In this document: positions 1-64,000 of the stretch, one piece after another | How positions within the stretch are numbered: the stretch's first letter is position 1 | Layout of the letters: each line of letters opens with the position of its first letter | Origin: Bryobacterales bacterium | GTDB taxonomy: Bacteria > Acidobacteriota > Terriglobia > Bryobacterales > Bryobacteraceae | Assembly (NCBI GenBank): GCA_947446025.1 | Contig: CANFEY010000018.1 | Coordinates: 1 to 64,000, forward strand | Length of the DNA stretch: 64,000 nucleotides | Reading direction: 5' to 3' | Program-made: the position numbers and the translations under genes | The notes under the pieces: model-generated | What the model saw: the letters and a program-made list of their open reading frames with translations, nothing else | Database searches by the model: none | Told to the model about the DNA's origin: nothing

Positions 1-263
1 CCAGCCTTCACCCGCGCTAGCACTCCGCTGCGCGCCAACTCTTTCTTGCTCAATACTGTTCTCCCCACCCGGCCTCCTTGGGAGGTCATCGTCAGGGGAC
101 ACTTCTATCGAGGTCTCAAGGGGACATTATCAAAGTGGCGCAACAGGCCCCCCTCGGCCCCCTGGGCTACTGATGGAAAGCGCAGCCTCGTCCGGCCTCC
201 CGCGCCAGACTGCGTCAAGGTACACTGGTAGCTCGATTTACATTCTAAGTCCACGGAGACTCT
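1..263. other. Intergenic region with a possible insertion-sequence end remnant
   Basis: No convincing gene is seen before the first start codon. Positions 95-101 and 120-126 both read GGGGACA, 25 bases apart, inside a short tandem-like stretch. Spaced repeats of this kind are found at the ends of IS21/IS481-type elements, so this may be a decayed insertion-sequence end, but no transposase is present. The short open frame at 46-231 has no family resemblance and lies in this patch. Confidence 0.3.
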
Positions 264-1226
264 ATGGAATACCCACTGACTGGTTACCACCACATCACGG
301 CCTGCGCTGGCGGCGCGCAGGAAGATGTCGATTTCTTCACCAAGGTCGTCGGCCTGCGCATGGCCAAGCAGACGGTTTTGATGGACGGCAGCATTCCCAT
401 CTACCATCTCTACTACTCGAACGCGAACCTGGAACCGGGTTCCGTCATGACCACGTTCCCCTATAGCCGCAAGCCTGGGCGCAGGGGCTCGGGACAGGTG
501 CATTCCACTTCGTTCACCGTGCCCAAGGGATCGCTCTCGTTCTGGAAGGACCATCTGGACCGACATAAGGTGGAGCGCACCGATGTGCAGGAGCGGTTCG
601 GTGCAAGCTACATCCAATTCCGTCATCCGTCGGGTTTGGCTTATGAAGTTTTGGAAGACGCAGCCGACAATCGCGAACCCTGGACCACGCACAGCAAAGA
701 TGTCGCGGTAAGGGGCTTCCACGGATCCGTGCTGTCCGTGCGTGAGACCGCGGAGACCGAACGTTTCTTCGTCGAAGCGCTGGGATTCAAGAAGACCGGC
801 GTCGATGGAGCGTTCCATCGCTTCGAAACCGGCAGCGGCGGTGCCAACAAGACGGTGACGCTGGTGAATGAGCCGGACCTCAAGGCCGGCAGCTGGACCT
901 TTGGCGCAGGTACGGTCCATCACATCGCTCTGTGGGGCGCTGACAAGGCCGCCTTGGCCAGGCAGAAAGAAATCTACGAAGAACTCGGCTACACCGACGC
1001 GTCGGAGATCAAAGACCGCTTCTACTTCTTCTCCATGTATTGCCGGTCTCCCGGTGGCATCCTGATCGAAAGCTGCTGCAACGCTGACGACGGGTTCGAA
1101 AAAGACGAGCCGAAGTCGACGCTGGGCAAGGAACTGCACCTGCCGCCGTGGTTCAATGACCGCAAGGCGGAGATCATGGCGCAACTGGAGCCGATTACGG
1201 TCCCGGAAACCGCGATGTCCCACTAA
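264..1226 (+). CDS. VOC-family ring-cleaving dioxygenase-like protein
   Basis: A 320-residue protein made of two tandem vicinal-oxygen-chelate halves, the size and layout of the YkcA/MhqO-type 'ring-cleaving dioxygenase' family (predicted Fe/Mn extradiol cleavage of hydroquinone-like aromatics in the cytosol). Each half carries candidate metal ligands: His9/His10 (YHHITA) with Glu128 (YEVLED), and His219/His220 (VHHIAL) with Glu269 (ILIES). The ATG at 264 is preceded by GGAG about 5 bases upstream, which supports this start. It stands alone, with a K+ channel gene about 100 bases downstream. Substrate is not deducible; some relatives are glyoxalase-like resistance proteins. Confidence 0.8.
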   Translation: MEYPLTGYHHITACAGGAQEDVDFFTKVVGLRMAKQTVLMDGSIPIYHLYYSNANLEPGSVMTTFPYSRKPGRRGSGQVHSTSFTVPKGSLSFWKDHLDRHKVERTDVQERFGASYIQFRHPSGLAYEVLEDAADNREPWTTHSKDVAVRGFHGSVLSVRETAETERFFVEALGFKKTGVDGAFHRFETGSGGANKTVTLVNEPDLKAGSWTFGAGTVHHIALWGADKAALARQKEIYEELGYTDASEIKDRFYFFSMYCRSPGGILIESCCNADDGFEKDEPKSTLGKELHLPPWFNDRKAEIMAQLEPITVPETAMSH

Positions 1227-1329
1227 TAGCAGAGGCATTCCCACTCATAGGGTCCCCGTGCCGGTGCAAGACAGCGCCGCCACGGGGATTCTTGCGTTCG
1301 GGGGCACGCAAACGAACTACGATAGACAG

Positions 1330-2340
1330 ATGGAGCGAATCCGCAAACGGCTGATCTTGGTGGCGCTGGCTATGTCCGCGACGTTGCTTATCGGCACCGT
1401 TGGGTTCGTGCTCATTGACGACTACCCGCCGTTTGACGCGTTCTACATGACGCTGATTACGGTGCTCACCGTGGGCTACGGCGAGATCCTTCCCCTGAGC
1501 TTCTGGGGGCGCGTCTTCAACTCCGGCCTGCTGCTGGTGGGCGTCACGGTCATCCTCTTGGCGACGGGCTTTCTCACGCAGACCATCATCGAGCTCGAGC
1601 TGAACCAATTTTTCGGAAAACGGAAGAACAAGCAAATGATCGACAAACTCAAAGGCCACTACATACTGTGCGGCTACGGACGCGTAGGCCGCGGGGCGGC
1701 GGCGGAGTTGACGGCGGCGGGCGCTCCGTTCGTGGTGATCGACAACGCCGAGGAACGGGTGGAGCGCGCCATGCACGCGGGGCTGCTCGCCGTGGTGGGC
1801 GACGCCAGCCGCGATGAGACCCTGCGCGACGTCGGTATCGCCCGCGCGAAAGGGCTGATCGCAACGCTGGGGACCGACGCGGACAACCTCTTCGTAACGA
1901 TGACCGCGAAGTCTCTGAACCCGCTGCTGCAGATCTCGGCGCGCGTCGCCGAAGAAACCACTGAGCCGAAGATGCGCCGCGCTGGTGCCAGCTTTGTCTT
2001 CGCTCCCTACGTTTCCACCGGACACCGCATGGCGCAGGCTCTGCTCAAGCCGCATGTGCTGCAATTCTTGGACTACACGCTGCAGGAGGGTGCGGCTGCG
2101 GAGGCCGGTATCGAGCAGATCCGCATTGAACCCGGCAGCGCCTTCTCGCAGCGCACCATCGGCGAAGTGTCGATCAGCAAGGGCAAGGACGTGGTCGTGC
2201 TGGCCGTGCGCCGGTCATCGGGCAAGATGATCTACAATCCGGCTGACGAGGAAAAGCTGGCGGGCGGGGACTATTTGATCGTCATGGGTGAGCCTTCCGG
2301 CCTCGATCTGCTGGAAAAAATGTTGGGCGAAGGAGCATAG
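1330..2340 (+). CDS. Two-TM potassium channel with cytosolic RCK/TrkA domains
   Basis: A 336-residue MthK-like K+ channel. TM1 is roughly residues 8-28, the pore loop carries the selectivity filter TVGYGE at 47-52, and TM2 is roughly 63-87. A cytosolic RCK (TrkA-N) Rossmann domain starts near 110 with the CGYGRVG nucleotide-binding turn at 114-120, followed by a TrkA-C domain. ATG 1330 was chosen because the filter and TM1 then fall in the usual places; the frame stays open upstream, but that part would have no domain. TACGAT at 1318-1323 could be a -10 element, which would make the message almost leaderless. The stop overlaps the next gene's GTG by one base, so the two are probably co-transcribed. 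Confidence 0.88.
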   Translation: MERIRKRLILVALAMSATLLIGTVGFVLIDDYPPFDAFYMTLITVLTVGYGEILPLSFWGRVFNSGLLLVGVTVILLATGFLTQTIIELELNQFFGKRKNKQMIDKLKGHYILCGYGRVGRGAAAELTAAGAPFVVIDNAEERVERAMHAGLLAVVGDASRDETLRDVGIARAKGLIATLGTDADNLFVTMTAKSLNPLLQISARVAEETTEPKMRRAGASFVFAPYVSTGHRMAQALLKPHVLQFLDYTLQEGAAAEAGIEQIRIEPGSAFSQRTIGEVSISKGKDVVVLAVRRSSGKMIYNPADEEKLAGGDYLIVMGEPSGLDLLEKMLGEGA

Positions 2341-3750
2341 TGAGGGTGCTTTCTGCGGAAGAAATGCGTGCGGTGGACCAGCGCACCATCGAGGATGGCG
2401 TCGCCGGAATCGCGCTGATGGAGAACGCCGCGCATCGCGTGGTGGAGGAACTGGTCCGCGAATTCGCGCCGCTGAACACGCAGAACATAGTGATCCTATG
2501 CGGCAAGGGCAACAACGGCGGCGATGGGTTGGCGATTGCCCGCATCCTGCGCGAGTATGCGGTGGATCAGCTGCGCGTGGTGCTGGCGGCGGACCCTTCG
2601 GAATATTCGGGCGACGCGAAGACCAATCTGGACCGGCTGCCGGAGGCTCGCATTTATCCCGAACGTCAGGTGCAGAGCAAGCTGCGCGAGCGGCTGGCGG
2701 TGACCATCGTCATCGACGCTCTGCTCGGGACCGGCGTCAAGGGCGCGCCGACCGGGCGCGTGGCGGAACTGATCGCGGCGACGCGCGAGTTTCCGCTGGC
2801 GAAAATCGTCGCTGTAGATCTGCCCTCGGGGCTCGGCGGCGGAGGAGATGTGGTTCGCGCGGACATCACCGTCACCTTCACCGCGCCAAAGCTCGATCAC
2901 TACCTGGCCGACGGCGCGCAAGGGCACGTGGGCCGGCTGGTGGTGTCGCAAATCGGCTGCCGCCCGCTGGAAAGTTCGGGAGTTATGGTGTCTGACACCG
3001 AATTCTTGCCTTTGTTTGCACCACGCAAGCGCGATGGGCACAAAGGCGACTATGGCCACGTCCTGGTGATCGGCGGTGCGCCCGGAAAATCCGGTGCGGC
3101 GACCATGGCGGGCCTGGCGGCTTTGCGGATGGGCGCAGGGCTGGCCACCGTAACCTCGTGCGAGGCGACCCTGACGGTTCCCGAACTCATGACGGAATCG
3201 CTCGACGACTTCACCCTGGAGCGGAAGACCGTGCTGGCCGTAGGACCCGGTCTGGGCGTGAACCGCCCCCTGGTCGAGGGCATCTTGCGCGACGCCACCG
3301 TGCCTGTGATCCTCGACGCCGACGGGCTCAACGCCATCGCCGGAACCGATTTCCGCGGCCGCGGCTTGCAAACCATTCTCACGCCCCATCCAGGCGAGAT
3401 GGCGCGCTTGCTGGGGCACGCCCCCGCCGACCGATTGACCGCCGCGCGCGCGTTCGCGCAGGAGCGCAACGTGCTGTTGGTGCTGAAAGGCCACCGCACG
3501 CTGATCGCCGCTCCCGATGGCAACGTCTGGATCAACACCACCGGCTCTCCCGCCATGGCCACCGGCGGCACCGGCGACATCCTAACCGGCATGATCGCTG
3601 GATTGATCGCCCAGGATCCCGAGAACATCCTGCTCGCCGTCCGAGCCGCTGTCTGGCTGCACGGCCGCTCCGGCGAACTCGGAGCGGCGGAGCTGACCGA
3701 GCAATGCCTCATCGCCACCGATCTCTTGAAGTACCTGCCGAAAGCAATTC

Positions 3751-3764
<14 letters not shown>
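2340..3764 (+). CDS. nnr: Bifunctional NAD(P)H-hydrate repair enzyme (epimerase + dehydratase)
   Basis: A 474-residue fusion that repairs damaged NAD(P)HX. The N-terminal NnrE/YjeF epimerase half has KGNNGGDG at 56-63 and the VIDALLGTG segment near 124-132. The C-terminal NnrD ADP-dependent dehydratase half starts near residue 235 (KGDYGHVLVIGG) with AVGPGLG, LDADGLN, HPGE (350-353) and GGTGDILTG. Start is GTG, overlapping the channel stop by one base. The linker between the two halves contains a 21-base stretch (2985-3005) almost identical to one arm of the inverted repeat at 33189-33284. The 3' end overlaps tsaE by 14 bases, a common nnr-tsaE arrangement. Confidence 0.95.
2985..3005 (+). 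repeat. Palindrome-containing 21-nt match to the 33.2-kb inverted repeat, inside nnr
   Basis: The stretch contains GGTGTCTGACACC followed by GAATTC and differs at one base from positions 33198-33218. Here it is translated (MVSDTEF, residues 216-222) in the linker between the NnrE and NnrD domains, where an added segment would do little harm. A chance match cannot be excluded. Confidence 0.4.
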
Positions 3765-4226
<462 letters not shown>

Positions 4227-4238
4227 ACTCCTTCCATC

Positions 4239-6329
4239 TTAGCGGATTTGGACCTGCACTGTGCTGGTGATGGCGTCTCTTGCACCCGTGGGTTTGAAGG
4301 AGATCGTGAACGTTTGTAGTCCGCTGGGCATATCGTCCGGGACCTTGATGTTCACTTGATTGACACCCAGCACCAGGCCGGGAGCCGCGCCGGCGAAGCC
4401 CACGTCCACCGTGCGGAAGCCTCCCGCGGCGGCGCACGCGAACAGGCCGCATCCGCCCACCGGCGGCGGTTCCGTGCTGGCCGTAACGGCCCCCTTTACC
4501 AATTGCAATGTCGAGCCGGCAACGCCTCCATCCAGCAGTGATCCGTCCACCGCGCCGAAGCCGGTCATGAACAGCTGCACCACGGAACCCGGAGCCGCCG
4601 CATTCGTGGTCTCGTGGATGGACCCGTTCTGATTCAATGCCGCGGTGACTGCTCCGCGCTGGAATGCTCCCGTCACGGCCGTGGTGGTACCCACCTGGAC
4701 GCACGTGGTGGCACCGTCATAGGTCACGCACAAGGGAACGGCAGCGCCGTCTGTGCGAACCGTCCACGGCACAATGAAGTTGATCTGCTTGTCCCACGAA
4801 AACAGCATGGGCGCGGCCTTGCCTTCCACGGTCACAGACGCTCCGCCCAGGACCTTTTCCACCACCCCGCCGGGAAGCGTGAAGCTGGTGAAGGTGTTGG
4901 GTCCAATGTGCGTGCCGAAGATCGTCATGATGGCACCGGGGCTGACGCGCACAGGATTGAATGAGGCTCCGTGAACCACGCACGCCGGGGATGCCTTGTC
5001 GGTGGGGATCAACTCCTGGTTGATGCGGATGAGGCCTTTCCATGAAGTCCACTGGGGTGTGGTGAACAGCGTTTCACTGACCGCTGCGTAGATGCGCCCG
5101 TTGCCCGGGGCCACCGCGGCCTGGGACACAACCGCGGCCGTGAAGGTGGAATGCAACACATTCCCGCTGGGGTCTAGCACCAGGATGGCCTGGTCCGGGG
5201 GAATGGGTTTGCCCGTGGCTCCGATGAGGCCGCCGCCGCTATCGGCCGCCGCTAGCCCTGCCAGCCCGTTCGGCGCTGCGATATTCGCCAAGCATGGCTG
5301 CGATGGATTCAGCGTGGGAAAGCTGGCTGACGTGGGCTGTCCAAAAAGATAGATCCGCCCCGAAGCTGCCACGGCGATGCGCGGCGACACGTCCGCGGAA
5401 ACCAGCGGGTACGTCTTATCCAACTGAAGTTGCAGTGCCGGTGAATACCGCTTCAACACGAATCCGCCCGCAACGCCGGTGGACGTCCCGGACAGGTGAA
5501 TATTCCCCGCCGTATCGAACGCAATCCGCGCGGCCGTCATGTTGATCGGGATCGTCGTGGTCTGCTGCGTCAACGTGGAATTCAGCAGCACCAAGTTGCC
5601 GTCCGCGATAATCAGGATACCGTTCGACCGCACCGAGACCGCCTCCACTGACTTGTTCGCTGGGCCAAAGTAAGTCGCGATCTGGAACGTGCTGCCCGCC
5701 GGTGCAAGCTTGAGGATGAAGCCCATGTAGTCCTGGGTGGTTGGCTGCGGCTTGAGCACTCCAGCCGTGGTTGCCAGGTCGACCGTGTTGGTCGCGCCTA
5801 CGACGAAGGCCGCGCCGGCGGAATCAATGTCCATCGCCAGCGCCGTCATGCGCGAACCCATCTGTGCCGCGTAGACAAAGGCGCTGCCCGCCGGGTTGAG
5901 CTTCAGCGCGATTGCACCGATAGGGAACCCAGGATTCACCTTCGTTGTCGAGGGAAAGTCTTGCGAGATCGTGGAGCCCAACAAATAGAGGTTGCCGCTC
6001 GCGTCGACCTGGATGCTTCGCAGCGCCTCGCTGCCGCTCCCGCCGATCGCCGTCGCGTAGAGAACCTGGTCCGCCATGGCATTCGTCTTAATGACGAACA
6101 GATCCACCTCTCCCTGCGGTCCCAGCCGCGTGGTCGCGCCGGTGAATCCAGAGGAACTGGTGCCCGCGAGGTAAACATTCCCGGTAGTGTCTACCGTAAT
6201 CGCCTGGATGTCCATGCCCGGCTGCAGAATGCTGAGCGTGCGGGAAACATCCGCGATGGATGGAAACGTCTGAGCCGAAACGATTAGGGGCACAAAAAGG
6301 GCCGCGAGGGAAAAAACTGGTAGGCGCAT
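4239..6329 (-). CDS. Secreted SBBP-like beta-propeller protein with TIGR03437 C-terminal domain
   Basis: A 696-residue exported protein. Residues 1-19 are a Sec signal peptide (cut after VSA). Residues about 25-410 hold repeated propeller units with DTTGNVYLAG and DASGNLYLLG motifs (SBBP-type repeats). From about residue 455 it has the C-terminal domain typical of Solibacter proteins (TIGR03437), with ASFNPVRVSPGAIMTIFGT, FSWDKQINFIVPW and VQLFMTGFG segments. The ATG at 6327-6329 sits about 15 bases from the predicted transcript start of an extended -10 promoter (6351-6356). Function unknown; such proteins are likely surface or envelope structural or binding proteins. Confidence 0.85.
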   Translation of the reverse strand: MRLPVFSLAALFVPLIVSAQTFPSIADVSRTLSILQPGMDIQAITVDTTGNVYLAGTSSSGFTGATTRLGPQGEVDLFVIKTNAMADQVLYATAIGGSGSEALRSIQVDASGNLYLLGSTISQDFPSTTKVNPGFPIGAIALKLNPAGSAFVYAAQMGSRMTALAMDIDSAGAAFVVGATNTVDLATTAGVLKPQPTTQDYMGFILKLAPAGSTFQIATYFGPANKSVEAVSVRSNGILIIADGNLVLLNSTLTQQTTTIPINMTAARIAFDTAGNIHLSGTSTGVAGGFVLKRYSPALQLQLDKTYPLVSADVSPRIAVAASGRIYLFGQPTSASFPTLNPSQPCLANIAAPNGLAGLAAADSGGGLIGATGKPIPPDQAILVLDPSGNVLHSTFTAAVVSQAAVAPGNGRIYAAVSETLFTTPQWTSWKGLIRINQELIPTDKASPACVVHGASFNPVRVSPGAIMTIFGTHIGPNTFTSFTLPGGVVEKVLGGASVTVEGKAAPMLFSWDKQINFIVPWTVRTDGAAVPLCVTYDGATTCVQVGTTTAVTGAFQRGAVTAALNQNGSIHETTNAAAPGSVVQLFMTGFGAVDGSLLDGGVAGSTLQLVKGAVTASTEPPPVGGCGLFACAAAGGFRTVDVGFAGAAPGLVLGVNQVNIKVPDDMPSGLQTFTISFKPTGARDAITSTVQVQIR

Positions 6330-6350
6330 GCGTAGAAAATGTATGCACGT

Positions 6351-6359
6351 ACTATACCA
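6351..6359 (-). promoter_or_regulatory. Extended -10 promoter candidate for the propeller gene
   Basis: On the minus strand the sequence reads TGGTATAGT: a TGN extension plus TATAGT (TATAGT is 6351-6356). This places transcription start about 15 bases before the ATG at 6329. No good -35 hexamer is visible, as expected for an extended -10 promoter. Confidence 0.35.
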
Positions 6360-6462
6360 AAGGCCCTATGTTGAAACTACACAAGTAACACGCGCGCCTC
6401 GCGTGCCCGATGGGTCGACCGGACTCACCCCGGTGTTATGCTGGACCAATCAACCCGCGAAA

Positions 6463-7005
6463 CCGCTTCGCCTCTGCATCTTGGACTGTGGAACCATCGG
6501 CGCGATGAATCTCGCGCTGTATAACTTGAAGGCGGAAGAGATCAACGGTCCGGTGACCTTGGTCACGCCGTGCTATCTAATTGTCCCATTCGCCCGGCAC
6601 GCTGCTGTGGGAAGCGGGTCAGATCGCCGATGGAGCCGTCCCCGCCGACGGCAAACCCGCGACTACAGGTGTATTCGCGGCCAGCAAGAAACTCTCCCGC
6701 AGTTGGCGGAAATCGGCTACACGCCGAAGACGTCCTTGTCTTCACCCTTGAGCATCATCGTCTTGGCGTCTTTCAACTTCGCATAGCTGGCGCGCTCTTG
6801 GATGCGGGCGGGAGCGCCGTCGACCATGGCGTGCCATTCGGGCTCCTGCACGATTCAGGTGGATCCGGCAAACGCGTTGGCATTGGCGGCGTGGTCGTCG
6901 TGAGACAGAGCGAAGTAGGTGATGTCGGCCGGCGCGCAGATGTGGATCGAGCACGACGAGACTACGCACAAGAGGTTGACTAAGTCCCCGGTGTTCTACG
7001 ACTAG
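6463..7005 (+). pseudogene. Decayed metallo-beta-lactamase-fold hydrolase with an internal inversion
   Basis: Remnant of an MBL-fold hydrolase resembling secreted N-acyl-homoserine-lactonase-like proteins. The N-terminal part is on the plus strand (LRLCILDCGTI, VTPCYLIV), shifts frame near 6585 to HSPGTLLWEAG, and shifts again near 6690 to QLAEIGYTPK. The metal-binding region is present on the minus strand (about 6735-6935: DITYFALSH, ANANAFAGST, then a stop, EPEWHAMVDG, AKLKDAKTMMLKGED). The C-terminus is on the plus strand again (MWIEHDETTHKRL.. FYD, stop 7003-7005). The usual HxHxDH motif is degraded to SHDDHAA and the rest of the domain is deleted. The TAG abuts the stop codon of the converging ABC permease gene. 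Confidence 0.82.
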
Positions 7006-8457
7006 TTACTCCTCCACATCCGCCGTATCCACCGCGTAATCGGCGAGCCGCACATTCGGTGCCTCCAGCGTATAGCGGAAGTACGCCACCCGCTTCCGCA
7101 CTGTCACCGTCAAGGGCTTCTCGATCTCAGCGGGAGCCAACTCTTTCGCCACGGCTTCGGACAACTCGTAGCCTCGCGTCGCCACAGGATGAAGGCGGAC
7201 GGGGACGGGTCCATACGAATCCGGGACGCCCAGGCCCACGCGGTCCGAAACGAACATGGCGGGGCGGCGGAACGGCAATCGGCAGAAGAACTCGCGGTGA
7301 TCCCAACGCACTGTAGCCCCGCACTGGCCCAGTCCGGGAACAAATACAGGCGTCCCGTCCAGAGGCACGTCGGACGAACCCCCGTCGCCGAATTGCGTGA
7401 GCGAGTAGGTGACCCGCAGGGTAACCGGCGCGTTCTTTGCCGCCTCGAAGAAATCGCGGTCTATCGTCGCGAACTGCACCAGACCCGCCGGAGAAACATC
7501 GATCTTCGTTTGCCCGCGGCGCGTCACGCCGGAAAGTGTCTTGAAGGAGAGGTCCCACCCCTGCACCATCAAATTCCTCGCCGCGGTTCCCTCCACCCGG
7601 ATCGGAAACTTGACCGTCTGCCGATACTTGTTCCGCGCCTGCATAGGCCGCTTCGCACCCGCCTTCGCTTCGGGAGCACCCAGCCTCAATCCGAACTGCT
7701 TGTCCGCCGTGCCGATCAAGTTCGACTGGATCGCAAACGCAGCTTGATCGGGAAAGCTGGCGCTGAGGATGAGACTCGCGACGCATGCCCCAAGCGCGAG
7801 CAACGCGGTGTTGCCGGATCTGCGCAGGCGGTACTGTCGCCAAATCACAAAGCATCCGGTCATGGCGGCCAGCGCAAGGCCCACTCCTACGGAGATCCAC
7901 ACTAAGTCACGCGTGCGGCTGTTTTCCTCCAGGATCGCCGCCAGCACCGCAACGGCCACAGCAGCGGCAGGTAGAAACTGAGCCAGGTTCCTGGTGAGCG
8001 TGGCGATCGCCGTTACCGGCAGCACGAAGACGGCGGTCACCAGCAGCTGGTTCCACAACAGTCCACTCGCCGAGGGCAGCAGCGGCAAGCCATCGGCTGC
8101 GATGATCACGGCCTGCGCGATGAGCAGCGGCACGTTGATGAACGCGGCAATGAACAGCAGCTTTCCCAGCACCAAGCCGGCGCGGCTGTAAGGCCGTGTG
8201 AGCCAGAAGTGCCGATCGCCGGGGAGCGCTTCGGATTGGATGGAGCGCGCGATGAGCAGGCCCCAGACCAGCGGCAGCAACATGCTCAGCGGGGTATCGT
8301 CGCCGAAGGTCGGGCCGCCGCGCTCCTGCAACTGTTCCCACGTCTGCACACCCGAGAAAATCAGGATCAGAATCAACAGCAGCGCGCCGCCGATTTCCAG
8401 GCGCAGGTGCCGCGCGTCTTTGCGAAAAATGTGGAGGGCTTGTTGCAACGTGGTCAT
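7006..8457 (-). CDS. ABC-2 type transporter permease-like membrane protein
   Basis: A 483-residue integral membrane protein. It has a cytosolic N-terminal segment, about six hydrophobic helices in the first 260 residues (first at about 24-40, LLLILILIFSG), then a roughly 200-residue mostly hydrophilic C-terminal domain of unknown fold. It is the last gene of a three-gene operon (regulator, ATPase, permease), 9 bases after the ATPase. GntR(YtrA)-ABC operons of this shape often respond to cell-envelope stress or antibiotics. The transported substrate is not deducible. Confidence 0.75.
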   Translation of the reverse strand: MTTLQQALHIFRKDARHLRLEIGGALLLILILIFSGVQTWEQLQERGGPTFGDDTPLSMLLPLVWGLLIARSIQSEALPGDRHFWLTRPYSRAGLVLGKLLFIAAFINVPLLIAQAVIIAADGLPLLPSASGLLWNQLLVTAVFVLPVTAIATLTRNLAQFLPAAAVAVAVLAAILEENSRTRDLVWISVGVGLALAAMTGCFVIWRQYRLRRSGNTALLALGACVASLILSASFPDQAAFAIQSNLIGTADKQFGLRLGAPEAKAGAKRPMQARNKYRQTVKFPIRVEGTAARNLMVQGWDLSFKTLSGVTRRGQTKIDVSPAGLVQFATIDRDFFEAAKNAPVTLRVTYSLTQFGDGGSSDVPLDGTPVFVPGLGQCGATVRWDHREFFCRLPFRRPAMFVSDRVGLGVPDSYGPVPVRLHPVATRGYELSEAVAKELAPAEIEKPLTVTVRKRVAYFRYTLEAPNVRLADYAVDTADVEE

Positions 8458-8466
8458 GGTGTCTCC

Positions 8467-9366
8467 TTAAGCAGCCAGTTTTTGCGAGGTACGCGCCAGC
8501 GCAATGAAAATGGACCGGAGCGGCATGGGGTTGGCTTCGATGTGCGTGATACCGCGGAACAGCAGCTTGATCTCGCCGATGGTGCGCTCGGGATCATAGT
8601 GCGTCTCGATGAACCGCACCACGGCGGGCGAGGCTTCCGGGCGCAGCCAATGCGCGGGCCACGGCGAGGGCAATGCGGGTTGCTCCAGCGTCACTTCCAT
8701 CTCGCGGAAGCGCGCCGTGAGTGCGGAAAGTTCCTCGCCGAATTCCAGCTTGCCTTGATCGAGGTAGCCGATGTGGCTGGCGAAGCTTTCAATGTCGGCG
8801 AGATCGTGCGAGGAGACCACGATGGAAGTTTCGTGCCCGCATTCGAGCAGCGCCCCAATGAGTTCCTCGCGCGTCAGCGGATCCAGGCCACTGAACGGTT
8901 CGTCCAGGACCAGCAACTTGGGGTTGTATGCGAGCGACGAGGCCAGCATCGCCTTCATCTGCATGCCGCGCGAGAAATGTTTGATCTTGCGGTCGAGCGG
9001 CAGCCGGAACTGTGCCAGCAACTCCGCCGCGCGCGCATCGTCCCATGTGGGGTAGAACGGTTTCAGGTAGTCGAGCAGAAATTGCATCGTCATCCAGCCC
9101 GGCAGGTCCTGGTTTTCGGACACGTAGCCGATGTTCTCGAAGTGCCGCCCCAGCAGCTGCCGCGAATCGATGCCCAACACCCGAGCCTCGCCCGCCGTCG
9201 GCGGATGCAGGTTCATGAGCAGCTTCAACGCCGTCGTCTTACCCGCCCCGTTGGCCCCCAGCAGCGCATAGACGCTGCCTTCGGGCACCGCGAACGTGAG
9301 CTTATCGAGCGCCACATGCTTACGGTACTTCTTCGAGAGCCCTTGCGTAGTGATGACGTCGCTCAT
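8467..9366 (-). CDS. ABC transporter ATP-binding protein
   Basis: A 299-residue CcmA/YtrB-like ATPase. Walker A is GANGAGKTT at 37-45, the Q-loop region is SENQDLPG near 83-90, Walker B LLVLDEP is at 151-157, and the switch His lies in SSHDLADIE. The signature that is normally LSGGQ reads FSRGMQ at 131-136, a real divergence also seen in some YtrB-type exporters. The start codon overlaps the regulator's stop by 4 bases (ATGA), showing tight translational coupling. It should pair with the permease downstream. Confidence 0.88.
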   Translation of the reverse strand: MSDVITTQGLSKKYRKHVALDKLTFAVPEGSVYALLGANGAGKTTALKLLMNLHPPTAGEARVLGIDSRQLLGRHFENIGYVSENQDLPGWMTMQFLLDYLKPFYPTWDDARAAELLAQFRLPLDRKIKHFSRGMQMKAMLASSLAYNPKLLVLDEPFSGLDPLTREELIGALLECGHETSIVVSSHDLADIESFASHIGYLDQGKLEFGEELSALTARFREMEVTLEQPALPSPWPAHWLRPEASPAVVRFIETHYDPERTIGEIKLLFRGITHIEANPMPLRSIFIALARTSQKLAA

Positions 9367-9761
9367 AGCTTCCTCCCATTTTTTCCATCGAGCCGGTACC
9401 AGTGGTCGTGTACGGCAGTGGTGACATCGTCGAGTTCCAGCCCCAGCTTTTTCGCCTGCACGACAAGCTGCTCCAGCTCGGTGCGCAGAAGGTGTCCCCG
9501 CTCCGCCGCCGTAGAGGCGGAAGGCTCGGCGACCACAGTCCCAATCCCCGGCATCACCTGCAGCATCCCCTCCGCGAGCAGCTGCGTGACAACTTTGTGC
9601 GCCGTGTTGGGGTTGATCTTGAGTTCCTTGCTCAGCGCCCGCACCGAAGGAAACGCATCCCCCGGCCGCATCTGGCCCGCAATCACAGCCTTCTTGGCCG
9701 CGTAGACAACCTGCTCATAGATGGAGACGCCAGGTTGAAATGTAAGCCGGAACGGGATCAC
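9363..9761 (-). CDS. GntR-family (YtrA-type) transcriptional regulator
   Basis: A 132-residue protein with an N-terminal winged helix (SIYEQV at 13-18, PSVRALSKELKINPNTA helix-turn-helix region) and a short C-terminal dimerisation helix, the compact YtrA layout. It begins with GTG. The promoter upstream has its -10 inside a palindrome, so the protein probably represses its own operon with the two ABC genes until an unknown signal is sensed. Confidence 0.88.
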   Translation of the reverse strand: MIPFRLTFQPGVSIYEQVVYAAKKAVIAGQMRPGDAFPSVRALSKELKINPNTAHKVVTQLLAEGMLQVMPGIGTVVAEPSASTAAERGHLLRTELEQLVVQAKKLGLELDDVTTAVHDHWYRLDGKNGRKL

Positions 9762-9796
9762 GTGTGTACTATGACACGTAATACAGTAGCCGTCAA
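9759..9796 (-). promoter_or_regulatory. Leaderless-type promoter with overlapping operator for the GntR-ABC operon
   Basis: On the minus strand: TTGACG at 9791-9796 (-35), a 17-base spacer, CATAGT at 9768-9773 (-10), then six bases and the GTG start codon (9759-9761). Transcription would start at or next to the start codon, giving a leaderless message. The -10 is embedded in the imperfect palindrome GTGTCATAGTACAC (9764-9777), itself flanked by ACGTGT/ACACGT arms, a plausible GntR dimer site. Operator role is inference. Confidence 0.6.
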
Positions 9797-9809
9797 GAGA
9801 AAAGTTTTG

Positions 9810-10745
9810 CTACTGCCCAAACCAGGGATGCGGCAGGAACTCACACCCAGCATGATGATGGCGCTGCTCCAAATACGTCTGGATGGCTCGCGACGCCACG
9901 GGATCGTCCGACTGCGCCATCGAGTCGAGGACGTCGCGGAGAGAATTGATCGCATTCGGGTCCTGCGTTGCCGTCAAAACAGCCAAGTTGCGACGGCCCA
10001 TATCGAGCATCGCTCGAATCGCGTCAGGGTCATCCTGAAACAGCTCGTGCGCGTAGAAATCCAACGTCTGCTGACCAGGAGCGCTGCGTTCTCTTTTCGA
10101 ATGGCGTAAGGTGTCGAGCATCCAATGCCTCATGTCGAAGTCACCCGCGAAGTCGGCCCACGTGCCGAAACTCCACTCTGATTCTTGCAGGAAGGCACCC
10201 GCGATTCCGGGAATCTTCCGCTCGAACGCGCCGATCTTTTCCATGAGCTCGTCCACTGACGGGACATCCACCACGCCATTTTGCATGCACCCAAGGAATA
10301 GGCTTCCCAAAGGCTCAGCTGCGGAAGCACGAACCATGTAGCTTGAATGGTCCATCGCCGCCCAGAACGTCTCGGCGTCGCGACTCCACTTGACGAATGA
10401 CCATCGTTCTTCCGGCCATCGATCCATGGCGCGCCGTTCCATCGCGAAGGAAACCGCCAGATCGATGTTGCCTAGAGAAAATTCACCAGCGAGGCGCCCC
10501 AAACGATGTAGCGCAAAAACGGGTTCTGTGCTTCCTGATCCAATCTTGCAACGCTCCCAGACTTTCCAGCAAAAGTCTGCTACCTCGTAGTCGGTCTGCG
10601 TCGCGATCCACTGAATAGAAGGTCGTGCCGCCTCCTCCACTGCCCCATAGGCAGGCGCAGGTGTGGGTAACCCCGAAGTCACTGCCCGAATCAGATTGTT
10701 GGTAGCGCGAATCTTGACCCAGTCCGTTCTACCAATGGGCGGCAT
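9810..10745 (-). CDS. Hypothetical protein, probably 5'-frameshifted
   Basis: A 311-residue soluble, helix-rich protein that I do not recognise; no signal peptide or membrane segment. Codon use looks like a real gene. Oddly, the frame stays open and protein-like for 31 codons upstream of this ATG (to the stop at 10839-10841; e.g. LPHDRWLSCIKALSAIIASD) but contains no start codon. Another frame starts at GTG 10912-10914 behind a strong GGAGGA Shine-Dalgarno and ends after 36 codons at 10804. The simplest reading is one original gene, 10914 to 9810, broken by a single frameshift around 10810-10838. Whether the ATG at 10745 is used is unknown. Confidence 0.5.
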   Translation of the reverse strand: MPPIGRTDWVKIRATNNLIRAVTSGLPTPAPAYGAVEEAARPSIQWIATQTDYEVADFCWKVWERCKIGSGSTEPVFALHRLGRLAGEFSLGNIDLAVSFAMERRAMDRWPEERWSFVKWSRDAETFWAAMDHSSYMVRASAAEPLGSLFLGCMQNGVVDVPSVDELMEKIGAFERKIPGIAGAFLQESEWSFGTWADFAGDFDMRHWMLDTLRHSKRERSAPGQQTLDFYAHELFQDDPDAIRAMLDMGRRNLAVLTATQDPNAINSLRDVLDSMAQSDDPVASRAIQTYLEQRHHHAGCEFLPHPWFGQ

Positions 10746-10922
10746 CCACTCAAGGTCCGAAGCAATAATCGCGGAGAGTGCCTTAATACAAGAGAGCCAG
10801 CGATCATGCGGAAGGTTGAAGGACCAGTCGGATGCCCTTCAGGAGCGTCTCGAACTCCTGTGTTTCAGCCCTTCCATGAATCAGCGCAATCGCGGCATCC
10901 TCGACAGAACCCACGGTTCCTC

Positions 10923-11483
10923 CTACTTCGCCTTCGCCTTCCCCTTCCCCGCACCCGCCGGAGCGCCGCCCGGAGTGACGCCGTTCAGCCGAGCGTACAC
11001 CACCATCTGCCCGTAGTGATCGTAGCTATGCAGCCCCATGAACGCGGCGTTGGCGGCCTTCGCGCCTTGGTTTTCCGGGGTGATGCTGCGCATCGCTTTG
11101 TGCGCGTACGCGATGGAGGCATGGAAGTAGGCGATGATCTGGTCCTTGGTCTGCAGGCTGTTCGCGCCGTTTTCATCCGAGCCCATGTTTACCGGATTCG
11201 CCTCGCCCAGGATCTGCGATGAGATCATGTACATCACGGTCGCGATGTGGCGGACTTGCAGCGCGAAGGTGCGCACGCCATCAAACGTACCTGCGGGCGG
11301 AGTGCCGGTGGCGGGGGCGAAGTTGTACTTCTCGGCCGGCATCTTCTGCGCCAGGCCGAGCACTTCGCGCTCGATGGTGTTGACCTGGGCGTCGAACACC
11401 TGTGACAGCGGCTGGTTCTGAGGGGCTTTGCCTTGGCCGAAGAGCGTGGCGGCGGTGAGTAGTGTGAGGATGGCGGTGCGCAA
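10923..11483 (-). CDS. Secreted DinB-like four-helix protein
   Basis: A 186-residue protein with a short signal peptide (LLTAATLFGQG) followed by a DinB/YfiT-type helical bundle; His residues in VRHIATVMY, YFHASIAYAH and GLHSYDHYGQ are the candidate divalent-metal triad. The tail is an Ala/Gly/Lys-rich low-complexity stretch. Start is TTG at 11481-11483 with AAGGAG upstream; no in-frame ATG exists. Function of exported DinB-like proteins, common in Acidobacteria, is unknown. It is divergent from the MmgE/PrpD gene, sharing the 46-base gap. Confidence 0.72.
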   Translation of the reverse strand: MRTAILTLLTAATLFGQGKAPQNQPLSQVFDAQVNTIEREVLGLAQKMPAEKYNFAPATGTPPAGTFDGVRTFALQVRHIATVMYMISSQILGEANPVNMGSDENGANSLQTKDQIIAYFHASIAYAHKAMRSITPENQGAKAANAAFMGLHSYDHYGQMVVYARLNGVTPGGAPAGAGKGKAKAK

Positions 11484-11529
11484 AATATGAAGACTCCTTC
11501 TGTGTCATTGTATCTGGTGGAGGTGATCT

Positions 11530-12969
11530 GTGGAATCGAATGACCGCCGGGATTTCTTGCGTGCCGTGGCACTGGCTGGATTGGCCGCGGAGTTGCGGGC
11601 GCAAGTCGCGCTACCCACTACGGCCGAGGCCGCCATCGACGTCACGCGGAAGCTGGCGCGATACGTGGTCAACGCGAAGGCCGCCGATGTTCCGGCGCCC
11701 GTGCGCAAGGAAGCTACGCGAACGCTGCTCAACTGGGTGGGCTGCGCGGTGGGCGGCTCACGGCATCAGACGCTCGATATCGCGGTGGCGGCGCTGGCTC
11801 CGTTCTCAGGACCCGCGCAAGCCACCGTGCTCGGACGGCGCGAGCGGCTCGACATCCTGCACGCCTCGCTGATGAACGGCATCAGCAGCCACGTGTTCGA
11901 CTACGACGACACGCACTTGAAGACCATCATTCATCCGGGCGGGCCAGTGGCGTCGGCGATTCTGGCGCTGTCCGAATACCGGCCGGTGAGCGGGCGCGAC
12001 TTCCTGCACGCGTTGATCTTAGGCGTCGAGGTGGAATGCCGCATCGGCAACGCGGTCTATCCGCAACATTACGACGCGGGCTGGCACATCACTGGAACGG
12101 CGGGTGTCTTCGGAGCTGCAGCGGCAGGTGGAAAACTTCTGGGCTTGAATGAGCAGCAGATGATCTGGGCGCTCGGGCTTGCTGCGACGCAGCCGGTGGG
12201 CTTGAAGGAAATGTTCGGGACCATGACGAAGAGTTTCCATCCTGGCCGCGCGGCGCAGAACGGCCTGACTTCTGCATTGTTGGCTCAACGTGGCTTCACC
12301 AGTTCGAACCAAGGCATCGAGGCGAAGGCTGGCTGGGCGAACACGCTGAGCACGAAGCGGGACTATTCCCAGATCGTGGACAAGCTCGGCGAGACCTATG
12401 AGATTTCGCTCAACAGCTACAAGCCCTTCGCGTGCGGCATCGTGATTCACCCCACGCTCGACGCGTGTATTCAGCTCCGCAATAAGTACAAGTTGACCGC
12501 GGCGCAGATTGGGAGCATCGAGCTGCGCGTGCATCGTTTGGTGCCGGAGCTTACGGGCAACAAGGCTCCGCAGACCGGCCTCGAAGGCAAGTTCAGCGTC
12601 TACTTCGCAGCGGCAGCGGCCATCGTGGAAGGCGCGGCAGGAGAGAAGCAGTTCAGCGACAAGCTGGTGCGCGACCCCGCCATCATCGCCCTGCGCGACC
12701 GCGTTCGCATCACAGTGGACCCGGCGATCCACGAAGACCAGGTCCGCGCCACGGTGACGCTGAAAGACGGCCGCAAGCTGGAGCAGTTCATCGAACACGC
12801 CATCGGTAGCATGGAGAATCCCATGAGCGACTCCGCGCTGGAGGCCAAGTTCACCGACCTAGCCGACGGCGTCCTCCCCGCCGCCCGCGCTCGGCGGTTG
12901 CTCGAGTTGTGCTGGAAGGTGGAAGGGCTGAGCAGCGCTGCGGACATCGCCAAGGCGGGCGCTGTGTAA
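11530..12969 (+). CDS. MmgE/PrpD family protein with Tat-type signal
   Basis: A 479-residue member of the MmgE/PrpD (2-methylcitrate dehydratase-like / cis-aconitate decarboxylase-like) family. The N-terminus reads RRDFLRAVALAG, a twin-arginine type signal, so the protein may be exported, unusual for a family normally cytosolic. Family landmarks include FDYDDTH, HPGGPVASAILAL, GLAATQPVG, SFHPGRAAQNG and the KPFACGIVIHP segment. Start is GTG. The stop overlaps the next gene's ATG by one base. The real substrate is not deducible, and prpB/prpC are absent here. Confidence 0.82.
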   Translation: MESNDRRDFLRAVALAGLAAELRAQVALPTTAEAAIDVTRKLARYVVNAKAADVPAPVRKEATRTLLNWVGCAVGGSRHQTLDIAVAALAPFSGPAQATVLGRRERLDILHASLMNGISSHVFDYDDTHLKTIIHPGGPVASAILALSEYRPVSGRDFLHALILGVEVECRIGNAVYPQHYDAGWHITGTAGVFGAAAAGGKLLGLNEQQMIWALGLAATQPVGLKEMFGTMTKSFHPGRAAQNGLTSALLAQRGFTSSNQGIEAKAGWANTLSTKRDYSQIVDKLGETYEISLNSYKPFACGIVIHPTLDACIQLRNKYKLTAAQIGSIELRVHRLVPELTGNKAPQTGLEGKFSVYFAAAAAIVEGAAGEKQFSDKLVRDPAIIALRDRVRITVDPAIHEDQVRATVTLKDGRKLEQFIEHAIGSMENPMSDSALEAKFTDLADGVLPAARARRLLELCWKVEGLSSAADIAKAGAV

Positions 12970-13634
12970 TGACTGTCCAGTCTATTGTGCGGAAGGTCAT
13001 CGTTCGGTCCATTCTGCTTCCGCTCGCAATCTCGATGGTTCTTGACGCACAGGATACGTCGACGGATTCCTCTGCCTATCGGGATCTCGTAGCGAAGGCG
13101 AAGGGTGGTGATGCCACTGTGGACTACCGCCAAATGCGTTTTCTCTGTTTGCGTCTTCCGGACTGTCGCCTGAGGTCAACTCCCGACCAGTTGGGGAGAC
13201 TCCACGCATTGAAGGATCCAAAGGAAATACTTGCCTACGCCGATACGCTGCTGGCCGAAGGATTTGTCAATTTGGAAGTACACGCAGATGAAGTCGCTCT
13301 GTATCAAGCCCTTGGTGATACCCCGCGGGCGGCGCGGTCGTTGGGGATTGTCACCGGGCTGCTTAACTCAATTATGAAGGGGCGGGACGGAAAGAGTCCT
13401 GAATCTGCGTACGAGGTGGTTGTAGATCGCGAAATTTACATCGTCCAGGCGACGAGAGGTCTGCCGTCTGGGTACGGTCCAGGAGTCACTTCGGAGCCCG
13501 TGAATGCGGGTGGCCGGAAGTACACCCGCTACTCGATCAAGGACCCGCGCTCCGGCGAAACTGTGATCGTCTATTTCGACGTCACGGCGTTCGTCACTAA
13601 GAGTGTTGGGGCCGTGCCACCGGGGCCCCGGTAA
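12969..13634 (+). CDS. DUF4919-like secreted protein
   Basis: A 221-residue protein with an N-terminal hydrophobic signal (about 9-26, ending MVLDAQD) and a YRDLVAKAKGGD.. DYRQMRFLCLRL region, followed by a helical part and DGKSPESAYEVVVDREIY. This pattern resembles DUF4919 proteins; that assignment is tentative. ATG at 12969 overlaps the mmgE stop, indicating an operon. It converges on the PQQ-cytochrome gene with 3 bases between stops; a perfect palindrome CCGGGGCCCCGG (13620-13631) lies at the junction and might help termination. Confidence 0.6.
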   Translation: MTVQSIVRKVIVRSILLPLAISMVLDAQDTSTDSSAYRDLVAKAKGGDATVDYRQMRFLCLRLPDCRLRSTPDQLGRLHALKDPKEILAYADTLLAEGFVNLEVHADEVALYQALGDTPRAARSLGIVTGLLNSIMKGRDGKSPESAYEVVVDREIYIVQATRGLPSGYGPGVTSEPVNAGGRKYTRYSIKDPRSGETVIVYFDVTAFVTKSVGAVPPGPR

Positions 13635-13637
13635 CCC

Positions 13638-15803
13638 CTACTCAGGCAGCGCGAAGACGTAGACTGCGTGGCCTTGCTGGCCGGGTTCCACTTCGGGAGA
13701 CAGCCAACTGGGGACCTGTCTCGGGCTGCCGCCGCCTTGGCCTGTGGTGACGGCGATGTACTGCTTTCCGCCGACGCTGAAGCTTAGGGGGAAGCCTTGC
13801 ACGGAGGCGATGAGGCGGGACTTCCATAGGATGTTGCCGTTGCGGGCGTCGATGGCTTTGAACTCGCGGCCAAGGTCGCCTACGAACGCCAGGTTGCCGG
13901 CGGTGGTCAGCACGCTAGTCATGAAGGTGGCGCGCTGTTCGATCTTCCACTTCTCGGCGAGCGTGCGCACGTCATACGCGGCGAGCTTGCCGAGGTTGCC
14001 ATTGGAGCCGGGGAGCTCCATGAACTTGCGAACCGCGCCGCCGCCGTTGCCGCCGCCTGCGATCTTCGGAACTTCCTGGATCATCCACTCCTGGCAGGCC
14101 TGGGTCAACGGGGCGATGATCGCGTTGGTGGGGCGGTGATAGGACATCGCCATCCAGTTGTGGCCGCCGTCGCTCGACGGGCACGCAGGAACCCACGTGT
14201 TCACCTGCTGCTCCACGATGTCGTTCCGGTAGTGAGGTTCGCCTGTGGTGGCGTTGAAGGAATCGTAGACGTTCTGGAACACCATTTCCTTGTGGCCGAG
14301 GTACTTGCCGTTGGTGCGGTCGAGCTTCCACAGGATGCCGACTTTGCCAGCGCTGAATACCAGCTTCTGGCCGAGGTCGTCGACGAGAATGCGTTCGAAG
14401 ACTTCGTCGAAGTCGAGCGTCTCACCGGGCGCGTGCGAGTAGTACCACTTCAGCTTGCCGGTGTCGAGGTCGAGCGCCACGGTGGAGTTCGCATAGAGCG
14501 TGGACCCGTTGCCCGATCCTCGGCTTGCGCGGAACCACGGCTTGCCCTGCGCCACGCCCCAGTAGGTGGTGTTGGCGTCGGCATCGATGCTGCCGGTGAT
14601 CCAGGTCTCGCCGCCTGCGCGGAAGATGGTGGGGAGCTCGCCCCAGGTGTCGCCGCCGGGCTGGCCTGCGCGGGCGATGGTCTCAAACTTCCAGATCAGC
14701 TTGCCGTCGTTGACGTTGTAGGCGCTGATGAAGCACTTTTCGTCTTCGCGGTACGCCTGGCAGCCGCCGATGCCTTGGATCACCTTGCCGTTGTATACGA
14801 TGGGTCCGCTGGAGGTGCTGTAGTTGCCCTGTGACCGGTCACCCATGGTGGTCTCCCACAGTTGCTTGCCGTTGCGCGCGTCGAAGGCGATCAGGTGCGC
14901 GTCGGAGGTGGACACGATGATCTTGTCCTGGTAGATGGAGATGCCGCGCTGCGAGGCCGCGTTGGCGTTGTTGCCATAGTTGTTCTCCCAGATCAGGTCG
15001 CCGGTCCGCGCGTCGATGGCTTGCAGGATGTTGCCGGTGTTGTTCAAGTACATCACGCCGTTGTGAACAATGGGCGCGGGCTGATTGGTGCCCGTGTTGT
15101 TCATTCCCATGCTCCAGACCAGTTGCAGGCCCTTTACGTTGTTGACATTGATCTGGTTCAGTTCGCTGAAGTTGTGCGCGGCCTGGTTGCCGCGAATCAT
15201 GAGCCAGTCACTGGCCGGGGGATTCTTCAGCATCGCGTCGGTGACGGGAACGTAGTTCTTCACTTCACCCGGCCTGGTGATGCCCTTGGGAGGGTTCTGC
15301 GCGACGACGCCGCGGCCCTTGGCGTTAGGGTCGGCTTTGCTGCCCTTGCCACCCTTTGCTGCTGCCGCGTCCGAGGCTTGGCCATTCGCGATCAGGCCGA
15401 TGGTGGTGTTGTTGTTTGCCGCCATTGTCTGCGCACCGCCGGTTGCGCCGTTGCGGTCCAGGATGTAGGCCGTGATGGCGAGGTAGGTATCCGCGCCCAG
15501 GCTGTTCGCCGCCGTTGGCGGCATAGAGGACTGAATAAAGCTGTGGAGTTGGCCCGCGTTGCGCGCTCCCCAACTGGCCATGAAGGGAGTACCGGCCAGT
15601 GCCGAGGCATCGCCGCTGCCTGCAAGAGTGGGTAGATGGCAGGAGGCACAATTCTTCTCATAGGCCGCCTTGCCCGCCGCGACCTGCGCCCCGGTGAAGG
15701 GGCCGGCGGGGCGCTGCTGCGCCGTCAGATCGCCGGAGAAGAGAATTACGACCGCGCCGACAACGCCGGCCAGGGTAACAGTCAGAGTCTTGTTGATCTT
15801 CAT
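13638..15803 (-). CDS. Periplasmic PQQ-type quinoprotein fused to N-terminal cytochrome c
   Basis: A 721-residue exported redox protein. An N-terminal signal (about 8-28) is followed by a cytochrome c domain with CASCH and a candidate Met ligand region (SMPPTAA). The rest is an eight-bladed quinoprotein propeller with repeated blade motifs ([51 protein letters not shown]). It belongs with membrane-linked alcohol/sugar dehydrogenase-like proteins. PQQ-binding residues cannot be verified, so it may be a non-enzymatic propeller. The next gene upstream (15816-16256) is in the same direction, 12 bases away. Confidence 0.82.
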
Positions 15804-15815
15804 GGTTGTATCTCC

Positions 15816-16256
15816 TTACGGCAGCAGAAAGCCCCAGAGGTGGCCTTCGGGTCCTACTTGGGAATGAATCTGGACGTAGATCTTGCCTTCGCGGAGCGAG
15901 GTAATTTGCGCCGGAGTCAGATTGAATTGGCCGCTAACGGTGCCAGTGGCGGCTTTGGTGACTTCCAGTTCGCCGATGACCGGCCCGTGAATGCCGCGGA
16001 ACTTAGCCTCATGCAGACGCGCGACGGTGGCGGCGGAGCCCAGGCCTTCAAACTTTCCGGCGATAGTCACGCGCGAGCCGTTCAGCGTGCCGCTGGCTTC
16101 GCCGACGCCGATGATGATGGGCACCATCTTGGCGTCCACGGGGACTTTTGAGAGTCGTCCTTTGAATACGTTGCCTGTTTGCGCCACACTCGGCACGCCA
16201 AACCATGCTAGTCCCGCGCTCAATGCCAGGGCCGCGACCACTTGTTTCCAACTCAT
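15816..16256 (-). CDS. CHRD-domain secreted protein
   Basis: A 146-residue exported protein: signal peptide 1-26 (cleavage near SVAQ), then a single CHRD (chordin-like) domain recognised by the SGTLNGSRVTIAGKFEGL region and the C-terminal YVQIHSQVGPEGHLWGFLLP-like ending (IHS..PEGxLxGxL). CHRD domains are extracellular beta-rich modules of unclear bacterial function. It is the first gene of a two-gene unit with the quinoprotein, so a role alongside that enzyme is inferred. Confidence 0.8.
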   Translation of the reverse strand: MSWKQVVAALALSAGLAWFGVPSVAQTGNVFKGRLSKVPVDAKMVPIIIGVGEASGTLNGSRVTIAGKFEGLGSAATVARLHEAKFRGIHGPVIGELEVTKAATGTVSGQFNLTPAQITSLREGKIYVQIHSQVGPEGHLWGFLLP

Positions 16257-16603
16257 TCCACACCTCCCGGTTCGCGGCTCAGAATATCACAGATTGGGGT
16301 GCGGGCGAAACGGGGCTCCTGATTTTCCGGCCTGTCTTCATTTTCAATTACTTGCTGAGTTCGTTTTGTAATTTTCGTATGGTTGTGCAGACTGCGGCAG
16401 CGACGGACTGGCTGGGGTCCCATTAGTTGATGGTGGGGTATGAAACCGGTGGTGGAGAGGGAACGCTGTCGCAACTTGTTGATAGTGTTTGGGTTATGGA
16501 GTTGGCATGAGGGTTATAGCTTGAAATATATTATAGTCTATTTTAAGTGCTGGTATTATATGGTATGATCTATTTGTAAGAGGTATAGGATAGACTTTAG
16601 TCT
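16257..16603. other. Intergenic region, AT-rich toward the mobile-mystery operon
   Basis: No gene is seen. The right third (about 16500-16603) is much more AT-rich than its surroundings and holds the promoter/operator of the downstream HTH-Fic pair, including an extended -10 candidate TGGTATGAT (16561-16569). The base composition shift fits recent acquisition of that pair. Confidence 0.6.
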
Positions 16604-16605
16604 AT
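16533..16605 (+). promoter_or_regulatory. Candidate autoregulatory operator of the HTH-Fic pair
   Basis: A perfect inverted repeat ATAGACT-TT-AGTCTAT (16590-16605) covers the ATG of the HTH gene, and a second copy of the half-site, ATAGTCTAT, lies at 16533-16541. Overlap of an operator with the start codon fits repression of the operon by its own HTH protein. No binding data; inference from symmetry and position. Confidence 0.5.
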
Positions 16606-17059
16606 GAAACAGCGACGAAAAAACAACCGCTCTCGATCCCATCTTGATGATCGCATGGAGAGAATCGGCCAAGCTCCGCGATTTGTGCCGCCGGTCCGGG
16701 GTTGGACCCGAGCGGTGCGCGAGGGCTTGGGGTTGACCACCGCGCAGTTGGCCAGTCGGTTGGGGGTGAAGCAGCCCTCGGTTGTGGCAATGGAACAATC
16801 CGAACAGAAGGAGACTATCGCGCTGGCGACCTTGCGGCGAGCGGCGGCGGCGATGGATTGCGACCTGGTCTACGCGCTGGTGCCGAGGAAGCCGTTGGAG
16901 ACGATGGTGCGCGAGCGCGCGCTTCGCTACATGCTGAACCGGCGGGGTCCGATTGCGCACACGATGCTGCTTGAGGATCAGGCGGTGCTTGGCAAGGATC
17001 TGGAGGCGGAGCTGGATGAGGTAATGCGGGAGACGAATCCGAGCCGGTTCTGGGACTAG
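16604..17059 (+). CDS. Mobile mystery protein A (HTH/XRE regulator, putative antitoxin)
   Basis: A 151-residue protein with an XRE-type helix-turn-helix (about 38-68: LGLTTAQLASRLGVKQPSVVAME) and a C-terminal helical part. Size, sequence and the partner 9 bases downstream match the 'mobile mystery protein A' family (TIGR02612), always found beside protein B. By analogy with other HTH-Fic pairs it probably represses the operon and restrains the Fic protein, but the family has no firmly established function. The AT-rich upstream DNA and neighbouring pseudogenes suggest horizontal acquisition. Confidence 0.82.
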   Translation: MKQRRKNNRSRSHLDDRMERIGQAPRFVPPVRGWTRAVREGLGLTTAQLASRLGVKQPSVVAMEQSEQKETIALATLRRAAAAMDCDLVYALVPRKPLETMVRERALRYMLNRRGPIAHTMLLEDQAVLGKDLEAELDEVMRETNPSRFWD

Positions 17060-17068
17060 TTTCCAAGC

Positions 17069-17656
17069 ATGACGGATCGATTCTTTCCCGGCCACCCTGC
17101 GGCGACGCCGATCAGTATTGGGGAAGCGGACGGGTTGATCCCGGCACACATCGCCTATCGCAGTGAGTTGAATGCCGCGGAGGAGGAGAACATCCTCCGC
17201 GGCCAGGATTGGGCGCTGGCCCGGCGGCGGGACCTGCTCACGGAAGCGTACGTGAAGGAGCTGCATCGCCGCATGTTGGGTGACGTGTGGCGATGGGCTG
17301 GGAAGTTCCGCACCAGTGAGCGGAACCTGGGGATTCCGTTCTTTGAAATTCCGGTGGCGGTGCGCCTGCTGCTTGCGGACGCGCAGGCGTGGCTGGAGTA
17401 CAAAACGTATTCGCCGGATGAAATCGCGGTCCGCTTGCATCACCGTTTGGTGCAGATCCATCCCTTTCCGAACGGCAACGGGCGGCACTCACGGCTGTTG
17501 TCGGATTTACTGGTGATGCAGTTGGGGCGGCCGCGATTCACTTGGGGCAGCGTGCAGTTGCGGGACCCGGGTGAGTTGCGGCGGACCTACATTGCAGCGC
17601 TGCGGGCGGCGGATGAGCACGATGCGGGGCCGCTGATTGAGTTCGCGCGTAGCTAA
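17069..17656 (+). CDS. Mobile mystery protein B (Fic-domain protein)
   Basis: A 195-residue Fic (AMP/NMP-transferase fold) protein. The core motif HPFPNGNGRHSR is at 131-142, with the catalytic His131 and the phosphate-binding GNGR. The residue before GNG is Asn rather than the Asp/Glu of classical Fic enzymes; as far as I recall this is normal for mobile mystery protein B (TIGR02613), not a mutation. The N-terminal segment (GLIPAHI, ELNAAEEENI) is also family-like. Likely modifies an unknown cellular target, paired with protein A as a toxin-antitoxin-like module. Confidence 0.85.
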   Translation: MTDRFFPGHPAATPISIGEADGLIPAHIAYRSELNAAEEENILRGQDWALARRRDLLTEAYVKELHRRMLGDVWRWAGKFRTSERNLGIPFFEIPVAVRLLLADAQAWLEYKTYSPDEIAVRLHHRLVQIHPFPNGNGRHSRLLSDLLVMQLGRPRFTWGSVQLRDPGELRRTYIAALRAADEHDAGPLIEFARS

Positions 17657-17667
17657 GTTCGGCGTCT

Positions 17668-17988
17668 CTATTCCAACCCCAGCGACGGCCAGTAGCGCGG
17701 GGTGGACTTTGCGATGGTCCGGAAGAAGGCGTTGATGGCGTGGATTTCGTTGCCCCAGACCTTGAAGGCTTCGAACGTCACCAAGGCGTTGCCGGGGCCA
17801 TAAGAGTTTGTGTTGCCGAAATTCATCCACAGCAGGACAAGCCCCTCTTCTTCATCCACCGCGGCGACGCTGGCGATCACTTCCGGGTGCAGAATGATTT
17901 TCTGTGTGAAGAGGCCCGCAATGTTGGGCCTGGGTCCGCCGCCGCCGGCTATGAAGAGTCCGTTTTCGACGCGGTAGGACTCAGCCAA
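17668..17988 (-). pseudogene. C-terminal fragment of an NTF2/SnoaL-like protein
   Basis: The 106 codons encode the second half of an NTF2-like fold (YRVENGL; VDEEEGLVLLWMNF; FEAFKVWGNEIHAINAFFR; STPRYWPS at the end), matching secreted or cytosolic acidobacterial/actinobacterial proteins about twice this length. The open frame continues upstream without a good start (only TTG at 17986-17988) into sequence that no longer resembles the family. The gene is thus probably 5'-truncated, in the same scarred patch as the mobile-mystery pair. Confidence 0.5.
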
Positions 17989-18115
17989 GAAGGGAGAACC
18001 ATCTAAAAAATGTCCGGCATGATCGGGCGGACTATGATCCCTACCCCAAGAACGACCGGATGTTCCGCTCTACTTGCAGACCAGTCAATTGAGAGAGCGG
18101 AACAATTGATTCGGA

Positions 18116-18506
18116 TTGTCAGAATCCCGTGTGGCTCACAGTTGCGGGAATCCGGCACCAGAAACGCTGGTTCACACCGAATCCACGCCTGTGGGCCTTC
18201 AAACCGGTCATGATGCCTCCATCCTCAACCTCGATATCACGCTAGAACAACCTGGTCGCGCCGAGACGTTTCTGGAAAACATACTCAGGAGTATTGTAGA
18301 AGATAGCCACACGGCACCCGCAAGGAACTTCCTTAGTGCAGCGGCACTCGACAGATTGGTTCTACGCGTGCGGTGGTGTCCCGAGAGACTTCCTGACACT
18401 ATGCGTCGAGGCCTTGCAGATCGCGCGCCAACGAACCAATGCACGAACGGTTGGCGTTCAAGACGTAAATCACGCCCACCAGGCGGGACGGAGGTTTGAG
18501 GTGTAG
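18116..18506 (+). pseudogene. Frameshifted remnant of a P-loop ATPase (C-terminal part)
   Basis: Two frames join into one recognisable ATPase lid region: from about 18209 to 18366 HDASILNLDITLEQPG.. AETFLENILRSIVED.. AAALDRLVLR, then after a single frameshift CGGVPRDFLTLCVEALQIAR.. VGVQDVNHAH, ending at TAG 18504-18506. The 'GGVPRD' segment following an LDRL(V)L helix, then a VTxxDV-like strand, is typical of STAND/ORC-like or KAP-like predicted ATPases. The P-loop half is absent. Identification is by pattern only. Confidence 0.5.
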
Positions 18507-18901
18507 CTATTGGACTTGAGCCAGTATTCCTGGGGCACGGCTTAAGCGCATCTAAAGGTTCTGGACTTTGTGAAGGATCATCTGGCAATGAAGAAGACGC
18601 GTGGAGTGATCCGCACGGTTCGGCGATACGGCCCGAAAATTGGTAGAGCTACTGAGGCGGGGGCCAGTATTCGAATTGACCGACCTTACAGAGATTGCGG
18701 TCCCTCCGAACGAGGAATAGTCGTGATGGAGTTTGGTGGGGTATCCCGCATCGGACGATTCATTGTTAGACGAAGCGGAGAGTCCGTAATCGAATCCCCT
18801 CCATGCGAGTAGGTGAGCGTTTGTCGGCTCCCTTACGGTCGCCGTTCAGTGCTGTTGGCGCGGGTGTACCGGGTGTACAATGTGCGGACAGAGGTATTGT
18901 G
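18507..18901. other. Gene-poor stretch with repeat copy
   Basis: No gene can be supported. An open frame at 18570-18812 has no family resemblance, and a second frame (about 18632-18720, ending in ELTDLTEIAVPPNEE) looks equally protein-like, so this is probably decayed coding DNA continuing from the ATPase remnant. A 35-nt repeat copy is at 18820-18854, and TACAAT at about 18878 may serve as -10 for the DUF6152 gene. Confidence 0.45.
18820..18854 (+). repeat. 35-nt repeat, copy 1
   Basis: Begins TTTGTCGGCTCCCTTACGG and ends GTTCAGTGCTG. It matches the left arm at 59794-59828 at 30 of 35 positions and the cinA copy at 35028-35062 at a similar level. It stands alone here, without an inverted partner. 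Confidence 0.75.
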
Positions 18902-19288
18902 ATGAGACTAGTGGTGTTGGCTGTGGGGCTGCTCGCGGCGGTGGTGCAGATTGCGGCGCATCATTCGGGGGCGGCGGTGTTTGATTCGGAGAAGCCCATC
19001 GGTTTTACGGGCACTGTGACCAGCCTTGAGTGGGTGAATCCGCACGCGCACTTTTACCTGGACGTGAAGGATGCGGCGGGCAAGGTCACGAATTGGAATT
19101 TGGAGCTGGCTAGTCCGAACGTGCTGGTGCGCAATGGGTGGAAGCGGACGTCGGTGAAGGCGGGCGATGTGGTGACGATTACGGGGCAGCAGGCTCGGGA
19201 TAATACGAAGTTCGGCATTGCCAACACGATTGTGTTCCCGGATGGGCGGAAGTTGAATTTCATGTCGGCATACGAAAATGAGAAATAG
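18902..19288 (+). CDS. DUF6152-family exported protein
   Basis: A 128-residue protein with signal peptide 1-20 and the family hallmark HHSGAAVFDSEKPIGFTGTV followed by WVNPHAHFYLDVKD. These small OB-fold-like secreted proteins are common in Acidobacteria and Proteobacteria and are often encoded beside a larger secreted partner, as here. The conserved His-His at the mature N-terminus suggests metal binding, but the function is unknown. ATG 18902 was chosen because the signal peptide begins there; the upstream extension is repeat sequence. Its stop overlaps the next gene by 11 bases. Confidence 0.82.
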   Translation: MRLVVLAVGLLAAVVQIAAHHSGAAVFDSEKPIGFTGTVTSLEWVNPHAHFYLDVKDAAGKVTNWNLELASPNVLVRNGWKRTSVKAGDVVTITGQQARDNTKFGIANTIVFPDGRKLNFMSAYENEK

Positions 19289-20060
19289 CATCCAGTGTTT
19301 GCTTGTTTTGGCGGCGCTCGGAGTCTTAAGCGCGCAACAGCCTACGGTCAACATTGGGCTGTATCAGAAGCAGAAGCCTGCGCCGACGGGTCCGACGCCG
19401 AAGTTCGCGGATGGGCGGCCGGACTTCACGGGGGTGTGGGTCGGTGGGGGGAGCAGTGATGGCGACATCACACGCGGGTTGAAGCCTGGTGAAGCTGTGG
19501 TCCCGTTGCCGTGGGCGGCGGACTTGGTGAAGTCGCGCCAGTCTAAAGATGATCCGGAGGCGAATTGCTTGCCGGCGGGGGTGCCGCGCGGGTCGCCGTA
19601 TCCGTGGCGGATCGTGCAGACGCCGACGCACGTGTTCATTCTTTACGAGGGCAACATCCATACGTACCGGCAGATTTTCATGGATGGGCGTGCGCATCCC
19701 TCCGGCGATGATTTGGATCCGACTTGGTATGGGCACTCGGTTGGGCACTATGAGGGGAACATGCTGGTGGTGGATACGGTGGGGTACAACGGGAAGTTCT
19801 GGTTCGATTACCGGGGGCATCCGAACACGGAGAAGCTGCATACGATTGAGCGCTACACACGGACGGACATGGGGAACATGGCGATTGAGGTGTTCATTGA
19901 CGATCCGGGCGCGTATGCGAAGCCGTTCACGACGCAGGGGCGTGCTCGATTCATGGCGGACGGGGAGTTGCTGGAGTACATTTGCCAAGAAGACAACTTC
20001 GACTTGGAGCATATCTCGGGTCCGGCGCAGGGGCCTGGCGGGGCTCCGGTGCGGCGTTAG
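19278..20060 (+). CDS. Secreted hypothetical protein partnered with DUF6152 protein
   Basis: A 260-residue protein with signal peptide 1-19 (VLSAQQ). The mature part has GRPDFTGVWVGGGS, a Cys-containing segment (EANCLPAGVPRGSPYP), HVFILYEGNIHTYRQIFMDG, PTWYGHSVGHYEGNMLVVDT and LLEYICQEDN. This set recurs in a large acidobacterial family of secreted proteins nearly always next to DUF6152, but no activity is known. It overlaps the DUF6152 gene by 11 bases, so they are co-translated. Repeated aromatic/acidic motifs suggest a lipocalin-like or beta-barrel ligand binder (inference). Confidence 0.75.
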   Translation: MRNSIQCLLVLAALGVLSAQQPTVNIGLYQKQKPAPTGPTPKFADGRPDFTGVWVGGGSSDGDITRGLKPGEAVVPLPWAADLVKSRQSKDDPEANCLPAGVPRGSPYPWRIVQTPTHVFILYEGNIHTYRQIFMDGRAHPSGDDLDPTWYGHSVGHYEGNMLVVDTVGYNGKFWFDYRGHPNTEKLHTIERYTRTDMGNMAIEVFIDDPGAYAKPFTTQGRARFMADGELLEYICQEDNFDLEHISGPAQGPGGAPVRR

Positions 20061-20088
20061 AGTTGGTCGTCTTCCTCCCGACGCAACG

Positions 20089-20106
20089 TGGGCGCTCCAG
20101 CGCCCA
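20089..20106 (+). terminator. Terminator-like hairpin
   Basis: Perfect 8-base arms TGGGCGCT / AGCGCCCA separated by two bases, 29 bases after the stop of the secreted protein gene. There is no T-tract, so intrinsic termination is uncertain. Confidence 0.3.
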
Positions 20107-20195
20107 GAGTGGCGCAAAGCAGCAAGCTGCGAAGTTTCTTCTTAAGAGACACGTGTCCCTCCTGTGGCTTTGTGATTTGAAAGCGGCGGGGAGAA

Positions 20196-20420
20196 CTACG
20201 CGATGGGGGGCGGGCGTGAGACTTGTACGGCGGTGTATGGTCGCCTTGTAACGATGACAGGATCGGCGGCGCGCGGGAGCAGCGTGAGTGCGAGGAAGAG
20301 GAAGATCCAGAGCGGCGCGAACGGCTCGGCCAGCATGGCACCGCCGGGAGCGGCGAGGGCGAAGAGGAGGACTGCGGCGATGCACAGGAGTGCGATCAAG
20401 CGCTGTGCCGGGGTTTTCAT
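20196..20420 (-). CDS. Small hydrophobic hypothetical protein
   Basis: A 74-residue protein with two hydrophobic segments (about 8-26 and 36-50), predicted to be membrane-embedded, and a short polar tail. It lies 22 bases downstream of the histidine phosphatase gene on the same strand, which supports transcription. No family is recognised. Confidence 0.5.
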   Translation of the reverse strand: MKTPAQRLIALLCIAAVLLFALAAPGGAMLAEPFAPLWIFLFLALTLLPRAADPVIVTRRPYTAVQVSRPPPIA

Positions 20421-20442
20421 CTGGGCTCAGGATAGCAGAGGA

Positions 20443-21015
20443 CTAGGCTGGTGGGGCGAGGTTCCAGTGTTTGATGACGCGGGTCTCGCGCTCATAGCCG
20501 AGCATGCTGATGGTGGCGGTGTCGAGCGCGAGGTGGCGCGCGGCAATAGGAGGCAGGCCGATCCAGCAGGCGGCGAGGATGCGGAGGATGTGGCCGTGGG
20601 CGAAGAGTGCGATATCTCCGTTGGTGGCCGCGGTGACGTGTTCGAGGACAAGGCGGGCGCGGGCGGCGACTTGTTCCAGCGTTTCCCCGCCGGTGATCGG
20701 AGAGCCCCATACTGACCAGTTGGGAATCTCTTTGCGGATATCGAGGGTGGTGCGGCTTTCGAAGATGCCGTAGTTCCACTCGGTCAAGCGGTCGTCGACT
20801 TGTGCATGCTCGACGCCTGAGAGTCGGCATGTCTCTTGCGCGCGACTGAGCGGACTGGTCCACGCGGAAAAGGTCTTGCCAAGAAGGGCGCGGCCGAGAA
20901 GTTCGGCTTGGGTCCGGCCGTGAGCGGTCAGAGAGATGTCGGTGCCACCGGTATGTTGGCCGGATCGCGACCACTCGGTTTCACCGTGACGGATGAGAAA
21001 TATTTGCTGGGACAT
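20443..21015 (-). CDS. Histidine phosphatase family protein
   Basis: A 190-residue cytosolic phosphoglycerate-mutase-like phosphatase. The RHGE signature with catalytic His10 is at residues 9-12, followed by TGGTDISLTAHG, the SPLSRAQET substrate-binding motif, catalytic Glu in EWNYG and second His in FAHGHILR. The closest types are CobC/GpmB-like or SHB17-like sugar phosphatases; substrate cannot be told. A frameshifted membrane-protein remnant lies 3 bases upstream. Confidence 0.85.
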   Translation of the reverse strand: MSQQIFLIRHGETEWSRSGQHTGGTDISLTAHGRTQAELLGRALLGKTFSAWTSPLSRAQETCRLSGVEHAQVDDRLTEWNYGIFESRTTLDIRKEIPNWSVWGSPITGGETLEQVAARARLVLEHVTAATNGDIALFAHGHILRILAACWIGLPPIAARHLALDTATISMLGYERETRVIKHWNLAPPA

Positions 21016-21018
21016 TGG

Positions 21019-21381
21019 CTACCTACGGGCGTTTGCGTCTGGGACTCCGCCACCGATCGCTCCCAGCAAGAACCGAGGGGGCCGGTGATGAAGATGCCCA
21101 AGAGTGGGCATTGATTGGCGCCGGGGGCGAATATCATGGGGCCCACGAATCCGCCGAGGGATCCGATTCCACCAATGACAACCACACCCAAGAAGATAGC
21201 TTCCACAAATCCCGCAAACTCCGGCGAACCAATGGCTCGCCGCGCGTACCAGGCAACCAGGGGCGGCGACCAGCGCGGCAATCAGAATCCGAACGGGCAG
21301 TACCGGTCCGAAGAACAGCATGAATGCCATCACTAAGACGAACGTTGCGAAAGCGGCAATTCCCGTGACGACGGCTCTCAT
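21019..21381 (-). pseudogene. Small membrane protein gene with two compensating frameshifts
   Basis: Three pieces in two frames combine into one sensible protein: MRAVVTGIAAFATFVLVMAF.. LIAALVAA (frame 1), GSPEFAGFVEAIFLGVVVIGG and SLGGFVGPMIF.. LLGIFITGPLG (frame 2), then FLLGAIGGGVPDANARR and stop (frame 1). The glycine-rich GPxxGIFxTGPLG pattern is typical of small conserved multi-pass proteins in many bacteria. The shifts fall near 21285 and 21068, so the gene as written is broken, unless these are sequencing errors. Confidence 0.55.
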
Positions 21382-21411
21382 GGACGCGACATCTTGCCTT
21401 GGGCCCTGCGG

Positions 21412-23112
21412 TTAGTGCGGCAGCGGCCAATCGATGACGTAGGAGTAGAACATCACGATCAGGCCGAGCATGGAGGCCAAGAAAATGCTGTGACGCAGAG
21501 TGAAGCGGAAGAGCTTGGCTTCGTCGGAGGACGCCATGCCGGTGGCAGCTGCGGCGACTGCGATGGACTGCAGGGAAATCATCTTGCCCATCACGCCGCC
21601 GGCGGAGTTGGCTGCGGCCATGAGGGTGGGATCGAGGTTGAGCGTTTTCGCCGTGACCACTTGCAGGTTTCCGAAGAGGGCATTGGCGGAGGTGTCGCTC
21701 CCGGTCAGGAACACCGCGAGCCAACCGAGCATGGCGCTGAAGAATGGGAAGATTGCTCCGGTGGCCGCGAAGGCCATACCCATGGTGGCGGTGGCCCCGC
21801 AGAAGTTCAGCAGGTAGGCAAGGCCCAGCACGCTGCCGATAGTCACGAGGGACGTAAAGAGCTTCTTGCCGGTCTCCATCAGAATGCCGACGTAGCTTCC
21901 GAAGGAGAGGCGTAGAACCACTAGCGATGCGAGCGACGCCATCAGACACGCGGTGCCGGAGGCGGCCAGGATGTCGAAGGTGAATCTGGTCTGATCGGGA
22001 GGATAAGGTCCGGGGGTAGCTGTGACTGGAGCGACTTGGACGATGTTGCCAGCCAGGCCGGGCCAATCGAAGCTTCGTGTGGCGGAGACGAGGAACGCGC
22101 CGACGGCGTCGAGCGAATTGGCGAAGAAGTCGAGCGAACCTCCGCGGAACCAACCCTTGATGATCGCGTTGCGGCTGAGGCCGGAGAGCAGAACGAAGAA
22201 TACCAGGAACAGATAAGGAGACCAAGCGACGATCACTTCTCCCATGCTGTGCTTCTTAGGGGCGGCCATCGGGCGGCAATCGGCGAGCTTGAAGCTGTCA
22301 GACGGTTTCCAAACTTTCAGGAGAGCAACCAACGCAAGAATTGAGGCGAGGGCTCCGAGGATGTCCGTGAGTTGCGGACCGACGAAGTTCGATACGAAGT
22401 ATTGGGCGGTGGCGAATGCGATGCCGCAGACGGCGACGGCGGGGAGCACGCCGCTGAGGCCTTTGACTCCGCCCATGACGAGGATGAGGTAGGCGGGAAT
22501 GAACACGGAGATGGGGGCGCAGATGCGGCCGACCCAGGCGCTGAGTTCGAGTTCGTTGAGGCCGGTGATGCGGGCGAGGGTAACGACGGGGATGCCGATG
22601 GAGCCGAACGCGACGGGCGCGGTGTTGGCGAGCAAGCAGATGCCGGCGGCGTAGAAGGGCGCGAAGCCCAGGCCGGTGAGCATCGCGGCGGCGACGGCGA
22701 CGGGGGTTCCGAATCCGGCCGCGCCTTCGATGAAGGCTCCGAAGGAGAACGCGATGAGCAGTGCTTGCAGGCGGCGGTCATCGGTGAGGCCGCCGATGGA
22801 GTCCTTGATGATTTCGAACTTGCCGGTCTTTTCGCAGACCTTATAGAGGACGATGGCCCAGTAAACGATCCAGCCGATGGGGAACATGCCGAAGGCTATG
22901 CCGTAGAGGGTGGAGTTCAGCACCAGGCCGACGGGCATTTGGTACATGAACAGCGCAACCACGGCTGCCGCGCCAAGGCCTGAGAGGGCTGAGATCCAGG
23001 CTGGCTTGCGTTTTACTCCGATCAAGAACAGCAGCACAAAAACGGGCAACGAGGCCACGAGAGCGGAGAGCCACAGGCTGCCGCCGAGCGGAGTGTAATT
23101 TTGAGTCCACAT
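21412..23112 (-). CDS. lldP: L-lactate permease family transporter
   Basis: A 566-residue, 12-14 helix inner-membrane protein of the LctP/LldP family (proton-coupled uptake of L-lactate, D-lactate or glycolate). Family landmarks are the start [40 protein letters not shown] and the C-terminal [14 protein letters not shown] and [14 protein letters not shown] segments. ATG at 23110-23112 is where the family normally starts; the frame remains open further upstream only as antisense of the PIN gene. No lactate dehydrogenase gene is adjacent. Confidence 0.93.
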
Positions 23113-23190
23113 AAAGATACGAGAAGCTATCTTAGCACTCCTCGGGGCGCAGTCCCTGGCCCAAGGGTGATATACTCTGACGCTGGCCTT

Positions 23191-23880
23191 ATGAACGCGC
23201 GTCTCCTGGTCCGATCTCTTGTAGCCGCTGTGTTCAGTGGCGCTACCAAGACGAGCAGTTCCAAGATCGTCGACACCAGTGTCCTGATCGACGGGCGCAT
23301 CGCGGAAATCGCCGAGGCGGGATTTATCGAGGGGCCGCTTCTGATACCGCAGTTCGTCCTGCGTGAGTTGCAGCAAGTGGCCGATTCGGCGGACGGCAGC
23401 AAGCGCATCCGGGGCCGGCGAGGGCTGGACATCCTGCTCCGCCTGCAGAAGATGCCGCAACTGACGGTACGCATCCTCGAAGAGGATTTTCCGAATATCC
23501 GCGAGGTGGACCTGAAGCTACTGGAGTTGGCAAAGGACTACCGTTGTAAGGTCATGACCAACGATTTCAACCTCAACAAGGTCGCGCAAGTGCGCGGCGT
23601 GGAGGTGCTGAACATCAACGCGCTGGCGAACGCAGTGCGGCCAGTGGTGTTGCCGGGGGAAGTGATGCGGGTGGCTATTTTGAGAGACGGCAAGGAGCCG
23701 GGGCAGGGCGTGGCGTACTTGGAGGACGGAACCATGGTGGTGGTGGAAAACGGGCGGAAGATGGTTTCTAGGACCGTGGACGTGACGGTTACCAGCGTAT
23801 TGCAGACGGATGCGGGGAAGATGATCTTCGGCCGTTATGACGACCGCATCCGAGTGGTGCGGGAAGCAGCGGGGGCGTAA
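23191..23880 (+). CDS. PIN-TRAM domain protein (YacL-like, soluble)
   Basis: A 229-residue predicted RNase. The PIN domain (about 24-150) has acidic residues Asp28 and Asp34 ([11 protein letters not shown]) and the distal [10 protein letters not shown]; a TRAM RNA-binding domain follows (about 165-225). Relatives in Firmicutes and Deinococcus (YacL) carry an N-terminal membrane domain that is missing here. TGATATACT (23168-23176) is an extended -10, giving a leader of only about 8 bases. The gene precedes ispD-ispF, the same neighbourhood as yacL in several phyla. Confidence 0.87.
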
Positions 23881-23904
23881 TGGCGCGCTACAATTATTAG
23901 TCCA

Positions 23905-24621
23905 ATGAATGTATCCGTGATCATCCCCGCAGCCGGGCTCGGCACGCGCATGGGGCGCGAGAAATCGGGCGTTAGCCGTAAGCAGTTCATGCTGCTGGAT
24001 GGCGCGCCGATCTTGATCCACACGATCCGCAAGTTTCTGCGCTGTCCGTCGGTGAAGGAGATCGTGATCGCGCTGCGCGGTGAGGATTTGGAATGGGCGC
24101 GGGGGCTGGTGCATCAGGAGCATCCTGCTAAGCCTGTGCGCTTTGTCGAAGGCGGCGATAGCAGGCAGGCGTCGGTGGAAAATGCGCTGGCTACGCTGGA
24201 TCCGGGGACCGAGTTGGTCGCGGTGCATGACGCGGTTCGGCCGTTTATTGATCCCGAGATTGTGGAGCGCGTGATCGCGGAGGCGGCGGTTTCGGGCGCG
24301 GCGATTGTCGGTGTTGTGCCGGTGGACACGGTGAAGCAGATGCATAAGAAGGACAAGATCAAGTCCACGTTGCCGCGCGAGCATCTGGTGATGGCACAGA
24401 CTCCGCAGGTGTTCCGGTTTGAGTTGTTGAAGGAAGCCTTCGCCAGCGCGAGGGCGGATCAGTTTACGGGCACCGATGAGGCGAGTCTGGTTGAACGCCT
24501 GGAACGCGTTGATGTGAGCGTGGTGCAGGGCAGCGATCGCAACATCAAGCTGACTAAGCCCGGAGACATGGATCTGGCGCATCTCTATCTTTCGCTGGAG
24601 CGCGAGGGGGAGTCGGCGTGA
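23905..24621 (+). CDS. ispD: 2-C-methyl-D-erythritol 4-phosphate cytidylyltransferase
   Basis: A 238-residue enzyme of the MEP isoprenoid pathway, converting MEP and CTP to CDP-ME. The CTP-binding motif AAGLGTRMG is at 9-17 with Lys26 (SRKQF), then GGDSRQASV, VHDAVRPF, AQTPQVF, and TDEASLVE. TACAAT at 23889-23894 may be the -10, putting the start of transcription about 4 bases before the ATG. It overlaps ispF by 4 bases. Confidence 0.96.
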   Translation: MNVSVIIPAAGLGTRMGREKSGVSRKQFMLLDGAPILIHTIRKFLRCPSVKEIVIALRGEDLEWARGLVHQEHPAKPVRFVEGGDSRQASVENALATLDPGTELVAVHDAVRPFIDPEIVERVIAEAAVSGAAIVGVVPVDTVKQMHKKDKIKSTLPREHLVMAQTPQVFRFELLKEAFASARADQFTGTDEASLVERLERVDVSVVQGSDRNIKLTKPGDMDLAHLYLSLEREGESA

Positions 24622-25097
24622 CGGAAGTCCGCACGGGCCTAGGCTGGGACACGCATCGGCTGGCTTGGGGCTTGGATCTGATCCTGGGTGGAGTGCGGGT
24701 ACCGAGCGAGCGCGGGCAGTTGGGCCACTCCGACGCGGACGTGTTGTCGCATGCAATCACCGATGCTCTGCTGGGCGCGGCCGCGTTGGGCGACATCGGC
24801 ATGCTGTTCCCGGACACAGATCCGCAGTGGAAGGGCGCGGACAGCGCGGTATTCCTTGCGGAGGCTGTGCGACGGGTGCGTGCGGCAGGGTTCACCATCG
24901 TCAATGTGGATTCAACGGTGATCCTAGAGAAGCCGAAGTTGAAGGATTACCGGCTGACGATTCGTGAAGCGCTGGCGAAGACGGTTGGGATTGATATCGA
25001 CCGAGTGTCGGTGAAGTTCAAGACGGCGGAAGGTGTGGGGCCGGTGGGCGAGTTGCGCTCAAGCGAAGCACAGGCGATTGTAACCATCGCGAGGTGA
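24618..25097 (+). CDS. ispF: 2-C-methyl-D-erythritol 2,4-cyclodiphosphate synthase
   Basis: A 159-residue MEP-pathway enzyme (trimeric, zinc-dependent). Metal ligands Asp11 and His13 are in GWDTHRL, with His45 region in GHSDADVLSHAITDAL, then GDIGMLFPDTDP and the C-terminal KFKTAEGVGPVGE. GTG start overlaps the ispD stop (GTGA), so ispD and ispF are translationally coupled. IspD and IspF act two steps apart, around IspE. Confidence 0.96.
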   Translation: MTEVRTGLGWDTHRLAWGLDLILGGVRVPSERGQLGHSDADVLSHAITDALLGAAALGDIGMLFPDTDPQWKGADSAVFLAEAVRRVRAAGFTIVNVDSTVILEKPKLKDYRLTIREALAKTVGIDIDRVSVKFKTAEGVGPVGELRSSEAQAIVTIAR

Positions 25098-25397
25098 GCA
25101 TGGGCAACGCGCTTGCTCAGCTACGGCTCGGCGCGTGGATCAAGGGCAGCACGGCTAGATTTGCAGGCTCTCCGCTCAGATTCGTTGCGAGGCCAACGTG
25201 GTGTCCACGGTTCTATTGTCGCAACGTCCTCGTTGGAAGCCCCGCTCTCACGAACGGGGCTATCGGAGCACCCCAATGTGTTGCGCACCAGGGGATGTGT
25301 TGCGCATCCCGGGGCTTCCCCTGCCGAACGGCAATAGGGCTGGTTCGGTATCATGTACGGACAGACAAAAGTTGCACCTGCCAGGAGAATTTCAGGT
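25098..25397. other. Regulatory intergenic region before the aromatic operon
   Basis: No gene is supported. It holds a 7-base-stem hairpin (AGCCCCG/CGGGGCT, 25238-25261) that may end the ispDF transcript, a 12-base direct repeat (25276-25306), and TATCAT near 25350 as a possible -10. AGGAG at 25383-25387 serves the LigJ-like gene. Confidence 0.5.
25276..25306 (+). promoter_or_regulatory. Direct-repeat candidate operator of the aromatic operon
   Basis: ATGTGTTGCGCA occurs perfectly twice (25276-25287 and 25295-25306), 19 bases apart, close to two helical turns. It lies about 90-120 bases upstream of the first gene of the aromatic operon, a typical place for an activator or repressor dimer. 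No regulator gene is adjacent; role inferred. Confidence 0.4.
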
Positions 25398-26396
25398 ATG
25401 ATCATCGACATCCACGGCCACGTTAGCGCGCCGGATAAGCTCTACGTTTACAAAGCGAACATACTGTCGCATCGTGGGGCGCATGGGCGGGGCGAGCCGG
25501 GGGCTACGGATGACGATATCCGCGAGGCGTTGAATGCGCCTACGTTCGGCGGCACTTCGCACCTTTCTCAACTCAAAGAGGTCGGTACGGACTTGCAGGT
25601 TATCTCACCGCGGCCGTACCAGATGATGCACAGCGAGCAGGCCAAGGTCGTGCAGTGGTACATCGAAGAGACCAATAAGATCATTGCCCGGCAGACGAAG
25701 CTGTATCCGGATACGTTTCGCGGCGTGTGCGGGTTGCCGCAGACTCCGGGGGTGAGCCCCAAGGAGTACTTGCCGTATTTGGAGAAGCTGGTGAATGAAG
25801 ACGGCTTCGTGGGGTGTTTGCTGAATCCTGATCCGACGGAAGGAACCACGTTTGATACGCCTCCGTTGGGGGACCGGTTCTGGTATCCGTTATACGAAAA
25901 GTTGGTGGAGCTGGATATTCCGGGGCACATTCACTCAGCTGGGTGCCGGTCGGAACGGCTGCCGTATTCGCTGCACTTCATCAATGAAGAGAGCATCGCG
26001 GTGTTGTCACTGCTGAATTCAACGGTGTTCAAGGACTTCCCCACGCTGCGGATTGTCTGTTCGCACGGGGGCGGGGCGATTCCGTATCAATGGGCCCGGT
26101 TTGAGGCGAGCGCGATTCGTCGCGGCATTCAGCGCTTCTCGGAACGCTTGCGCAACATTTACTACGATACGGTCCTGTACAACAAGGAATCGCTGGAGCT
26201 GCTCATCAAGACTGTGGGCGCGGACCGTTGCATGTTCGGCACGGAGCGTCCGGGCGTGGGCACGGTGAAGGATCCGCGCACGGGTCGTTGGCTGGATGAA
26301 ACGCGCTACATTATCGAAGACTTCGAATGGCTGAGCGATGCGGATAAGAAGCTCATTTTCGAAGACACGGCCAAGAAAGTTTTTAAGATCAAGTAA
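25398..26396 (+). CDS. 4-oxalomesaconate hydratase-like amidohydrolase (LigJ-like)
   Basis: A 332-residue amidohydrolase-2 family protein with zinc ligands in DIHGHVSAP (His6, His8), then ISPRPYQMMHSEQ, GCLLNPDP, PPLGDRFWYPLYEKLVELD, HIHSAG, SLHFINEESIA, SHGGGAIPYQ, and DADKKLIFEDTAKKVF. This run of motifs matches LigJ, which hydrates 4-oxalomesaconate to 4-carboxy-4-hydroxy-2-oxoadipate in protocatechuate 4,5-cleavage and gallate degradation. ATG 25398 has AGGAG upstream. It heads a seven-gene same-strand cluster with importer, ring dioxygenase and aldolases, which strongly supports the assignment. Confidence 0.85.
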   Translation: MIIDIHGHVSAPDKLYVYKANILSHRGAHGRGEPGATDDDIREALNAPTFGGTSHLSQLKEVGTDLQVISPRPYQMMHSEQAKVVQWYIEETNKIIARQTKLYPDTFRGVCGLPQTPGVSPKEYLPYLEKLVNEDGFVGCLLNPDPTEGTTFDTPPLGDRFWYPLYEKLVELDIPGHIHSAGCRSERLPYSLHFINEESIAVLSLLNSTVFKDFPTLRIVCSHGGGAIPYQWARFEASAIRRGIQRFSERLRNIYYDTVLYNKESLELLIKTVGADRCMFGTERPGVGTVKDPRTGRWLDETRYIIEDFEWLSDADKKLIFEDTAKKVFKIK

Positions 26397-26409
26397 GGAG
26401 TCCACGTAT

Positions 26410-27462
26410 ATGACCTCCCGTTTGAAGTTCGTTCTTGTGATTGCGTCGTCGCTGGTGGCGTTCAGTTGCGCCAGTGAGGCGCCCGTAGTCGCGCGCAAGA
26501 TCGTGATCAATTACCCGAACAAGAGCGGATCGCAGTGGCCGCTGTTCCTGGCGAAAGAAGGCGGCTTCTATCAGAAGTACGGCCTCGATGTGGAACTGAA
26601 CTTCGGCGTGCATCCGGCGGGTGTGGCGATGCTGGCAAGCAGTCAAGGCCACATGGTGAATTCCTCGCTGGAGCAACTCATGCAGGCGGCTTCGAAGGAT
26701 GGCTCATTGACTTTGGTAGGCAGTTCTCTGAATCGCGGAACGTTCGCGTTGATGGCGAGCAAGAATCTTAAGACGGTGGAGTCGCTTAAGGGCAAGAAGA
26801 TCGCAGTTAGTCAGGTGGGTGATGCCCCGTACGGCTACGTTGTTGCGATCCTGGCAAAAGCGGGAATGAGTGATCGCGACGTGGAATGGATTCCGGTGGG
26901 CCAAGGCGTTGCCGGCCGGGCTGCGGCACTGACCACGGGCCGTGCCGATGCGACCATCCTCACCGCGCCGGCATACTTCAAGCTGGAGGCGGACGGTTAC
27001 AATACGCTGGTCAACCTAGCCGAGCGGGAAGATATCTTTGCATCGACGACGTATCTGATGGCCAAGCGGGATCTCGCGCCCGACACCAAACTAGCTGAGG
27101 CGCTGGTTAAGGCGCACGCGGAAGCCATCAAGACGTTTTATGGTGACAAGGCTGCGGCGATTGCGGCGTATCGCAAGTACGATCCTGAGATTTCACCGGA
27201 AGACGCAGAACGCACCTACGAGTTGTACTCCAAGCCGCAAGCATTTGAGCGTGTCCCGTATGTGCTCAAGGGTGCCGTGGAATCGGTGTTGGCTCAACAA
27301 ACCGGACAACTGGGGGAGCAGCTGAGGGCCTACGACTGGAAGCAAGTGATCGACAACAGCATCGTGGACAAGCTGGTGAAAGAAAACTTCTTCGTGCAGC
27401 TGTTCGGCGACAGTGTGAAAGCGGAGCAGGAGCGGAAGGCTTCGCTGGCATTCGGAAAGTAA
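26410..27462 (+). CDS. ABC importer substrate-binding lipoprotein (SsuA/THI5-like)
   Basis: A 350-residue periplasmic-type binding protein of the NMT1/SsuA fold. It has a lipoprotein signal with lipobox VAFSC (Cys20), then the first-domain motif GSQWPLFLAKEGGFYQKYGLDV and LKGKKIAVSQVG. This family imports sulfonates, taurine, nitrate, pyrimidine precursors and some aromatic acids. Placement between LigJ-like and LigB-like genes suggests an aromatic acid substrate (inference). The ATPase gene starts immediately after its stop. Confidence 0.87.
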   Translation: MTSRLKFVLVIASSLVAFSCASEAPVVARKIVINYPNKSGSQWPLFLAKEGGFYQKYGLDVELNFGVHPAGVAMLASSQGHMVNSSLEQLMQAASKDGSLTLVGSSLNRGTFALMASKNLKTVESLKGKKIAVSQVGDAPYGYVVAILAKAGMSDRDVEWIPVGQGVAGRAAALTTGRADATILTAPAYFKLEADGYNTLVNLAEREDIFASTTYLMAKRDLAPDTKLAEALVKAHAEAIKTFYGDKAAAIAAYRKYDPEISPEDAERTYELYSKPQAFERVPYVLKGAVESVLAQQTGQLGEQLRAYDWKQVIDNSIVDKLVKENFFVQLFGDSVKAEQERKASLAFGK

Positions 27463-28260
27463 GTGGCGGTAAAACTTCAAATCGATCATCTGACCAAGCG
27501 CTACTGGCTGGAGCGCGAGTCCACGCAGGTGCTGGCGTTGAATGACGTCTCGCTGGGCGTGAATGACGGTGAATTCCTCGCTATCGTTGGTCCCAGCGGG
27601 TGCGGCAAGACATCGCTTATGAACATTGTCGCCGGACTGTTGCCTTATGAAGAGGGCACGGTTTCGATTGACGGCAAGCAGGTCCACGGGCCGGGCACGG
27701 ATCGGGCTGTGGTGTTCCAGCATTCAAGTTTGTTGCCCTGGCGCACCATCACAGGCAATGTGCGTTACGGGATGGAGATGCAAAAGCGCTTCGATGAAAC
27801 GACGATGCAGCAGCGCGCGGAGCATTTTCTCAAATTGGTGGGGCTGACGGGTTTCGAGCGGCACTTTCCGGGGGAGCTATCGGGCGGCATGCAACAGCGG
27901 GTGAATCTTGCTCGGGCATTGGCGGCGGACCCTGTGGTGTTGTTGATGGACGAGCCGTTCGCGGCGCTCGATTCGCAGACGCGCGAGTTCATGCAGTCGG
28001 AGTTGCTCAAGATTTGGTCGAAGGCGAAGAAGACGGTGCTGTTCATCACCCACCAGATCAACGAAGCCGTGTACCTTGCGGACCGTGTGGCGGTGATGAG
28101 TTCGCGCCCGGGGCGCTTGAAGGCGATCTTCGACATTCCGTTCAGCCGCCCGCGTACGCTGGCGTTGAAGCGCGATCCGAAGTTCTTGGAGATCGAAGAC
28201 AAGATTTGGCAGTTGATCGAGGAAGAGTCGGACCGCATGGGCATGGTGGTGGAAGTATGA
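27463..28260 (+). CDS. ABC importer ATP-binding protein (SsuB/TauB-like)
   Basis: A 265-residue ATPase with Walker A GPSGCGKT at 43-50, Q-loop VFQHSSLLPW, signature LSGGMQQR, Walker B VVLLMDEPF and switch His in FITHQINEAVYLADRV, the standard SsuB/TauB/NrtD order. Start is GTG right after the binding-protein stop, and its stop overlaps the permease start (ATGA). It energises uptake with the adjacent permease and lipoprotein. Confidence 0.92.
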   Translation: MAVKLQIDHLTKRYWLERESTQVLALNDVSLGVNDGEFLAIVGPSGCGKTSLMNIVAGLLPYEEGTVSIDGKQVHGPGTDRAVVFQHSSLLPWRTITGNVRYGMEMQKRFDETTMQQRAEHFLKLVGLTGFERHFPGELSGGMQQRVNLARALAADPVVLLMDEPFAALDSQTREFMQSELLKIWSKAKKTVLFITHQINEAVYLADRVAVMSSRPGRLKAIFDIPFSRPRTLALKRDPKFLEIEDKIWQLIEEESDRMGMVVEV

Positions 28261-29042
28261 CGGGGCGTCCGCACCAATCGTTCTATCAGCGCTACGAGGG
28301 AGCGATCCTGGGTGGCGGGTCGATTGTGTTGCTGCTCGGTTTGTGGGAAGCGGCGTGGCAGGCGAAAATGATCTCGCCGCTGTTTTTCAGCGGGCCTTCA
28401 GCCATCGCCAAGCAAGCGGTCTACGCCTGGACGCAGGGGAATCTCAAAGGCGATCTGCTGTACAGCGGTACGAATTTCACGCTTGGATTCATTGGCGCGG
28501 CGATTGCGGGCGTTGTGATCGGAATCCTGGTGGGCTGGTACCGGCGGTTGAGGATGTTGGCGGACCCGCTGTTGAATGCGCTCTACGCAACTCCGCGCGT
28601 GGCGATGATTCCGCTGATTCTGATGTGGTTCGGAATCGGCATGTGGTCGAAGGTGTTCATCGTGTTCATCTCGGCGTTCTTTCCGGTGCTGGTGAATACG
28701 GTAGGCGGCATGCGCGCGATTGATCGCGACTTACTGCGCGCGGCGCGGGCGTTTTGCGCGTCGGACTGGCAGATTTTCAAGACGGTTGCGATTCCTGGAT
28801 CGGTGCCGTTTATCTTGACCGGACTGCGGCAGGGCGTGGCGCTTGGATTGATCGGCGTCGTGGTCGGCGAGATGTTCGGCGGCAGCCAGGGCGTTGGTTT
28901 TATGGTGGCGTACGGCGGGCAGACGTTCGCAACGGACACGCTGTTCGTCGGCGTCTTCATCATCGCGGCGGCGGGCATTGTGCTGACGTGGCTGGCAGAG
29001 CGGTTGGAGCGGCGATTTTCGCAGTGGCGGCCTGAGCGCTAG
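28257..29042 (+). CDS. ABC importer permease (SsuC/TauC-like)
   Basis: A 261-residue BPD-type permease with about six transmembrane helices (first near 19-35) and the EAA-loop region MRAIDRDLLRAARAFCASDW preceding PGSVPFILTGLRQG. It couples to the ATPase 27463-28260, with which it overlaps by 4 bases. ATG 28257 is the only start that begins the family domain; the upstream open frame is out-of-frame ATPase gene. Confidence 0.92.
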   Translation: MTGRPHQSFYQRYEGAILGGGSIVLLLGLWEAAWQAKMISPLFFSGPSAIAKQAVYAWTQGNLKGDLLYSGTNFTLGFIGAAIAGVVIGILVGWYRRLRMLADPLLNALYATPRVAMIPLILMWFGIGMWSKVFIVFISAFFPVLVNTVGGMRAIDRDLLRAARAFCASDWQIFKTVAIPGSVPFILTGLRQGVALGLIGVVVGEMFGGSQGVGFMVAYGGQTFATDTLFVGVFIIAAAGIVLTWLAERLERRFSQWRPER

Positions 29043-29050
29043 GAGAGATT

Positions 29051-30040
29051 ATGGCAGACATCGTATTGGGAATCGGCGCGGCGCATGGGCCGTTGCTATC
29101 GACGCCGCCGGAGCAGTGGGATTTGAGGGCGAAGGCGGATCGCGAGAACAAGTCGCATTGGTTCCGCGGCAAGGCGTACGACTTTGAGGCGCTGCTGAAG
29201 GCGCGCGCGCCGGGGTTCGCGGATCAGGTGGCGATTGAAGTGCGCAGGGAACGGCATGCGCGATGCCGCGCGGCGATTGATGTGCTGACCGCTAAATTTC
29301 GCGCAGTGGAGCCGGAAGCCATCGTGATTTTGGGCAATGATCAGCGGGAATTCTTTACAGCGGAGCTGACGCCGTCGATCACCGTGTACCGCGGCAAGGA
29401 GATCCTCAATGTCCAGCATATGCACGAGACCTCGCCGGGGCTGAACATCGCGGAGCCTGGAAATGCGCCGGAGCAGGGAATCACATACCCCGGCTCACCG
29501 GAGTTCGCGGACCATATTTTGCAGTCGCTCAATGGCACCTTTGATCTGGCGCAGTCTGACACAACTCCGCAGAATTCGATCCGACATGGGATTCCGCACG
29601 CGTTCGGATTCCTGTATCACACGTTGCTGCATGGAGCGCCGCCACCGAGTGTGCCGGTAATTTTGAATGTCCACTTTGCGCACAACGTGCCGAAGACGGC
29701 GCGCATTTTAGAGTTGGGGCGCGCATTACAAAAGGCGATCAAGAGTTACACCGGGTACAAGCGCGTCGCGATGATGGCGTCGGGCGGACTGAGCCACTTC
29801 GTTGTGGACGAGGCACTGGACCAGAAGGTTGTCCGGGCGATGGAGACGGGCGATGAATCCGCGCTGCTGGAGATTCCAGAGAACGTCTTCAAGGTGGGTA
29901 CGGCGGAAATCAAGAATTGGTTCGCTGTCATTTCCGCGATGAATGCTGAGGGGCGCAAGTATCATTCCGTGGATTACGTGCCGTGTTACCGCTCGGAAGC
30001 GGGCACGGGCAACGGCATGGGCTTTGGGTACTGGGAGTGA
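29051..30040 (+). CDS. Class III extradiol ring-cleavage dioxygenase (LigB/DesZ/gallate-type)
   Basis: A 329-residue LigB-superfamily protein that would use Fe(II) and O2 to open a dihydroxylated or trihydroxylated aromatic ring. The first metal His is in GAAHGPLL (His12), a second candidate in NVQHMHETSPG, followed by ILGNDQREFF, RHGIPHAFGFLYHTLLHG and the GGLSHFVVDE catalytic-type region. It lacks an attached LigA domain, and no separate ligA is nearby, which recalls the single-chain 3-O-methylgallate and gallate enzymes (partial resemblance). With LigJ- and LigK-like neighbours the expected product is 4-oxalomesaconate, making gallate a good candidate substrate. Confidence 0.8.
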   Translation: MADIVLGIGAAHGPLLSTPPEQWDLRAKADRENKSHWFRGKAYDFEALLKARAPGFADQVAIEVRRERHARCRAAIDVLTAKFRAVEPEAIVILGNDQREFFTAELTPSITVYRGKEILNVQHMHETSPGLNIAEPGNAPEQGITYPGSPEFADHILQSLNGTFDLAQSDTTPQNSIRHGIPHAFGFLYHTLLHGAPPPSVPVILNVHFAHNVPKTARILELGRALQKAIKSYTGYKRVAMMASGGLSHFVVDEALDQKVVRAMETGDESALLEIPENVFKVGTAEIKNWFAVISAMNAEGRKYHSVDYVPCYRSEAGTGNGMGFGYWE

Positions 30041-30042
30041 GC

Positions 30043-30690
30043 ATGACGTACATTGATCGCCTGCTGCGGATGGATTCGTGCGCGGTTTCGGATGCGCTGG
30101 ACAAGCTTGGGCTGACTGGCTCAGTCACGGGGATCGGGCGGGTGTCGACCGACCAGCGCATTGCGGGGCGAGTGCGCACGGTGAAGATGGATCGCGCGGA
30201 GGGGCGCAGCAATACGCGGCACCTGTGCAGCACGGCGATTGAGGCGTCGGACGCGGGGGACATCATCGTGTGCGAGCAGCGCACGGGGCTGGACGCGGCG
30301 TGTTGGGGCGGGAACTTGACCATCGGGGCGCAGATGCGCGGCGTGGCGGGGGCGATCATTGAGGGGCCTGCTCGGGATATCGATGAGAGCCGGCAGCTTG
30401 ATTTTCCGGTGTTCGCGCGCAGTATCACGGGACGCACGGCGCGGGGGCGCATTGTAGAAGTTGCGACGGGGGAGCCGATTCTGGTCGGCGATGTGACAGT
30501 GCATCCGCTGGACTACGTTATCGCCGATGCAAGCTCGGTTGTGTTCATTGCGCAGGCTGAAATCGAACGTGTTCTGGAGGCTGCCGAAAATATCTGGCAA
30601 CGCGAGTCCTTGATGGCGCAGGCGCTGCGCGAGGGCACGCCGATTAGCCAGGTGATGGGCACCAACTACGAACACATGTTGAAGGGGTAG
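30043..30690 (+). CDS. RraA-like HMG/CHA aldolase (LigK-like), copy 1
   Basis: A 215-residue RraA-fold protein of the class II pyruvate aldolase type (4-hydroxy-4-methyl-2-oxoglutarate / 4-carboxy-4-hydroxy-2-oxoadipate aldolase). The active-site pattern is present: ACWGGNLTIGAQMRG followed by GAIIEGPARDIDE, with the Arg-Asp pair that binds metal and substrate. It starts 2 bases after the dioxygenase stop, so it is co-transcribed. Expected reaction: CHA to pyruvate and oxaloacetate. Confidence 0.83.
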   Translation: MTYIDRLLRMDSCAVSDALDKLGLTGSVTGIGRVSTDQRIAGRVRTVKMDRAEGRSNTRHLCSTAIEASDAGDIIVCEQRTGLDAACWGGNLTIGAQMRGVAGAIIEGPARDIDESRQLDFPVFARSITGRTARGRIVEVATGEPILVGDVTVHPLDYVIADASSVVFIAQAEIERVLEAAENIWQRESLMAQALREGTPISQVMGTNYEHMLKG

Positions 30691-30693
30691 GAA

Positions 30694-31350
30694 ATGGCAA
30701 CGGATTCGAATGTAGAGCGGGCGTCGCGCTTGGACACGACCGCAATTAGTGATGCGATGGATAGGCTCGGGATTGCGGGGCAATGCCTGGGCATCAAGCC
30801 GTTGGAACACAAGTTCCGGCTGACGGGGCGCGCGTTCACGATTCTCTACGGGCCTTCCGCGTCGCCTTCGGGCACGGTGGGCGACTATATCGACGATGTG
30901 GAGCCGGGCGGGATTGTGGTACTGGACAACGGCGGGCGCGCGGACGCCACGGTGTGGGGCGACATTCTCACTTGGTGCGCGCATGAGCGGCGCATCGGCG
31001 GCACGGTGATTGACGGGGCTTGCCGCGATACGCATCTGGCGCACCAACTGGCGTATCCGATTTTCAGCCGCAGCTATTCTATGCGCACGGGCAAGGATCG
31101 CGTGCAGGTGGAGGAGATGGGCGGGACGGTGAACATCGGCGACGCGCGCTGCGACGCGGGCGACATTCTGCGCGGCGATTCGGATGGCGTGGTGGTGATC
31201 CCAAAATTGCATGAAACCGCCATTCTGGATGCGGCGGAGCAGATCGATGCGGTGGAAAATGAGATCCGGCGCGCGGTGCAGCAGGGTATGACACTTCGGC
31301 AGGCTCGCGAGCAGCACGGGTATCACTCCTTGCAGACGCGGAAGAAGTAG
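30694..31350 (+). CDS. RraA-like HMG/CHA aldolase (LigK-like), copy 2
   Basis: A 218-residue paralogue of the preceding gene, 3 bases downstream, also ending the operon. Its active site reads VWGDILTWCAHERRIGG and GTVIDGACRDTHLA, the canonical GDxxxxxA..RG and RD pair. The two copies differ widely, so they are old paralogues. They may form a hetero-oligomer or handle different C4-branched oxo acids; which is the true CHA aldolase is not decidable from sequence. Confidence 0.82.
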   Translation: MATDSNVERASRLDTTAISDAMDRLGIAGQCLGIKPLEHKFRLTGRAFTILYGPSASPSGTVGDYIDDVEPGGIVVLDNGGRADATVWGDILTWCAHERRIGGTVIDGACRDTHLAHQLAYPIFSRSYSMRTGKDRVQVEEMGGTVNIGDARCDAGDILRGDSDGVVVIPKLHETAILDAAEQIDAVENEIRRAVQQGMTLRQAREQHGYHSLQTRKK

Positions 31351-31361
31351 CTAAGCCATGG

Positions 31362-32216
31362 TTAAGACGAAGTGGTCAAGCCGAAGTTAATGTCGACGGC
31401 GGGGGCGGAGTGGGTGATGGAGCCGCTGGAGAGGAAGTCGGCGCCGGTCTCGGCGTAAGCTCGGGCGTTGTCGAGTGTGATACCGCCGGAGAGTTCCACG
31501 GTGACGGCGTCGCCGTGGGCGGAGCGGATGTGGGTGATCCACTCGCGGGCTTCGGCGGGGGTCAGGTTGTCCAGCAGAAGGCACGTGGCTCCATGCGCGA
31601 GTGCTTCATCGAGTTCGGCTCGGGTACGGACTTCGATTTCCACCAACACGCCGGCGTCGCGGGTTTTTTCGAGCGCGGCGCGGACGCTTCCTGCGGCAGT
31701 GATGTGATTGTTCTTGATCAGGATCGCGTCGAAGAGGCCTTGGCGGTGGTTGGTGGCTCCTCCGGCGGCGGCGGCTTGTTTTTCCAGGCGGCGGAGGCCG
31801 GGAGTGGTTTTGCGCGTGTCCAGAATTTTGCAGCGCGTGCCTTGCATGAGTCCGGCGTAGGCGCTTGCCGCGGTGGCTACGCCGCTGAGGCGTTGGACGA
31901 AGTTGAGGGCGGTGCGTTCGCCGGTGAGCAGCGCTCTGGCGGGGCCTTGGACTTCGGCGATGACGTCTCCTGATTTCAGGCGCGCGCCGGATTCGTGCAG
32001 CAGTTCGACTTCACATTTACGGGGCGCGATAGCGTCGAAGATGAGGGGGAGCAATTCAATGCCGGCGAGCGTGAGGTCTTGCTTGGCCACCATGCGACCG
32101 GTTGCGCGCGCGTCGGCGTGGACGGTGAAGAAAGTGGTGATGTCGCCGGTGCCGATGTCTTCTTCGAGCGCTCGGCGGACGGCGTCGTGGATCTGGGGAT
32201 GGGAGACGTCGAACAT
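31362..32216 (-). CDS. nadC: Nicotinate-nucleotide pyrophosphorylase (carboxylating)
   Basis: A 284-residue quinolinate phosphoribosyltransferase, the step that makes nicotinate mononucleotide in de novo NAD synthesis. It has the EEDIGTGDIT N-terminal motif, TALNFVQRLSGVAT, DTRKTTPGLR, GGATNHRQGL and the C-terminal LSGGITLDN region with LSSGSITHSAPAVDI, all typical. It lies 15 bases downstream of nadA in the same direction. nadB, needed to make iminoaspartate, is not in the window. Confidence 0.95.
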   Translation of the reverse strand: MFDVSHPQIHDAVRRALEEDIGTGDITTFFTVHADARATGRMVAKQDLTLAGIELLPLIFDAIAPRKCEVELLHESGARLKSGDVIAEVQGPARALLTGERTALNFVQRLSGVATAASAYAGLMQGTRCKILDTRKTTPGLRRLEKQAAAAGGATNHRQGLFDAILIKNNHITAAGSVRAALEKTRDAGVLVEIEVRTRAELDEALAHGATCLLLDNLTPAEAREWITHIRSAHGDAVTVELSGGITLDNARAYAETGADFLSSGSITHSAPAVDINFGLTTSS

Positions 32217-32231
32217 TACTTCACAGCCACT

Positions 32232-33161
32232 CTACTTAACAGCCAGCATGCGTTCGATCGGCAGCGCAGCGCGGCGGATGGTCTCCTCGTCGAGTTCTAT
32301 GCGCGGGGATAAGTTGAGCAGGGCGTCGCGCAGGTTTTCTAGGTTGTTGCGCTTCATGTAGGGGCACTCGCTGCAATTGCAGTTTTCGTTGGCGACGAAG
32401 TAGAACTCTTTTTCCGGCGCGAGTTTCTTGAGTGAATGCGAGACGCCGCTTTCCGTCATCACGATGTATTCGCGGGCGGGCTGGGCGACGCACCAATCGA
32501 TGATGGCGCTGGTGGAGCCGATGAAATCCGCGTGGCGCAGGACTTCGGCGGGGCATTCGGGATGCGCGGCGACGACGGCTTGCGGGTGTTCGGACTTCGC
32601 GGCGACCAGCTTACGCGCGGCGAAGGTGTGGTGGACGATGCAGGCTCCCTGCCAGATGGTCATGTTCTGGCGGCCGCTTTCCTTCTTGACGTAGTTGCCC
32701 AGGTTCATGTCGGGCAGGAAGAGAATTGGCTTGTCGGCGGGGATGGAGTTGACGATTTTGACAGCGTTGCGTGAAGTGCAGATGATGTCGCTTTCTGCTT
32801 TCACCTCGACCGAAGTATTGATGTAGCTGACGATGACGTGGTCGGGGTGGCGGAGCTTGTAGGCTCGGATTTGCGAGGCGGGGCAGCTATCGACCAGGCT
32901 GCAACCAGCTTCGAGGTCGGGGAGGACCACTACGCGCGAGGGGTTGAGGACCTTCGCGGTTTCAGCCATGAATTTCACACCGCAGAAGGCGATGACCTCG
33001 CCATCGAAGTCGCGGGCGCGGCGGGCCAGTTCCAGGCTGTCTCCAACGGAGTCAGCTAGTTCTTGAATTTCGTCCACTTGGTAGTGGTGGGCCAGGATGA
33101 TGGCTCGGCGTTCGCGCTTTAGGTCGGCGATTTGTTCGGTGACGGTGGCTACTGCTGGCAT
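32232..33161 (-). CDS. nadA: Quinolinate synthase A
   Basis: A 309-residue [4Fe-4S] enzyme condensing iminoaspartate with DHAP to quinolinate. The expected cluster cysteines are present: Cys87 (AGCSLVDSC), Cys174 (GACIVHHTF) and Cys266 (ECPYMK). Further landmarks are LAHHYQ, GDSLELARRA, FCGVKFMAETAKVLNP, YINTSVEVKAESDIICTSRNA and the ASTSAII-like GSTSAII. First gene of a nadA-nadC operon; an inverted-repeat element sits just upstream. Confidence 0.96.
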   Translation of the reverse strand: MPAVATVTEQIADLKRERRAIILAHHYQVDEIQELADSVGDSLELARRARDFDGEVIAFCGVKFMAETAKVLNPSRVVVLPDLEAGCSLVDSCPASQIRAYKLRHPDHVIVSYINTSVEVKAESDIICTSRNAVKIVNSIPADKPILFLPDMNLGNYVKKESGRQNMTIWQGACIVHHTFAARKLVAAKSEHPQAVVAAHPECPAEVLRHADFIGSTSAIIDWCVAQPAREYIVMTESGVSHSLKKLAPEKEFYFVANENCNCSECPYMKRNNLENLRDALLNLSPRIELDEETIRRAALPIERMLAVK

Positions 33162-33188
33162 CGATACCAGTGTAGCGGTTGGGAGGGG

Positions 33189-33284
33189 GCAGACAAAATG
33201 GTGTCAGACACCGAATTCGCTGGGTCGATGTTGCCACAGAGTAAATTCCATTGGCGAATTCGGATCTGACACCAGTTTGTCTGC
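33189..33284. repeat. Inverted-repeat element (REP/MITE-like) upstream of nadA
   Basis: Two 32-base arms, 33189-33220 and 33253-33284, are near-perfect reverse complements (each reads GCAGACAAA[A/C]TGGTGTCAG then a variable two to four bases, then CGAATTCGC), separated by 32 bases. The left arm contains the palindrome GGTGTCAGACACC. Such arms form a very stable stem, as in REP/BIME or small non-autonomous elements. It fills the gap between the convergently irrelevant HDOD stop (33288) and the nadA start, so it could affect nadA transcription or the HDOD 3' end. Confidence 0.75.
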
Positions 33285-33287
33285 GGG

Positions 33288-34178
33288 CTAGTGGTAGAAG
33301 TGGGCGATGGAGGCGTGTTCCAGCTGGAATTGCTCCAGGAGCTTGGCTTGTGCTTCGGGCGCTATGCCTAGGTATTCGATGGCAGCCATCGCTTCCATTT
33401 CGGCTTTGGGTTCTAGTTCGATGGAGCAGCCGAAGGCGTCTACGAAGACGTTGGCGGAGTGGAGGACGCGGGCTAGGGGGATGGGCTGGCCGGGGGAGAT
33501 CGGCGGTGGCTCATGGTGGAGTTGAATGGCGTCGCGGATGGGGTCGGGGAGCTTCCAGGTGTGCATGGCGTCGGCGGAGAGGCCGGCGTGGTGGAAGCCC
33601 AGGACTTGTTGCTCGCAGGCGAACCAGGACTGGGAGGTTGTGGCGAAGAGACGCGAGATTTCCGCGTATTCGTTGGGCAGGCCGATGGCGATGAGCAGGC
33701 GGCCGATATCGTGGAGGAGTCCGGCTACGAAGGCGCCTTCGGGGTATTCGGTAGGGACGTTTTGGGCCAGCATGTCACCGAGCATGGCAACGGCTGCGGC
33801 GTGTTTGTTGAAACGCTCCATGGACCATCCCACTGGGGGCTTGGCCTGGTTCATCATGCGCGAGATCGACATGCCGAGAACGGTGTTGCGGACCTTTTCG
33901 ATCCCCAGGACGGAGAGCGCGCGGCGGACCGAACTCACTTCACTGCGGCGTGCGTAGGCGGCGGAGTTGACCAGTTTCAGGATGTTGGCGGCGACGACGG
34001 TGTCTTTTTCAATGAGGTCGCCCAGCACCATGAAGGACACGTCTTCGCCGGCCAGGGACGCGAGCAGTTTGCTGAGGATGGGAGAGAACGGCGGCAGCTT
34101 GCTGAGCGAATCAATGGCGCGCTGGCGGGCTTCGTTGCCGGTGAGCAGGGCCGTGGGCGGATAAGTGGTCACACCCAC
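33288..34178 (-). CDS. HDOD domain signalling protein
   Basis: A 296-residue HDOD protein: KLPPFSPILSKLLASL, the helix LGDLIEKDTVVAANILKLVN, GIEKVRNTVLGM and the HD-like GLLHDIGRLL in the second half. HDOD proteins are catalytically dead relatives of HD phosphohydrolases used as signalling modules. GTG 34176-34178 (or 34170-34172) is preferred because the longer open frame would start inside cinA, which ends at 34195. It is downstream of cinA on the same strand. Confidence 0.85.
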   Translation of the reverse strand: MGVTTYPPTALLTGNEARQRAIDSLSKLPPFSPILSKLLASLAGEDVSFMVLGDLIEKDTVVAANILKLVNSAAYARRSEVSSVRRALSVLGIEKVRNTVLGMSISRMMNQAKPPVGWSMERFNKHAAAVAMLGDMLAQNVPTEYPEGAFVAGLLHDIGRLLIAIGLPNEYAEISRLFATTSQSWFACEQQVLGFHHAGLSADAMHTWKLPDPIRDAIQLHHEPPPISPGQPIPLARVLHSANVFVDAFGCSIELEPKAEMEAMAAIEYLGIAPEAQAKLLEQFQLEHASIAHFYH

Positions 34179-34194
34179 GTATCGGCGCGTACGG

Positions 34195-35520
34195 TCAAGA
34201 TTTGAGGCCGAGGAGGCGGCGGCGCAAAAGGTCGAGGGCGGCGTTGGTGGCAAAGCCTCGTACGCGGTTGCGGTCGCCGGGCATGACGAAGCGGACGGCT
34301 TCGCTGTGGCCCTTCGACGCGTAACCTATAAAGACCGTTCCGGGAGTCGCGCCAGTATTGGATTTTGGGCCCGCTTCGCCGGTGGTGGCGATGGCGTAGT
34401 CGGCTCCAGTGCGGTCGCGCGCGCCGGCGGCCATGGCGGCGGCGACTTCCTGGCTTACGGCGGTGTGTTGGGCGAGGAGCGCGGGGTCCACGCCCAGGAG
34501 AGCGGATTTCATGGCGTCGGAGTAGGTCAGGAAGCCGCCGACAAAATAGTCGGAACTGCCGGACACCGACGTGATGCGCTGGCCGAGCTGGCCGCCGGTC
34601 AGGCTTTCGGCGATGGCCAGCTTGGCATTGCGGGCTCGGAGGAGCATGCCGACAGCGGCTTCCAGGGAATCGCCGTTGGTGGAGTAGAGGCGCGCGCCTA
34701 GCAGGGCTTCGATGGGATCGCCGATCTCGGCTAGCAGGCGTTCGGCTTCGTCCTCGGATTCGCAGCGGGCGCGCAGGTGGACTTGGATGTCTCCGGCGGA
34801 GGCCAGGACCGTCGTCGCAGGATTCGTGTACTTGGTGTAGACGGGGGCGATGAGGGTGTCTAGGTCGGATTCGGTGAGGCCTGTCACGCGGTAGAAGCGG
34901 GAGCGGATGACGACTCCTGGCACGCGGCGGCGGAAGCGCGGGAGGCATTCCTGCTCGAAGACGGGCTTCATTTCGCTGGGGGGGCCGGGGAGAAGGACGA
35001 TGAGTTTGTCGCTGGCGGATGGTTGCGTCTGTCGGCTTCCTGACGGTCGCCGTTCGGTGCTGGGGACGCTGGGGACGGTGTCGGCGGTGCTGGGGAGTTC
35101 GATCCATAGGCCGGGGGCGGTGCCGGCGGGGTTCGCTAAAACTTCGGCTCCTTGGATGATGAAGGCTTGGCGTTTGTTGATCTCGGCCATTTTGCGGCCG
35201 CGGGCGCGGAAGCGTTCCTCGATGGCGTCGCTGATGTCTTGGCGGAATTCCAGGGGACGGTCCAGGGCGGCGGCTACGGCGTCGCGGGTGACGTCGTCCT
35301 CAGTGGGGCCGAGGCCGCCTGTGAGGATCACCACGGACGCGTGTTGGAGGGCGTGGCGGACGGCTTCAGTGAGGGCTTCGCGGTCGTCGCCTACGACTAC
35401 TTTTTGGCGGACTTCGATGCCTAGGGCGTTGAGCTGGTCGGTTAGGTGGAGAGAGTTGGTGTCGGTACGCGACGGAGTAAGCAACTCCGAACCAATCGCG
35501 ATGATGACCGCATCGACCAT
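34195..35520 (-). CDS. cinA: CinA-family protein with an in-frame repeat-derived insertion
   Basis: A 441-residue protein: N-terminal molybdopterin-binding-like (COG1058) domain with GSELLTPSRTDTNS and LTGGLGPTEDD, and C-terminal nicotinamide-nucleotide amidase domain (AESLTGGQLGQRIT, SDYFVGGFLTYS, GIATTGEAGP-like). Together these hydrolyse NMN to NaMN and act in pyridine-nucleotide recycling. About 30 residues at 142-172, between APGLWIE and LIVLLPGPPSEM, do not belong to the family; residues about 153-165 are the translated 35-nt repeat. The insertion lies in a surface loop of COG1058 proteins, so activity may be retained. Confidence 0.9.
   Translation of the reverse strand: MVDAVIIAIGSELLTPSRTDTNSLHLTDQLNALGIEVRQKVVVGDDREALTEAVRHALQHASVVILTGGLGPTEDDVTRDAVAAALDRPLEFRQDISDAIEERFRARGRKMAEINKRQAFIIQGAEVLANPAGTAPGLWIELPSTADTVPSVPSTERRPSGSRQTQPSASDKLIVLLPGPPSEMKPVFEQECLPRFRRRVPGVVIRSRFYRVTGLTESDLDTLIAPVYTKYTNPATTVLASAGDIQVHLRARCESEDEAERLLAEIGDPIEALLGARLYSTNGDSLEAAVGMLLRARNAKLAIAESLTGGQLGQRITSVSGSSDYFVGGFLTYSDAMKSALLGVDPALLAQHTAVSQEVAAAMAAGARDRTGADYAIATTGEAGPKSNTGATPGTVFIGYASKGHSEAVRFVMPGDRNRVRGFATNAALDLLRRRLLGLKS
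35028..35062 (-). repeat. 35-nt repeat, copy 2, translated inside cinA
   Basis: On the plus strand it begins TCTGTCGGCTTCCTGACGG and ends GTTCGGTGCTG, matching the 59794-59828 arm at 31 of 35 positions. In the cinA reading direction it encodes roughly PSTERRPSGSRQT. It is followed by further GGGGAC/GGTGCTG-rich DNA that completes the inserted segment. Confidence 0.75.
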
Positions 35521-35523
35521 GCG

Positions 35524-36561
35524 TTACGGGAGCGGGCGGCCTTCAATGCCTACGTCTACGCGGAAGAGGGCGTTGTTGGTGGCGAGGATCATGGATTTGG
35601 GACCCATGAAGGCTACACCTACAATCGACGGGCCGGAGAGGAAGAGCTCGGCTTTGGCGTCGGGGGTGATTCGCACCACACCTCGGCGGCCGGCTAGCGA
35701 TGCGGCTACGTATAGGTTCCCAGTCACATCAAACACCATGCCTTGCGGGCGGCCCAGACCTCGGTAGAAGACGCTGACTTCGCCGTCGGGGGAAACACGA
35801 TGGATTACGTCGAAGCTGGAAGTCGTCGGGCCGGAGACGTAGAGAAAGCCATCGGGGCCCATCGCCAGGTGGTAGGCGGAGATGGAGCGTTCGAGGGTGG
35901 TGAACACGTAAATCTGCCGGTCGCGGCTGATCTTGAAGATGGTGCCGCTGCGGTCGCCGACGTAGAGGTTATCGTCGCGGTCGAAGACGATGCCGGTGGC
36001 GACGCCCATGCCTTCCACGTAGGTGACAGCATTGCCGCTGGGGGAGACCTGGTAGACGGTGCCGTTGTGGCGGCTGGAAACGTAGAGGAGCCCCGAGTTA
36101 TCGAGAGCCAGACCGGTGGCGTTCATCACGTCGGTGACCAGCGGGCGGGGGCGAAGGTTCGATTCGATTTTGTAGACCGAGACGGGCGTCTTCTGTCCTG
36201 CGGTGCCGCTTTTGGTGGCGTAGATATTGCCGTAGACATCGACCACGGGGTTCGAGACGGGGTGCAGGTCGTCGGCGATCTGGATACCGATGTCGCAGGT
36301 CCAGGCCACGTCTTCCGCGCCGCCGAGCGAAAGTTCGCCGCGCCGCGCGCCTTCGGGGACTTTGACGATCATCAGGGATTCGGAGCCGATGACGACGGGA
36401 GCGAAGACTCCGCCGAAGGTTGCTTGCGGGCGCTGGTCACCGGTTAGGGCGGAGCCACGGATCTGGAATTCGCCTCCAGGGATCGCCGCGGCGGGCGTAA
36501 CGGTGGAAATCTGCGGGCCGGAGGTTTTCTTGCGAAGGGTCACTACTATCGATTGAACCAT
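35524..36561 (-). CDS. NHL-repeat beta-propeller protein with TIG-like N-terminus
   Basis: A 345-residue protein. The first roughly 80 residues look like an IPT/TIG immunoglobulin-like domain (VTPAAAIPGGEFQIRGSAL). The rest has NHL/SMP-type blades: VVDVYGNIYAT, GLALDNSGLLYVSS, GIVFDRDDNLYVGD, LAMGPDGFLYVSG, GMVFDVTGNLYVAAS. No signal peptide is seen. It ends 3 bases before the cinA start, suggesting one transcript. Function unknown; likely a binding or recognition scaffold. Confidence 0.78.
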   Translation of the reverse strand: MVQSIVVTLRKKTSGPQISTVTPAAAIPGGEFQIRGSALTGDQRPQATFGGVFAPVVIGSESLMIVKVPEGARRGELSLGGAEDVAWTCDIGIQIADDLHPVSNPVVDVYGNIYATKSGTAGQKTPVSVYKIESNLRPRPLVTDVMNATGLALDNSGLLYVSSRHNGTVYQVSPSGNAVTYVEGMGVATGIVFDRDDNLYVGDRSGTIFKISRDRQIYVFTTLERSISAYHLAMGPDGFLYVSGPTTSSFDVIHRVSPDGEVSVFYRGLGRPQGMVFDVTGNLYVAASLAGRRGVVRITPDAKAELFLSGPSIVGVAFMGPKSMILATNNALFRVDVGIEGRPLP

Positions 36562-36745
36562 TCGGGGAGGAACAACACAAGGGCCGGGGGAAGTCGGGCA
36601 TCATTCAGGGCGAGCCGTAACGGCAATTGGCCACGGATACACACGGATGGACGTAGATAAGACGTAGCCGTTGCGCTTCTATGTCGCGCACCCCCGTCAC
36701 CCGGCGGCAGTGCGTTGCAGGAGTATCCGTGGCATAGTGAACTGC

Positions 36746-38134
36746 ATGAAGCGTCGAGAATTTCTATCTGGTTTGGCGGTAGCCAGCGTGCTACGCGCGC
36801 AGACTGCGCGTTCCCCACGTCCTTTGCCTGCGCGTGGCGAGTATCTCTTGCGCAACGCGTATGTGATGACGATGGACCCGCGTCTGGGCGACATCCCGGG
36901 CGGTAGCGTCCACATCAGGAACGGCGTGATTGCGGCCGTCGGCAAGGATCTGAAGGTGGGCGGCGCTACGGTGATCGATGGGCGCAACACCATCGTGATG
37001 CCTGGTCTGATCGACACGCACTGGCACATGTGGACCTCCTACCTCAAGTCGATGGCGGGCGACAAAGCCGAAGATGGCTACTTCCCGTTGACCACGCGTT
37101 ACGGGCAGGCGATGCAGCCGATCGACATGTATCGCGGCACCAGACTCGCGGCGGCGGAGGCCATCAACGCGGGGATCACGACCGTGGGCGATAACTGCCA
37201 CAACATTCGCAGTCATGCCTACGCCGTGGAGGATCTGCGCGCGATCTGGGAATCGGGTCTGCGCTGCCGCTGGTCCTACGGGCCGTATCGCGGGATGCCC
37301 GCCGATAAGCGCATCGACCTGGGCGACCTCGAAGGCTTTCATCGCTATTGGAGCAAGTACTCGAGCGACGGACTCATCTCCCTCGGATTCATGTGGACCC
37401 CCGTCCCCACCGGGGCCGCAGAGAGGGTGAAGATCGCCCGCGAGGAGTTCGAGACGTGCCGCAGGTTGAGCATTCCGATGTGCGCACACTGGGCGTCCAA
37501 AGAAAACACGGCGCCGGGAGAAATCACGGCTCTGGCGGAGGGCAAGTTTTTGGGCAAGGATCTACTGCTGATTCACATGCTGGCCGCTTCGCCCGCGGAG
37601 ATGAAGATGGTGGCGGCGGGTGGGTCGCCCATCAGCGTCTCGCCGGGATCGGAATTGCGCATCGGGTACGGCTCCAGCAAAGCGGCGGCGTTTCTGGACG
37701 CCGGCGTTAACGTGTCCGTGTCCGTCGACACCGTGCCCTTGACGGGCAACGCCAATCTCTTCGGCGTTCTGAAGCTGCTGAGAAACGCCGAAAACGCGAA
37801 GGCGTACGACGAACTGAAGATGGGGGCGCGGCGCGCGTTAGAGATGGCCACCATCAACGGCGCGCGAGCGTTGGGTCTCGAAAATAAGGTCGGATCGCTG
37901 ACACCAGGCAAGCGCGCCGACGTGATCGCGGTGCGGACGGATCATCTCACCATGGGCGTGTTCACCGATCCCGCGCACATGCTGGTGGAGGCAACGGAGG
38001 AGGCGGACGTCGATACGGTGATGGTCGACGGACGCCTCTTGAAGCACCACGGCAGTTTGACGTCGCTGAACGTGCCGCAGGTGATGGCGGATGCCGCGCT
38101 GACGTTGGCTGACGTGGGCAAGCGCATTCAGTAG
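36746..38134 (+). CDS. Amidohydrolase family protein with Tat signal
   Basis: A 462-residue metal-dependent hydrolase of the chlorohydrolase/S-adenosylhomocysteine-deaminase type. The N-terminus MKRREFLSGLAVAS is a twin-arginine signal. Metal-site motifs are LIDTHWHMW (HxH), MCAHWASKENT, and the SVDTVPLTG region; the typical C-terminal GSLTPGKRADVIAV follows. Substrate is probably an N-heterocycle or aromatic amide, not deducible. A 57-base scar of a second copy lies 0.5 kb downstream at 38653-38709. Confidence 0.82.
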   Translation: MKRREFLSGLAVASVLRAQTARSPRPLPARGEYLLRNAYVMTMDPRLGDIPGGSVHIRNGVIAAVGKDLKVGGATVIDGRNTIVMPGLIDTHWHMWTSYLKSMAGDKAEDGYFPLTTRYGQAMQPIDMYRGTRLAAAEAINAGITTVGDNCHNIRSHAYAVEDLRAIWESGLRCRWSYGPYRGMPADKRIDLGDLEGFHRYWSKYSSDGLISLGFMWTPVPTGAAERVKIAREEFETCRRLSIPMCAHWASKENTAPGEITALAEGKFLGKDLLLIHMLAASPAEMKMVAAGGSPISVSPGSELRIGYGSSKAAAFLDAGVNVSVSVDTVPLTGNANLFGVLKLLRNAENAKAYDELKMGARRALEMATINGARALGLENKVGSLTPGKRADVIAVRTDHLTMGVFTDPAHMLVEATEEADVDTVMVDGRLLKHHGSLTSLNVPQVMADAALTLADVGKRIQ

Positions 38135-38167
38135 GCCACTGAGCGAACCCCTGTAGCATGGAGGCGG

Positions 38168-38377
38168 ATGAAAACGCTGGAATTTAATGCGACGCTCGAT
38201 ACCCAAAGCAACCTGCGGGTCCCCGAGGAATTGGCGGCGCAAATTCCCGCGAGCGAATCCGTCCGCGTGATTGTGCTCCTGCCGGAAGATCAAGAGAGTC
38301 GCGATTGGAACCGGCTCACGACGGAGCAGTTCCTCGCCGGCTACAGAGAGTCCGACAGTATCTATGACTCGCTTTGA
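38168..38377 (+). CDS. Antitoxin-like protein of a type II TA pair
   Basis: A 69-residue protein: a beta-strand N-terminal half (KTLEFNATLDTQSNLRVPEEL.. VRVIVLLPED) typical of AbrB/MazE-like or DUF2281-like antitoxins, and an acidic helical tail (WNRLTTEQFLAGY). It overlaps a broken MazF/PemK-like gene by 14 bases, the usual antitoxin-first order. Since the toxin is destroyed, this would be an orphan antitoxin. Confidence 0.65.
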   Translation: MKTLEFNATLDTQSNLRVPEELAAQIPASESVRVIVLLPEDQESRDWNRLTTEQFLAGYRESDSIYDSL

Positions 38378-38612
38378 GCGCGGCGAGGTTGTCCAGGTTT
38401 TGCTCCCTTTCAGTTCGGGTGCGGGAGCCAAGCAGCGAATCCTCGTGCGATCTCGCAATTGAGAATTGAAAATAGGCTGGGCTCCTGGCCGCTTCTTGGG
38501 GGCGGCTTCACAAGCTCGCGACGATAGAGAAGCAACTGGTTCGACGCGCATTGGGGAGACTCTCCGATAAGGACTTAGCAGCGGCGCGCGCGACCCTCGC
38601 AAAAGTTCCTCA
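38364..38612 (+). pseudogene. Decayed MazF/PemK-family toxin
   Basis: The N-terminus is present (TRFERGEVVQVLLPFSSG.. AKQRILV), starting at ATG 38364-38366 inside the antitoxin gene, but stops at TGA 38460-38462 after 32 codons. Further on, in another frame from 38482, the C-terminus remains (LLAASWGRLHK.. ATIEKQLVRRALGRLSDKDL.. ATLAKV). The middle, including most of the RNA-binding core, is deleted. A full-length member is about 110 residues. Confidence 0.65.
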
Positions 38613-38711
38613 ATCTCGTTCGACGAATTCAAAAACTACGGCGCGGCGACCTTTAGAAATGGCCACGATCAACGGCGCGCGAGCGTTTGGCAAGCGCGTT
38701 CAGCAATGAAT
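38378..38711. other. Gene graveyard between the antitoxin and the helicase
   Basis: No intact gene. The stretch holds the remains of the mazF-like toxin and the amidohydrolase scar annotated separately; nothing else is recognised. It ends two bases before the stop of the converging RhlE-type helicase. Confidence 0.65.
38653..38709 (+). pseudogene. 57-nt scar of a second amidohydrolase copy
   Basis: The 19 codons read LEMATINGARAF followed by GKRVQQ and stop. The first part matches the intact gene's segment at about 37837-37872 and the second its last codons (GKRIQ, stop 38132-38134), with everything between removed. The base match extends a little upstream (GGCGCGGCG). A tandem duplicate of the amidohydrolase once existed here and was deleted almost entirely. 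Confidence 0.7.
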
Positions 38712-39998
38712 CTAGCGCCGCCGGCGGCTGCGTGAGGGGACTTTCTTCGTTGTCGTTGTCGAGGTGGGTGTCGGCTTCGGCGCGTCGATCGGCGGCTGGC
38801 TGATGCTAGCACTGAGGCTAGGGCTGGCACCCATCGAAGCGAAATACGCATCCAGGTCGGTGATCAGCCCGATGGGCCGGGGCAGCGGCGGCAGCTCGCG
38901 GAATTGCACCTGAATTCCGAGTGTGCGCTCATAGCGCGCCACATCGCGGCGTTCAAAGGGCGTCACAAAGGTCCAGGACGCGCCACGTGCGCCGGCGCGG
39001 CCTGTGCGGCCGATGCGGTGGACGAAGTTTTCCGGCTCTTGCGGCAGATCGTAGTTCACAACATGCGCGATGTCATCCACGTGAATCCCGCGCGCTGCGA
39101 CGTCGGTGGCGACCAGCACGCGGTAGACACCGTCTTTGAAACCCTGCAGCGCTTCGTTCCGCTGGCTCTGCGAGCGGTCGCCGTGGATCGAGGTCACCTT
39201 GAGTCTCCCGCGTTCCAGAAATTTCGTGAGCCTGTCGGCCCCTTCTTTGGTGGCCACGAAGATGAGGAATGAGCCTTCCTCGTTTTTCAGCAGATACTCG
39301 AGGAGATCAAACTTGGAGCCCTGGGCGACTTCGTAGCAGAAGAGGTCGATATTCGCGGCCGTTTGTGCGCACGCCTCGACCGCGATCCACACCGGCTCGC
39401 GCACGTAACTTGAGACCAGGCCCGCGACGGATTGCTCCATCGTGGCGGAGAAAAGCATGGTGTGGCGTTTAGAGGGAACGTGGTCCAGAATGATGCGCAA
39501 AGAGGGCAGGAAGCCCATATCGAGCATCCGGTCGGCCTCGTCCAGAACCACGGTGGCGGCACCGGACAAATCGATCAGGCGCCGATCCAGATAGTCACAG
39601 AGACGGCCCGGCGTCGCGATCACCACTTCGGCCCCGGCCTCGATATCGCGCAACTGGTTAGTCTCGCTCATGCCGCCCACAACCACGGCGGTTTTGATGC
39701 GCATGCCGTGGGCGAGTTGCCGGAATGCTTCATCGATCTGAATGGCAAGTTCGCGGGTCGGGCTGAGGATCAGGACTTTTATGGTCTTGGTGCGGGGCAC
39801 GGCGGCGAGCGCTTCAATCACCGGAATGGAGAACGCAAGGGTCTTGCCGGTGCCGGTCTGCGCGGACGCCACAACGTCGCGGCCTTCGAGGAGCGGCGGA
39901 ATGGCCTGCGCCTGTACGGGCGTCGGAGTGACGAATTCGTTCTTAGCGAGGTTGTTCCGCAAGGCGGAGCAAAGGTTGAGCTCGGAGAAATGCTGCAT
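38712..39998 (-). CDS. rhlE: DEAD-box ATP-dependent RNA helicase (RhlE-type)
   Basis: A 428-residue helicase with the full set of motifs: PTPVQAQAIP (Q motif), AQTGTGKT at 46-53, PTRELAIQ, TPGRL, DEAD at about 150-153, SAT, and HRIGRTGRAG near 325. A Ser/Thr/Lys/Arg-rich tail (KVPSRSRRRR) probably binds RNA. ATG 39996-39998 is preferred; a TTG one codon earlier is possible. Acts in ribosome assembly or mRNA turnover. Confidence 0.93.
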   Translation of the reverse strand: MQHFSELNLCSALRNNLAKNEFVTPTPVQAQAIPPLLEGRDVVASAQTGTGKTLAFSIPVIEALAAVPRTKTIKVLILSPTRELAIQIDEAFRQLAHGMRIKTAVVVGGMSETNQLRDIEAGAEVVIATPGRLCDYLDRRLIDLSGAATVVLDEADRMLDMGFLPSLRIILDHVPSKRHTMLFSATMEQSVAGLVSSYVREPVWIAVEACAQTAANIDLFCYEVAQGSKFDLLEYLLKNEEGSFLIFVATKEGADRLTKFLERGRLKVTSIHGDRSQSQRNEALQGFKDGVYRVLVATDVAARGIHVDDIAHVVNYDLPQEPENFVHRIGRTGRAGARGASWTFVTPFERRDVARYERTLGIQVQFRELPPLPRPIGLITDLDAYFASMGASPSLSASISQPPIDAPKPTPTSTTTTKKVPSRSRRRR

Positions 39999-40049
39999 CA
40001 ATTGTGTTTGGTTCTTTCAGGATAGCAGCGTTGGGAGGCACAAACGGGG

Positions 40050-40514
40050 CTAGCGATTGAACCAGCCGATTGCGAACAAGACAAGGGCCGCGTAGATACC
40101 GGCACCTACGTCGTCTAGCACGATGCCTGCGCCGCCGGGGATTTTTTCCAGGGCGCGGATGGGCCAGGGTTTCCAAATGTCGAAGAGGCGGAACAGGACG
40201 AACGCGGCTAGCCAGCATTCCCAGTCTTCGAGATAGGGCACGGCGGCGAGGGCGATCCACTGGCCGATGACTTCATCGACTACGACTACTTGCGGATCCT
40301 TGGAGCCGGTGTCGCGGGCCATGCGGCCGGCGGCCCAGATGGCGGGGGCCAGGCCTACTATGGCCAGCGCGGCGATCACATGGGGGCTCCAGCTCGTGTA
40401 CGCGGCGGCGGGCCAGGCTACCAGCAGCGCGCCGATGGAGCCTGCGGTGCCGGGGCCTTTGGGGAAATAGCCGCAGTAGAACCAGGTCGCGATGATTCTC
40501 GCGAGGCGGCTCAC
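40050..40514 (-). CDS. pgpA: Phosphatidylglycerophosphatase A
   Basis: A 154-residue membrane enzyme dephosphorylating PGP to phosphatidylglycerol. It has FYCGYFPKGPGTAGSIGALLV, the metal-binding VVVDEVIGQWIAL, FRLFDIWKPWPI and the C-terminal GGAGIVLDDVGAGIYA. GTG start overlaps the yacG stop (GTGA). The matching synthase gene pgsA is 9 kb away at 49845. Confidence 0.94.
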   Translation of the reverse strand: MSRLARIIATWFYCGYFPKGPGTAGSIGALLVAWPAAAYTSWSPHVIAALAIVGLAPAIWAAGRMARDTGSKDPQVVVVDEVIGQWIALAAVPYLEDWECWLAAFVLFRLFDIWKPWPIRALEKIPGGAGIVLDDVGAGIYAALVLFAIGWFNR

Positions 40515-40675
40515 TCTTCTTCCTCAAGCTTGAAGTCTTCCAGCAGCACGGGCTCGGAGATGACGTACTTCTCCATGGCCCAGTTGCCCAGGTCGACTTC
40601 CTTGCAGCGTTCGCTGCAGAAGGGCATGAGGGGGTCAGTGATCTGGACGGTTTTCTTGCAGATGGGGCACAGCAT
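40511..40675 (-). CDS. yacG: Zinc-binding protein YacG (DNA gyrase inhibitor family)
   Basis: A 54-residue protein with four zinc-binding cysteines at 3, 6, 20 and 24 (MLCPICKK.. PFCSERCKEVDLGNW). It is the full length of the YacG family, small enough to be missed by length cut-offs. In E. coli YacG inhibits gyrase; in other phyla the role is untested. ATG 40673-40675 lies 4 bases after the rimO stop, and its end overlaps pgpA, so rimO-yacG-pgpA form one operon. Confidence 0.92.
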   Translation of the reverse strand: MLCPICKKTVQITDPLMPFCSERCKEVDLGNWAMEKYVISEPVLLEDFKLEEEE

Positions 40676-40679
40676 AACG

Positions 40680-42065
40680 TTAGCGGGCGCTCAAGGCGGG
40701 CTGGATGTGGATGAACGGGGGCGGTGCGGATTGAGGCGCGTCTATGAGTTCGCCGGAGAGGTCGTAATCGTGGGCCTTGGTGATGCGCATGCGGCGGAAC
40801 TCGCCTGCGGTTAGCGGAGCCTCGCCGGGGTCCGTGATGTAGCAGACGCCGTCGATTTCGGGAGCTTGCGAGGGCAGGCGGGCTTGCCACACCAGGTCGG
40901 AATCAGCGGAGGGGCCTTCGATGAGCACCTGGAATTCGCGGCCCACTAGCGCTTTGTTGTGCGCCTTCGAGATCTTCTTTTGCAGCGCCATGATGTGGCG
41001 TTGGCGGCGCTTGATGGTGGCTTGGTCGACTTTGCCGTCGAGCGCAAAGCTTTTGCTGGAATCTTCGTCGGAGTAGGCGAAGACGCCCAGCCGTGTGAAC
41101 TGCGCGGCTTGGACGAACTGGCACAGCTCTTCGTAGTCGGCTTCGGTTTCGCCGGGGAAGCCCGCGATCATGCTGGTGCGGATGGCCACGCCGGGGATCG
41201 TTTTGCGCATGCGTTCGAGCAGCTTCAGGAAGAAGTCGCCGTTGGAGCCGCGCTTCATGCGCTTCAGCACGTTGCCGCTGGCGTGCTGCAGAGGGATGTC
41301 GATGTACTTGACCAACGCCTGATGCTCAGCAATGGTGTCGAGCAGCTTCTGCGTGACGCGGTTGGGGTAGCAGTAGAGGAAGCGCACCCATTTCTCGTGG
41401 TCGGTCTGGATGTTCGCCAGCGCGGCCAGCAATGTCGCAAGCCCGTCTTTCAGCCCGAGGTCTTCGCCGTAGCAAGTGGTGTCCTGACCGATGAGGTTGA
41501 TCTCGCGCACGCCTTGCGAGAAGAGGCGCGTAGCCTCGGAGATCACGCTTTCAAAGCGGCGGCTGCGGAATGCGCCGCGGTATTGCGGGATCACGCAGAA
41601 GGTGCAGGGATGGTCGCAGCCCTCGGCGATTTTGATGTAGGCGAAATGCTTGGGCGTAGAGAGCACGCGCGGCGTGGCGTCGTGATAGAGGTACGCGTCG
41701 AGCGGGTTGGCTTTCGGCGTGACGCCTTCGCACAGCGCGGTGATGTTGTCGAGTTCGTTGGTGCCGATGACGGCGTCCACCTCGGGCATGTTTTTCGTGA
41801 TGTCGGCGCGGTAGCGCTCGACGAGGCACCCGGCGACAATGAGACGCTGCGCGCGACCGGTCTTTTTGTACTCGGCCATCTCGAGGATGGTGTCGATGGA
41901 TTCCTGCTTCGCCGGGTCGATGAAGCTGCACGTGTTGACGACGATGACGTCGGCGTCCGAGGGGTGCGGCGTGAGCTCGTGGCCGGAGCTGGTGAGCTGG
42001 CCCATCATGACCTCTGAGTCGACGAGGTTCTTGGGGCAGCCGAGACTGACAAATCCGATTTTCAA
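40680..42065 (-). CDS. rimO: Ribosomal protein uS12 methylthiotransferase RimO
   Basis: A 461-residue radical SAM enzyme adding a methylthio group to Asp89 of ribosomal protein S12. The N-terminal UPF0004 cluster cysteines are Cys10, Cys46 and Cys80; the radical SAM CxxxCxxC is Cys150/154/157 (CDHPCTFC). A TRAM domain follows (about 375-440). RimO rather than MiaB is indicated by MKIGFVSLGCPKNLVDSE. Start is TTG with GGAAG upstream. First gene of the rimO-yacG-pgpA operon; a C-terminal extension of about 20 residues follows the usual end. Confidence 0.95.
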   Translation of the reverse strand: MKIGFVSLGCPKNLVDSEVMMGQLTSSGHELTPHPSDADVIVVNTCSFIDPAKQESIDTILEMAEYKKTGRAQRLIVAGCLVERYRADITKNMPEVDAVIGTNELDNITALCEGVTPKANPLDAYLYHDATPRVLSTPKHFAYIKIAEGCDHPCTFCVIPQYRGAFRSRRFESVISEATRLFSQGVREINLIGQDTTCYGEDLGLKDGLATLLAALANIQTDHEKWVRFLYCYPNRVTQKLLDTIAEHQALVKYIDIPLQHASGNVLKRMKRGSNGDFFLKLLERMRKTIPGVAIRTSMIAGFPGETEADYEELCQFVQAAQFTRLGVFAYSDEDSSKSFALDGKVDQATIKRRQRHIMALQKKISKAHNKALVGREFQVLIEGPSADSDLVWQARLPSQAPEIDGVCYITDPGEAPLTAGEFRRMRITKAHDYDLSGELIDAPQSAPPPFIHIQPALSAR

Positions 42066-42182
42066 GAGTGGTTTCTTCCTGGGACGCCGCGCCAGGCGGT
42101 TCTTCTATTGTCACATTATGCGGCCACAATCGCACATCCAAAACGGCGGCGGCCTGGTATCCATCGGTGAAAGGAGCGCAAC

Positions 42183-42635
42183 ATGCGCACAATACTCAAG
42201 AATTTCTGCGGCTTTGGAATGGCCGCCCTGATGGTGCTTTCGATGCCGGCGTTTGCTCAGCAGAAGGCACTCTACGAACGGTTGGGGGGCAAGGGGGCGA
42301 TTACGGCCGTCGTGGATGAATTTGTGGCCCGGGTGGCAGCGGATGCGAAGATCAATCGCTACTTCGCCGCGGCGGCCGGCGATCCGGCCCGGCTGGCTTC
42401 GTTCAAGGGCAAACTGGTCGACCAGATTTGCGCGGCGTCGGGCGGGCCTTGCACCTACGCGGGCAAGAACATGAAGGACGCGCACGCGGGCATGGGGATC
42501 ACGGGGGCGGAGTTTGACGCGCTGGTCGGGGATTTGGTCGGCGCGCTGGACAAGTTCAAGGTGCCGGAGAAGGAAAAGGGCGAGCTGTTGGGCGGGTTGG
42601 GTCCGATGAAGACGGACATTGTGACTAGGAAGTAA
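42183..42635 (+). CDS. Exported group 1 truncated hemoglobin
   Basis: A 150-residue protein: signal peptide 1-25 (MPAFA-QQ) followed by a truncated globin fold with YERLGG, FVARVAADAKINRYFA, FKGKLVDQICAASGG and the proximal haem ligand His101 in KDAHAGM. Most truncated hemoglobins are cytosolic; here the clear Sec signal predicts periplasmic location. Possible roles are oxygen or NO binding near respiratory complexes (inference). Stands alone between rimO and the TSUP gene. Confidence 0.87.
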   Translation: MRTILKNFCGFGMAALMVLSMPAFAQQKALYERLGGKGAITAVVDEFVARVAADAKINRYFAAAAGDPARLASFKGKLVDQICAASGGPCTYAGKNMKDAHAGMGITGAEFDALVGDLVGALDKFKVPEKEKGELLGGLGPMKTDIVTRK

Positions 42636-42636
42636 G

Positions 42637-43419
42637 TCAGCGGATCAGCAGCCAGATGCTGATGACCCAGGCGAAGATCAGCACGGCGATTCTGGCGGCT
42701 TCGGCGCTCAATCTTCTCACGAGGTGAGCGCCGAGGTAGCCTCCAGTGACGGCGGCGACAGCCATGGGGAGCGATAGTCTCCACTCGACGACGCCGCGTG
42801 CGGCGAAGATGCTGACGGCCAGGCCGTTGATGCCGAGCGTGCAGTAGAAGCGCAACGCGGCGGATTGCTGAACGTTGAGGTTCGCGGTGAGCAGGAACAG
42901 CACAATCATCAAGACGCCCATGCCAGCGCCGAAGTAGCCGCCGTAGACGGAGATGAGGTAGTGGCCGAGGATGAGCGGGGTCCACCTTGTTTGGCCAACG
43001 ACGGTGCGGTCGGAGATGTGGGCGGATGCGGCCCGCGCGATTTGTTTCGAGAAGCTGAAGATGAGCGCGGCGCTCAGCATTAAGTACGGCACCAGGCGGG
43101 CGAAGCGGGCGCTGGGCGTGAGCAAGACGAGCACGCTGCCAGTGATGCCGCCCGCGATGCTGGCGGCGATGAGCGCCCGGAGAAGCGTGCGGTCATAGGT
43201 GGAGCCTTTGCGGTACACCCACGCCGACGCAGCGCCGCCTGGAAGCATGGTCGCGGCGGAAGTGGCGTTGGCGACGATGGGGTCGAGGCCCGTAATCACC
43301 AGCGCTGGGAAGACAAGGAACGTCCCGCCGCCGGCAAGAGCATTGGCGAGGCCGCCGATCAACGCGGTTGATAGCAGCAAGAGGAACTGTGGGATGGAAA
43401 TGTCGGGCAGAGATCTCAT
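42637..43419 (-). CDS. TSUP-family (TauE/SafE) membrane transporter
   Basis: A 260-residue membrane protein with about eight helices and the family pattern LLLLSTALIGGLANALAGGG.. FPALVITGLDPIVANATSA, then GYFGAGMGVLMI. These proteins export or import sulfoacetate, sulfite, thiosulfate or similar anions. ATG 43417-43419 begins at the usual family N-terminus. Divergent from the cobalamin adenosyltransferase gene, with 24 bases between. Confidence 0.87.
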   Translation of the reverse strand: MRSLPDISIPQFLLLLSTALIGGLANALAGGGTFLVFPALVITGLDPIVANATSAATMLPGGAASAWVYRKGSTYDRTLLRALIAASIAGGITGSVLVLLTPSARFARLVPYLMLSAALIFSFSKQIARAASAHISDRTVVGQTRWTPLILGHYLISVYGGYFGAGMGVLMIVLFLLTANLNVQQSAALRFYCTLGINGLAVSIFAARGVVEWRLSLPMAVAAVTGGYLGAHLVRRLSAEAARIAVLIFAWVISIWLLIR

Positions 43420-43443
43420 CGTAGCAAGCGATACGATGGAGGG

Positions 43444-44064
43444 GTGAGCGAATCTACTTTTAGCGATCCGCGGGTGGCGTTGAACCGGATTTACACCAAG
43501 CAGGGGGATTCGGGCCAGACTAGTCTTGCGGGCGGGCAGCGATTGCCGAAAGACGCGCCTCGGATTGAGGCCTACGGAACAGTGGATGAGCTGAGTGCGT
43601 GCGTCGGCCTCGCGTGTGTGAGTTGCGCCGAATCGCCGACGCTGGAACCACTGTCCACAATCCTGCGGCGAGTGCAGCACGAGCTATTCAACCTGGGTTC
43701 GATCCTGGCGACGCTGCCGGGGGATGTACACCCGAAGCAGGCGCGTATAACGGCGGCGGATAGCGAGCAACTGGAGCGCGAGATCGATGCGATGAACGCG
43801 GAGTTGGCTCCGCTGCGCAGCTTCGTGCTGGCTGGTGGGACACGCATCAACGCCGAACTGCACCTGGCCCGCACGGTTTGCCGGAGGGCGGAGCGGCTGC
43901 TGGTAAGCGTGGCTCGCGAAGAGGAAATTCCAGCGGAGGCGATCCGCTATTTGAACCGGCTGAGCGACGCGTTGTTCGTGTGGAGCCGCTGGGTGAATCA
44001 CGTGCTCGGCGCGCCGGAAGTGCTGTGGGAGCCGAATCAGTCGGCCTCAGGGCGGCAAGTGTGA
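43444..44064 (+). CDS. PduO-type cob(I)alamin adenosyltransferase
   Basis: A 206-residue ATP:cob(I)alamin adenosyltransferase making adenosylcobalamin. Conserved features: RIYTKQGDSGQTSLAGGQR (ATP site), EAYGTVDELSA, RTVCRRAERLLV and RYLNRLSDALFVWSRWVN. GTG start. A metallophosphoesterase-like secreted protein gene overlaps its 3' end by 4 bases (GTGA). No B12-dependent enzyme is in the window. Confidence 0.93.
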   Translation: MSESTFSDPRVALNRIYTKQGDSGQTSLAGGQRLPKDAPRIEAYGTVDELSACVGLACVSCAESPTLEPLSTILRRVQHELFNLGSILATLPGDVHPKQARITAADSEQLEREIDAMNAELAPLRSFVLAGGTRINAELHLARTVCRRAERLLVSVAREEEIPAEAIRYLNRLSDALFVWSRWVNHVLGAPEVLWEPNQSASGRQV

Positions 44065-45005
44065 GGTTCGGATGCTTTCTAATTGGACTGGCGGCGTATG
44101 CGCAGCCGTTCTCGTTCGCCTTCATCGGGGACATGCCGTATGGGCCGGAGTCGCTGGTGCCATTCGAGCGCGTGATGGCGGAGATTAACGGCGACAAAGA
44201 TGTGCGGTTCGTCCTGCACGCGGGCGACGTGAAAGCGGGCAGTGAGCGCTGTGACGATGCGTTGATCAAATCGCGCTTCGTGCAGTTGCAGAAGTTCCGC
44301 CTGCCGCTGGTGTACACGCCCGGGGACAACGAATGGACCGACTGCCATCGTGCGGCAGCAGGCGTGTTCAATCCGATTGAACGGCTGGCGTTCGTGCGCA
44401 AGACGTTCTTCCCGGACCCGGATTCCACCACAGGCGGCACGAAGATGCGCGTGATCGGCCAGAGTCGCATCCCGGGTTTCGGCGACTACGTGGAGAACGT
44501 CTGGTTCAAACAGCGGCAAGTGATGTTCGCCACGGTGCATGTGGTGGGCAGCAACAACGGCTTGGAGCCGTGGTCTGGAATCGACCCAGCGGATACTGCG
44601 GCGACGCCCCGTGCGGACCGGCTGGCGGAATTCACTGCCCGGCAGGCCGCCGCGCTCGCGTGGCTGGATGAGATTTTCAAACAGGCCTCGGATTGCCGCG
44701 GAGTGTTCCTGGTGATGCAGGCTGATCCGCGCTTTGACCGGATGCCGGGGGATCCTATGCGCGCGGGCTTTGACGCATTCCTCGCGAAGTTGCAGGCGCT
44801 GGTTGTGGCTTCCGGGAAAACCGTGATCCTAGCTCAAGGAGACAGCCACGTGCTGATCATCGACCAGCCCTTTCCGACGGTGCGGTTCACCCGGCTGCAA
44901 GCGTTCGGCGAGGATAAAGTGCACTGGGTGAAGATCCGCGTGGACCCGAAGGCTTCCAACATCTTTACGATCCTGCCGCGGATCGTTAGCGCGAACGTGA
45001 AGTAA
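44061..45005 (+). CDS. Secreted metallophosphoesterase-like protein
   Basis: A 314-residue protein with a short signal peptide (about 1-15, cut near YAQ) and calcineurin-like motifs FAFIGDMPYG (first metal Asp), FVLHAGDVKAG (GDxK instead of GDxH), YTPGDNEWTDC (GDNE), and a distal GDSHVL His. The order D-D-N-H fits a metallophosphoesterase. Start GTG 44061 overlaps the adenosyltransferase stop. The 3' end overlaps the convergent TIGR01777 gene by 20 bases. Substrate unknown. Confidence 0.75.
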   Translation: MRFGCFLIGLAAYAQPFSFAFIGDMPYGPESLVPFERVMAEINGDKDVRFVLHAGDVKAGSERCDDALIKSRFVQLQKFRLPLVYTPGDNEWTDCHRAAAGVFNPIERLAFVRKTFFPDPDSTTGGTKMRVIGQSRIPGFGDYVENVWFKQRQVMFATVHVVGSNNGLEPWSGIDPADTAATPRADRLAEFTARQAAALAWLDEIFKQASDCRGVFLVMQADPRFDRMPGDPMRAGFDAFLAKLQALVVASGKTVILAQGDSHVLIIDQPFPTVRFTRLQAFGEDKVHWVKIRVDPKASNIFTILPRIVSANVK

Positions 45006-45831
45006 TTCCGGCAAGAGCGCCGAACACGTCGGGATGATCGAATGTGAACCCCGCACGCACGGCGGCATCGGGGATGGCTCGCTGACTGCCCAGGACGATT
45101 TCCGACATCTCTCCGAAGAGCAACTTCACTGCGAATCCAGGCACGGGGATGAACGCGGGCCGATGGACCCCCTCGCCAAGCGCGCGTGTGAACTCGGCAT
45201 TCGTTACCGGAAACGGCGAGACGGCGTTGAAGACTCCGCGCACCGTTGATCCGTGCAGCAGGAATTCGATGAGTGAGAGCAGGTCGTTGATGTGGATCCA
45301 CGACATCCACTGCCGGCCGCCGCCGATGGGTCCGCCCAAACCGAGCTTGAAGGGCGGCAGCATTTTCTGCAGCGCGCCGCCGTGGCCCAGCACCATGCCG
45401 ATGCGGATGCGGGTGACGCGAGCCCCGTGCGACTCCGCTGCGATGGCCTCGCGCTCCCAGCCTTGCGCGACTTCTCCCAGAAAATCGTTCGCCGGTGGTT
45501 CGGATTCAGTGAGTACCGCATCGCCACGTGAGCCGTAGTAGCCGACCGCGGAAGCGCTCACCAGAGTCTGCACATGCTGCGCGCGCATGGCGTCAACCAA
45601 AGTTCGGGTGCCGTCGACGCGGCTGCTGAGGATGCGCGCGCGGGCGTCGGGAGTCCAGCGCTGTGCTACGGGTTCGCCGGCCATGTTCACCACGGCGTCG
45701 ATACCTGCGAGGGCGTCCGGAGGAAGATTGCCACGCATTGAGATCGCACGGACCTGGTGGCCTGACTTGCGTAGCCGTTCTGTGAGCGCGCGGCCAACAA
45801 ATCCCGAGGCTCCTGTTACGCCGATAGTCAC
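44986..45831 (-). CDS. TIGR01777-family NAD(P)-dependent epimerase-like protein
   Basis: A 281-residue extended short-chain dehydrogenase relative. The N-terminal GVTGASGFVGRAL binds NAD(P); the YYG of SASAVGYYGSRGD takes the place of the SDR tyrosine. The C-terminal part (NAVSPFPVTNAEFTRALG.. RPAFIPVPGFAVKLLFGEM) is diagnostic for the family (SulA/YfcH-like). Start GTG overlaps the photolyase stop. It commonly occurs beside photolyases, but its reaction is unknown. Confidence 0.9.
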   Translation of the reverse strand: MTIGVTGASGFVGRALTERLRKSGHQVRAISMRGNLPPDALAGIDAVVNMAGEPVAQRWTPDARARILSSRVDGTRTLVDAMRAQHVQTLVSASAVGYYGSRGDAVLTESEPPANDFLGEVAQGWEREAIAAESHGARVTRIRIGMVLGHGGALQKMLPPFKLGLGGPIGGGRQWMSWIHINDLLSLIEFLLHGSTVRGVFNAVSPFPVTNAEFTRALGEGVHRPAFIPVPGFAVKLLFGEMSEIVLGSQRAIPDAAVRAGFTFDHPDVFGALAGITSRSR

Positions 45832-47093
45832 TGCATCTCCTTCACGTACGCATCCACCTCTGTCTTGCGTCGCATGCCGGCGAGGTTCATATAGCGCACC
45901 ATTCCGAACACGGGCCGCTCGGTCCAGGGGCGGTCATGCAGGCCGAAACACCACAAGATGTTGGCGTAGGTATTCGGATCGCGCCCATCGAGCGCGTAGC
46001 GGTCATTCAGATCCAACATCACGTCGAGCGCCTCCTGATGGGATGGGGACCATTCGATGATCTTCTTGCCCCAGTACATCCGATAGTAGCCGTGGATGAC
46101 ACCGTCGCGCAGGAGTTCCTTCTGCGTGGCGTTCCACAGCACGTCGTGTGTGGCGGCCCGTTCGAACTGCTGGTGCGAATAGGAATAGTCGCGAGGGTCT
46201 GCATCGTGCTTTGCCAGCGTCTGCCGGGCCCAGTTGGGAAGCGCGGCCAGGGTTCGCGGATTGGGGCCATGGCGCGCGAAGTTGAAGGCGAGTTCACGGC
46301 GTATGATGAGCTGCTCTTGAAATTCCGGAGAATGCTCGCGCACCGCGAGAGCGACCTCCAGCGAAGAAATGTGTCCAAAGTGAAGATATGGGCTAAGGCG
46401 CGAGGTGGCGCGTTGCGTAGGCTCGCGGCTGTCTTGCGCGTAACGTGCGAGGTCGTGTGCGAGGAATTCGCGCAGCCGTTTCATCGCGGCGACCCGCCCG
46501 CCGCCGCTTTCGGGTGAGGCATCGACGACGGGAAGCGGGCCTGCCCAGCGGATCGTGGGCACCGCCGTTTCGAGCGGACGAAGGTGAACGGGCAGCAGCC
46601 GGTTGATCTTCGGCCGGATGGTGTACGCCGCGTATTCCTGCTTGGTGAAGCACGCCATGGGCACGATGCAACTGGAGTCGACTACATAGTAGGGGATGCC
46701 GAGCCGCGCTGGCAGGCGGGCGTTGTGTTCGCGCACCAGATAGCCGGGATAATCGTCCGTCACGAGCAAGGCTGCATCTTCCGCCATACGGTAGAGCGCG
46801 CCGCGTTGATCGGAGAAGACATAGCCGAAGCCCAATTGCGCTGCACGAGCTGCGTTGTCCCGCGCTCCGCCCAGGATGAAGGAGTCGAAGCGCGGGTTGG
46901 CAAACGGACGATCCCGAGTGAGGCCTTCATAGACCAAGACCGGTAGTCCTAGGCTGTCGGCGCGCTCCACGGCGCAGGCGAGGCCGTGGTTTGAATCCAG
47001 ACGCCGGCTGGTCTGCGCCCAATACAGCACGTAGGCGGCACCTGACCGCGGTGAAGAGTCATTGAGCAAGCGCACGCGCTCGGGGGCGACCAT
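45828..47093 (-). CDS. Class II CPD deoxyribodipyrimidine photolyase
   Basis: A 421-residue light-driven DNA repair flavoprotein. The class II type is shown by the C-terminal FAD-domain signature MYWGKKIIEWSPSHQEAL followed by NDRYALDGRDPNTYANILWCF and RPVFGMVRYMN. The N-terminal Rossmann-like domain is also present (VLYWAQTSRRLDSNHGLACA). It is somewhat shorter than the usual 440-480 residues. Overlaps the TIGR01777 gene by 4 bases, so both may be induced together. Confidence 0.9.
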   Translation of the reverse strand: MVAPERVRLLNDSSPRSGAAYVLYWAQTSRRLDSNHGLACAVERADSLGLPVLVYEGLTRDRPFANPRFDSFILGGARDNAARAAQLGFGYVFSDQRGALYRMAEDAALLVTDDYPGYLVREHNARLPARLGIPYYVVDSSCIVPMACFTKQEYAAYTIRPKINRLLPVHLRPLETAVPTIRWAGPLPVVDASPESGGGRVAAMKRLREFLAHDLARYAQDSREPTQRATSRLSPYLHFGHISSLEVALAVREHSPEFQEQLIIRRELAFNFARHGPNPRTLAALPNWARQTLAKHDADPRDYSYSHQQFERAATHDVLWNATQKELLRDGVIHGYYRMYWGKKIIEWSPSHQEALDVMLDLNDRYALDGRDPNTYANILWCFGLHDRPWTERPVFGMVRYMNLAGMRRKTEVDAYVKEMQ

Positions 47094-47134
47094 CCTTTTA
47101 AGTATCGCAAATGCGAAGATGGGAGAGCGTTCCT

Positions 47135-48178
47135 ATGCGGCTGTTCAATCGGGCCAAAATTTTGTGGAGTTACCTGCGCGGCGCGGATCGCGTTGAGGGA
47201 CTGCCTGTGGAGTACATCGTCGAGACCACGGCGAAGTGCAACATCTATTGCCCCATGTGCCCGCGCGAAACGCACAAGCAGCCCAAGGAAGACATGACCA
47301 GCGGCATCTTCGAGAAGCTGATCAAAGGCGCGGAGCGGACGGGCGAGCATATGATGCTGATTGGCCTGGGCGAGCCGCTGCTGGACCGCGCGATCTTTGA
47401 GCGCATCGAATACTGTGAGCGGCACGGCATCGCCACGCTGCTTTCCACCAACGGCACCTTGCTGGATGAAGAGGCCTCGGCCAAACTACTCGATTCACCC
47501 CTGCAGCACATCACCTTGAGCTTCGACGGCGCTTCGAAAGAGACGTTTGAGCACTACCGCAAGGGCGCGCGCTTCGAAAAAGTCCGTGACAATTTCGTGC
47601 ACTTCTGCAAGATGAAGCATGCGCGCGGGTCCGGCCTGCAGATTGTGGTACAGATGGTGCGCATGGCGGGGAACGCGCACGAGGTGGACGCGTTCCGAGC
47701 GTTCTGGTCGGCGGTGCCGGGGGTGGACCAGGTGCGCGTGAAGGAAGACGAGACGAACTTGGTGACGCCGGAGGCTCGCGCGGAAGCAGGCGGCGGACGC
47801 CGTTGCCACTATCTGTGGCGCGGCGCGATGTACGTCAAGCACGACGGGCGCGTGTTCCCGTGCTGCCAAAGTTACATGTTAGATGGCGCACCCGTGGGCG
47901 ATTTGCGCGACGAACCGCTGGAGACGATTTTCAATTCGGACTCAATGCGGGAGCTGCGCAGACTGCATGCGGCGGGCCGGTCCGCGGAGATCGACATGTG
48001 CGCGCGCTGCTGCACGGTGATCCCGCATCCGGCGTTGGTCGCCGGGAGTTTACTGCTGCACGGCAAGTGGGTGCGACGCGCCATGCCGGTGGTGGAGCGG
48101 CTGGTTTACGGGCGCAAATTGCCTAAGGCCCTGCTGGCTCCGGCACGGGAGGAACTGGTCCAGATTGATCGAAAATGA
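47135..48178 (+). CDS. Radical SAM/SPASM domain protein
   Basis: A 347-residue radical SAM protein: CNIYCPMC cluster motif at Cys35, Cys39 and Cys42, [30 protein letters not shown], and a C-terminal SPASM region with CCQSY and [10 protein letters not shown]. These proteins modify peptides, cofactors or nucleotides. GGGAGAG about 7 bases before ATG 47135 makes this start better than ATG 47111. No obvious precursor peptide gene is adjacent. The role is undetermined. Confidence 0.85.
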
Positions 48179-48230
48179 GCCGGAACGCAGCCGATTACAG
48201 TATGATGAAAGCAGGCCAGAAGGACCCTCC

Positions 48231-48509
48231 ATGGAAAAGCAGGCTCAAAATATACAAGAAGCGTTCCTCAATAACGCTCGCAAAGACAAGACCTTTCTCA
48301 CGATTTACCTGATGAGCGGCGTGAAGCTTTCGGGCAAAATTAAGAGCTTCGACAAGTATTCGGTGGTGCTCGAAACCAACAATCAGGAACAGCTGATTTT
48401 CAAGCACGCAATTTCCACCGTGGTTGTTTCGCGTCCGTATCACGGAAGCCATGCGGCCCCCGGCGGAGCGCACATGGTGCCGGGTCCGCCGCAAGTTGAC
48501 GGCGAATAG
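48231..48509 (+). CDS. hfq: RNA chaperone Hfq
   Basis: A 92-residue Sm-like protein: Sm1 region [31 protein letters not shown] with the QxxFLN-type RNA-binding start, FDKYSVVLE, and Sm2 KHAISTVV. The C-terminal tail (Gly/Pro-rich) is variable. AAGGA lies 8 bases before ATG 48231. The hfq-hflX order, with 8 bases between, is the same as in E. coli. It mediates sRNA-mRNA pairing; no sRNA gene is evident here. Confidence 0.96.
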
Positions 48510-48517
48510 CCGCGAGA

Positions 48518-49816
48518 ATGTCCCAGGAAGTCGCGATCCTCGTCGGACTCAAGCTCACGGCGCGAGGCCGGGGGCAGGCGAACATTTCCGCCGAAGATTC
48601 TCTTGAAGAACTGGCTTCGCTGGCCGAATCCGCGGGAGCACGCGTCGCTGAGCGTTGGATTCAGACGCGGCCGCGGTCGGATGCGGCTACCTTTATCGGT
48701 TCCGGGAAAGTAGACGAACTCAAGACGCAGCTCGCGTTTCACGAGGCGTCCACGGCGATCTTCGATCAAGAGCTCTCCCCCACGCAGCAGCGCAATTTGG
48801 AGAAGGCGCTGGAAGTGAAGGTGCTGGACCGCACGCAGCTCATCCTGGATATCTTCGCGCGGCGCGCGCGCACCAGCGAAGGCAAGTTGCAAGTGGAGCT
48901 GGCGCAGCTCAACTACATGCTGCCGCGCTTGACCGGCAAGGGTGCGGCCATGTCGCGGCTGGGCGGTGGCATCGGCACGCGTGGTCCGGGCGAAACGAAA
49001 CTCGAAACCGACCGGCGGCGCATTCATCAACGCATCCAATCCATTGAAAAGGACCTGGACCGCGTGCGCGGCGGACGCACTACGCAGCGCCGGCAGCGGC
49101 AGGCAGTCCCGTTGGCGACCGTGGCGCTGGTCGGGTACACGAACGCGGGCAAGTCAACGCTCTTCAATCGCCTCACCGGTGCTGGCGTACTGGCGGATGC
49201 GAAAATGTTCGCAACTTTGGACCCAACGGTGCGGCAAATCCGCTTGCCATCGCGCAGACAAGTATTAGTGAGCGATACGGTGGGCTTCATTCGCAGCTTG
49301 CCGACGACGCTGGTGCGGGCGTTCCGCGCCACGCTCGAAGAAGTTGTCGAGGCAGAACTTTTGCTGCATGTGGTGGATGCAAGTTCCCCGGCGGCGGAGG
49401 AGCACACAGCGCACGTGCTGGCCACGCTGCGCGAGATCGGCGCGGCGGAGACGCAGCAGATTCTGGTTCTCAACAAAGCCGACCTGATCGCGGGTGAGAT
49501 GGATTCGCATGCGCTCGCGCGCCGCATTCTGGGCGATCCCGAGCATCAGCCCGCCGGCGCGGTGGCTATCTCGGCCAGCACCGGCGCGGAATTTGATCAG
49601 TTGCTGGCAAAAATCGACGAAACGCTGTCGCTCGATGCGGTCTCCGAATGCGTGTTCCGTTTCCCCATCAGCGAAGGCGCGCCGCTCCATCTGCTGCATG
49701 AATACGCGCGTGTGACGTCGAAGAAGTATGACGAGGGCGCATGCATTGTGGAGGCCGTGACGCCTGCTTCGATCCGGCGGCGGCTGGAGTTGTACCTGGT
49801 CTCCAGCAACGCCTGA
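48518..49816 (+). CDS. hflX: GTPase HflX
   Basis: A 432-residue ribosome-associated GTPase that splits stalled 70S ribosomes under heat stress. N-terminal HflX domain, then TRGPGETKLE-like GPGETKLETDRRR, G1 GYTNAGKST, G3 DTVGFIRSLP and G4 NKAD motifs in order. ATG 48518 begins 8 bases after the hfq stop. The length matches the family. Confidence 0.96.
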   Translation: MSQEVAILVGLKLTARGRGQANISAEDSLEELASLAESAGARVAERWIQTRPRSDAATFIGSGKVDELKTQLAFHEASTAIFDQELSPTQQRNLEKALEVKVLDRTQLILDIFARRARTSEGKLQVELAQLNYMLPRLTGKGAAMSRLGGGIGTRGPGETKLETDRRRIHQRIQSIEKDLDRVRGGRTTQRRQRQAVPLATVALVGYTNAGKSTLFNRLTGAGVLADAKMFATLDPTVRQIRLPSRRQVLVSDTVGFIRSLPTTLVRAFRATLEEVVEAELLLHVVDASSPAAEEHTAHVLATLREIGAAETQQILVLNKADLIAGEMDSHALARRILGDPEHQPAGAVAISASTGAEFDQLLAKIDETLSLDAVSECVFRFPISEGAPLHLLHEYARVTSKKYDEGACIVEAVTPASIRRRLELYLVSSNA

Positions 49817-49844
49817 ATCTCCGGGGTATCATTTCAGAGGTAGG

Positions 49845-50522
49845 ATGAATCTTCCTAATTTACTCACGCTGCTGCGCATTTTCTTTGTGCCGCTAATCGT
49901 CTCCGCGTTGCTCGCGGAAGACATGGGAATCGACTGGGCGTTCGCCGACGTTGCCATCCCGCGCGAAGTGTTCGCGCTGGCGGTGTTCCTGGCCGCGGCT
50001 GCGACAGATATGCTCGATGGGTACCTGGCGCGGCGATGGAGCCAGATTACAACGGTGGGTACGCTGCTCGATCCGATTGCCGACAAGCTGCTGGTTTCGG
50101 CGGCTCTTGTGTCGCTGGTAAAGATCGACCGCATCAGCGCATGGCTGGTGATCCTGATCATCAGCCGCGAGTTTGCGGTGAGCGGGCTGCGCCAGATCGC
50201 GGCCGCAACGGGGCACACCATCGGCGCAAGCGACCTGGGCAAGACGAAGATGACAGCGCAGGTGGTGGCGATTGCTCTGGTCATCGGCGGTCTCCGCTGG
50301 CCGGCGCTTGCGCAATTGGGGTCGATTGCGATGTGGGCCGTGGTCGCGTTCACGCTGATTTCGGGGGCCGACTACTTCCGCAGGTTCTGGCATGAAGTGG
50401 ACGCCCAGGTGAAGACCCGCCGCCGCAAGGAATTGCTGCAACTAGAGCGGCAGAAGAAGCGGGCCACACGCGCTGATGCCCGCAGCGCAAGAGCCGCCCG
50501 GAGCGCGCAGGCCAGCCGCTAG
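49845..50522 (+). CDS. pgsA: CDP-diacylglycerol--glycerol-3-phosphate 3-phosphatidyltransferase
   Basis: A 225-residue membrane enzyme, the first step to phosphatidylglycerol. The CDP-alcohol transferase signature is DMLDGYLARR followed by GTLLDPIADK (D-x2-DG-x2-AR-x8-G-x3-D-x3-D). N-terminal MNLPNLLTLLRI is typical. An unusual C-terminal extension of about 25 residues, Lys/Arg/Ala-rich (QKKRATRADARSARAARSA), follows the last helix. Converges on pyrF with a 4-base overlap. Confidence 0.93.
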   Translation: MNLPNLLTLLRIFFVPLIVSALLAEDMGIDWAFADVAIPREVFALAVFLAAAATDMLDGYLARRWSQITTVGTLLDPIADKLLVSAALVSLVKIDRISAWLVILIISREFAVSGLRQIAAATGHTIGASDLGKTKMTAQVVAIALVIGGLRWPALAQLGSIAMWAVVAFTLISGADYFRRFWHEVDAQVKTRRRKELLQLERQKKRATRADARSARAARSAQASR

Positions 50523-51238
50523 CCGAGTTCGTCAAACGCCGCCTGCATCTGCGCCACGATTTCCTGCGTTGCCACACGCAGGTCTTTCGCGCCGGTGATG
50601 GGGCGGCCCACAACCAAGTAGTCGGCACCTGCCGAGACTGCATCATGCGGAGTGGTCTTACGTTTTTGGTCGTCTTCCGGGTAACCGTCGGGGCGAATGC
50701 CCGGGGTGATCAATAGCAGCTTGCCCTGCGAGAGAGCCTTGATTTGCTTGGCCTCGAGGCCTGACGCGATCACGCCATCGCAGCCCGCGTCCAGCGCTTT
50801 CTTCGCTCTGAAGAGGACAAGTTCTTCCGGCGTGTGGTTGGTGTAGCCCATCTCCGCAATGTCACCCGCGTCCAGGCTGGTGAGCACGGTGACCGTGAAC
50901 AACTTCAGGTCCGAAGTGCCGCGGCCTTCCACCGCGGCGCGAATCAACACACTGGGGCCGTGAATGGTAAGGAAAGACACGCCCAGCTCCGATGCGCGCG
51001 CCACGGTCTTCTTCAGCGTCTCGCCGATGTCGTAGTATTTGTAGTCGAGGAAAACTCGCTTGCCTTCCTTGATGAGGCTGCGGATGAAATCTTCGACGCC
51101 CGCGGCCAGCTGCAGCGTCAATCCGACCTTGAAGAAATCCGCGACCCCGTCGAGCTGATCCACCACGGCACGCGCGGCAGCAATGTCCTTGACGTCCAGC
51201 GCTACGATCAATCTGTCTTTTGCTTGAATGGCACCCAT
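50519..51238 (-). CDS. pyrF: Orotidine 5'-phosphate decarboxylase
   Basis: A 239-residue enzyme making UMP. The N-terminal LIVALDV, substrate loop LDYKYYDIGETLKKTV (catalytic Lys/Asp region DYK..D), LTSLDAGD and GIRPDG.. ADYLVVGRPI segments are typical of the family. ATG 51236-51238 is the family start; the frame is open further upstream in the next gene. It shares 4 bases with the pgsA end. Other pyr genes are not in the window. Confidence 0.93.
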   Translation of the reverse strand: MGAIQAKDRLIVALDVKDIAAARAVVDQLDGVADFFKVGLTLQLAAGVEDFIRSLIKEGKRVFLDYKYYDIGETLKKTVARASELGVSFLTIHGPSVLIRAAVEGRGTSDLKLFTVTVLTSLDAGDIAEMGYTNHTPEELVLFRAKKALDAGCDGVIASGLEAKQIKALSQGKLLLITPGIRPDGYPEDDQKRKTTPHDAVSAGADYLVVGRPITGAKDLRVATQEIVAQMQAAFDELG

Positions 51239-51243
51239 TTTGG

Positions 51244-51915
51244 TCAGTCTAACATTGCGCGTATCTTCAGCCCCGAATTCAGCATGTCCAGGACCGGTGC
51301 TGCGGCGCGGAAGCGCTTCACTACTTCGGTCTTCAACGTGGGTGAGGTGGCTAGCTTGACGTCCATCTCTTGCCAGTAGAGCCACTGCTTCATCCTCATT
51401 AGGTCCGCCGCGGGAGACTCGGCATCGAAGCCCTTCGGCATTCTCGACACGCTTTCGCCCGTGAGCTTTCCCATCAGCTTCTCCGGTGCTTTCGCCGCTT
51501 TGCGGAACGCTTCGTGATTGCCCGCAAGGAACGTGCGGACCGCGCGTAGCTCATCGGGACCCGGGCCATACAGCCCCGCCGCGACGCCAACTCCCTTCGG
51601 CGAAAGTTGAAAGTAAAATCCCGCACCCGCATGTTTCTCGAACCCCTTGCGCGGAAAGATTGCCGCCAGATGCGTCTTGTACGGCGTCTTATCCGCACTG
51701 AAGCGCGTGTCGCGATAGATGCGGTAGATGGCTTTCTTGGGGTCCGTCACGTGCTCCGGCGCGAAGTCCATCAACTCCGCATTGATGGCCTCAATCAGCG
51801 TCAGCATGGGAGCTTTCAGCTTCGTCTCGAAGATTTCCTTACGAGCGTTAAACCACTCGCGATCATTGTTGCGGGCCAGACCGCGCAGGAACGTGAGAGC
51901 CTCGGATGGGAACAT
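51244..51915 (-). CDS. DUF2461/TIGR02453 family protein
   Basis: A 223-residue cytosolic protein recognised by FPSEALTFLRGLARNNDREWF, IYRDTRFSADKTPYKTH and GFYFQLSPKGVGVAAGLYGP. The family is widespread, has no known function, and is often found in stress or cell-envelope contexts. ATG 51913-51915 matches the usual N-terminus. It is 5 bases upstream of pyrF on the same strand. Confidence 0.9.
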   Translation of the reverse strand: MFPSEALTFLRGLARNNDREWFNARKEIFETKLKAPMLTLIEAINAELMDFAPEHVTDPKKAIYRIYRDTRFSADKTPYKTHLAAIFPRKGFEKHAGAGFYFQLSPKGVGVAAGLYGPGPDELRAVRTFLAGNHEAFRKAAKAPEKLMGKLTGESVSRMPKGFDAESPAADLMRMKQWLYWQEMDVKLATSPTLKTEVVKRFRAAAPVLDMLNSGLKIRAMLD

Positions 51916-51960
51916 GTCGTTGATTTTCGCACACGTATCTGAAAGAATTTGAAACAGTTC

Positions 51961-53670
51961 ATGCGCAAGCTCACTGTTCCGGCACTGCTGTTCGCCACGC
52001 TTGCGTGGGGACAACCCGCCGCGCCTGAGATTGGGACCACCGAAACCGCAGTCACCTTCACCAGCGGCGTCAATTTAGTTCCCGTCAAATTGGTGGTGCG
52101 CGATAAGCAGGGGCGCGCCGTGGGCGGGGATCTGAAGCAATCCGACTTCATCCTCCAGGACAAGGGCAAGGAACAAACCATCTCGCGCTATTCGCTGGAG
52201 CGCCAAGATCGCATCGAGGCGCAAGTGACCGCCGAGCGTGTGGACGAAGCGGGACGTCCCGTATTCCAGCCACGGCCAGAGCGGCCGGCCGTGATTCCCG
52301 AACGGTTCCTGGCGTACATCTTTGACGACGTGCACACCGACATCTCAGACCTGATCCGCGCGCGCGAGGCGGCGGTGAAGCAAATGGGCGAGGTCATGGA
52401 CCCGTCCACCCGTGTCGCCGTGTACACCACGTCCGGCCAGACGCAGCTCGATTTTACGGACGACCAAGATGCGGTGGCCGACAAGATCCGCAGCATTCGG
52501 CGTTGGAGCGCGGATCAGGGAGAGAACGATTGCCCGCCGCTGAACTACTATTGGGCGAACTTGGTGTTGAACGGCAATGATCCGGAAGCATTCAACGCGC
52601 TGGTGGAGAATATTCTGGAGTGCATGCCCGGAACGCCGGCCGATGCGGCGCGGCAGATGGCGCGCAGCATGTCGATTGCCAAGCTGGCGCAAGGGCAACG
52701 CGAGAGCCGCATGGGCTTGGGCATCGTGCAGGACGTGGTGGGCCGCATGGGAGCGATGCCAGGTTCGCGCAGCATCGTTTACGTATCGTCGGGCTTCATC
52801 CTGGATCCGCAGCTGCGCTTCGATGAGCAGCATGTCTTCGACGCGGCGATCAAAGCCAAGGTGGTGGTGAACACGCTGGATGCGCGCGGCCTCTATTCCG
52901 CTGTGCCGTCCATGGGCATGGGCGCGGCGTCGCCGTTGCTGCAGCGGTTCACGCAGCGCATGCAGAAGGATCTGGCGTTCGCCACCAGCAACGTGATGGG
53001 CGAGTTCGCCAACGCGACCGGCGGCACGTTTGTATGGAACAGCAACGCCTACGATGAAGGCTTCCGGCGTGTGGCCGGCGTCCCGGAGTTCACGCACGTG
53101 CTCGGGTTTTCGCCCGCGGGGCTGAAGAACGACGGCAGCTTTCACGAGTTGAAGATCAAGCTGCGCAAGCGCGCCGGCCTGAATCCGGACGACTACGAAA
53201 TCTTCGCGCGCTCCGGCTACACCGCTCCCAGCGCGGCGGCCAGTGCGGAGGAAACCGTGCGCGAGGAGATTCGCGACGCGGTGTTCTCGCGCGAAGAAGT
53301 GGTGGAAGTGCCGGTGGAGCTGAGCTTGCAGTTTTTCAAGTCGGCTCCGCTGGAGGCGCACCTGACGGTGGTCGCGAAGGTGAATCTGGATGGCGTGCAG
53401 TTCCGCAAAAAGGAAGATCGCAACACCGACACGCTGACGGTGGTATCGGTGGTGTTTGACCGCAACGGCAACTTCGTCAAAGGCGTGCAGCGCGTGCTCG
53501 ATATGCGCCTGCGGGATCAGACGCTCGAAACGCTGCTCAACCAAGGCGGCATCAGCGTGCGCAGCCAACTCGACTTGCGGCCAGGGAGCTACCTGGTGAG
53601 GCTCGTCGTGCGCGACGCGGAAGGCAAGGCGATGGCGATGCGCAATGGCTCGGTGGAGATTCCGTTTTGA
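51961..53670 (+). CDS. VWFA-related acidobacterial domain protein (TIGR03436), gene 1
   Basis: A 569-residue exported protein: signal peptide to about residue 17 (TLAWGQ), a DUF-like beta domain (VNLVPVKLVVRDKQGRAVGGDLKQSDFILQDKGKE), then a von Willebrand A-like fold (AYIFDDVHTD.. MDPSTRVAVYTTSGQTQLDFTDD; SIVYVSSGF). A C-terminal beta region follows. These proteins are highly abundant in Acidobacteria and are thought to mediate adhesion or assembly outside the cell. ATG 51961 is chosen; a TTG 4 codons upstream is possible. It overlaps the next TIGR03436 gene by 4 bases. Confidence 0.85.
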   Translation: MRKLTVPALLFATLAWGQPAAPEIGTTETAVTFTSGVNLVPVKLVVRDKQGRAVGGDLKQSDFILQDKGKEQTISRYSLERQDRIEAQVTAERVDEAGRPVFQPRPERPAVIPERFLAYIFDDVHTDISDLIRAREAAVKQMGEVMDPSTRVAVYTTSGQTQLDFTDDQDAVADKIRSIRRWSADQGENDCPPLNYYWANLVLNGNDPEAFNALVENILECMPGTPADAARQMARSMSIAKLAQGQRESRMGLGIVQDVVGRMGAMPGSRSIVYVSSGFILDPQLRFDEQHVFDAAIKAKVVVNTLDARGLYSAVPSMGMGAASPLLQRFTQRMQKDLAFATSNVMGEFANATGGTFVWNSNAYDEGFRRVAGVPEFTHVLGFSPAGLKNDGSFHELKIKLRKRAGLNPDDYEIFARSGYTAPSAAASAEETVREEIRDAVFSREEVVEVPVELSLQFFKSAPLEAHLTVVAKVNLDGVQFRKKEDRNTDTLTVVSVVFDRNGNFVKGVQRVLDMRLRDQTLETLLNQGGISVRSQLDLRPGSYLVRLVVRDAEGKAMAMRNGSVEIPF

Positions 53671-55589
53671 AGCGGCTCACGGTAGCTCTGTTGTTGGTGA
53701 GCGCGGCCAGCGCGCAGGTGACGCGCACGGAAGCGCAGTCGGTGCTGGTGGATGTCCTGGTCACGGACAAGAAGGGCTCCTACGTCCCAGCGCTCACGGC
53801 CAAGGATTTCCAAGTCTGGGAAGACGGCAAGGAACAGAACGTCGACGGGTTGTTCACGGAGAAGGGCTCAGCGAAAGCGGCGCAGCATTCGTTGCTGCTG
53901 CTGTTCGACAACGCGGCGATGACCTCGCGTGAGCAAAACATCGCCCGGCAGGTCGCCATGCAGATTCTGGACCAGGCGGCCGCAGGCGAGCCGAAGATCG
54001 CGGTGCTGGATTTCAGCGGAACCCTGCGTGTGGCGCAGACCTTCACCACGGATGTGACGCGCGCCAAGCAAGCCGTGGCGCGGCCCCAGAGTGGTCCGCT
54101 GAACGCCGATACGCCCGCGGTCAACGACTTCGCCTTGCGCGATCTGCTGCGTTCGCTCGATGGCCTGGTGAAAAATCTACAGGCGGCGCAGGGACGGAAA
54201 TCGCTGATCTTCTTCACGCCCGGCTACAACATGACCGGCGAGCTCTCCGTGCGGCTCAAGGATCTGGTGGGTGCGGCGAATCAATCGAACGTGTCCTTTT
54301 ATCCCGTCAATGTTCGGGTGACGGCCGCGTTCGGCGGGCAGATCGCGGATGTAAGCGCTCCTGCCGCTGCGCCACCGGGCCGTGGAGGCCGCGGAGGCAC
54401 TGTTACGCTCACCGGCACGCCGACGGGAATGAACGCCGCCGACACCGCGTTGAACCAGGCCGCGCCTCCTAGCGGTCCTGCGCTCCTCGGCATGTTGCTC
54501 GACCTCGCCAGCGGCACCGGCGGGTTTGTGGTGCGCCAGCCCGAGGACCGCGCGGCGCTGGTGAAGATCAGTCAGGAGCAGACCGAGTTCTATGTGCTCA
54601 GCTACACTCCTCCTGATTCGCCGGATGGGAGTTGCCACAAGCTGCGCGTGAAGGTGAAGCGCGACGGCTTGAACCTGCGCTCGCGCGAAGGCTACTGCAA
54701 GCGGACTCCTGGAGATTTGCTGAGCGGCAACGCGGTGGAAAAGACGCTGGAGCGGAAGGCGCAGGCGGCACAGGGCGGCAACATCGCCGCGATCATGCAG
54801 GCTCCTTATTTCTACAAGGCCGCGAATGTTGCCCGCGTAGCCGCCGTGATGGAGATCAACCCCGCGAACATCGCGTTCAAGAAAGACAAGAACAGGTTCG
54901 TGGGACAGCTGGATATTCTGGGCATCGCAAACCAGGAAGATGGCTCAACCGGTGCCCGCTTCAGTGACGTTGTGAAGTTCGAGTTCGATTCGCAGGCGCT
55001 GGTGGATCTGTTCAAGCGCACGGCGTACCGCTACGAGAACCAGTTCGACATCGCGCCTGGGGCATACAAGCTCGCGGTGGTGCTGGGAGGGGGCGGAGAA
55101 AGCTTTGGGCGCGTGGAGACGGAGCTCGAGATCGAAGCCTATTCGGGCGAGTTCGCGTTGAGCGGGCTAGCGCTAAGCCGCGAATTCCGGGCGGCCGGCG
55201 CGGGACTGGCAGGGCTCGACGAGTTCCTGATCGACGACCGCAAGAAGCTGATTGCCGATGGTGCGGAGATCGTGGCATCACCCCACAGCAAGCTGCACGC
55301 GGCCGGGCCGGCTCTGATGTTCGTGGAGATTTACGAGCCCTTGTTGAAGGACCCGGAGTTGGTGGTGGCGTTCCAAATCCGCGTGCTGGACCGCGCGAGC
55401 GGCGAACTCCGCGGAGACACCGGCATGCTGCGCCTCGACCTGACCGGTAAGCGGACCGGTACCTCGATTCCGCTGGCGCTCAACCTGCCGGTGAAGCCGC
55501 TCGCGCCGGGCAACTACACACTGGAGTTTCAAGTGCTCGATTCCGCGGGCAAGACGGCGAAACGGACGGTTCCATTTGAGATAGAGTAG
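53667..55589 (+). CDS. VWFA-related acidobacterial domain protein (TIGR03436), gene 2
   Basis: A 640-residue paralogue of the preceding gene: signal peptide ending near SAQV, VLVDVLVTDKKGSYVPALTAKDFQVWEDGKEQNV, LLLLFDNAAMTSREQNIARQVA, LIFFTPGYNMTG, a Gly/Pro/Arg-rich linker (GRGGRGGTVTL), and a large C-terminal beta-rich part (about 400-640). Start TTG overlaps the upstream stop. Two adjacent different copies suggest a heteromeric or layered surface structure (inference). The quinoprotein gene follows in 5 bases. Confidence 0.84.
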   Translation: MKRLTVALLLVSAASAQVTRTEAQSVLVDVLVTDKKGSYVPALTAKDFQVWEDGKEQNVDGLFTEKGSAKAAQHSLLLLFDNAAMTSREQNIARQVAMQILDQAAAGEPKIAVLDFSGTLRVAQTFTTDVTRAKQAVARPQSGPLNADTPAVNDFALRDLLRSLDGLVKNLQAAQGRKSLIFFTPGYNMTGELSVRLKDLVGAANQSNVSFYPVNVRVTAAFGGQIADVSAPAAAPPGRGGRGGTVTLTGTPTGMNAADTALNQAAPPSGPALLGMLLDLASGTGGFVVRQPEDRAALVKISQEQTEFYVLSYTPPDSPDGSCHKLRVKVKRDGLNLRSREGYCKRTPGDLLSGNAVEKTLERKAQAAQGGNIAAIMQAPYFYKAANVARVAAVMEINPANIAFKKDKNRFVGQLDILGIANQEDGSTGARFSDVVKFEFDSQALVDLFKRTAYRYENQFDIAPGAYKLAVVLGGGGESFGRVETELEIEAYSGEFALSGLALSREFRAAGAGLAGLDEFLIDDRKKLIADGAEIVASPHSKLHAAGPALMFVEIYEPLLKDPELVVAFQIRVLDRASGELRGDTGMLRLDLTGKRTGTSIPLALNLPVKPLAPGNYTLEFQVLDSAGKTAKRTVPFEIE

Positions 55590-55596
55590 TCGAGTG

Positions 55597-57384
55597 ATGC
55601 GCTACATCCTCTTCCTTACACTGGCGGCTTCCATTTGGGCGCAAGCGCCCGCACCCAACGGGCAAGAACTCTACACCACGCGTTGCGCAACCTGCCACGC
55701 GCAACCTACCAACGCCCGCATTCCCTCGCGCGCGGACCTGGCGAAATTGCAACCGCAGCAAGTGGTAGACGCTCTCGAAAAAGGTGCGATGACGGTGCAG
55801 GCGCAGGGGCTCAGCGCGGCGCAGATTCGCGCGCTGGCCGCATTTGTGGGCAACGCTCCGGCAGTGATTGCGACAACCGGCCCCGCGAACCAGTGCCCGG
55901 TCAACAAGCCCTTCAATCCGGGTCCGAACGATTGGAACGGCTGGGGCCTGAACACGCAGAACACGCGCTACCAGCCGAATCCCGGCCTCAGCTTAGCGGA
56001 CATCCCGAAGCTGAAGCTCAAGTGGGCGTTCGGATTCCCGGACGACACGCGCGCCGTCGCGCAACCGTCGATTGTCGGCGGACGAGTCTTCGTCGGCAGC
56101 CACGGCGGCAAGGTGTACTCGCTCGACCTCGCCACCGGCTGCACCTATTGGACCTTCAACGCTGGAGCCATCGTGCGCGACGGCATCACGTTGGCGCAGG
56201 TGGGCACTCGCTGGACCGCATTCTTCGGTGACGCGGCGGCGTTCGGCTATGCGGTGGACGCGCTCACCGGCGCGCAGATTTGGAAGGTGAAGCTCGACGA
56301 TTATCCCGTCGCTCGCGTCACCGGCACCAGCGTGTTTCACAACGGGCTGATCTATTTCCCCATGTCGTCGGGCGAAGAGTTGGCCTCCGGCGGCGCGAAT
56401 TACGTGTGCTGCAAATTCCGCGGCAGCTTGTCGTCGCTCGATGCCGCGACGGGGCGCGTGATCTGGAAGACGTACACGATCGATCAGGAAGCCAAGATTT
56501 ACCGCACCATCGACATGCAGGGCAAGGACAAGTCGGTCACCAAGCGCGACCTGTGGGGTCCCGCGGGCGCGTCGATTTGGTCCGCGCCCACCATCGACGC
56601 CAAGCGCGGGCGCATCTACGCATCGACGGGCAACTCGTACACCGGGGTCGAAGTGCCCACCAGCGATGCCGTCGTCGCGTTCGACATCAACGACGGAAAA
56701 TTGCTGTGGACCAAGCAAGCCACAGCCGGCGACAACTGGCTCCCTGGGTGTCCGAACGGTCCGCTGTGCCCGGAGAACAAGGGCGACGATTACGACCTGG
56801 CGAGTTCGCCGGCGCTGGTGACGGCGGGCGGTCGTGACCTGATCGTGGTTGGTCAGAAGTCGGGCACGTTGTGGGCGCTCGATCCGGACAACGGCGGCGC
56901 CGTTGTGTGGCGGCAACAGCTGGGCGCGGGTGGAGGCCTGATGGGCGGCATCATGTGGGGTCCCGCGATGGATGGCCAGACCGCCTACGCGGGCGTCGCG
57001 GATGGAACGCGCGCCGACGGGATGCCGGGTGTGTACGCGGTGAATCTCGCCGACGGCTCACGCAAGTGGAAGGCCGCCCCGCCGCCGGGACCTGGGAGCT
57101 CGACGTCGCAACCCACCGCTCCTTCGCTGATGCCGGGGATCGTGTTCTCCGCCACCTTCGGCGGCCGCCTGCGGGCGCATCAGTCGTCGACGGGTGAAGT
57201 GGTGTGGGAGTTCGACACCGCCCGCACGTTCGAGACAGTCAACGGCGTAACGGCCAAAGGCGGCGCGATGGACGGCGCAGGTCCCGCAATCGCCAACGGA
57301 ATGGTGGTGATGACCAGCGGCATGGGCTTCGCCGGCGGGGCGGCGGGGAATGTCATGCTGGCGTTCTCTGTGGATGGGAAGTAG
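55597..57384 (+). CDS. Periplasmic quinoprotein with N-terminal cytochrome c
   Basis: A 595-residue protein: signal peptide 1-17 (IWAQ), a cytochrome c domain with CATCH, and a PQQ-type beta-propeller (DLATGCTYWTF, DALTGAQIWKV, DAATGRVIWKT, DINDGKLLWTK, DPDNGGAVVWR). Similar in plan to 13638-15803 but divergent; an inserted CPNGPLCPENKGDDYD segment adds two Cys. A polyvinyl-alcohol-dehydrogenase-like activity is possible. GTG 55594 is one codon earlier. It is followed by the tetrahaem cytochrome, which could accept its electrons. Confidence 0.83.
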   Translation: MRYILFLTLAASIWAQAPAPNGQELYTTRCATCHAQPTNARIPSRADLAKLQPQQVVDALEKGAMTVQAQGLSAAQIRALAAFVGNAPAVIATTGPANQCPVNKPFNPGPNDWNGWGLNTQNTRYQPNPGLSLADIPKLKLKWAFGFPDDTRAVAQPSIVGGRVFVGSHGGKVYSLDLATGCTYWTFNAGAIVRDGITLAQVGTRWTAFFGDAAAFGYAVDALTGAQIWKVKLDDYPVARVTGTSVFHNGLIYFPMSSGEELASGGANYVCCKFRGSLSSLDAATGRVIWKTYTIDQEAKIYRTIDMQGKDKSVTKRDLWGPAGASIWSAPTIDAKRGRIYASTGNSYTGVEVPTSDAVVAFDINDGKLLWTKQATAGDNWLPGCPNGPLCPENKGDDYDLASSPALVTAGGRDLIVVGQKSGTLWALDPDNGGAVVWRQQLGAGGGLMGGIMWGPAMDGQTAYAGVADGTRADGMPGVYAVNLADGSRKWKAAPPPGPGSSTSQPTAPSLMPGIVFSATFGGRLRAHQSSTGEVVWEFDTARTFETVNGVTAKGGAMDGAGPAIANGMVVMTSGMGFAGGAAGNVMLAFSVDGK

Positions 57385-57430
57385 CGCGAGAACGCGCAAC
57401 TCTAGCGGCGCGATTCCGCGCAACGAAGCG

Positions 57431-57468
57431 GGACACTGAGCTTTACGGGGCGATTCTGTGGACACTGA
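57431..57468 (+). repeat. GGACACTGA direct repeat
   Basis: GGACACTGA occurs at 57431-57439 and 57460-57468, 29 bases apart, in the gap after the quinoprotein stop. Pairs like this occur at ends of IS481-like elements; no transposase is near. Weak evidence. Confidence 0.25.
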
Positions 57469-57485
57469 ATTGCACTAGCGAATGC

Positions 57486-58514
57486 GTGCGCCGACTCTTC
57501 TTTTCCATTTTCATGGCAGCCGCCGCCTACGCCATGGACCCCCAGCGCGGCGAGCAGGTGATGCGGGAGCAGAACTGCCTCACTTGCCACAACGTCCGCG
57601 GCGAGGGCGCGCTGAAGGCACCGGACCTCTCGGCCCGCTTGGTGGACCGCTACACTCCCGCGGCGCTCGCCAGCCTGCTGTGGAATCATCTGCCAGAAAT
57701 GTGGACGGCGATGAGCAAGGAGCTGGTCGGCCGGCCCCGGCCATCCGAGCGTGACGCAGAGGACATGTTCGCCTACCTCTACGCGGAGCACTTTCTGAAT
57801 CCGGCTGGCACGCAGGCGCGTGGGGAGCGGGCGTTCGAACAGCGCGGGTGCGCGGCTTGCCACTCGGCCGGACCGGGAAATCCGGTGGAGAATTGGCGCG
57901 GCATTCGCGATCCGTTCGCGCTGGTCCAGCAGATGTGGAATCATGCGGGGCTGATGCGGGCTTCGCGCGAACAACGCGGTGTGGTGTTTGAACGGCTGAG
58001 TGCCCGTGATCTCGCGGACCTGACCGCTTTCGCCAGCCGCACGGCGAAGCAGGCGCCGTCCACGATGCCGGAGACGGCGCAAGGCGCGTCGCTGTTCAAA
58101 GCCAACTGCGGCGGCTGCCATCCGGGCATCGTGAACTTGCAGAAGCGGCTGCAGGACCGGACGCCGCTCGAGGTGGCCTCTGGCCTCTGGAATCACGCGA
58201 ATTCGATGCAGACCTTGGCGCTGGGCGCGCCCAATGACATGCGCTCGATCGTGGGCTACGTGTGGAACTTGCAATTCCAGGAGTCCGGCGATGCGGTGCG
58301 CGGGGCGAAGACGTTCGCGGACAAGAAATGCGCCGGGTGTCACGCGCAGATGAATCGTGGCGAGCGCGTGTTCAGCACGTACTCCATGATCTCGCTATGG
58401 TGGGCGCATGGACCGCTGATGCAGGCGGACATGCAGAAGAAAAAGGCCCGGTGGCCTTACTTGGCACCCGAGGATGTCGCCAACCTGGTCGCCTACATGA
58501 ACACCAAGCCCTAG
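57486..58514 (+). CDS. Periplasmic tetrahaem c-type cytochrome
   Basis: A 342-residue exported cytochrome with four haem motifs: CLTCH, CAACH, CGGCH and CAGCH, in units separated by about 75-130 residues. Signal peptide 1-16 (AAAAYA-MDP). GTG 57486-57488 is selected because it gives a clean signal peptide; the open frame continues upstream without a start that makes sense. Placed 100 bases after the quinoprotein gene, so it may pass electrons on from it. The MFS transporter converges with a 4-base overlap. Confidence 0.85.
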   Translation: MRRLFFSIFMAAAAYAMDPQRGEQVMREQNCLTCHNVRGEGALKAPDLSARLVDRYTPAALASLLWNHLPEMWTAMSKELVGRPRPSERDAEDMFAYLYAEHFLNPAGTQARGERAFEQRGCAACHSAGPGNPVENWRGIRDPFALVQQMWNHAGLMRASREQRGVVFERLSARDLADLTAFASRTAKQAPSTMPETAQGASLFKANCGGCHPGIVNLQKRLQDRTPLEVASGLWNHANSMQTLALGAPNDMRSIVGYVWNLQFQESGDAVRGAKTFADKKCAGCHAQMNRGERVFSTYSMISLWWAHGPLMQADMQKKKARWPYLAPEDVANLVAYMNTKP

Positions 58515-59767
58515 GCAATGCGGCGGCTCGCGTCAATCTTCAGATACAGCAGCGCCGCGAATGCCGTAAGTCCGCCCGTAACTAAGAAGGGCACATTCCA
58601 CCCCCACAGCGTCACCATGTAGCCGAGCGCGAAGGACGAAAGCGTCCCGCCCAAGTTGCCGCACATATTCATAAAGGCGGAGATGCTGCCCGAGAAGTCG
58701 CCGCCGATATCCAGCGGCACGGCCCAGGAGACACCCACAGTCCACTCCAGAGCGAAGAAGGCGATGGAGGAGCAGATGACTGATAGCTGCACGTTGGACG
58801 TGAGCGCAGCCGGTACGGTGGCGGCTGCACACACGAGGAATCCCGCGATGGCTACCCATCGCCGAGCGAGGTTGATATTGCTGGTGCGCTTCAACACCCG
58901 GTCCGAACACCAGCCTCCGAGCAGGTCGCCCGCGGTCCCCGCCAGCAGAGGTAGGCTCGCGTAGAAGCCCATCTCCGTCAGTGTCATGCCGCGCGATTCG
59001 CGGAGGTACGTGGGATACCACACAATGTACACTTGCAGGCAGTAGTTGTAGCAGAAGTACATCGGGCACAGAAACAGCATTGTGGGCGAGGAAAGAATCT
59101 GCCCCCACGGAACCTTGGTCGGCACCGACTTCCGCACCGCGCCGCCGGCATGAATCAGGTCCAACTCCGCGGCATTGACCCCGGCGTGTTCGTCCGGTGA
59201 GTCGCGATAGTAGAGGTACCAGGCAACCGCCCACACCAAGCCGAGAGCTCCGAACACCCAGAACGGCACGCGCCAACCGTAGTGCAGAATCAACCACGCA
59301 ACAATCGGAGGTGTGATGGCCGAGCCCAGCCGGGAACCAGCGTGTGTTATCCCCTGCGCGTAGCCCCGCTCCGCGGCCAGCATCCAGCGCGAAAGCGACC
59401 TCGTGGCAATCGGGAACGCTCCCGCCTCACCGATGCCGAACAGGAAGCGTACCGCGATCATTACGGTGGCGGTCCCGGCCAGCGCCGTCATGGAGGTAAA
59501 AGCGCTCCACCAAATCACGATCAGCGGCAGTGCCCTTCGCGGACCCAGTTTGTCGCCCAGCAACCCGCCTGGAACCTGAAACAGTGCGTAGCTCAACTGA
59601 AACGCAGCCGCGATGCGCCCCATGGTGATCAGGTCAAAACCGAGCTCCTTACGCATATCCGGAGTCGCAGCCGCGAGCACCACGCGGTCCATGTAGGTGA
59701 GCATGTAGACGGCGACGGTCATCCACAGAACTACGTGCCGGGCTCGGGTGGGGCGTGCGAGAGTCAT
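58511..59767 (-). CDS. MFS transporter (anion:cation symporter type)
   Basis: A 418-residue membrane transporter with about 12 helices, the MFS motif GDKLGPRRALP between TM2 and TM3, RFLFGIGEAGAFP, and the pattern of the ACS family (glucarate, tartrate, hexuronate symporters: YMLTYMDRVVLAAATPDM). Substrate probably a sugar acid or carboxylate (inference). The upstream side holds the long hairpin repeat 59794-59906, in which its promoter would be embedded. Confidence 0.85.
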   Translation of the reverse strand: MTLARPTRARHVVLWMTVAVYMLTYMDRVVLAAATPDMRKELGFDLITMGRIAAAFQLSYALFQVPGGLLGDKLGPRRALPLIVIWWSAFTSMTALAGTATVMIAVRFLFGIGEAGAFPIATRSLSRWMLAAERGYAQGITHAGSRLGSAITPPIVAWLILHYGWRVPFWVFGALGLVWAVAWYLYYRDSPDEHAGVNAAELDLIHAGGAVRKSVPTKVPWGQILSSPTMLFLCPMYFCYNYCLQVYIVWYPTYLRESRGMTLTEMGFYASLPLLAGTAGDLLGGWCSDRVLKRTSNINLARRWVAIAGFLVCAAATVPAALTSNVQLSVICSSIAFFALEWTVGVSWAVPLDIGGDFSGSISAFMNMCGNLGGTLSSFALGYMVTLWGWNVPFLVTGGLTAFAALLYLKIDASRRIA

Positions 59768-59793
59768 GGAATCGTCGATGATAGCACTCCTTA

Positions 59794-59906
59794 TCTGTCC
59801 GCTCCCTCACGGTCGCGGTTCGGTGCTGGGGAACCGCCGTGCTGTGGGCGTGCCGCCGTGCTGTGGGGGCACAGCACTGAACCGCGACCGTGAGGGAGCG
59901 GACAGA
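59794..59906. repeat. Long hairpin made of two opposed 35-nt repeats (copies 3 and 4)
   Basis: Left arm 59794-59828 and right arm 59872-59906 are inverted copies that differ at one of 35 positions; the arms begin TCTGTCCGCTCCCTCACGG. The 43-base spacer carries a 15-base direct repeat CCGCCGTGCTGTGGG at 59834-59848 and 59853-59867. It lies between the divergent MFS and kinase genes, so it must cover or flank both promoters and could form a very stable RNA or DNA stem. Confidence 0.85.
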
Positions 59907-59934
59907 CGCCAGAAACGCTAAACTAGACTCGATC

Positions 59935-62553
59935 ATGGCCCTAGCCCCCGGCACCCAACTCGGACCCTACGAAATTCTGGGCGAGCCCATCGGCCGCGGA
60001 GGCATGGGTGAAGTATACAAAGCCCACGACCCCCGCCTGCGCCGCGACGTGGCCATCAAGGTCTCCGCCGCGCGCTTCAATGAACGCTTCGAGCGCGAAG
60101 CGCGTGCGGTGGCAGCCCTCAACCATCCGAACATCTGCCAAATCTACGACGTCGGCCCCAACTACCTGGTGATGGAGCTGATCGAAGGCCCCACGCTCGC
60201 CGAACGCATCAAGGAAGGCGCGATCGCGGTCGAGGAAGCCCTCGTCATCGCCAAGCAAATTGGAGCGGCGCTAGAAGCCGCGCATGAGAAGCAGATCACC
60301 CATCGCGACCTCAAGCCCGGCAATGTGAAGATCCGCACCGACGGCGTGGTTAAGGTGCTCGACTTCGGACTCGCCAAGGTCGGAGGTCCGCCGCCCGCCA
60401 CCATCAGTGAGGACTCGCCCACGCTGTCCATGGCGATGACCGAAGCGGGGATGATCCTCGGAACAGCCGCCTACATGGCTCCCGAGCAAGCCAAAGGGAA
60501 GCCCGTGGACAAGCGAGCCGACATCTGGGCCTTCGGCGTGGTCCTCTACGAAATGGTGACCGGCAAGCGGCCGTTCCAGGGCGAGGAGATGGTGGAGATC
60601 CTCGCCGCCGTCGTCCATGGCCAGCCCGACTTGAGCCCCGTCCCGCAGCCGGTGCGCCGCCTGATCGGCAAGTGCCTGGAGAAGGACCCCAACAAGCGCC
60701 TGCGCGACATGAGCGGCATGGAGTTCCTGCTGCTCGAAGAGGCTGCTCCGGCTCCCGTGCTCGCGGCCTCGCCTCCGCAGTCGAGCAAGCTGCCTTGGAT
60801 CGCCGCCGCGGCATTCGCCGTGCTAGCCGCGGTCACCGCCTGGATGCTGTGGCCGCAACCGAAGCCGCTGCTCCCGTTGACCCGTCTGGAAGTGGATCTG
60901 GGCGACGTATCGTTGGGCGCCGCCAATGGCCCGGACGTCGTCATCTCGCCCGATGGAACCAAACTGGCCTATATCTCAGGCGGTCGAATGTATCTATTGA
61001 AAATCGACCAGCCCCAGGCGGTACCCCTCGAACTGACGGTCGCTGGAAACGGCGGACCCGCGTTTTCGCCGGATGGCGCTTGGATCGCGTTCCCGAACAA
61101 CGGTTTCAGGAAGATCGCCGCGACGGGAGGTGCGTCACAGCTGCTTTTCCCCAGCAGCAACTCACGCGGCGTGGACTGGGGAGCGGACGGCAGTGTCGTC
61201 GTTGGCACGGGCCAGGGCCCGTTATTGAAGGTTGCAGAAGCGGGGGGAGAACCGCAGCCGATTACGAAACCGAACGCGGGCGAGTTCCATCGTTGGCCGC
61301 AGATCCTCAATGGCGGCCAGGCGGTTTTGTTCACGGCTCAAACAGGCGGAAACACCGACGCAGCCTCCATTGACGTTGTATCCGTGAAAGACGGAACCAG
61401 GAAGACCCTGCTGCGCGGTGGAGGGTTTGGCCGCTACGTCGAAGCCTCCGACGGCACAGGCTATCTCACCTACGTGAACGGAGGAACGCTATTCGCCGTC
61501 CCGTTTGATTCCGCCAAACTGGAGGTTCACGGTACCCCCACGCCCGTGCTGGACGGCGTCGGGAGCCTCGACTCCCAGGGAGGCGCCCGATTAAGTTTCT
61601 CCAGAACCGGAACGCTGGTCTACCGTGGCGGTGCCGCCCTGGGCACTCGGGTGGTTCGCTTCATGAACGCGGCGGGCGCGACCGAAACCATTCTGGAGCG
61701 GCGCGACAACTATACCTATCCTCGGCTTTCCCCGGACGGGCAGAAACTGTCGATTGTGGCCACCGAGGGTGGGTCGCCCGACCTATGGGTGTACGACGTG
61801 AAAGGCGGCCGGTCGACGCGTTTGACAACGAACGTGGGAGCAACGTTCGCGCCCACCTGGACGCCGGACGGGCGCTACGTCGTGTTTCAAGGACCGGGCG
61901 GTATGTTCTGGACGCGCTCCGATGGAGGCAGCCAGCCGCAGCAGCTTACGCAGAGCAAGAACATCCAGTATCCCTATAGCTTCACGCCTGACGGGAAGCG
62001 CCTCGCGTACTCGGAGGTGTCGCCTACGACGAGCTTTGACAACTGGACCGTGCCTCTGGAAGTAACCAGCGCGGGGCTGAAGGCCGGGACCCCCGAGAAT
62101 TTGATGCAAACACCCGTGGAGGAGCGGCATCCGGCGTTTTCCCCGGACGGCCACTGGATGGCGTACACGTCCAATGAGACGGGAAGGTACGAAGTCTACG
62201 TGCGCCGCTTCCCGGACACCGGTGGAAAGTGGACGGTTTCGGCGGGCGGTGGACACTATCCCGTGTGGTCGAAGAATGGCCGTGATTTGTTCTATCGGAC
62301 CGAGGACGGTCAGGTCATGGTGGCACCCTACAGCATCAAGGGAGATGCCTTCGCGGCCGACGCGCCGCGCAAGTTCGCCGACAAGAAGCTGGCGCTCATG
62401 TCGGCCAACGGCAGCTACGACGTCGCCCCGGACGGCCGCATCGTGGGCCTGTTCCCCGCCGAGGACGAAGGCTCGGCCCGGGCGCAGAGCCACGTGACGT
62501 TCCTGATCAACTTCGCCGACGAGATCCGGCGGAGGGTGGGCACGGGGAAGTAA
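59935..62553 (+). CDS. Ser/Thr protein kinase fused to a TolB/PD40-like propeller
   Basis: An 872-residue transmembrane protein. Residues about 10-285 are a Hanks-type kinase: GRGGMGEVYKA glycine loop, VAIKV Lys, HRDLKPGNV catalytic loop, DFGLAK, and APEQAKGK. One membrane helix follows near 297-313 (LPWIAAAAFAVLAAVTAW). The remaining roughly 550 residues are WD40-like/PD40 blades (DVVISPDGTKLAYISGG, PRLSPDGQKLSIVA, HPAFSPDGHWMAYTS) facing outward. ATG 59935 is the family start. This layout is abundant in Acidobacteria and Solibacter. Ligand and targets are unknown. Confidence 0.9.
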   Translation: MALAPGTQLGPYEILGEPIGRGGMGEVYKAHDPRLRRDVAIKVSAARFNERFEREARAVAALNHPNICQIYDVGPNYLVMELIEGPTLAERIKEGAIAVEEALVIAKQIGAALEAAHEKQITHRDLKPGNVKIRTDGVVKVLDFGLAKVGGPPPATISEDSPTLSMAMTEAGMILGTAAYMAPEQAKGKPVDKRADIWAFGVVLYEMVTGKRPFQGEEMVEILAAVVHGQPDLSPVPQPVRRLIGKCLEKDPNKRLRDMSGMEFLLLEEAAPAPVLAASPPQSSKLPWIAAAAFAVLAAVTAWMLWPQPKPLLPLTRLEVDLGDVSLGAANGPDVVISPDGTKLAYISGGRMYLLKIDQPQAVPLELTVAGNGGPAFSPDGAWIAFPNNGFRKIAATGGASQLLFPSSNSRGVDWGADGSVVVGTGQGPLLKVAEAGGEPQPITKPNAGEFHRWPQILNGGQAVLFTAQTGGNTDAASIDVVSVKDGTRKTLLRGGGFGRYVEASDGTGYLTYVNGGTLFAVPFDSAKLEVHGTPTPVLDGVGSLDSQGGARLSFSRTGTLVYRGGAALGTRVVRFMNAAGATETILERRDNYTYPRLSPDGQKLSIVATEGGSPDLWVYDVKGGRSTRLTTNVGATFAPTWTPDGRYVVFQGPGGMFWTRSDGGSQPQQLTQSKNIQYPYSFTPDGKRLAYSEVSPTTSFDNWTVPLEVTSAGLKAGTPENLMQTPVEERHPAFSPDGHWMAYTSNETGRYEVYVRRFPDTGGKWTVSAGGGHYPVWSKNGRDLFYRTEDGQVMVAPYSIKGDAFAADAPRKFADKKLALMSANGSYDVAPDGRIVGLFPAEDEGSARAQSHVTFLINFADEIRRRVGTGK

Positions 62554-62630
62554 GGTCGGCCAAATAGTAGGGAACTTCCGTCCGCCCGTGGTGTCTCTAT
62601 TGATGTAGAGTGAAAGTGGGGTTAGCACCC

Positions 62631-63332
62631 ATGGCAGACACGGTCGTTACTTTCGATACCGAGGTGGTCGGCACAGCAATCGCGGTCGAGGGCGCTTGGT
62701 CCGAAGATCGGACGCTCGCGGCCTCCTTGCGGGCAGGCGAAGAGTCGGCGTATGAAGCTCTGATTCTCCGCTTTGAGCAGCCGGTCTTCGGTGTGGTCAG
62801 CCGCCTCCTGGAAGACTCCGCCGACGCGCCTGACGTCGTCCAAGACGTCTTCCTCAAAGTCTTCCGCAACATCAGTCACTTCCGCGGCGACAGTTCGCTC
62901 AAGACTTGGATCTACGGGATCGCGGTCAACGAAGCCCGCAATCAGCAGCGTTGGTTTGGGCGGCATCGCGGCAAGGAAGTCGGCTTCGACCCCATGGCCA
63001 ACGAATCGCTCGGCATCGGCGACTGGCTGCCGGACCCGGCTCCCGGCCCGTACGAAGAAGCTCTGGACCATGAAGTGCAAGCCATGGTCGAAGAAGGTTT
63101 GAAGCGTATTAGCGCGACCTATCGCACCGCGTTGGTGCTGCGCGAAGTGGAAGAGTTGAGTTACGACGAGATTGCCGAAATTCTGGAGATCTCGCTAGGA
63201 ACGGTAAAATCCCGGATCTTGCGCGGCCGCGAAGCCCTGCGCAAGGAGTTGACGGCTTTGTCGGCGCCTGCCGCGGAGCGGTCATCAGGGATGCTTCCGC
63301 GTTTCGCGGCGCATAAAGGACATTCGCTATGA
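62631..63332 (+). CDS. ECF RNA polymerase sigma factor
   Basis: A 233-residue sigma factor. Region 2 (EQPVFGVVSRLLEDSADAPD.. FLKVFRNISHFRGDSSLKTWIYGIAVNEARN) and region 4 (YRTALVLREVEELSYDEIAEILEISLGTVKSRILRGREAL) are intact and close to the RpoE/ECF02 type. Either ATG 62631 or GTG 62610 could start it; ATG is preferred. The stop overlaps a membrane protein gene (ATGA) that is the likely anti-sigma. Its regulon is not shown in the window. Confidence 0.92.
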   Translation: MADTVVTFDTEVVGTAIAVEGAWSEDRTLAASLRAGEESAYEALILRFEQPVFGVVSRLLEDSADAPDVVQDVFLKVFRNISHFRGDSSLKTWIYGIAVNEARNQQRWFGRHRGKEVGFDPMANESLGIGDWLPDPAPGPYEEALDHEVQAMVEEGLKRISATYRTALVLREVEELSYDEIAEILEISLGTVKSRILRGREALRKELTALSAPAAERSSGMLPRFAAHKGHSL

Positions 63333-63928
63333 GCCACGAACTGAATCAGGTATTGGAGAATGACCAAGCCCTGACGCGGGCGTTGCGGAGCTTGCCTCGG
63401 CGTAGCGCTCCAGCCGGGATGCGGACATCGCTGCGGGTGGTGGCTTCGCGCGAACGGGAGCGGGCGGTGCATCACTTAACCTGGAAGTCCCAGGTCCAAA
63501 ACTGGATGGACCACGCCCGGCTGGCCATGCAGAACATCTTGCGTCCGCTTGCGCTGCCCGTGGCGGGCGGCGTATTTTCCGCCGTGACGCTGTTCAGTGT
63601 ATGGGTGGTCCCGGCCTATCCGGCCTTTGCGCGCACCGGCTACGATGTTCCCACGCAGTTGAGCACGGAAGCCCGGGTCAAGGGATTTGCCTCCACCGGT
63701 AGGTCGGGTCAGGATATCTTCATGGATGTTGCTTTGGATGAAAGCGGCTCTGTGGTGGACTACATGATCCTGAGTGGTAGTTACGTGCCCGACGCCGACG
63801 GACGCCGCAAGCTGGAAAACCTACTGGTGTTCCAAACCACCTTCATTCCCGCGACCTCATTCGGCCAGCCGACGGCCAGCAAGATTCGTTTGTGGCTTAG
63901 TTCCAGCCGCATCGATGTGAAGGGCTAA
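63329..63928 (+). CDS. Candidate anti-sigma factor with TonB-C-like extracytoplasmic domain
   Basis: A 199-residue single-pass protein. The cytosolic N-terminal part (1-76) is helical with ALTRALRSLPRRSAPAGM, possibly a sigma-binding segment; no HxxxCxxC zinc motif of the classical ZAS anti-sigma is present. TM helix about 77-94 (PVAGGVFSAVTLFSVWVV). The outside part, VALDESGSVVDYMILSGS.. ENLLVFQTTFIPATS, resembles the TonB C-terminal domain. The overlap with the sigma gene supports an anti-sigma role (inference). Confidence 0.65.
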   Translation: MSHELNQVLENDQALTRALRSLPRRSAPAGMRTSLRVVASRERERAVHHLTWKSQVQNWMDHARLAMQNILRPLALPVAGGVFSAVTLFSVWVVPAYPAFARTGYDVPTQLSTEARVKGFASTGRSGQDIFMDVALDESGSVVDYMILSGSYVPDADGRRKLENLLVFQTTFIPATSFGQPTASKIRLWLSSSRIDVKG

Positions 63929-63930
63929 CC

Positions 63931-64000
63931 CTGGGCCGCCGACTTGGCCAGCACTTCCTGGTCCGCAAATCCGTCCTGGAGAACATCGCCGACGCCGCTT
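63931..64000 (+). CDS. rsmA: 16S rRNA (adenine1518-N6/adenine1519-N6)-dimethyltransferase, 5' end only
   Basis: The window ends after 23 codons of this gene: LGRRLGQHFLVRKSVLENIADA, which matches the RsmA/KsgA N-terminus (GQxFL..xxVLExI). In frame there is no ATG, GTG or TTG after the TAG stop at 63894-63896; CTG at 63931-63933 is the only candidate start, with AAGGG at 63920-63924 spaced six bases ahead. The enzyme dimethylates two adenines of 16S rRNA. Confidence 0.75.
   Translation, partial: MGRRLGQHFLVRKSVLENIADAA

Follow-up and report, generated by a model that had tools for sequence, protein, structure and literature searches.

Sphingobium SYK-6 carries the closest described counterpart of the locus considered here, the 5,5'-dehydrodivanillate (DDVA) locus, which includes ligZ, two RraA genes, ligY and ligXa; in our copy of this locus (L132) ligZ occupies positions 6825-7832, RraA1 7859-8533, RraA2 8533-9201 and ligY 9214-10212. 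The part of PMC12673573 available to us marks the hydration of CHPD, the C5 fragment that LigY sets free, as 'NI' (not identified) in SYK-6 and has an HMG aldolase producing two pyruvates. Gallate-type (DesB/LigJ) systems draw on the superfamilies LigB, Amidohydro_2 and RraA, all of them also present in our locus. As for transport, both SsuABC and the phthalate importer OphFGH are placed in the TauT family (PMC3223731, in the sections accessible).

The DNA analysed is a stretch of 64 000 nt (contig CANFEY010000018.1 of a Bryobacterales genome), referred to as the window. The host is a bacterium of soil and freshwater.

Organization of the operon

Seven genes lie on the forward strand between 25398 and 31350, with gaps of 13, 0, -4, 8, 2 and 3 bases in order. 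Their products belong to Amidohydro_2, NMT1 binding proteins, ABC ATPases, BPD permeases, LigB and, in two cases, RraA-like proteins. The original prediction of seven tightly spaced same-strand genes is borne out by these re-called coordinates, with two corrections: gaps of 0-13 bases with two overlaps had been proposed, while there is a single true overlap (4 bases, between the ATPase and permease genes), and the start had been set at 25276, while the first coding sequence most likely begins at 25398, an in-frame ATG at 25353 being possible.

The gene order Y-SBP-ATP-PERM-Z-RraA1-RraA2 (Y, LigY-type; SBP, binding protein; Z, LigZ-type) recurs in locus L029 at 81-91% identity and also on a contig of genome G187. 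Locus L028, apparently that very contig, is identical to the window at 97% in Y, 92% in SBP, 97% in ATP, 86% in Z, 92% in RraA1 and 93% in RraA2. Recurrence of the seven-gene order is more than chance. No Rfam match was found in 24900-31500 at gathering scores. The promoter scan returned no sigma-70-like promoter and terminator-like sites occurred at the chance level; thus, the scans do not set the ends of the operon.

Family assignment of the hydrolase and the dioxygenase

The first gene (25398..26396, 332 aa) was initially thought to encode a LigJ-like hydratase, an assignment that proved wrong at the family level. In a phmmer search against PDB the protein matched LigY with E-value 8e-117 and LigJ with 2e-66, and in the tree it fell inside the LigY clade, together with SYK-6 LigY and LigY2, with LigJ forming a separate clade (support for both clades was 100/100); LigJ was therefore rejected as its identity. 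Within the clade the protein occupies a branch other than that of SYK-6 LigY. Residues H6, H8, H179 and E283, which we take to be the metal-ligand positions, are identical in all four aligned LigY rows. On these features the product is predicted to be a LigY-type meta-cleavage C-C hydrolase of the amidohydrolase superfamily. Few genomes sampled from the phylum have such a LigY-type gene (3 of 247, and two of these belong to this genus). The genome's own LigJ orthologue is located elsewhere (C8:85274, 66% identical to SYK-6 LigJ).

The fifth gene (29051..30040, 329 aa) encodes a predicted LigZ-type class III extradiol dioxygenase. The earlier designation as a LigB-like class III enzyme holds for the superfamily but not for the family, since the tree groups the protein with SYK-6 LigZ (a group of 69 rows, support 95/94), on a branch other than that of SYK-6 LigZ itself, and apart from LigB and DesB; a long-branch row from contig C99 of the same genome also falls inside this group, its placement being unsure. 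The only PDB matches above threshold were two DesB sequences (best E-value 5.7e-9), and for the AlphaFold model (pLDDT 93.3) the best PDB match found by Foldseek was again DesB (2.2e-15). The comparison with reference enzymes, proposed earlier as a check, leads to the LigZ group, and column mapping to LigB and DesB (DesB iron ligands as given in the accessible part of PMC3962378) places the iron-site positions at H12, Q98 and E286 and the catalytic residues at H183 and H249. Identification of gene 5 as a gallate or protocatechuate dioxygenase was ruled out by the tree and by this mapping. The genome's candidate gallate dioxygenase is encoded on another contig (C3:33700, DesB E-value 4e-181).

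In sequence, the site departs from the class III His-His-Glu arrangement: H12 and E286 are kept and Gln98 stands at the position of the second His. Gln takes the place of the LigB/DesB iron-binding His in 60 of the 68 LigZ-type rows (among which the genome's own C1 paralogue is counted twice), SYK-6 LigZ included. Judging from this alignment, most of the LigZ family departs from the His-His-Glu iron site. A literature search, with most subscription papers outside its range, found no published account of Gln in the LigZ family. LigZ is a characterised enzyme, and the replacement of His by Gln at an iron-ligand position in its family is relevant to the question to what extent the extradiol facial triad is really required.

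The importer

The three genes between encode an NMT1/SsuA-like substrate-binding protein (26410..27462; Pfam NMT1 at 79.3 bits with a cut-off of 20.5) and, according to profile matches, a TauB/SsuB-like ATPase with a GTG start (27463..28260) and a TauC/SsuC-like permease (28257..29042). At the family level this is the make-up of a TauT/SsuABC importer such as OphFGH, in agreement with the three-part SsuABC-like importer first described; the difference is that all subunits score below every curated NCBIfam cut-off listed (six of six for the binding protein, 25 of the 188 matched and 12 of 12 for the others). Such an importer, first described as looking unusual for this kind of pathway, is not without precedent for aromatic acids, as the TauT family, in the part of PMC3223731 available, already includes importers of aromatics. 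In support of a link between importer and pathway, a binding-protein gene adjoins a LigZ-type gene on the genome's own contig C1 (a homologue of the one in the window) and in genomes G187, G654 and G662, the last of which also has a Rieske gene with LigXa_C matches directly behind the LigZ-type gene.

Two RraA subfamilies

RraA1 (30043..30690) and RraA2 (30694..31350) were assigned to the RraA/HMG-CHA-aldolase fold by Pfam, by their SYK-6 homologues and by motif. The motif G-X20-R-D-X2-E was present in all 62 RraA1 rows and D-X20-R-D in 52 of 53 RraA2 rows; rows were classed by their best match to the window proteins, with identity limits of 38 and 45%, so that the separation of motifs is not wholly independent of the choice of class, and one or two of the loci behind the rows are repeats. 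Each protein has one of two variants of the catalytic R-D motif. Another 28 RraA proteins, found in some of the same loci, are of a third kind. The doubled aldolase of the original prediction stands as two RraA-like genes; a plain duplication was rejected on the distinct motif variants, and the genes represent separate subfamilies that travel together. The existence of two aldolase motifs is described in the accessible part of PMC5065237.

The pair shares the RraA fold and the R-D motif with LigK, the HMG/CHA aldolase of P. putida (PDB 3NOJ), but is distant from it (E-values 2.4e-10 and 1.9e-12), and both proteins fall below the cut-off of the NCBIfam LigK equivalog TIGR02798 (71.5 and 74.6 versus 304.5 bits). 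On contig C99 an RraA gene is followed by a LigB-family gene, and the RraA protein there looks, by eye, more LigK-like.

Comparison with the SYK-6 locus

LigZ, LigY and the RraA pair are all together in the window, as a DDVA locus requires; the window LigZ, RraA1, RraA2 and LigY are 41, 55, 61 and 55% identical to their SYK-6 counterparts. The window differs in its order (Y, importer, Z, RraA1, RraA2), in its ABC importer as opposed to the DdvT/DdvK system of SYK-6 (PMC6874591, in the part available) and in a genome with no LigXa_C match. Among 87 related loci, all picked for having Y (L022 repeats L059, both being 62,726 bases long, and L029 and L156, both of 9,114 bases, are apparently one contig), Z was present in 58, RraA1 in 60, RraA2 in 52 and both RraA genes in 52, adjacent as RraA1-RraA2 in 50; neither RraA gene was seen in 27 and Y stood alone in 8, with some stretches ending early. 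Since the RraA subfamilies co-occur, the SYK-6 ligZ-RraA1-RraA2-ligY locus included, the window contains, as far as gene content and homology tell, the SYK-6 module combined with an importer of the TauT/SsuABC type. The pathway is known from a single bacterium that degrades lignin, and the operon arranges it in a new way.

Proposed pathway and alternatives

We consider it quite likely that this is a LigZ-LigY-type meta-cleavage operon carrying out import, ring opening, removal of a side piece and conversion of the remainder to pyruvate; the earlier idea of an operon for aromatic ring cleavage that includes its own importer is to this extent supported. The TauT-family importer would bring in an already catecholic aromatic acid, and the dioxygenase, given its family, would open the ring beside a bulky substituent. 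By analogy with LigY, the metal-dependent hydrolase would split the ring-fission product into the carboxylic acid of the substituent and a 2-hydroxypenta-2,4-dienoate; with a substrate like the SYK-6 one, this dienoate would carry a carboxyl group at C4 (CHPD). The RraA pair would turn the dienoate into pyruvate, with one or both proteins acting as class II pyruvate aldolases, and the hydration may be the work of one of them. Rather than gallate, the substrate is probably a biaryl bearing a carboxyl group or some other catechol acid substituted at position 3. The operon would combine importer and pathway in one compact Acidobacteriota cassette for aromatics of the lignin or tannin type.

A gallate operon, as first proposed, with a DesB/GalA-like dioxygenase, LigJ hydratase, doubled CHA aldolase and gallate importer, would fit the superfamilies, the DesB sequences as sole PDB matches of the dioxygenase above threshold and the occurrence of CHA aldolases among RraA proteins. 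Still, the trees place genes 1 and 5 in the separate LigY and LigZ clades, the genome has its DesB-type enzyme and LigJ on other contigs (C3 and C8), and C99 offers a further RraA and LigB-family gene pair; we regard this reading as highly improbable. Full DDVA catabolism as in SYK-6, with demethylase and decarboxylase recruited from unrelated enzymes elsewhere in the genome, is suggested by the shared four-gene core and by Rieske genes with LigXa_C matches in five genus members having Y and Z, including the one directly after Z in G662. However, these five matches are weak (30-33 bits), the three strong ones in the genus (151-165 bits) all come from genomes lacking first-tier Y and Z, and none was found in this genome (G000) or in two other genomes with the full operon. 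The best Rieske match to LigXa in this genome is 32%, to the N-terminal half only; the best match to LigW (5-carboxyvanillate decarboxylase) is 28.8% over 285 aa, on contig C34, not a convincing candidate. Given also that the window LigY and LigZ sit on branches other than those of SYK-6, we find complete DDVA catabolism distinctly unlikely. With no LigXa_C match and a best LigW match of 29%, a DDVA-like substrate would be left without its usual front and back end. That the substrate is an OH-DDVA-like lignin biaryl is itself somewhat unlikely. That the substrate is instead a smaller catechol acid with an acyl or alkyl substituent, only the enzyme chemistry being common to this and the DDVA pathway, is a tentative possibility, in line with the spread of the module over Acidobacteriota, Chloroflexota, Actinomycetota and Pseudomonadota and with the varying oxygenases nearby (Rieske, HpaB-like, FAD hydroxylases); against it, the LigZ and LigY named in the accessible parts of the published accounts have the biaryl OH-DDVA and the product of its cleavage as substrates, and we know of no characterised LigZ or LigY other than these.

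Within the LigZ-LigY-type pathway, the RraA pair may account for the hydration that follows LigY, or else for the aldol step. Lying between ligZ and ligY in SYK-6 and occurring with both across phyla, the two proteins are testable candidates for hydration or for the step that follows. Our search, which left most subscription papers outside, found no published account of the pair: SLG_07720 and SLG_07750 were mentioned, whereas SLG_07730 and SLG_07740, the probable tags of the two SYK-6 RraA genes, were not. One could speculate, with considerable doubt, that RraA1 and RraA2 are obligate, possibly heteromeric partners that hydrate the dienoate released by LigY and cleave it to two pyruvates, and that dioxygenases of the LigZ family function with a His-Gln-Glu iron site in place of the canonical His-His-Glu triad. 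If the pair performs both hydration and cleavage, the SYK-6 biphenyl pathway would be completed; an RraA-fold hydratase would be, to our knowledge, the first of its kind. The chances are somewhat short of even that RraA1 and RraA2 are instead redundant aldolases, with the dienoate hydrated by an unlinked enzyme. Both proteins keep a catalytic R-D variant; the available part of PMC12673573 lists an HMG aldolase for SYK-6 and, for Paenibacillus, puts forward a hydratase of the mannonate-dehydratase type; and L032, as well as L030 judged by clustering, has aconitase-type genes upstream of Y that might encode the hydratase in place of the RraA pair. Simple redundancy is made less likely by the near-invariant, subfamily-specific motif variants and by the third kind of RraA protein in some loci.

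Occurrence in related genomes and on plasmids

In the genus, first-tier Z was found in 10 of 23 genomes (67-100% identity) and first-tier Y in the same 10 (73-100%, one split over contig ends); the Fisher test of co-occurrence gave 8.7e-7, uncorrected for relatedness. For 13 relatives whose stretch lacked Z or had only a distant one, Z was present genome-wide in all 13, in 11 of them at 66% or higher.

Annotated plasmids of Polymorphobacter and Aminobacter carry Y, Z, RraA and RraA, followed by a gene annotated as HMG or CHA aldolase. On plasmids of Acidovorax and Diaphorobacter, remote homologues of Z (35-36%) are accompanied by different amidohydrolases and an aldolase of the citrate-lyase family, and no RraA gene is listed in their vicinity.

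Organization of the operon

The seven genes are located on the + strand at 25398-31350, in the order Y (gene 1), binding protein, ATPase, permease, Z (gene 5), RraA1 and RraA2 (genes 6 and 7), with intergenic gaps of 13, 0, -4, 8, 2 and 3 bases. On the 5' side lies what we take to be ispF, then a stretch with no clear gene; on the 3' side lies a convergent, presumably nadC-like gene (names assigned by eye from translations). A transporter resembling lactate permease, also assigned by eye, is present at 21412-23460 (- strand), 5' of the ispD/ispF-like genes. The genome, of which the window is contig C18, comprises 4.43 Mb in 120 contigs; its nearest relatives are labeled mostly Bryobacterales, Bryobacteraceae or Terriglobia. 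An operon 86-97% identical (permease excluded from this figure) is found in CALQCC020000060.1 (locus L028), a MAG titled Bordetella parapertussis, a label that looks wrong.

Classification of the hydrolase and the dioxygenase

The original prediction described a gallate operon with a LigJ-like hydratase and a LigB-like dioxygenase; neither assignment held at family level. The best PDB matches of gene 1 are to the Sphingobium sp. SYK-6 hydrolase acting on the meta-cleavage product of OH-DDVA (E 8e-117), with LigJ next (2e-66); identity to SYK-6 LigY is 55%, and putative metal ligands are conserved. In a 34-row amidohydrolase tree gene 1 falls into the LigY clade (30 rows, support 100/100, LigY and a further copy from SYK-6 among them), while the LigJ clade (four rows, 100/100) includes a copy from contig C8 of the same genome. 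Judged by sequence, gene 1 is LigY-type. Such a gene is rare in the phylum sample, as matches at E 1e-30 or better were found in only 4 of 247 sampled genomes, one of the four being LigJ-type.

Gene 5 is classified as LigZ-type: in a 77-row tree it belongs with SYK-6 LigZ to a group of 69 rows (support 95/94), apart from SYK-6 LigB, a DesB-like protein and the genome's own proteins from contigs C81 and C3. The group also includes a protein from contig C99, on a very long branch and of unsure placement; at C99:192-2066 an RraA gene precedes this 389-aa LigB-family protein. For the C3 protein the DesB match has E 4e-181, which indicates that gallate cleavage has its own predicted gene on C3, outside the operon. 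For the AlphaFold model of gene 5 (pLDDT 93.3) the best PDB structure matches were DesB, LigAB and MhpB, with identity of at most 21% among the twelve best rows.

Residues H12, Q98, H183, H249 and E286 of the window protein share alignment columns with H12, H61, H127, H195 and E242 of LigB and with H12, H59, H124, H192 and E239 of DesB. In DesB, His12, Asn57, His59 and Glu239 are described as Fe ligands, and His124 and His192 as catalytic (PMC3962378). At this site DesB and LigB read NDH, and the window protein and SYK-6 LigZ read NDQ; Gln98 would occupy a predicted Fe-ligand position where DesB and LigB have His. Of the 68 LigZ-type rows, in which one protein appears twice, 60 have Gln at this column and eight have His; all eight are from Actinomycetota, although a Rhodococcus row, also from this phylum, has Gln. 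Glu100, missing from LigB and DesB, is invariant (68/68).

The RraA pair and the linkage of Y and Z

In SYK-6, whose genome was identified by a 100% LigY match, ligZ, RraA1, RraA2 and ligY are consecutive. With ligZ being SLG_07720 and ligY SLG_07750 (PMC12997858), the pair would be SLG_07730 and SLG_07740. It was proposed that CHPD, the dienoate freed by LigY, is hydrated to HMG, which is then cleaved to two pyruvates; for SYK-6 the same source lists the hydration as not identified and assigns an HMG aldolase to the step that follows (PMC12673573). Given this and its position between ligZ and ligY, the RraA pair is a candidate for CHPD hydration, aldol cleavage or both. A second LigY-LigZ-RraA1-RraA2 cluster with a third RraA is located ~1.3 Mb away (loci L132 and L133, both attributed to SYK-6 by inference).

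The motif G-X20-R-D-X2-E/D is present in 62 of 62 RraA1 rows and D-X20-R-D in 52 of 53 RraA2 rows. A third RraA kind (28 rows, mostly E-X20-R-D by eye) occurs in some loci, including those of Burkholderiales, Actinomycetota and the second SYK-6 cluster. Of 87 loci, every one of them chosen because it carries Y, 58 have Z and 52 have both RraA genes, which are adjacent in the order RraA1-RraA2 in 50. The 80 genome-contig loci are the best-matching ones among at least 554 relatives, and the set therefore under-samples loci at the distance of the SYK-6 one. In Polymorphobacter and Aminobacter, annotated plasmid records carry, consecutively, Y, Z, two RraA genes and a gene annotated as HMG or CHA aldolase, with a flavin enzyme immediately 5' of Y.

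The 10 of 23 genus genomes that have first-tier Z are also the 10 with first-tier Y, which in G660 is split over contig ends (Fisher 8.7e-7, a value ignoring shared ancestry). Second-tier copies of Z and Y are side by side in G651, G653, G654, G659 and G660. All 13 relatives with no Z, or only a distant one, in the fetched stretch have a Z in their genome (11 at ≥66%); some of the 13 appear to be genus members again.

Several observations count against a LigZ-LigY-RraA module. Within the stretch examined, neither RraA gene is present in 27 of the 87 loci and Y is alone in eight; on plasmids of Acidovorax and Diaphorobacter, distant homologues of Z are accompanied by different amidohydrolases and by an aldolase of another family. 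In two loci, L032 and L030, aconitase-type genes 5' of Y also offer a different candidate hydratase. There, aconitase large- and small-subunit, ornithine-cyclodeaminase-like and M24-peptidase-like genes lie 5' of a Y-importer-RraA1-RraA2 cluster (L030 2217-9922, L032 2527-9911; assigned by Pfam on L032 and by clustering on L030).

In three other loci a Meth_synt_2 (cobalamin-independent methionine-synthase-like) gene, possibly with a methyl-group role, lies either in the Y-Z interval or a few kilobases ahead of Z (L044 11048-12187; L045 11038-12144, by clustering; L158 4138-5262).

The importer and the source of substrate

Profile matches mark the binding protein as NMT1-type and the other subunits as TauBC/SsuBC-like; all fall short of the cut-offs of the substrate-specific models listed. 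At family level the likeness to SsuABC stood, but the combination with a ring-cleavage pathway, originally considered unusual, is not unique. A homologous binding-protein gene adjoins a LigZ-type gene in contig C1 of the same genome and in G187, G654 and G662 (in the latter followed by a Rieske gene with LigXa_C matches), and in a Burkholderiales MAG (L075) binding protein, ATPase, permease, Z and RraA1 are consecutive. Together with TauT-family precedents for aromatic-type compounds, SsuABC and the phthalate importer OphFGH, among the examples in PMC3223731, this recurrence makes the tie plausible. The C1 pair (C1:81388-83434; L153:6389-8435, - strand) consists of a second LigZ-type dioxygenase gene, 41% identical to Z, and, immediately next to it, the gene of a second NMT1 binding protein (51% to that of the window); within the 20 kb examined there no Y, ATPase or permease matches were seen at E 1e-6.

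Oxygenase genes near Y are of the Rieske family in 28 of 89 loci, FAD hydroxylases in 12 and HpaB-like in seven; one representative of each family was checked by Pfam, and the Rieske one carries LigXa_C. LigXa_C matches occur in 8 of 23 genus members: three strong, where first-tier Y and Z are absent (G650, G658 and G667, 151-165 bits; loci L188, L187 and L189), and five weak, in Y/Z genomes. The strong matches suggest that LigXa-family oxygenases in the genus also serve something else. Since no LigXa_C matches were found in the three compact-operon genomes (the window's own, G187 and G668), these appear to import a preformed catechol acid.
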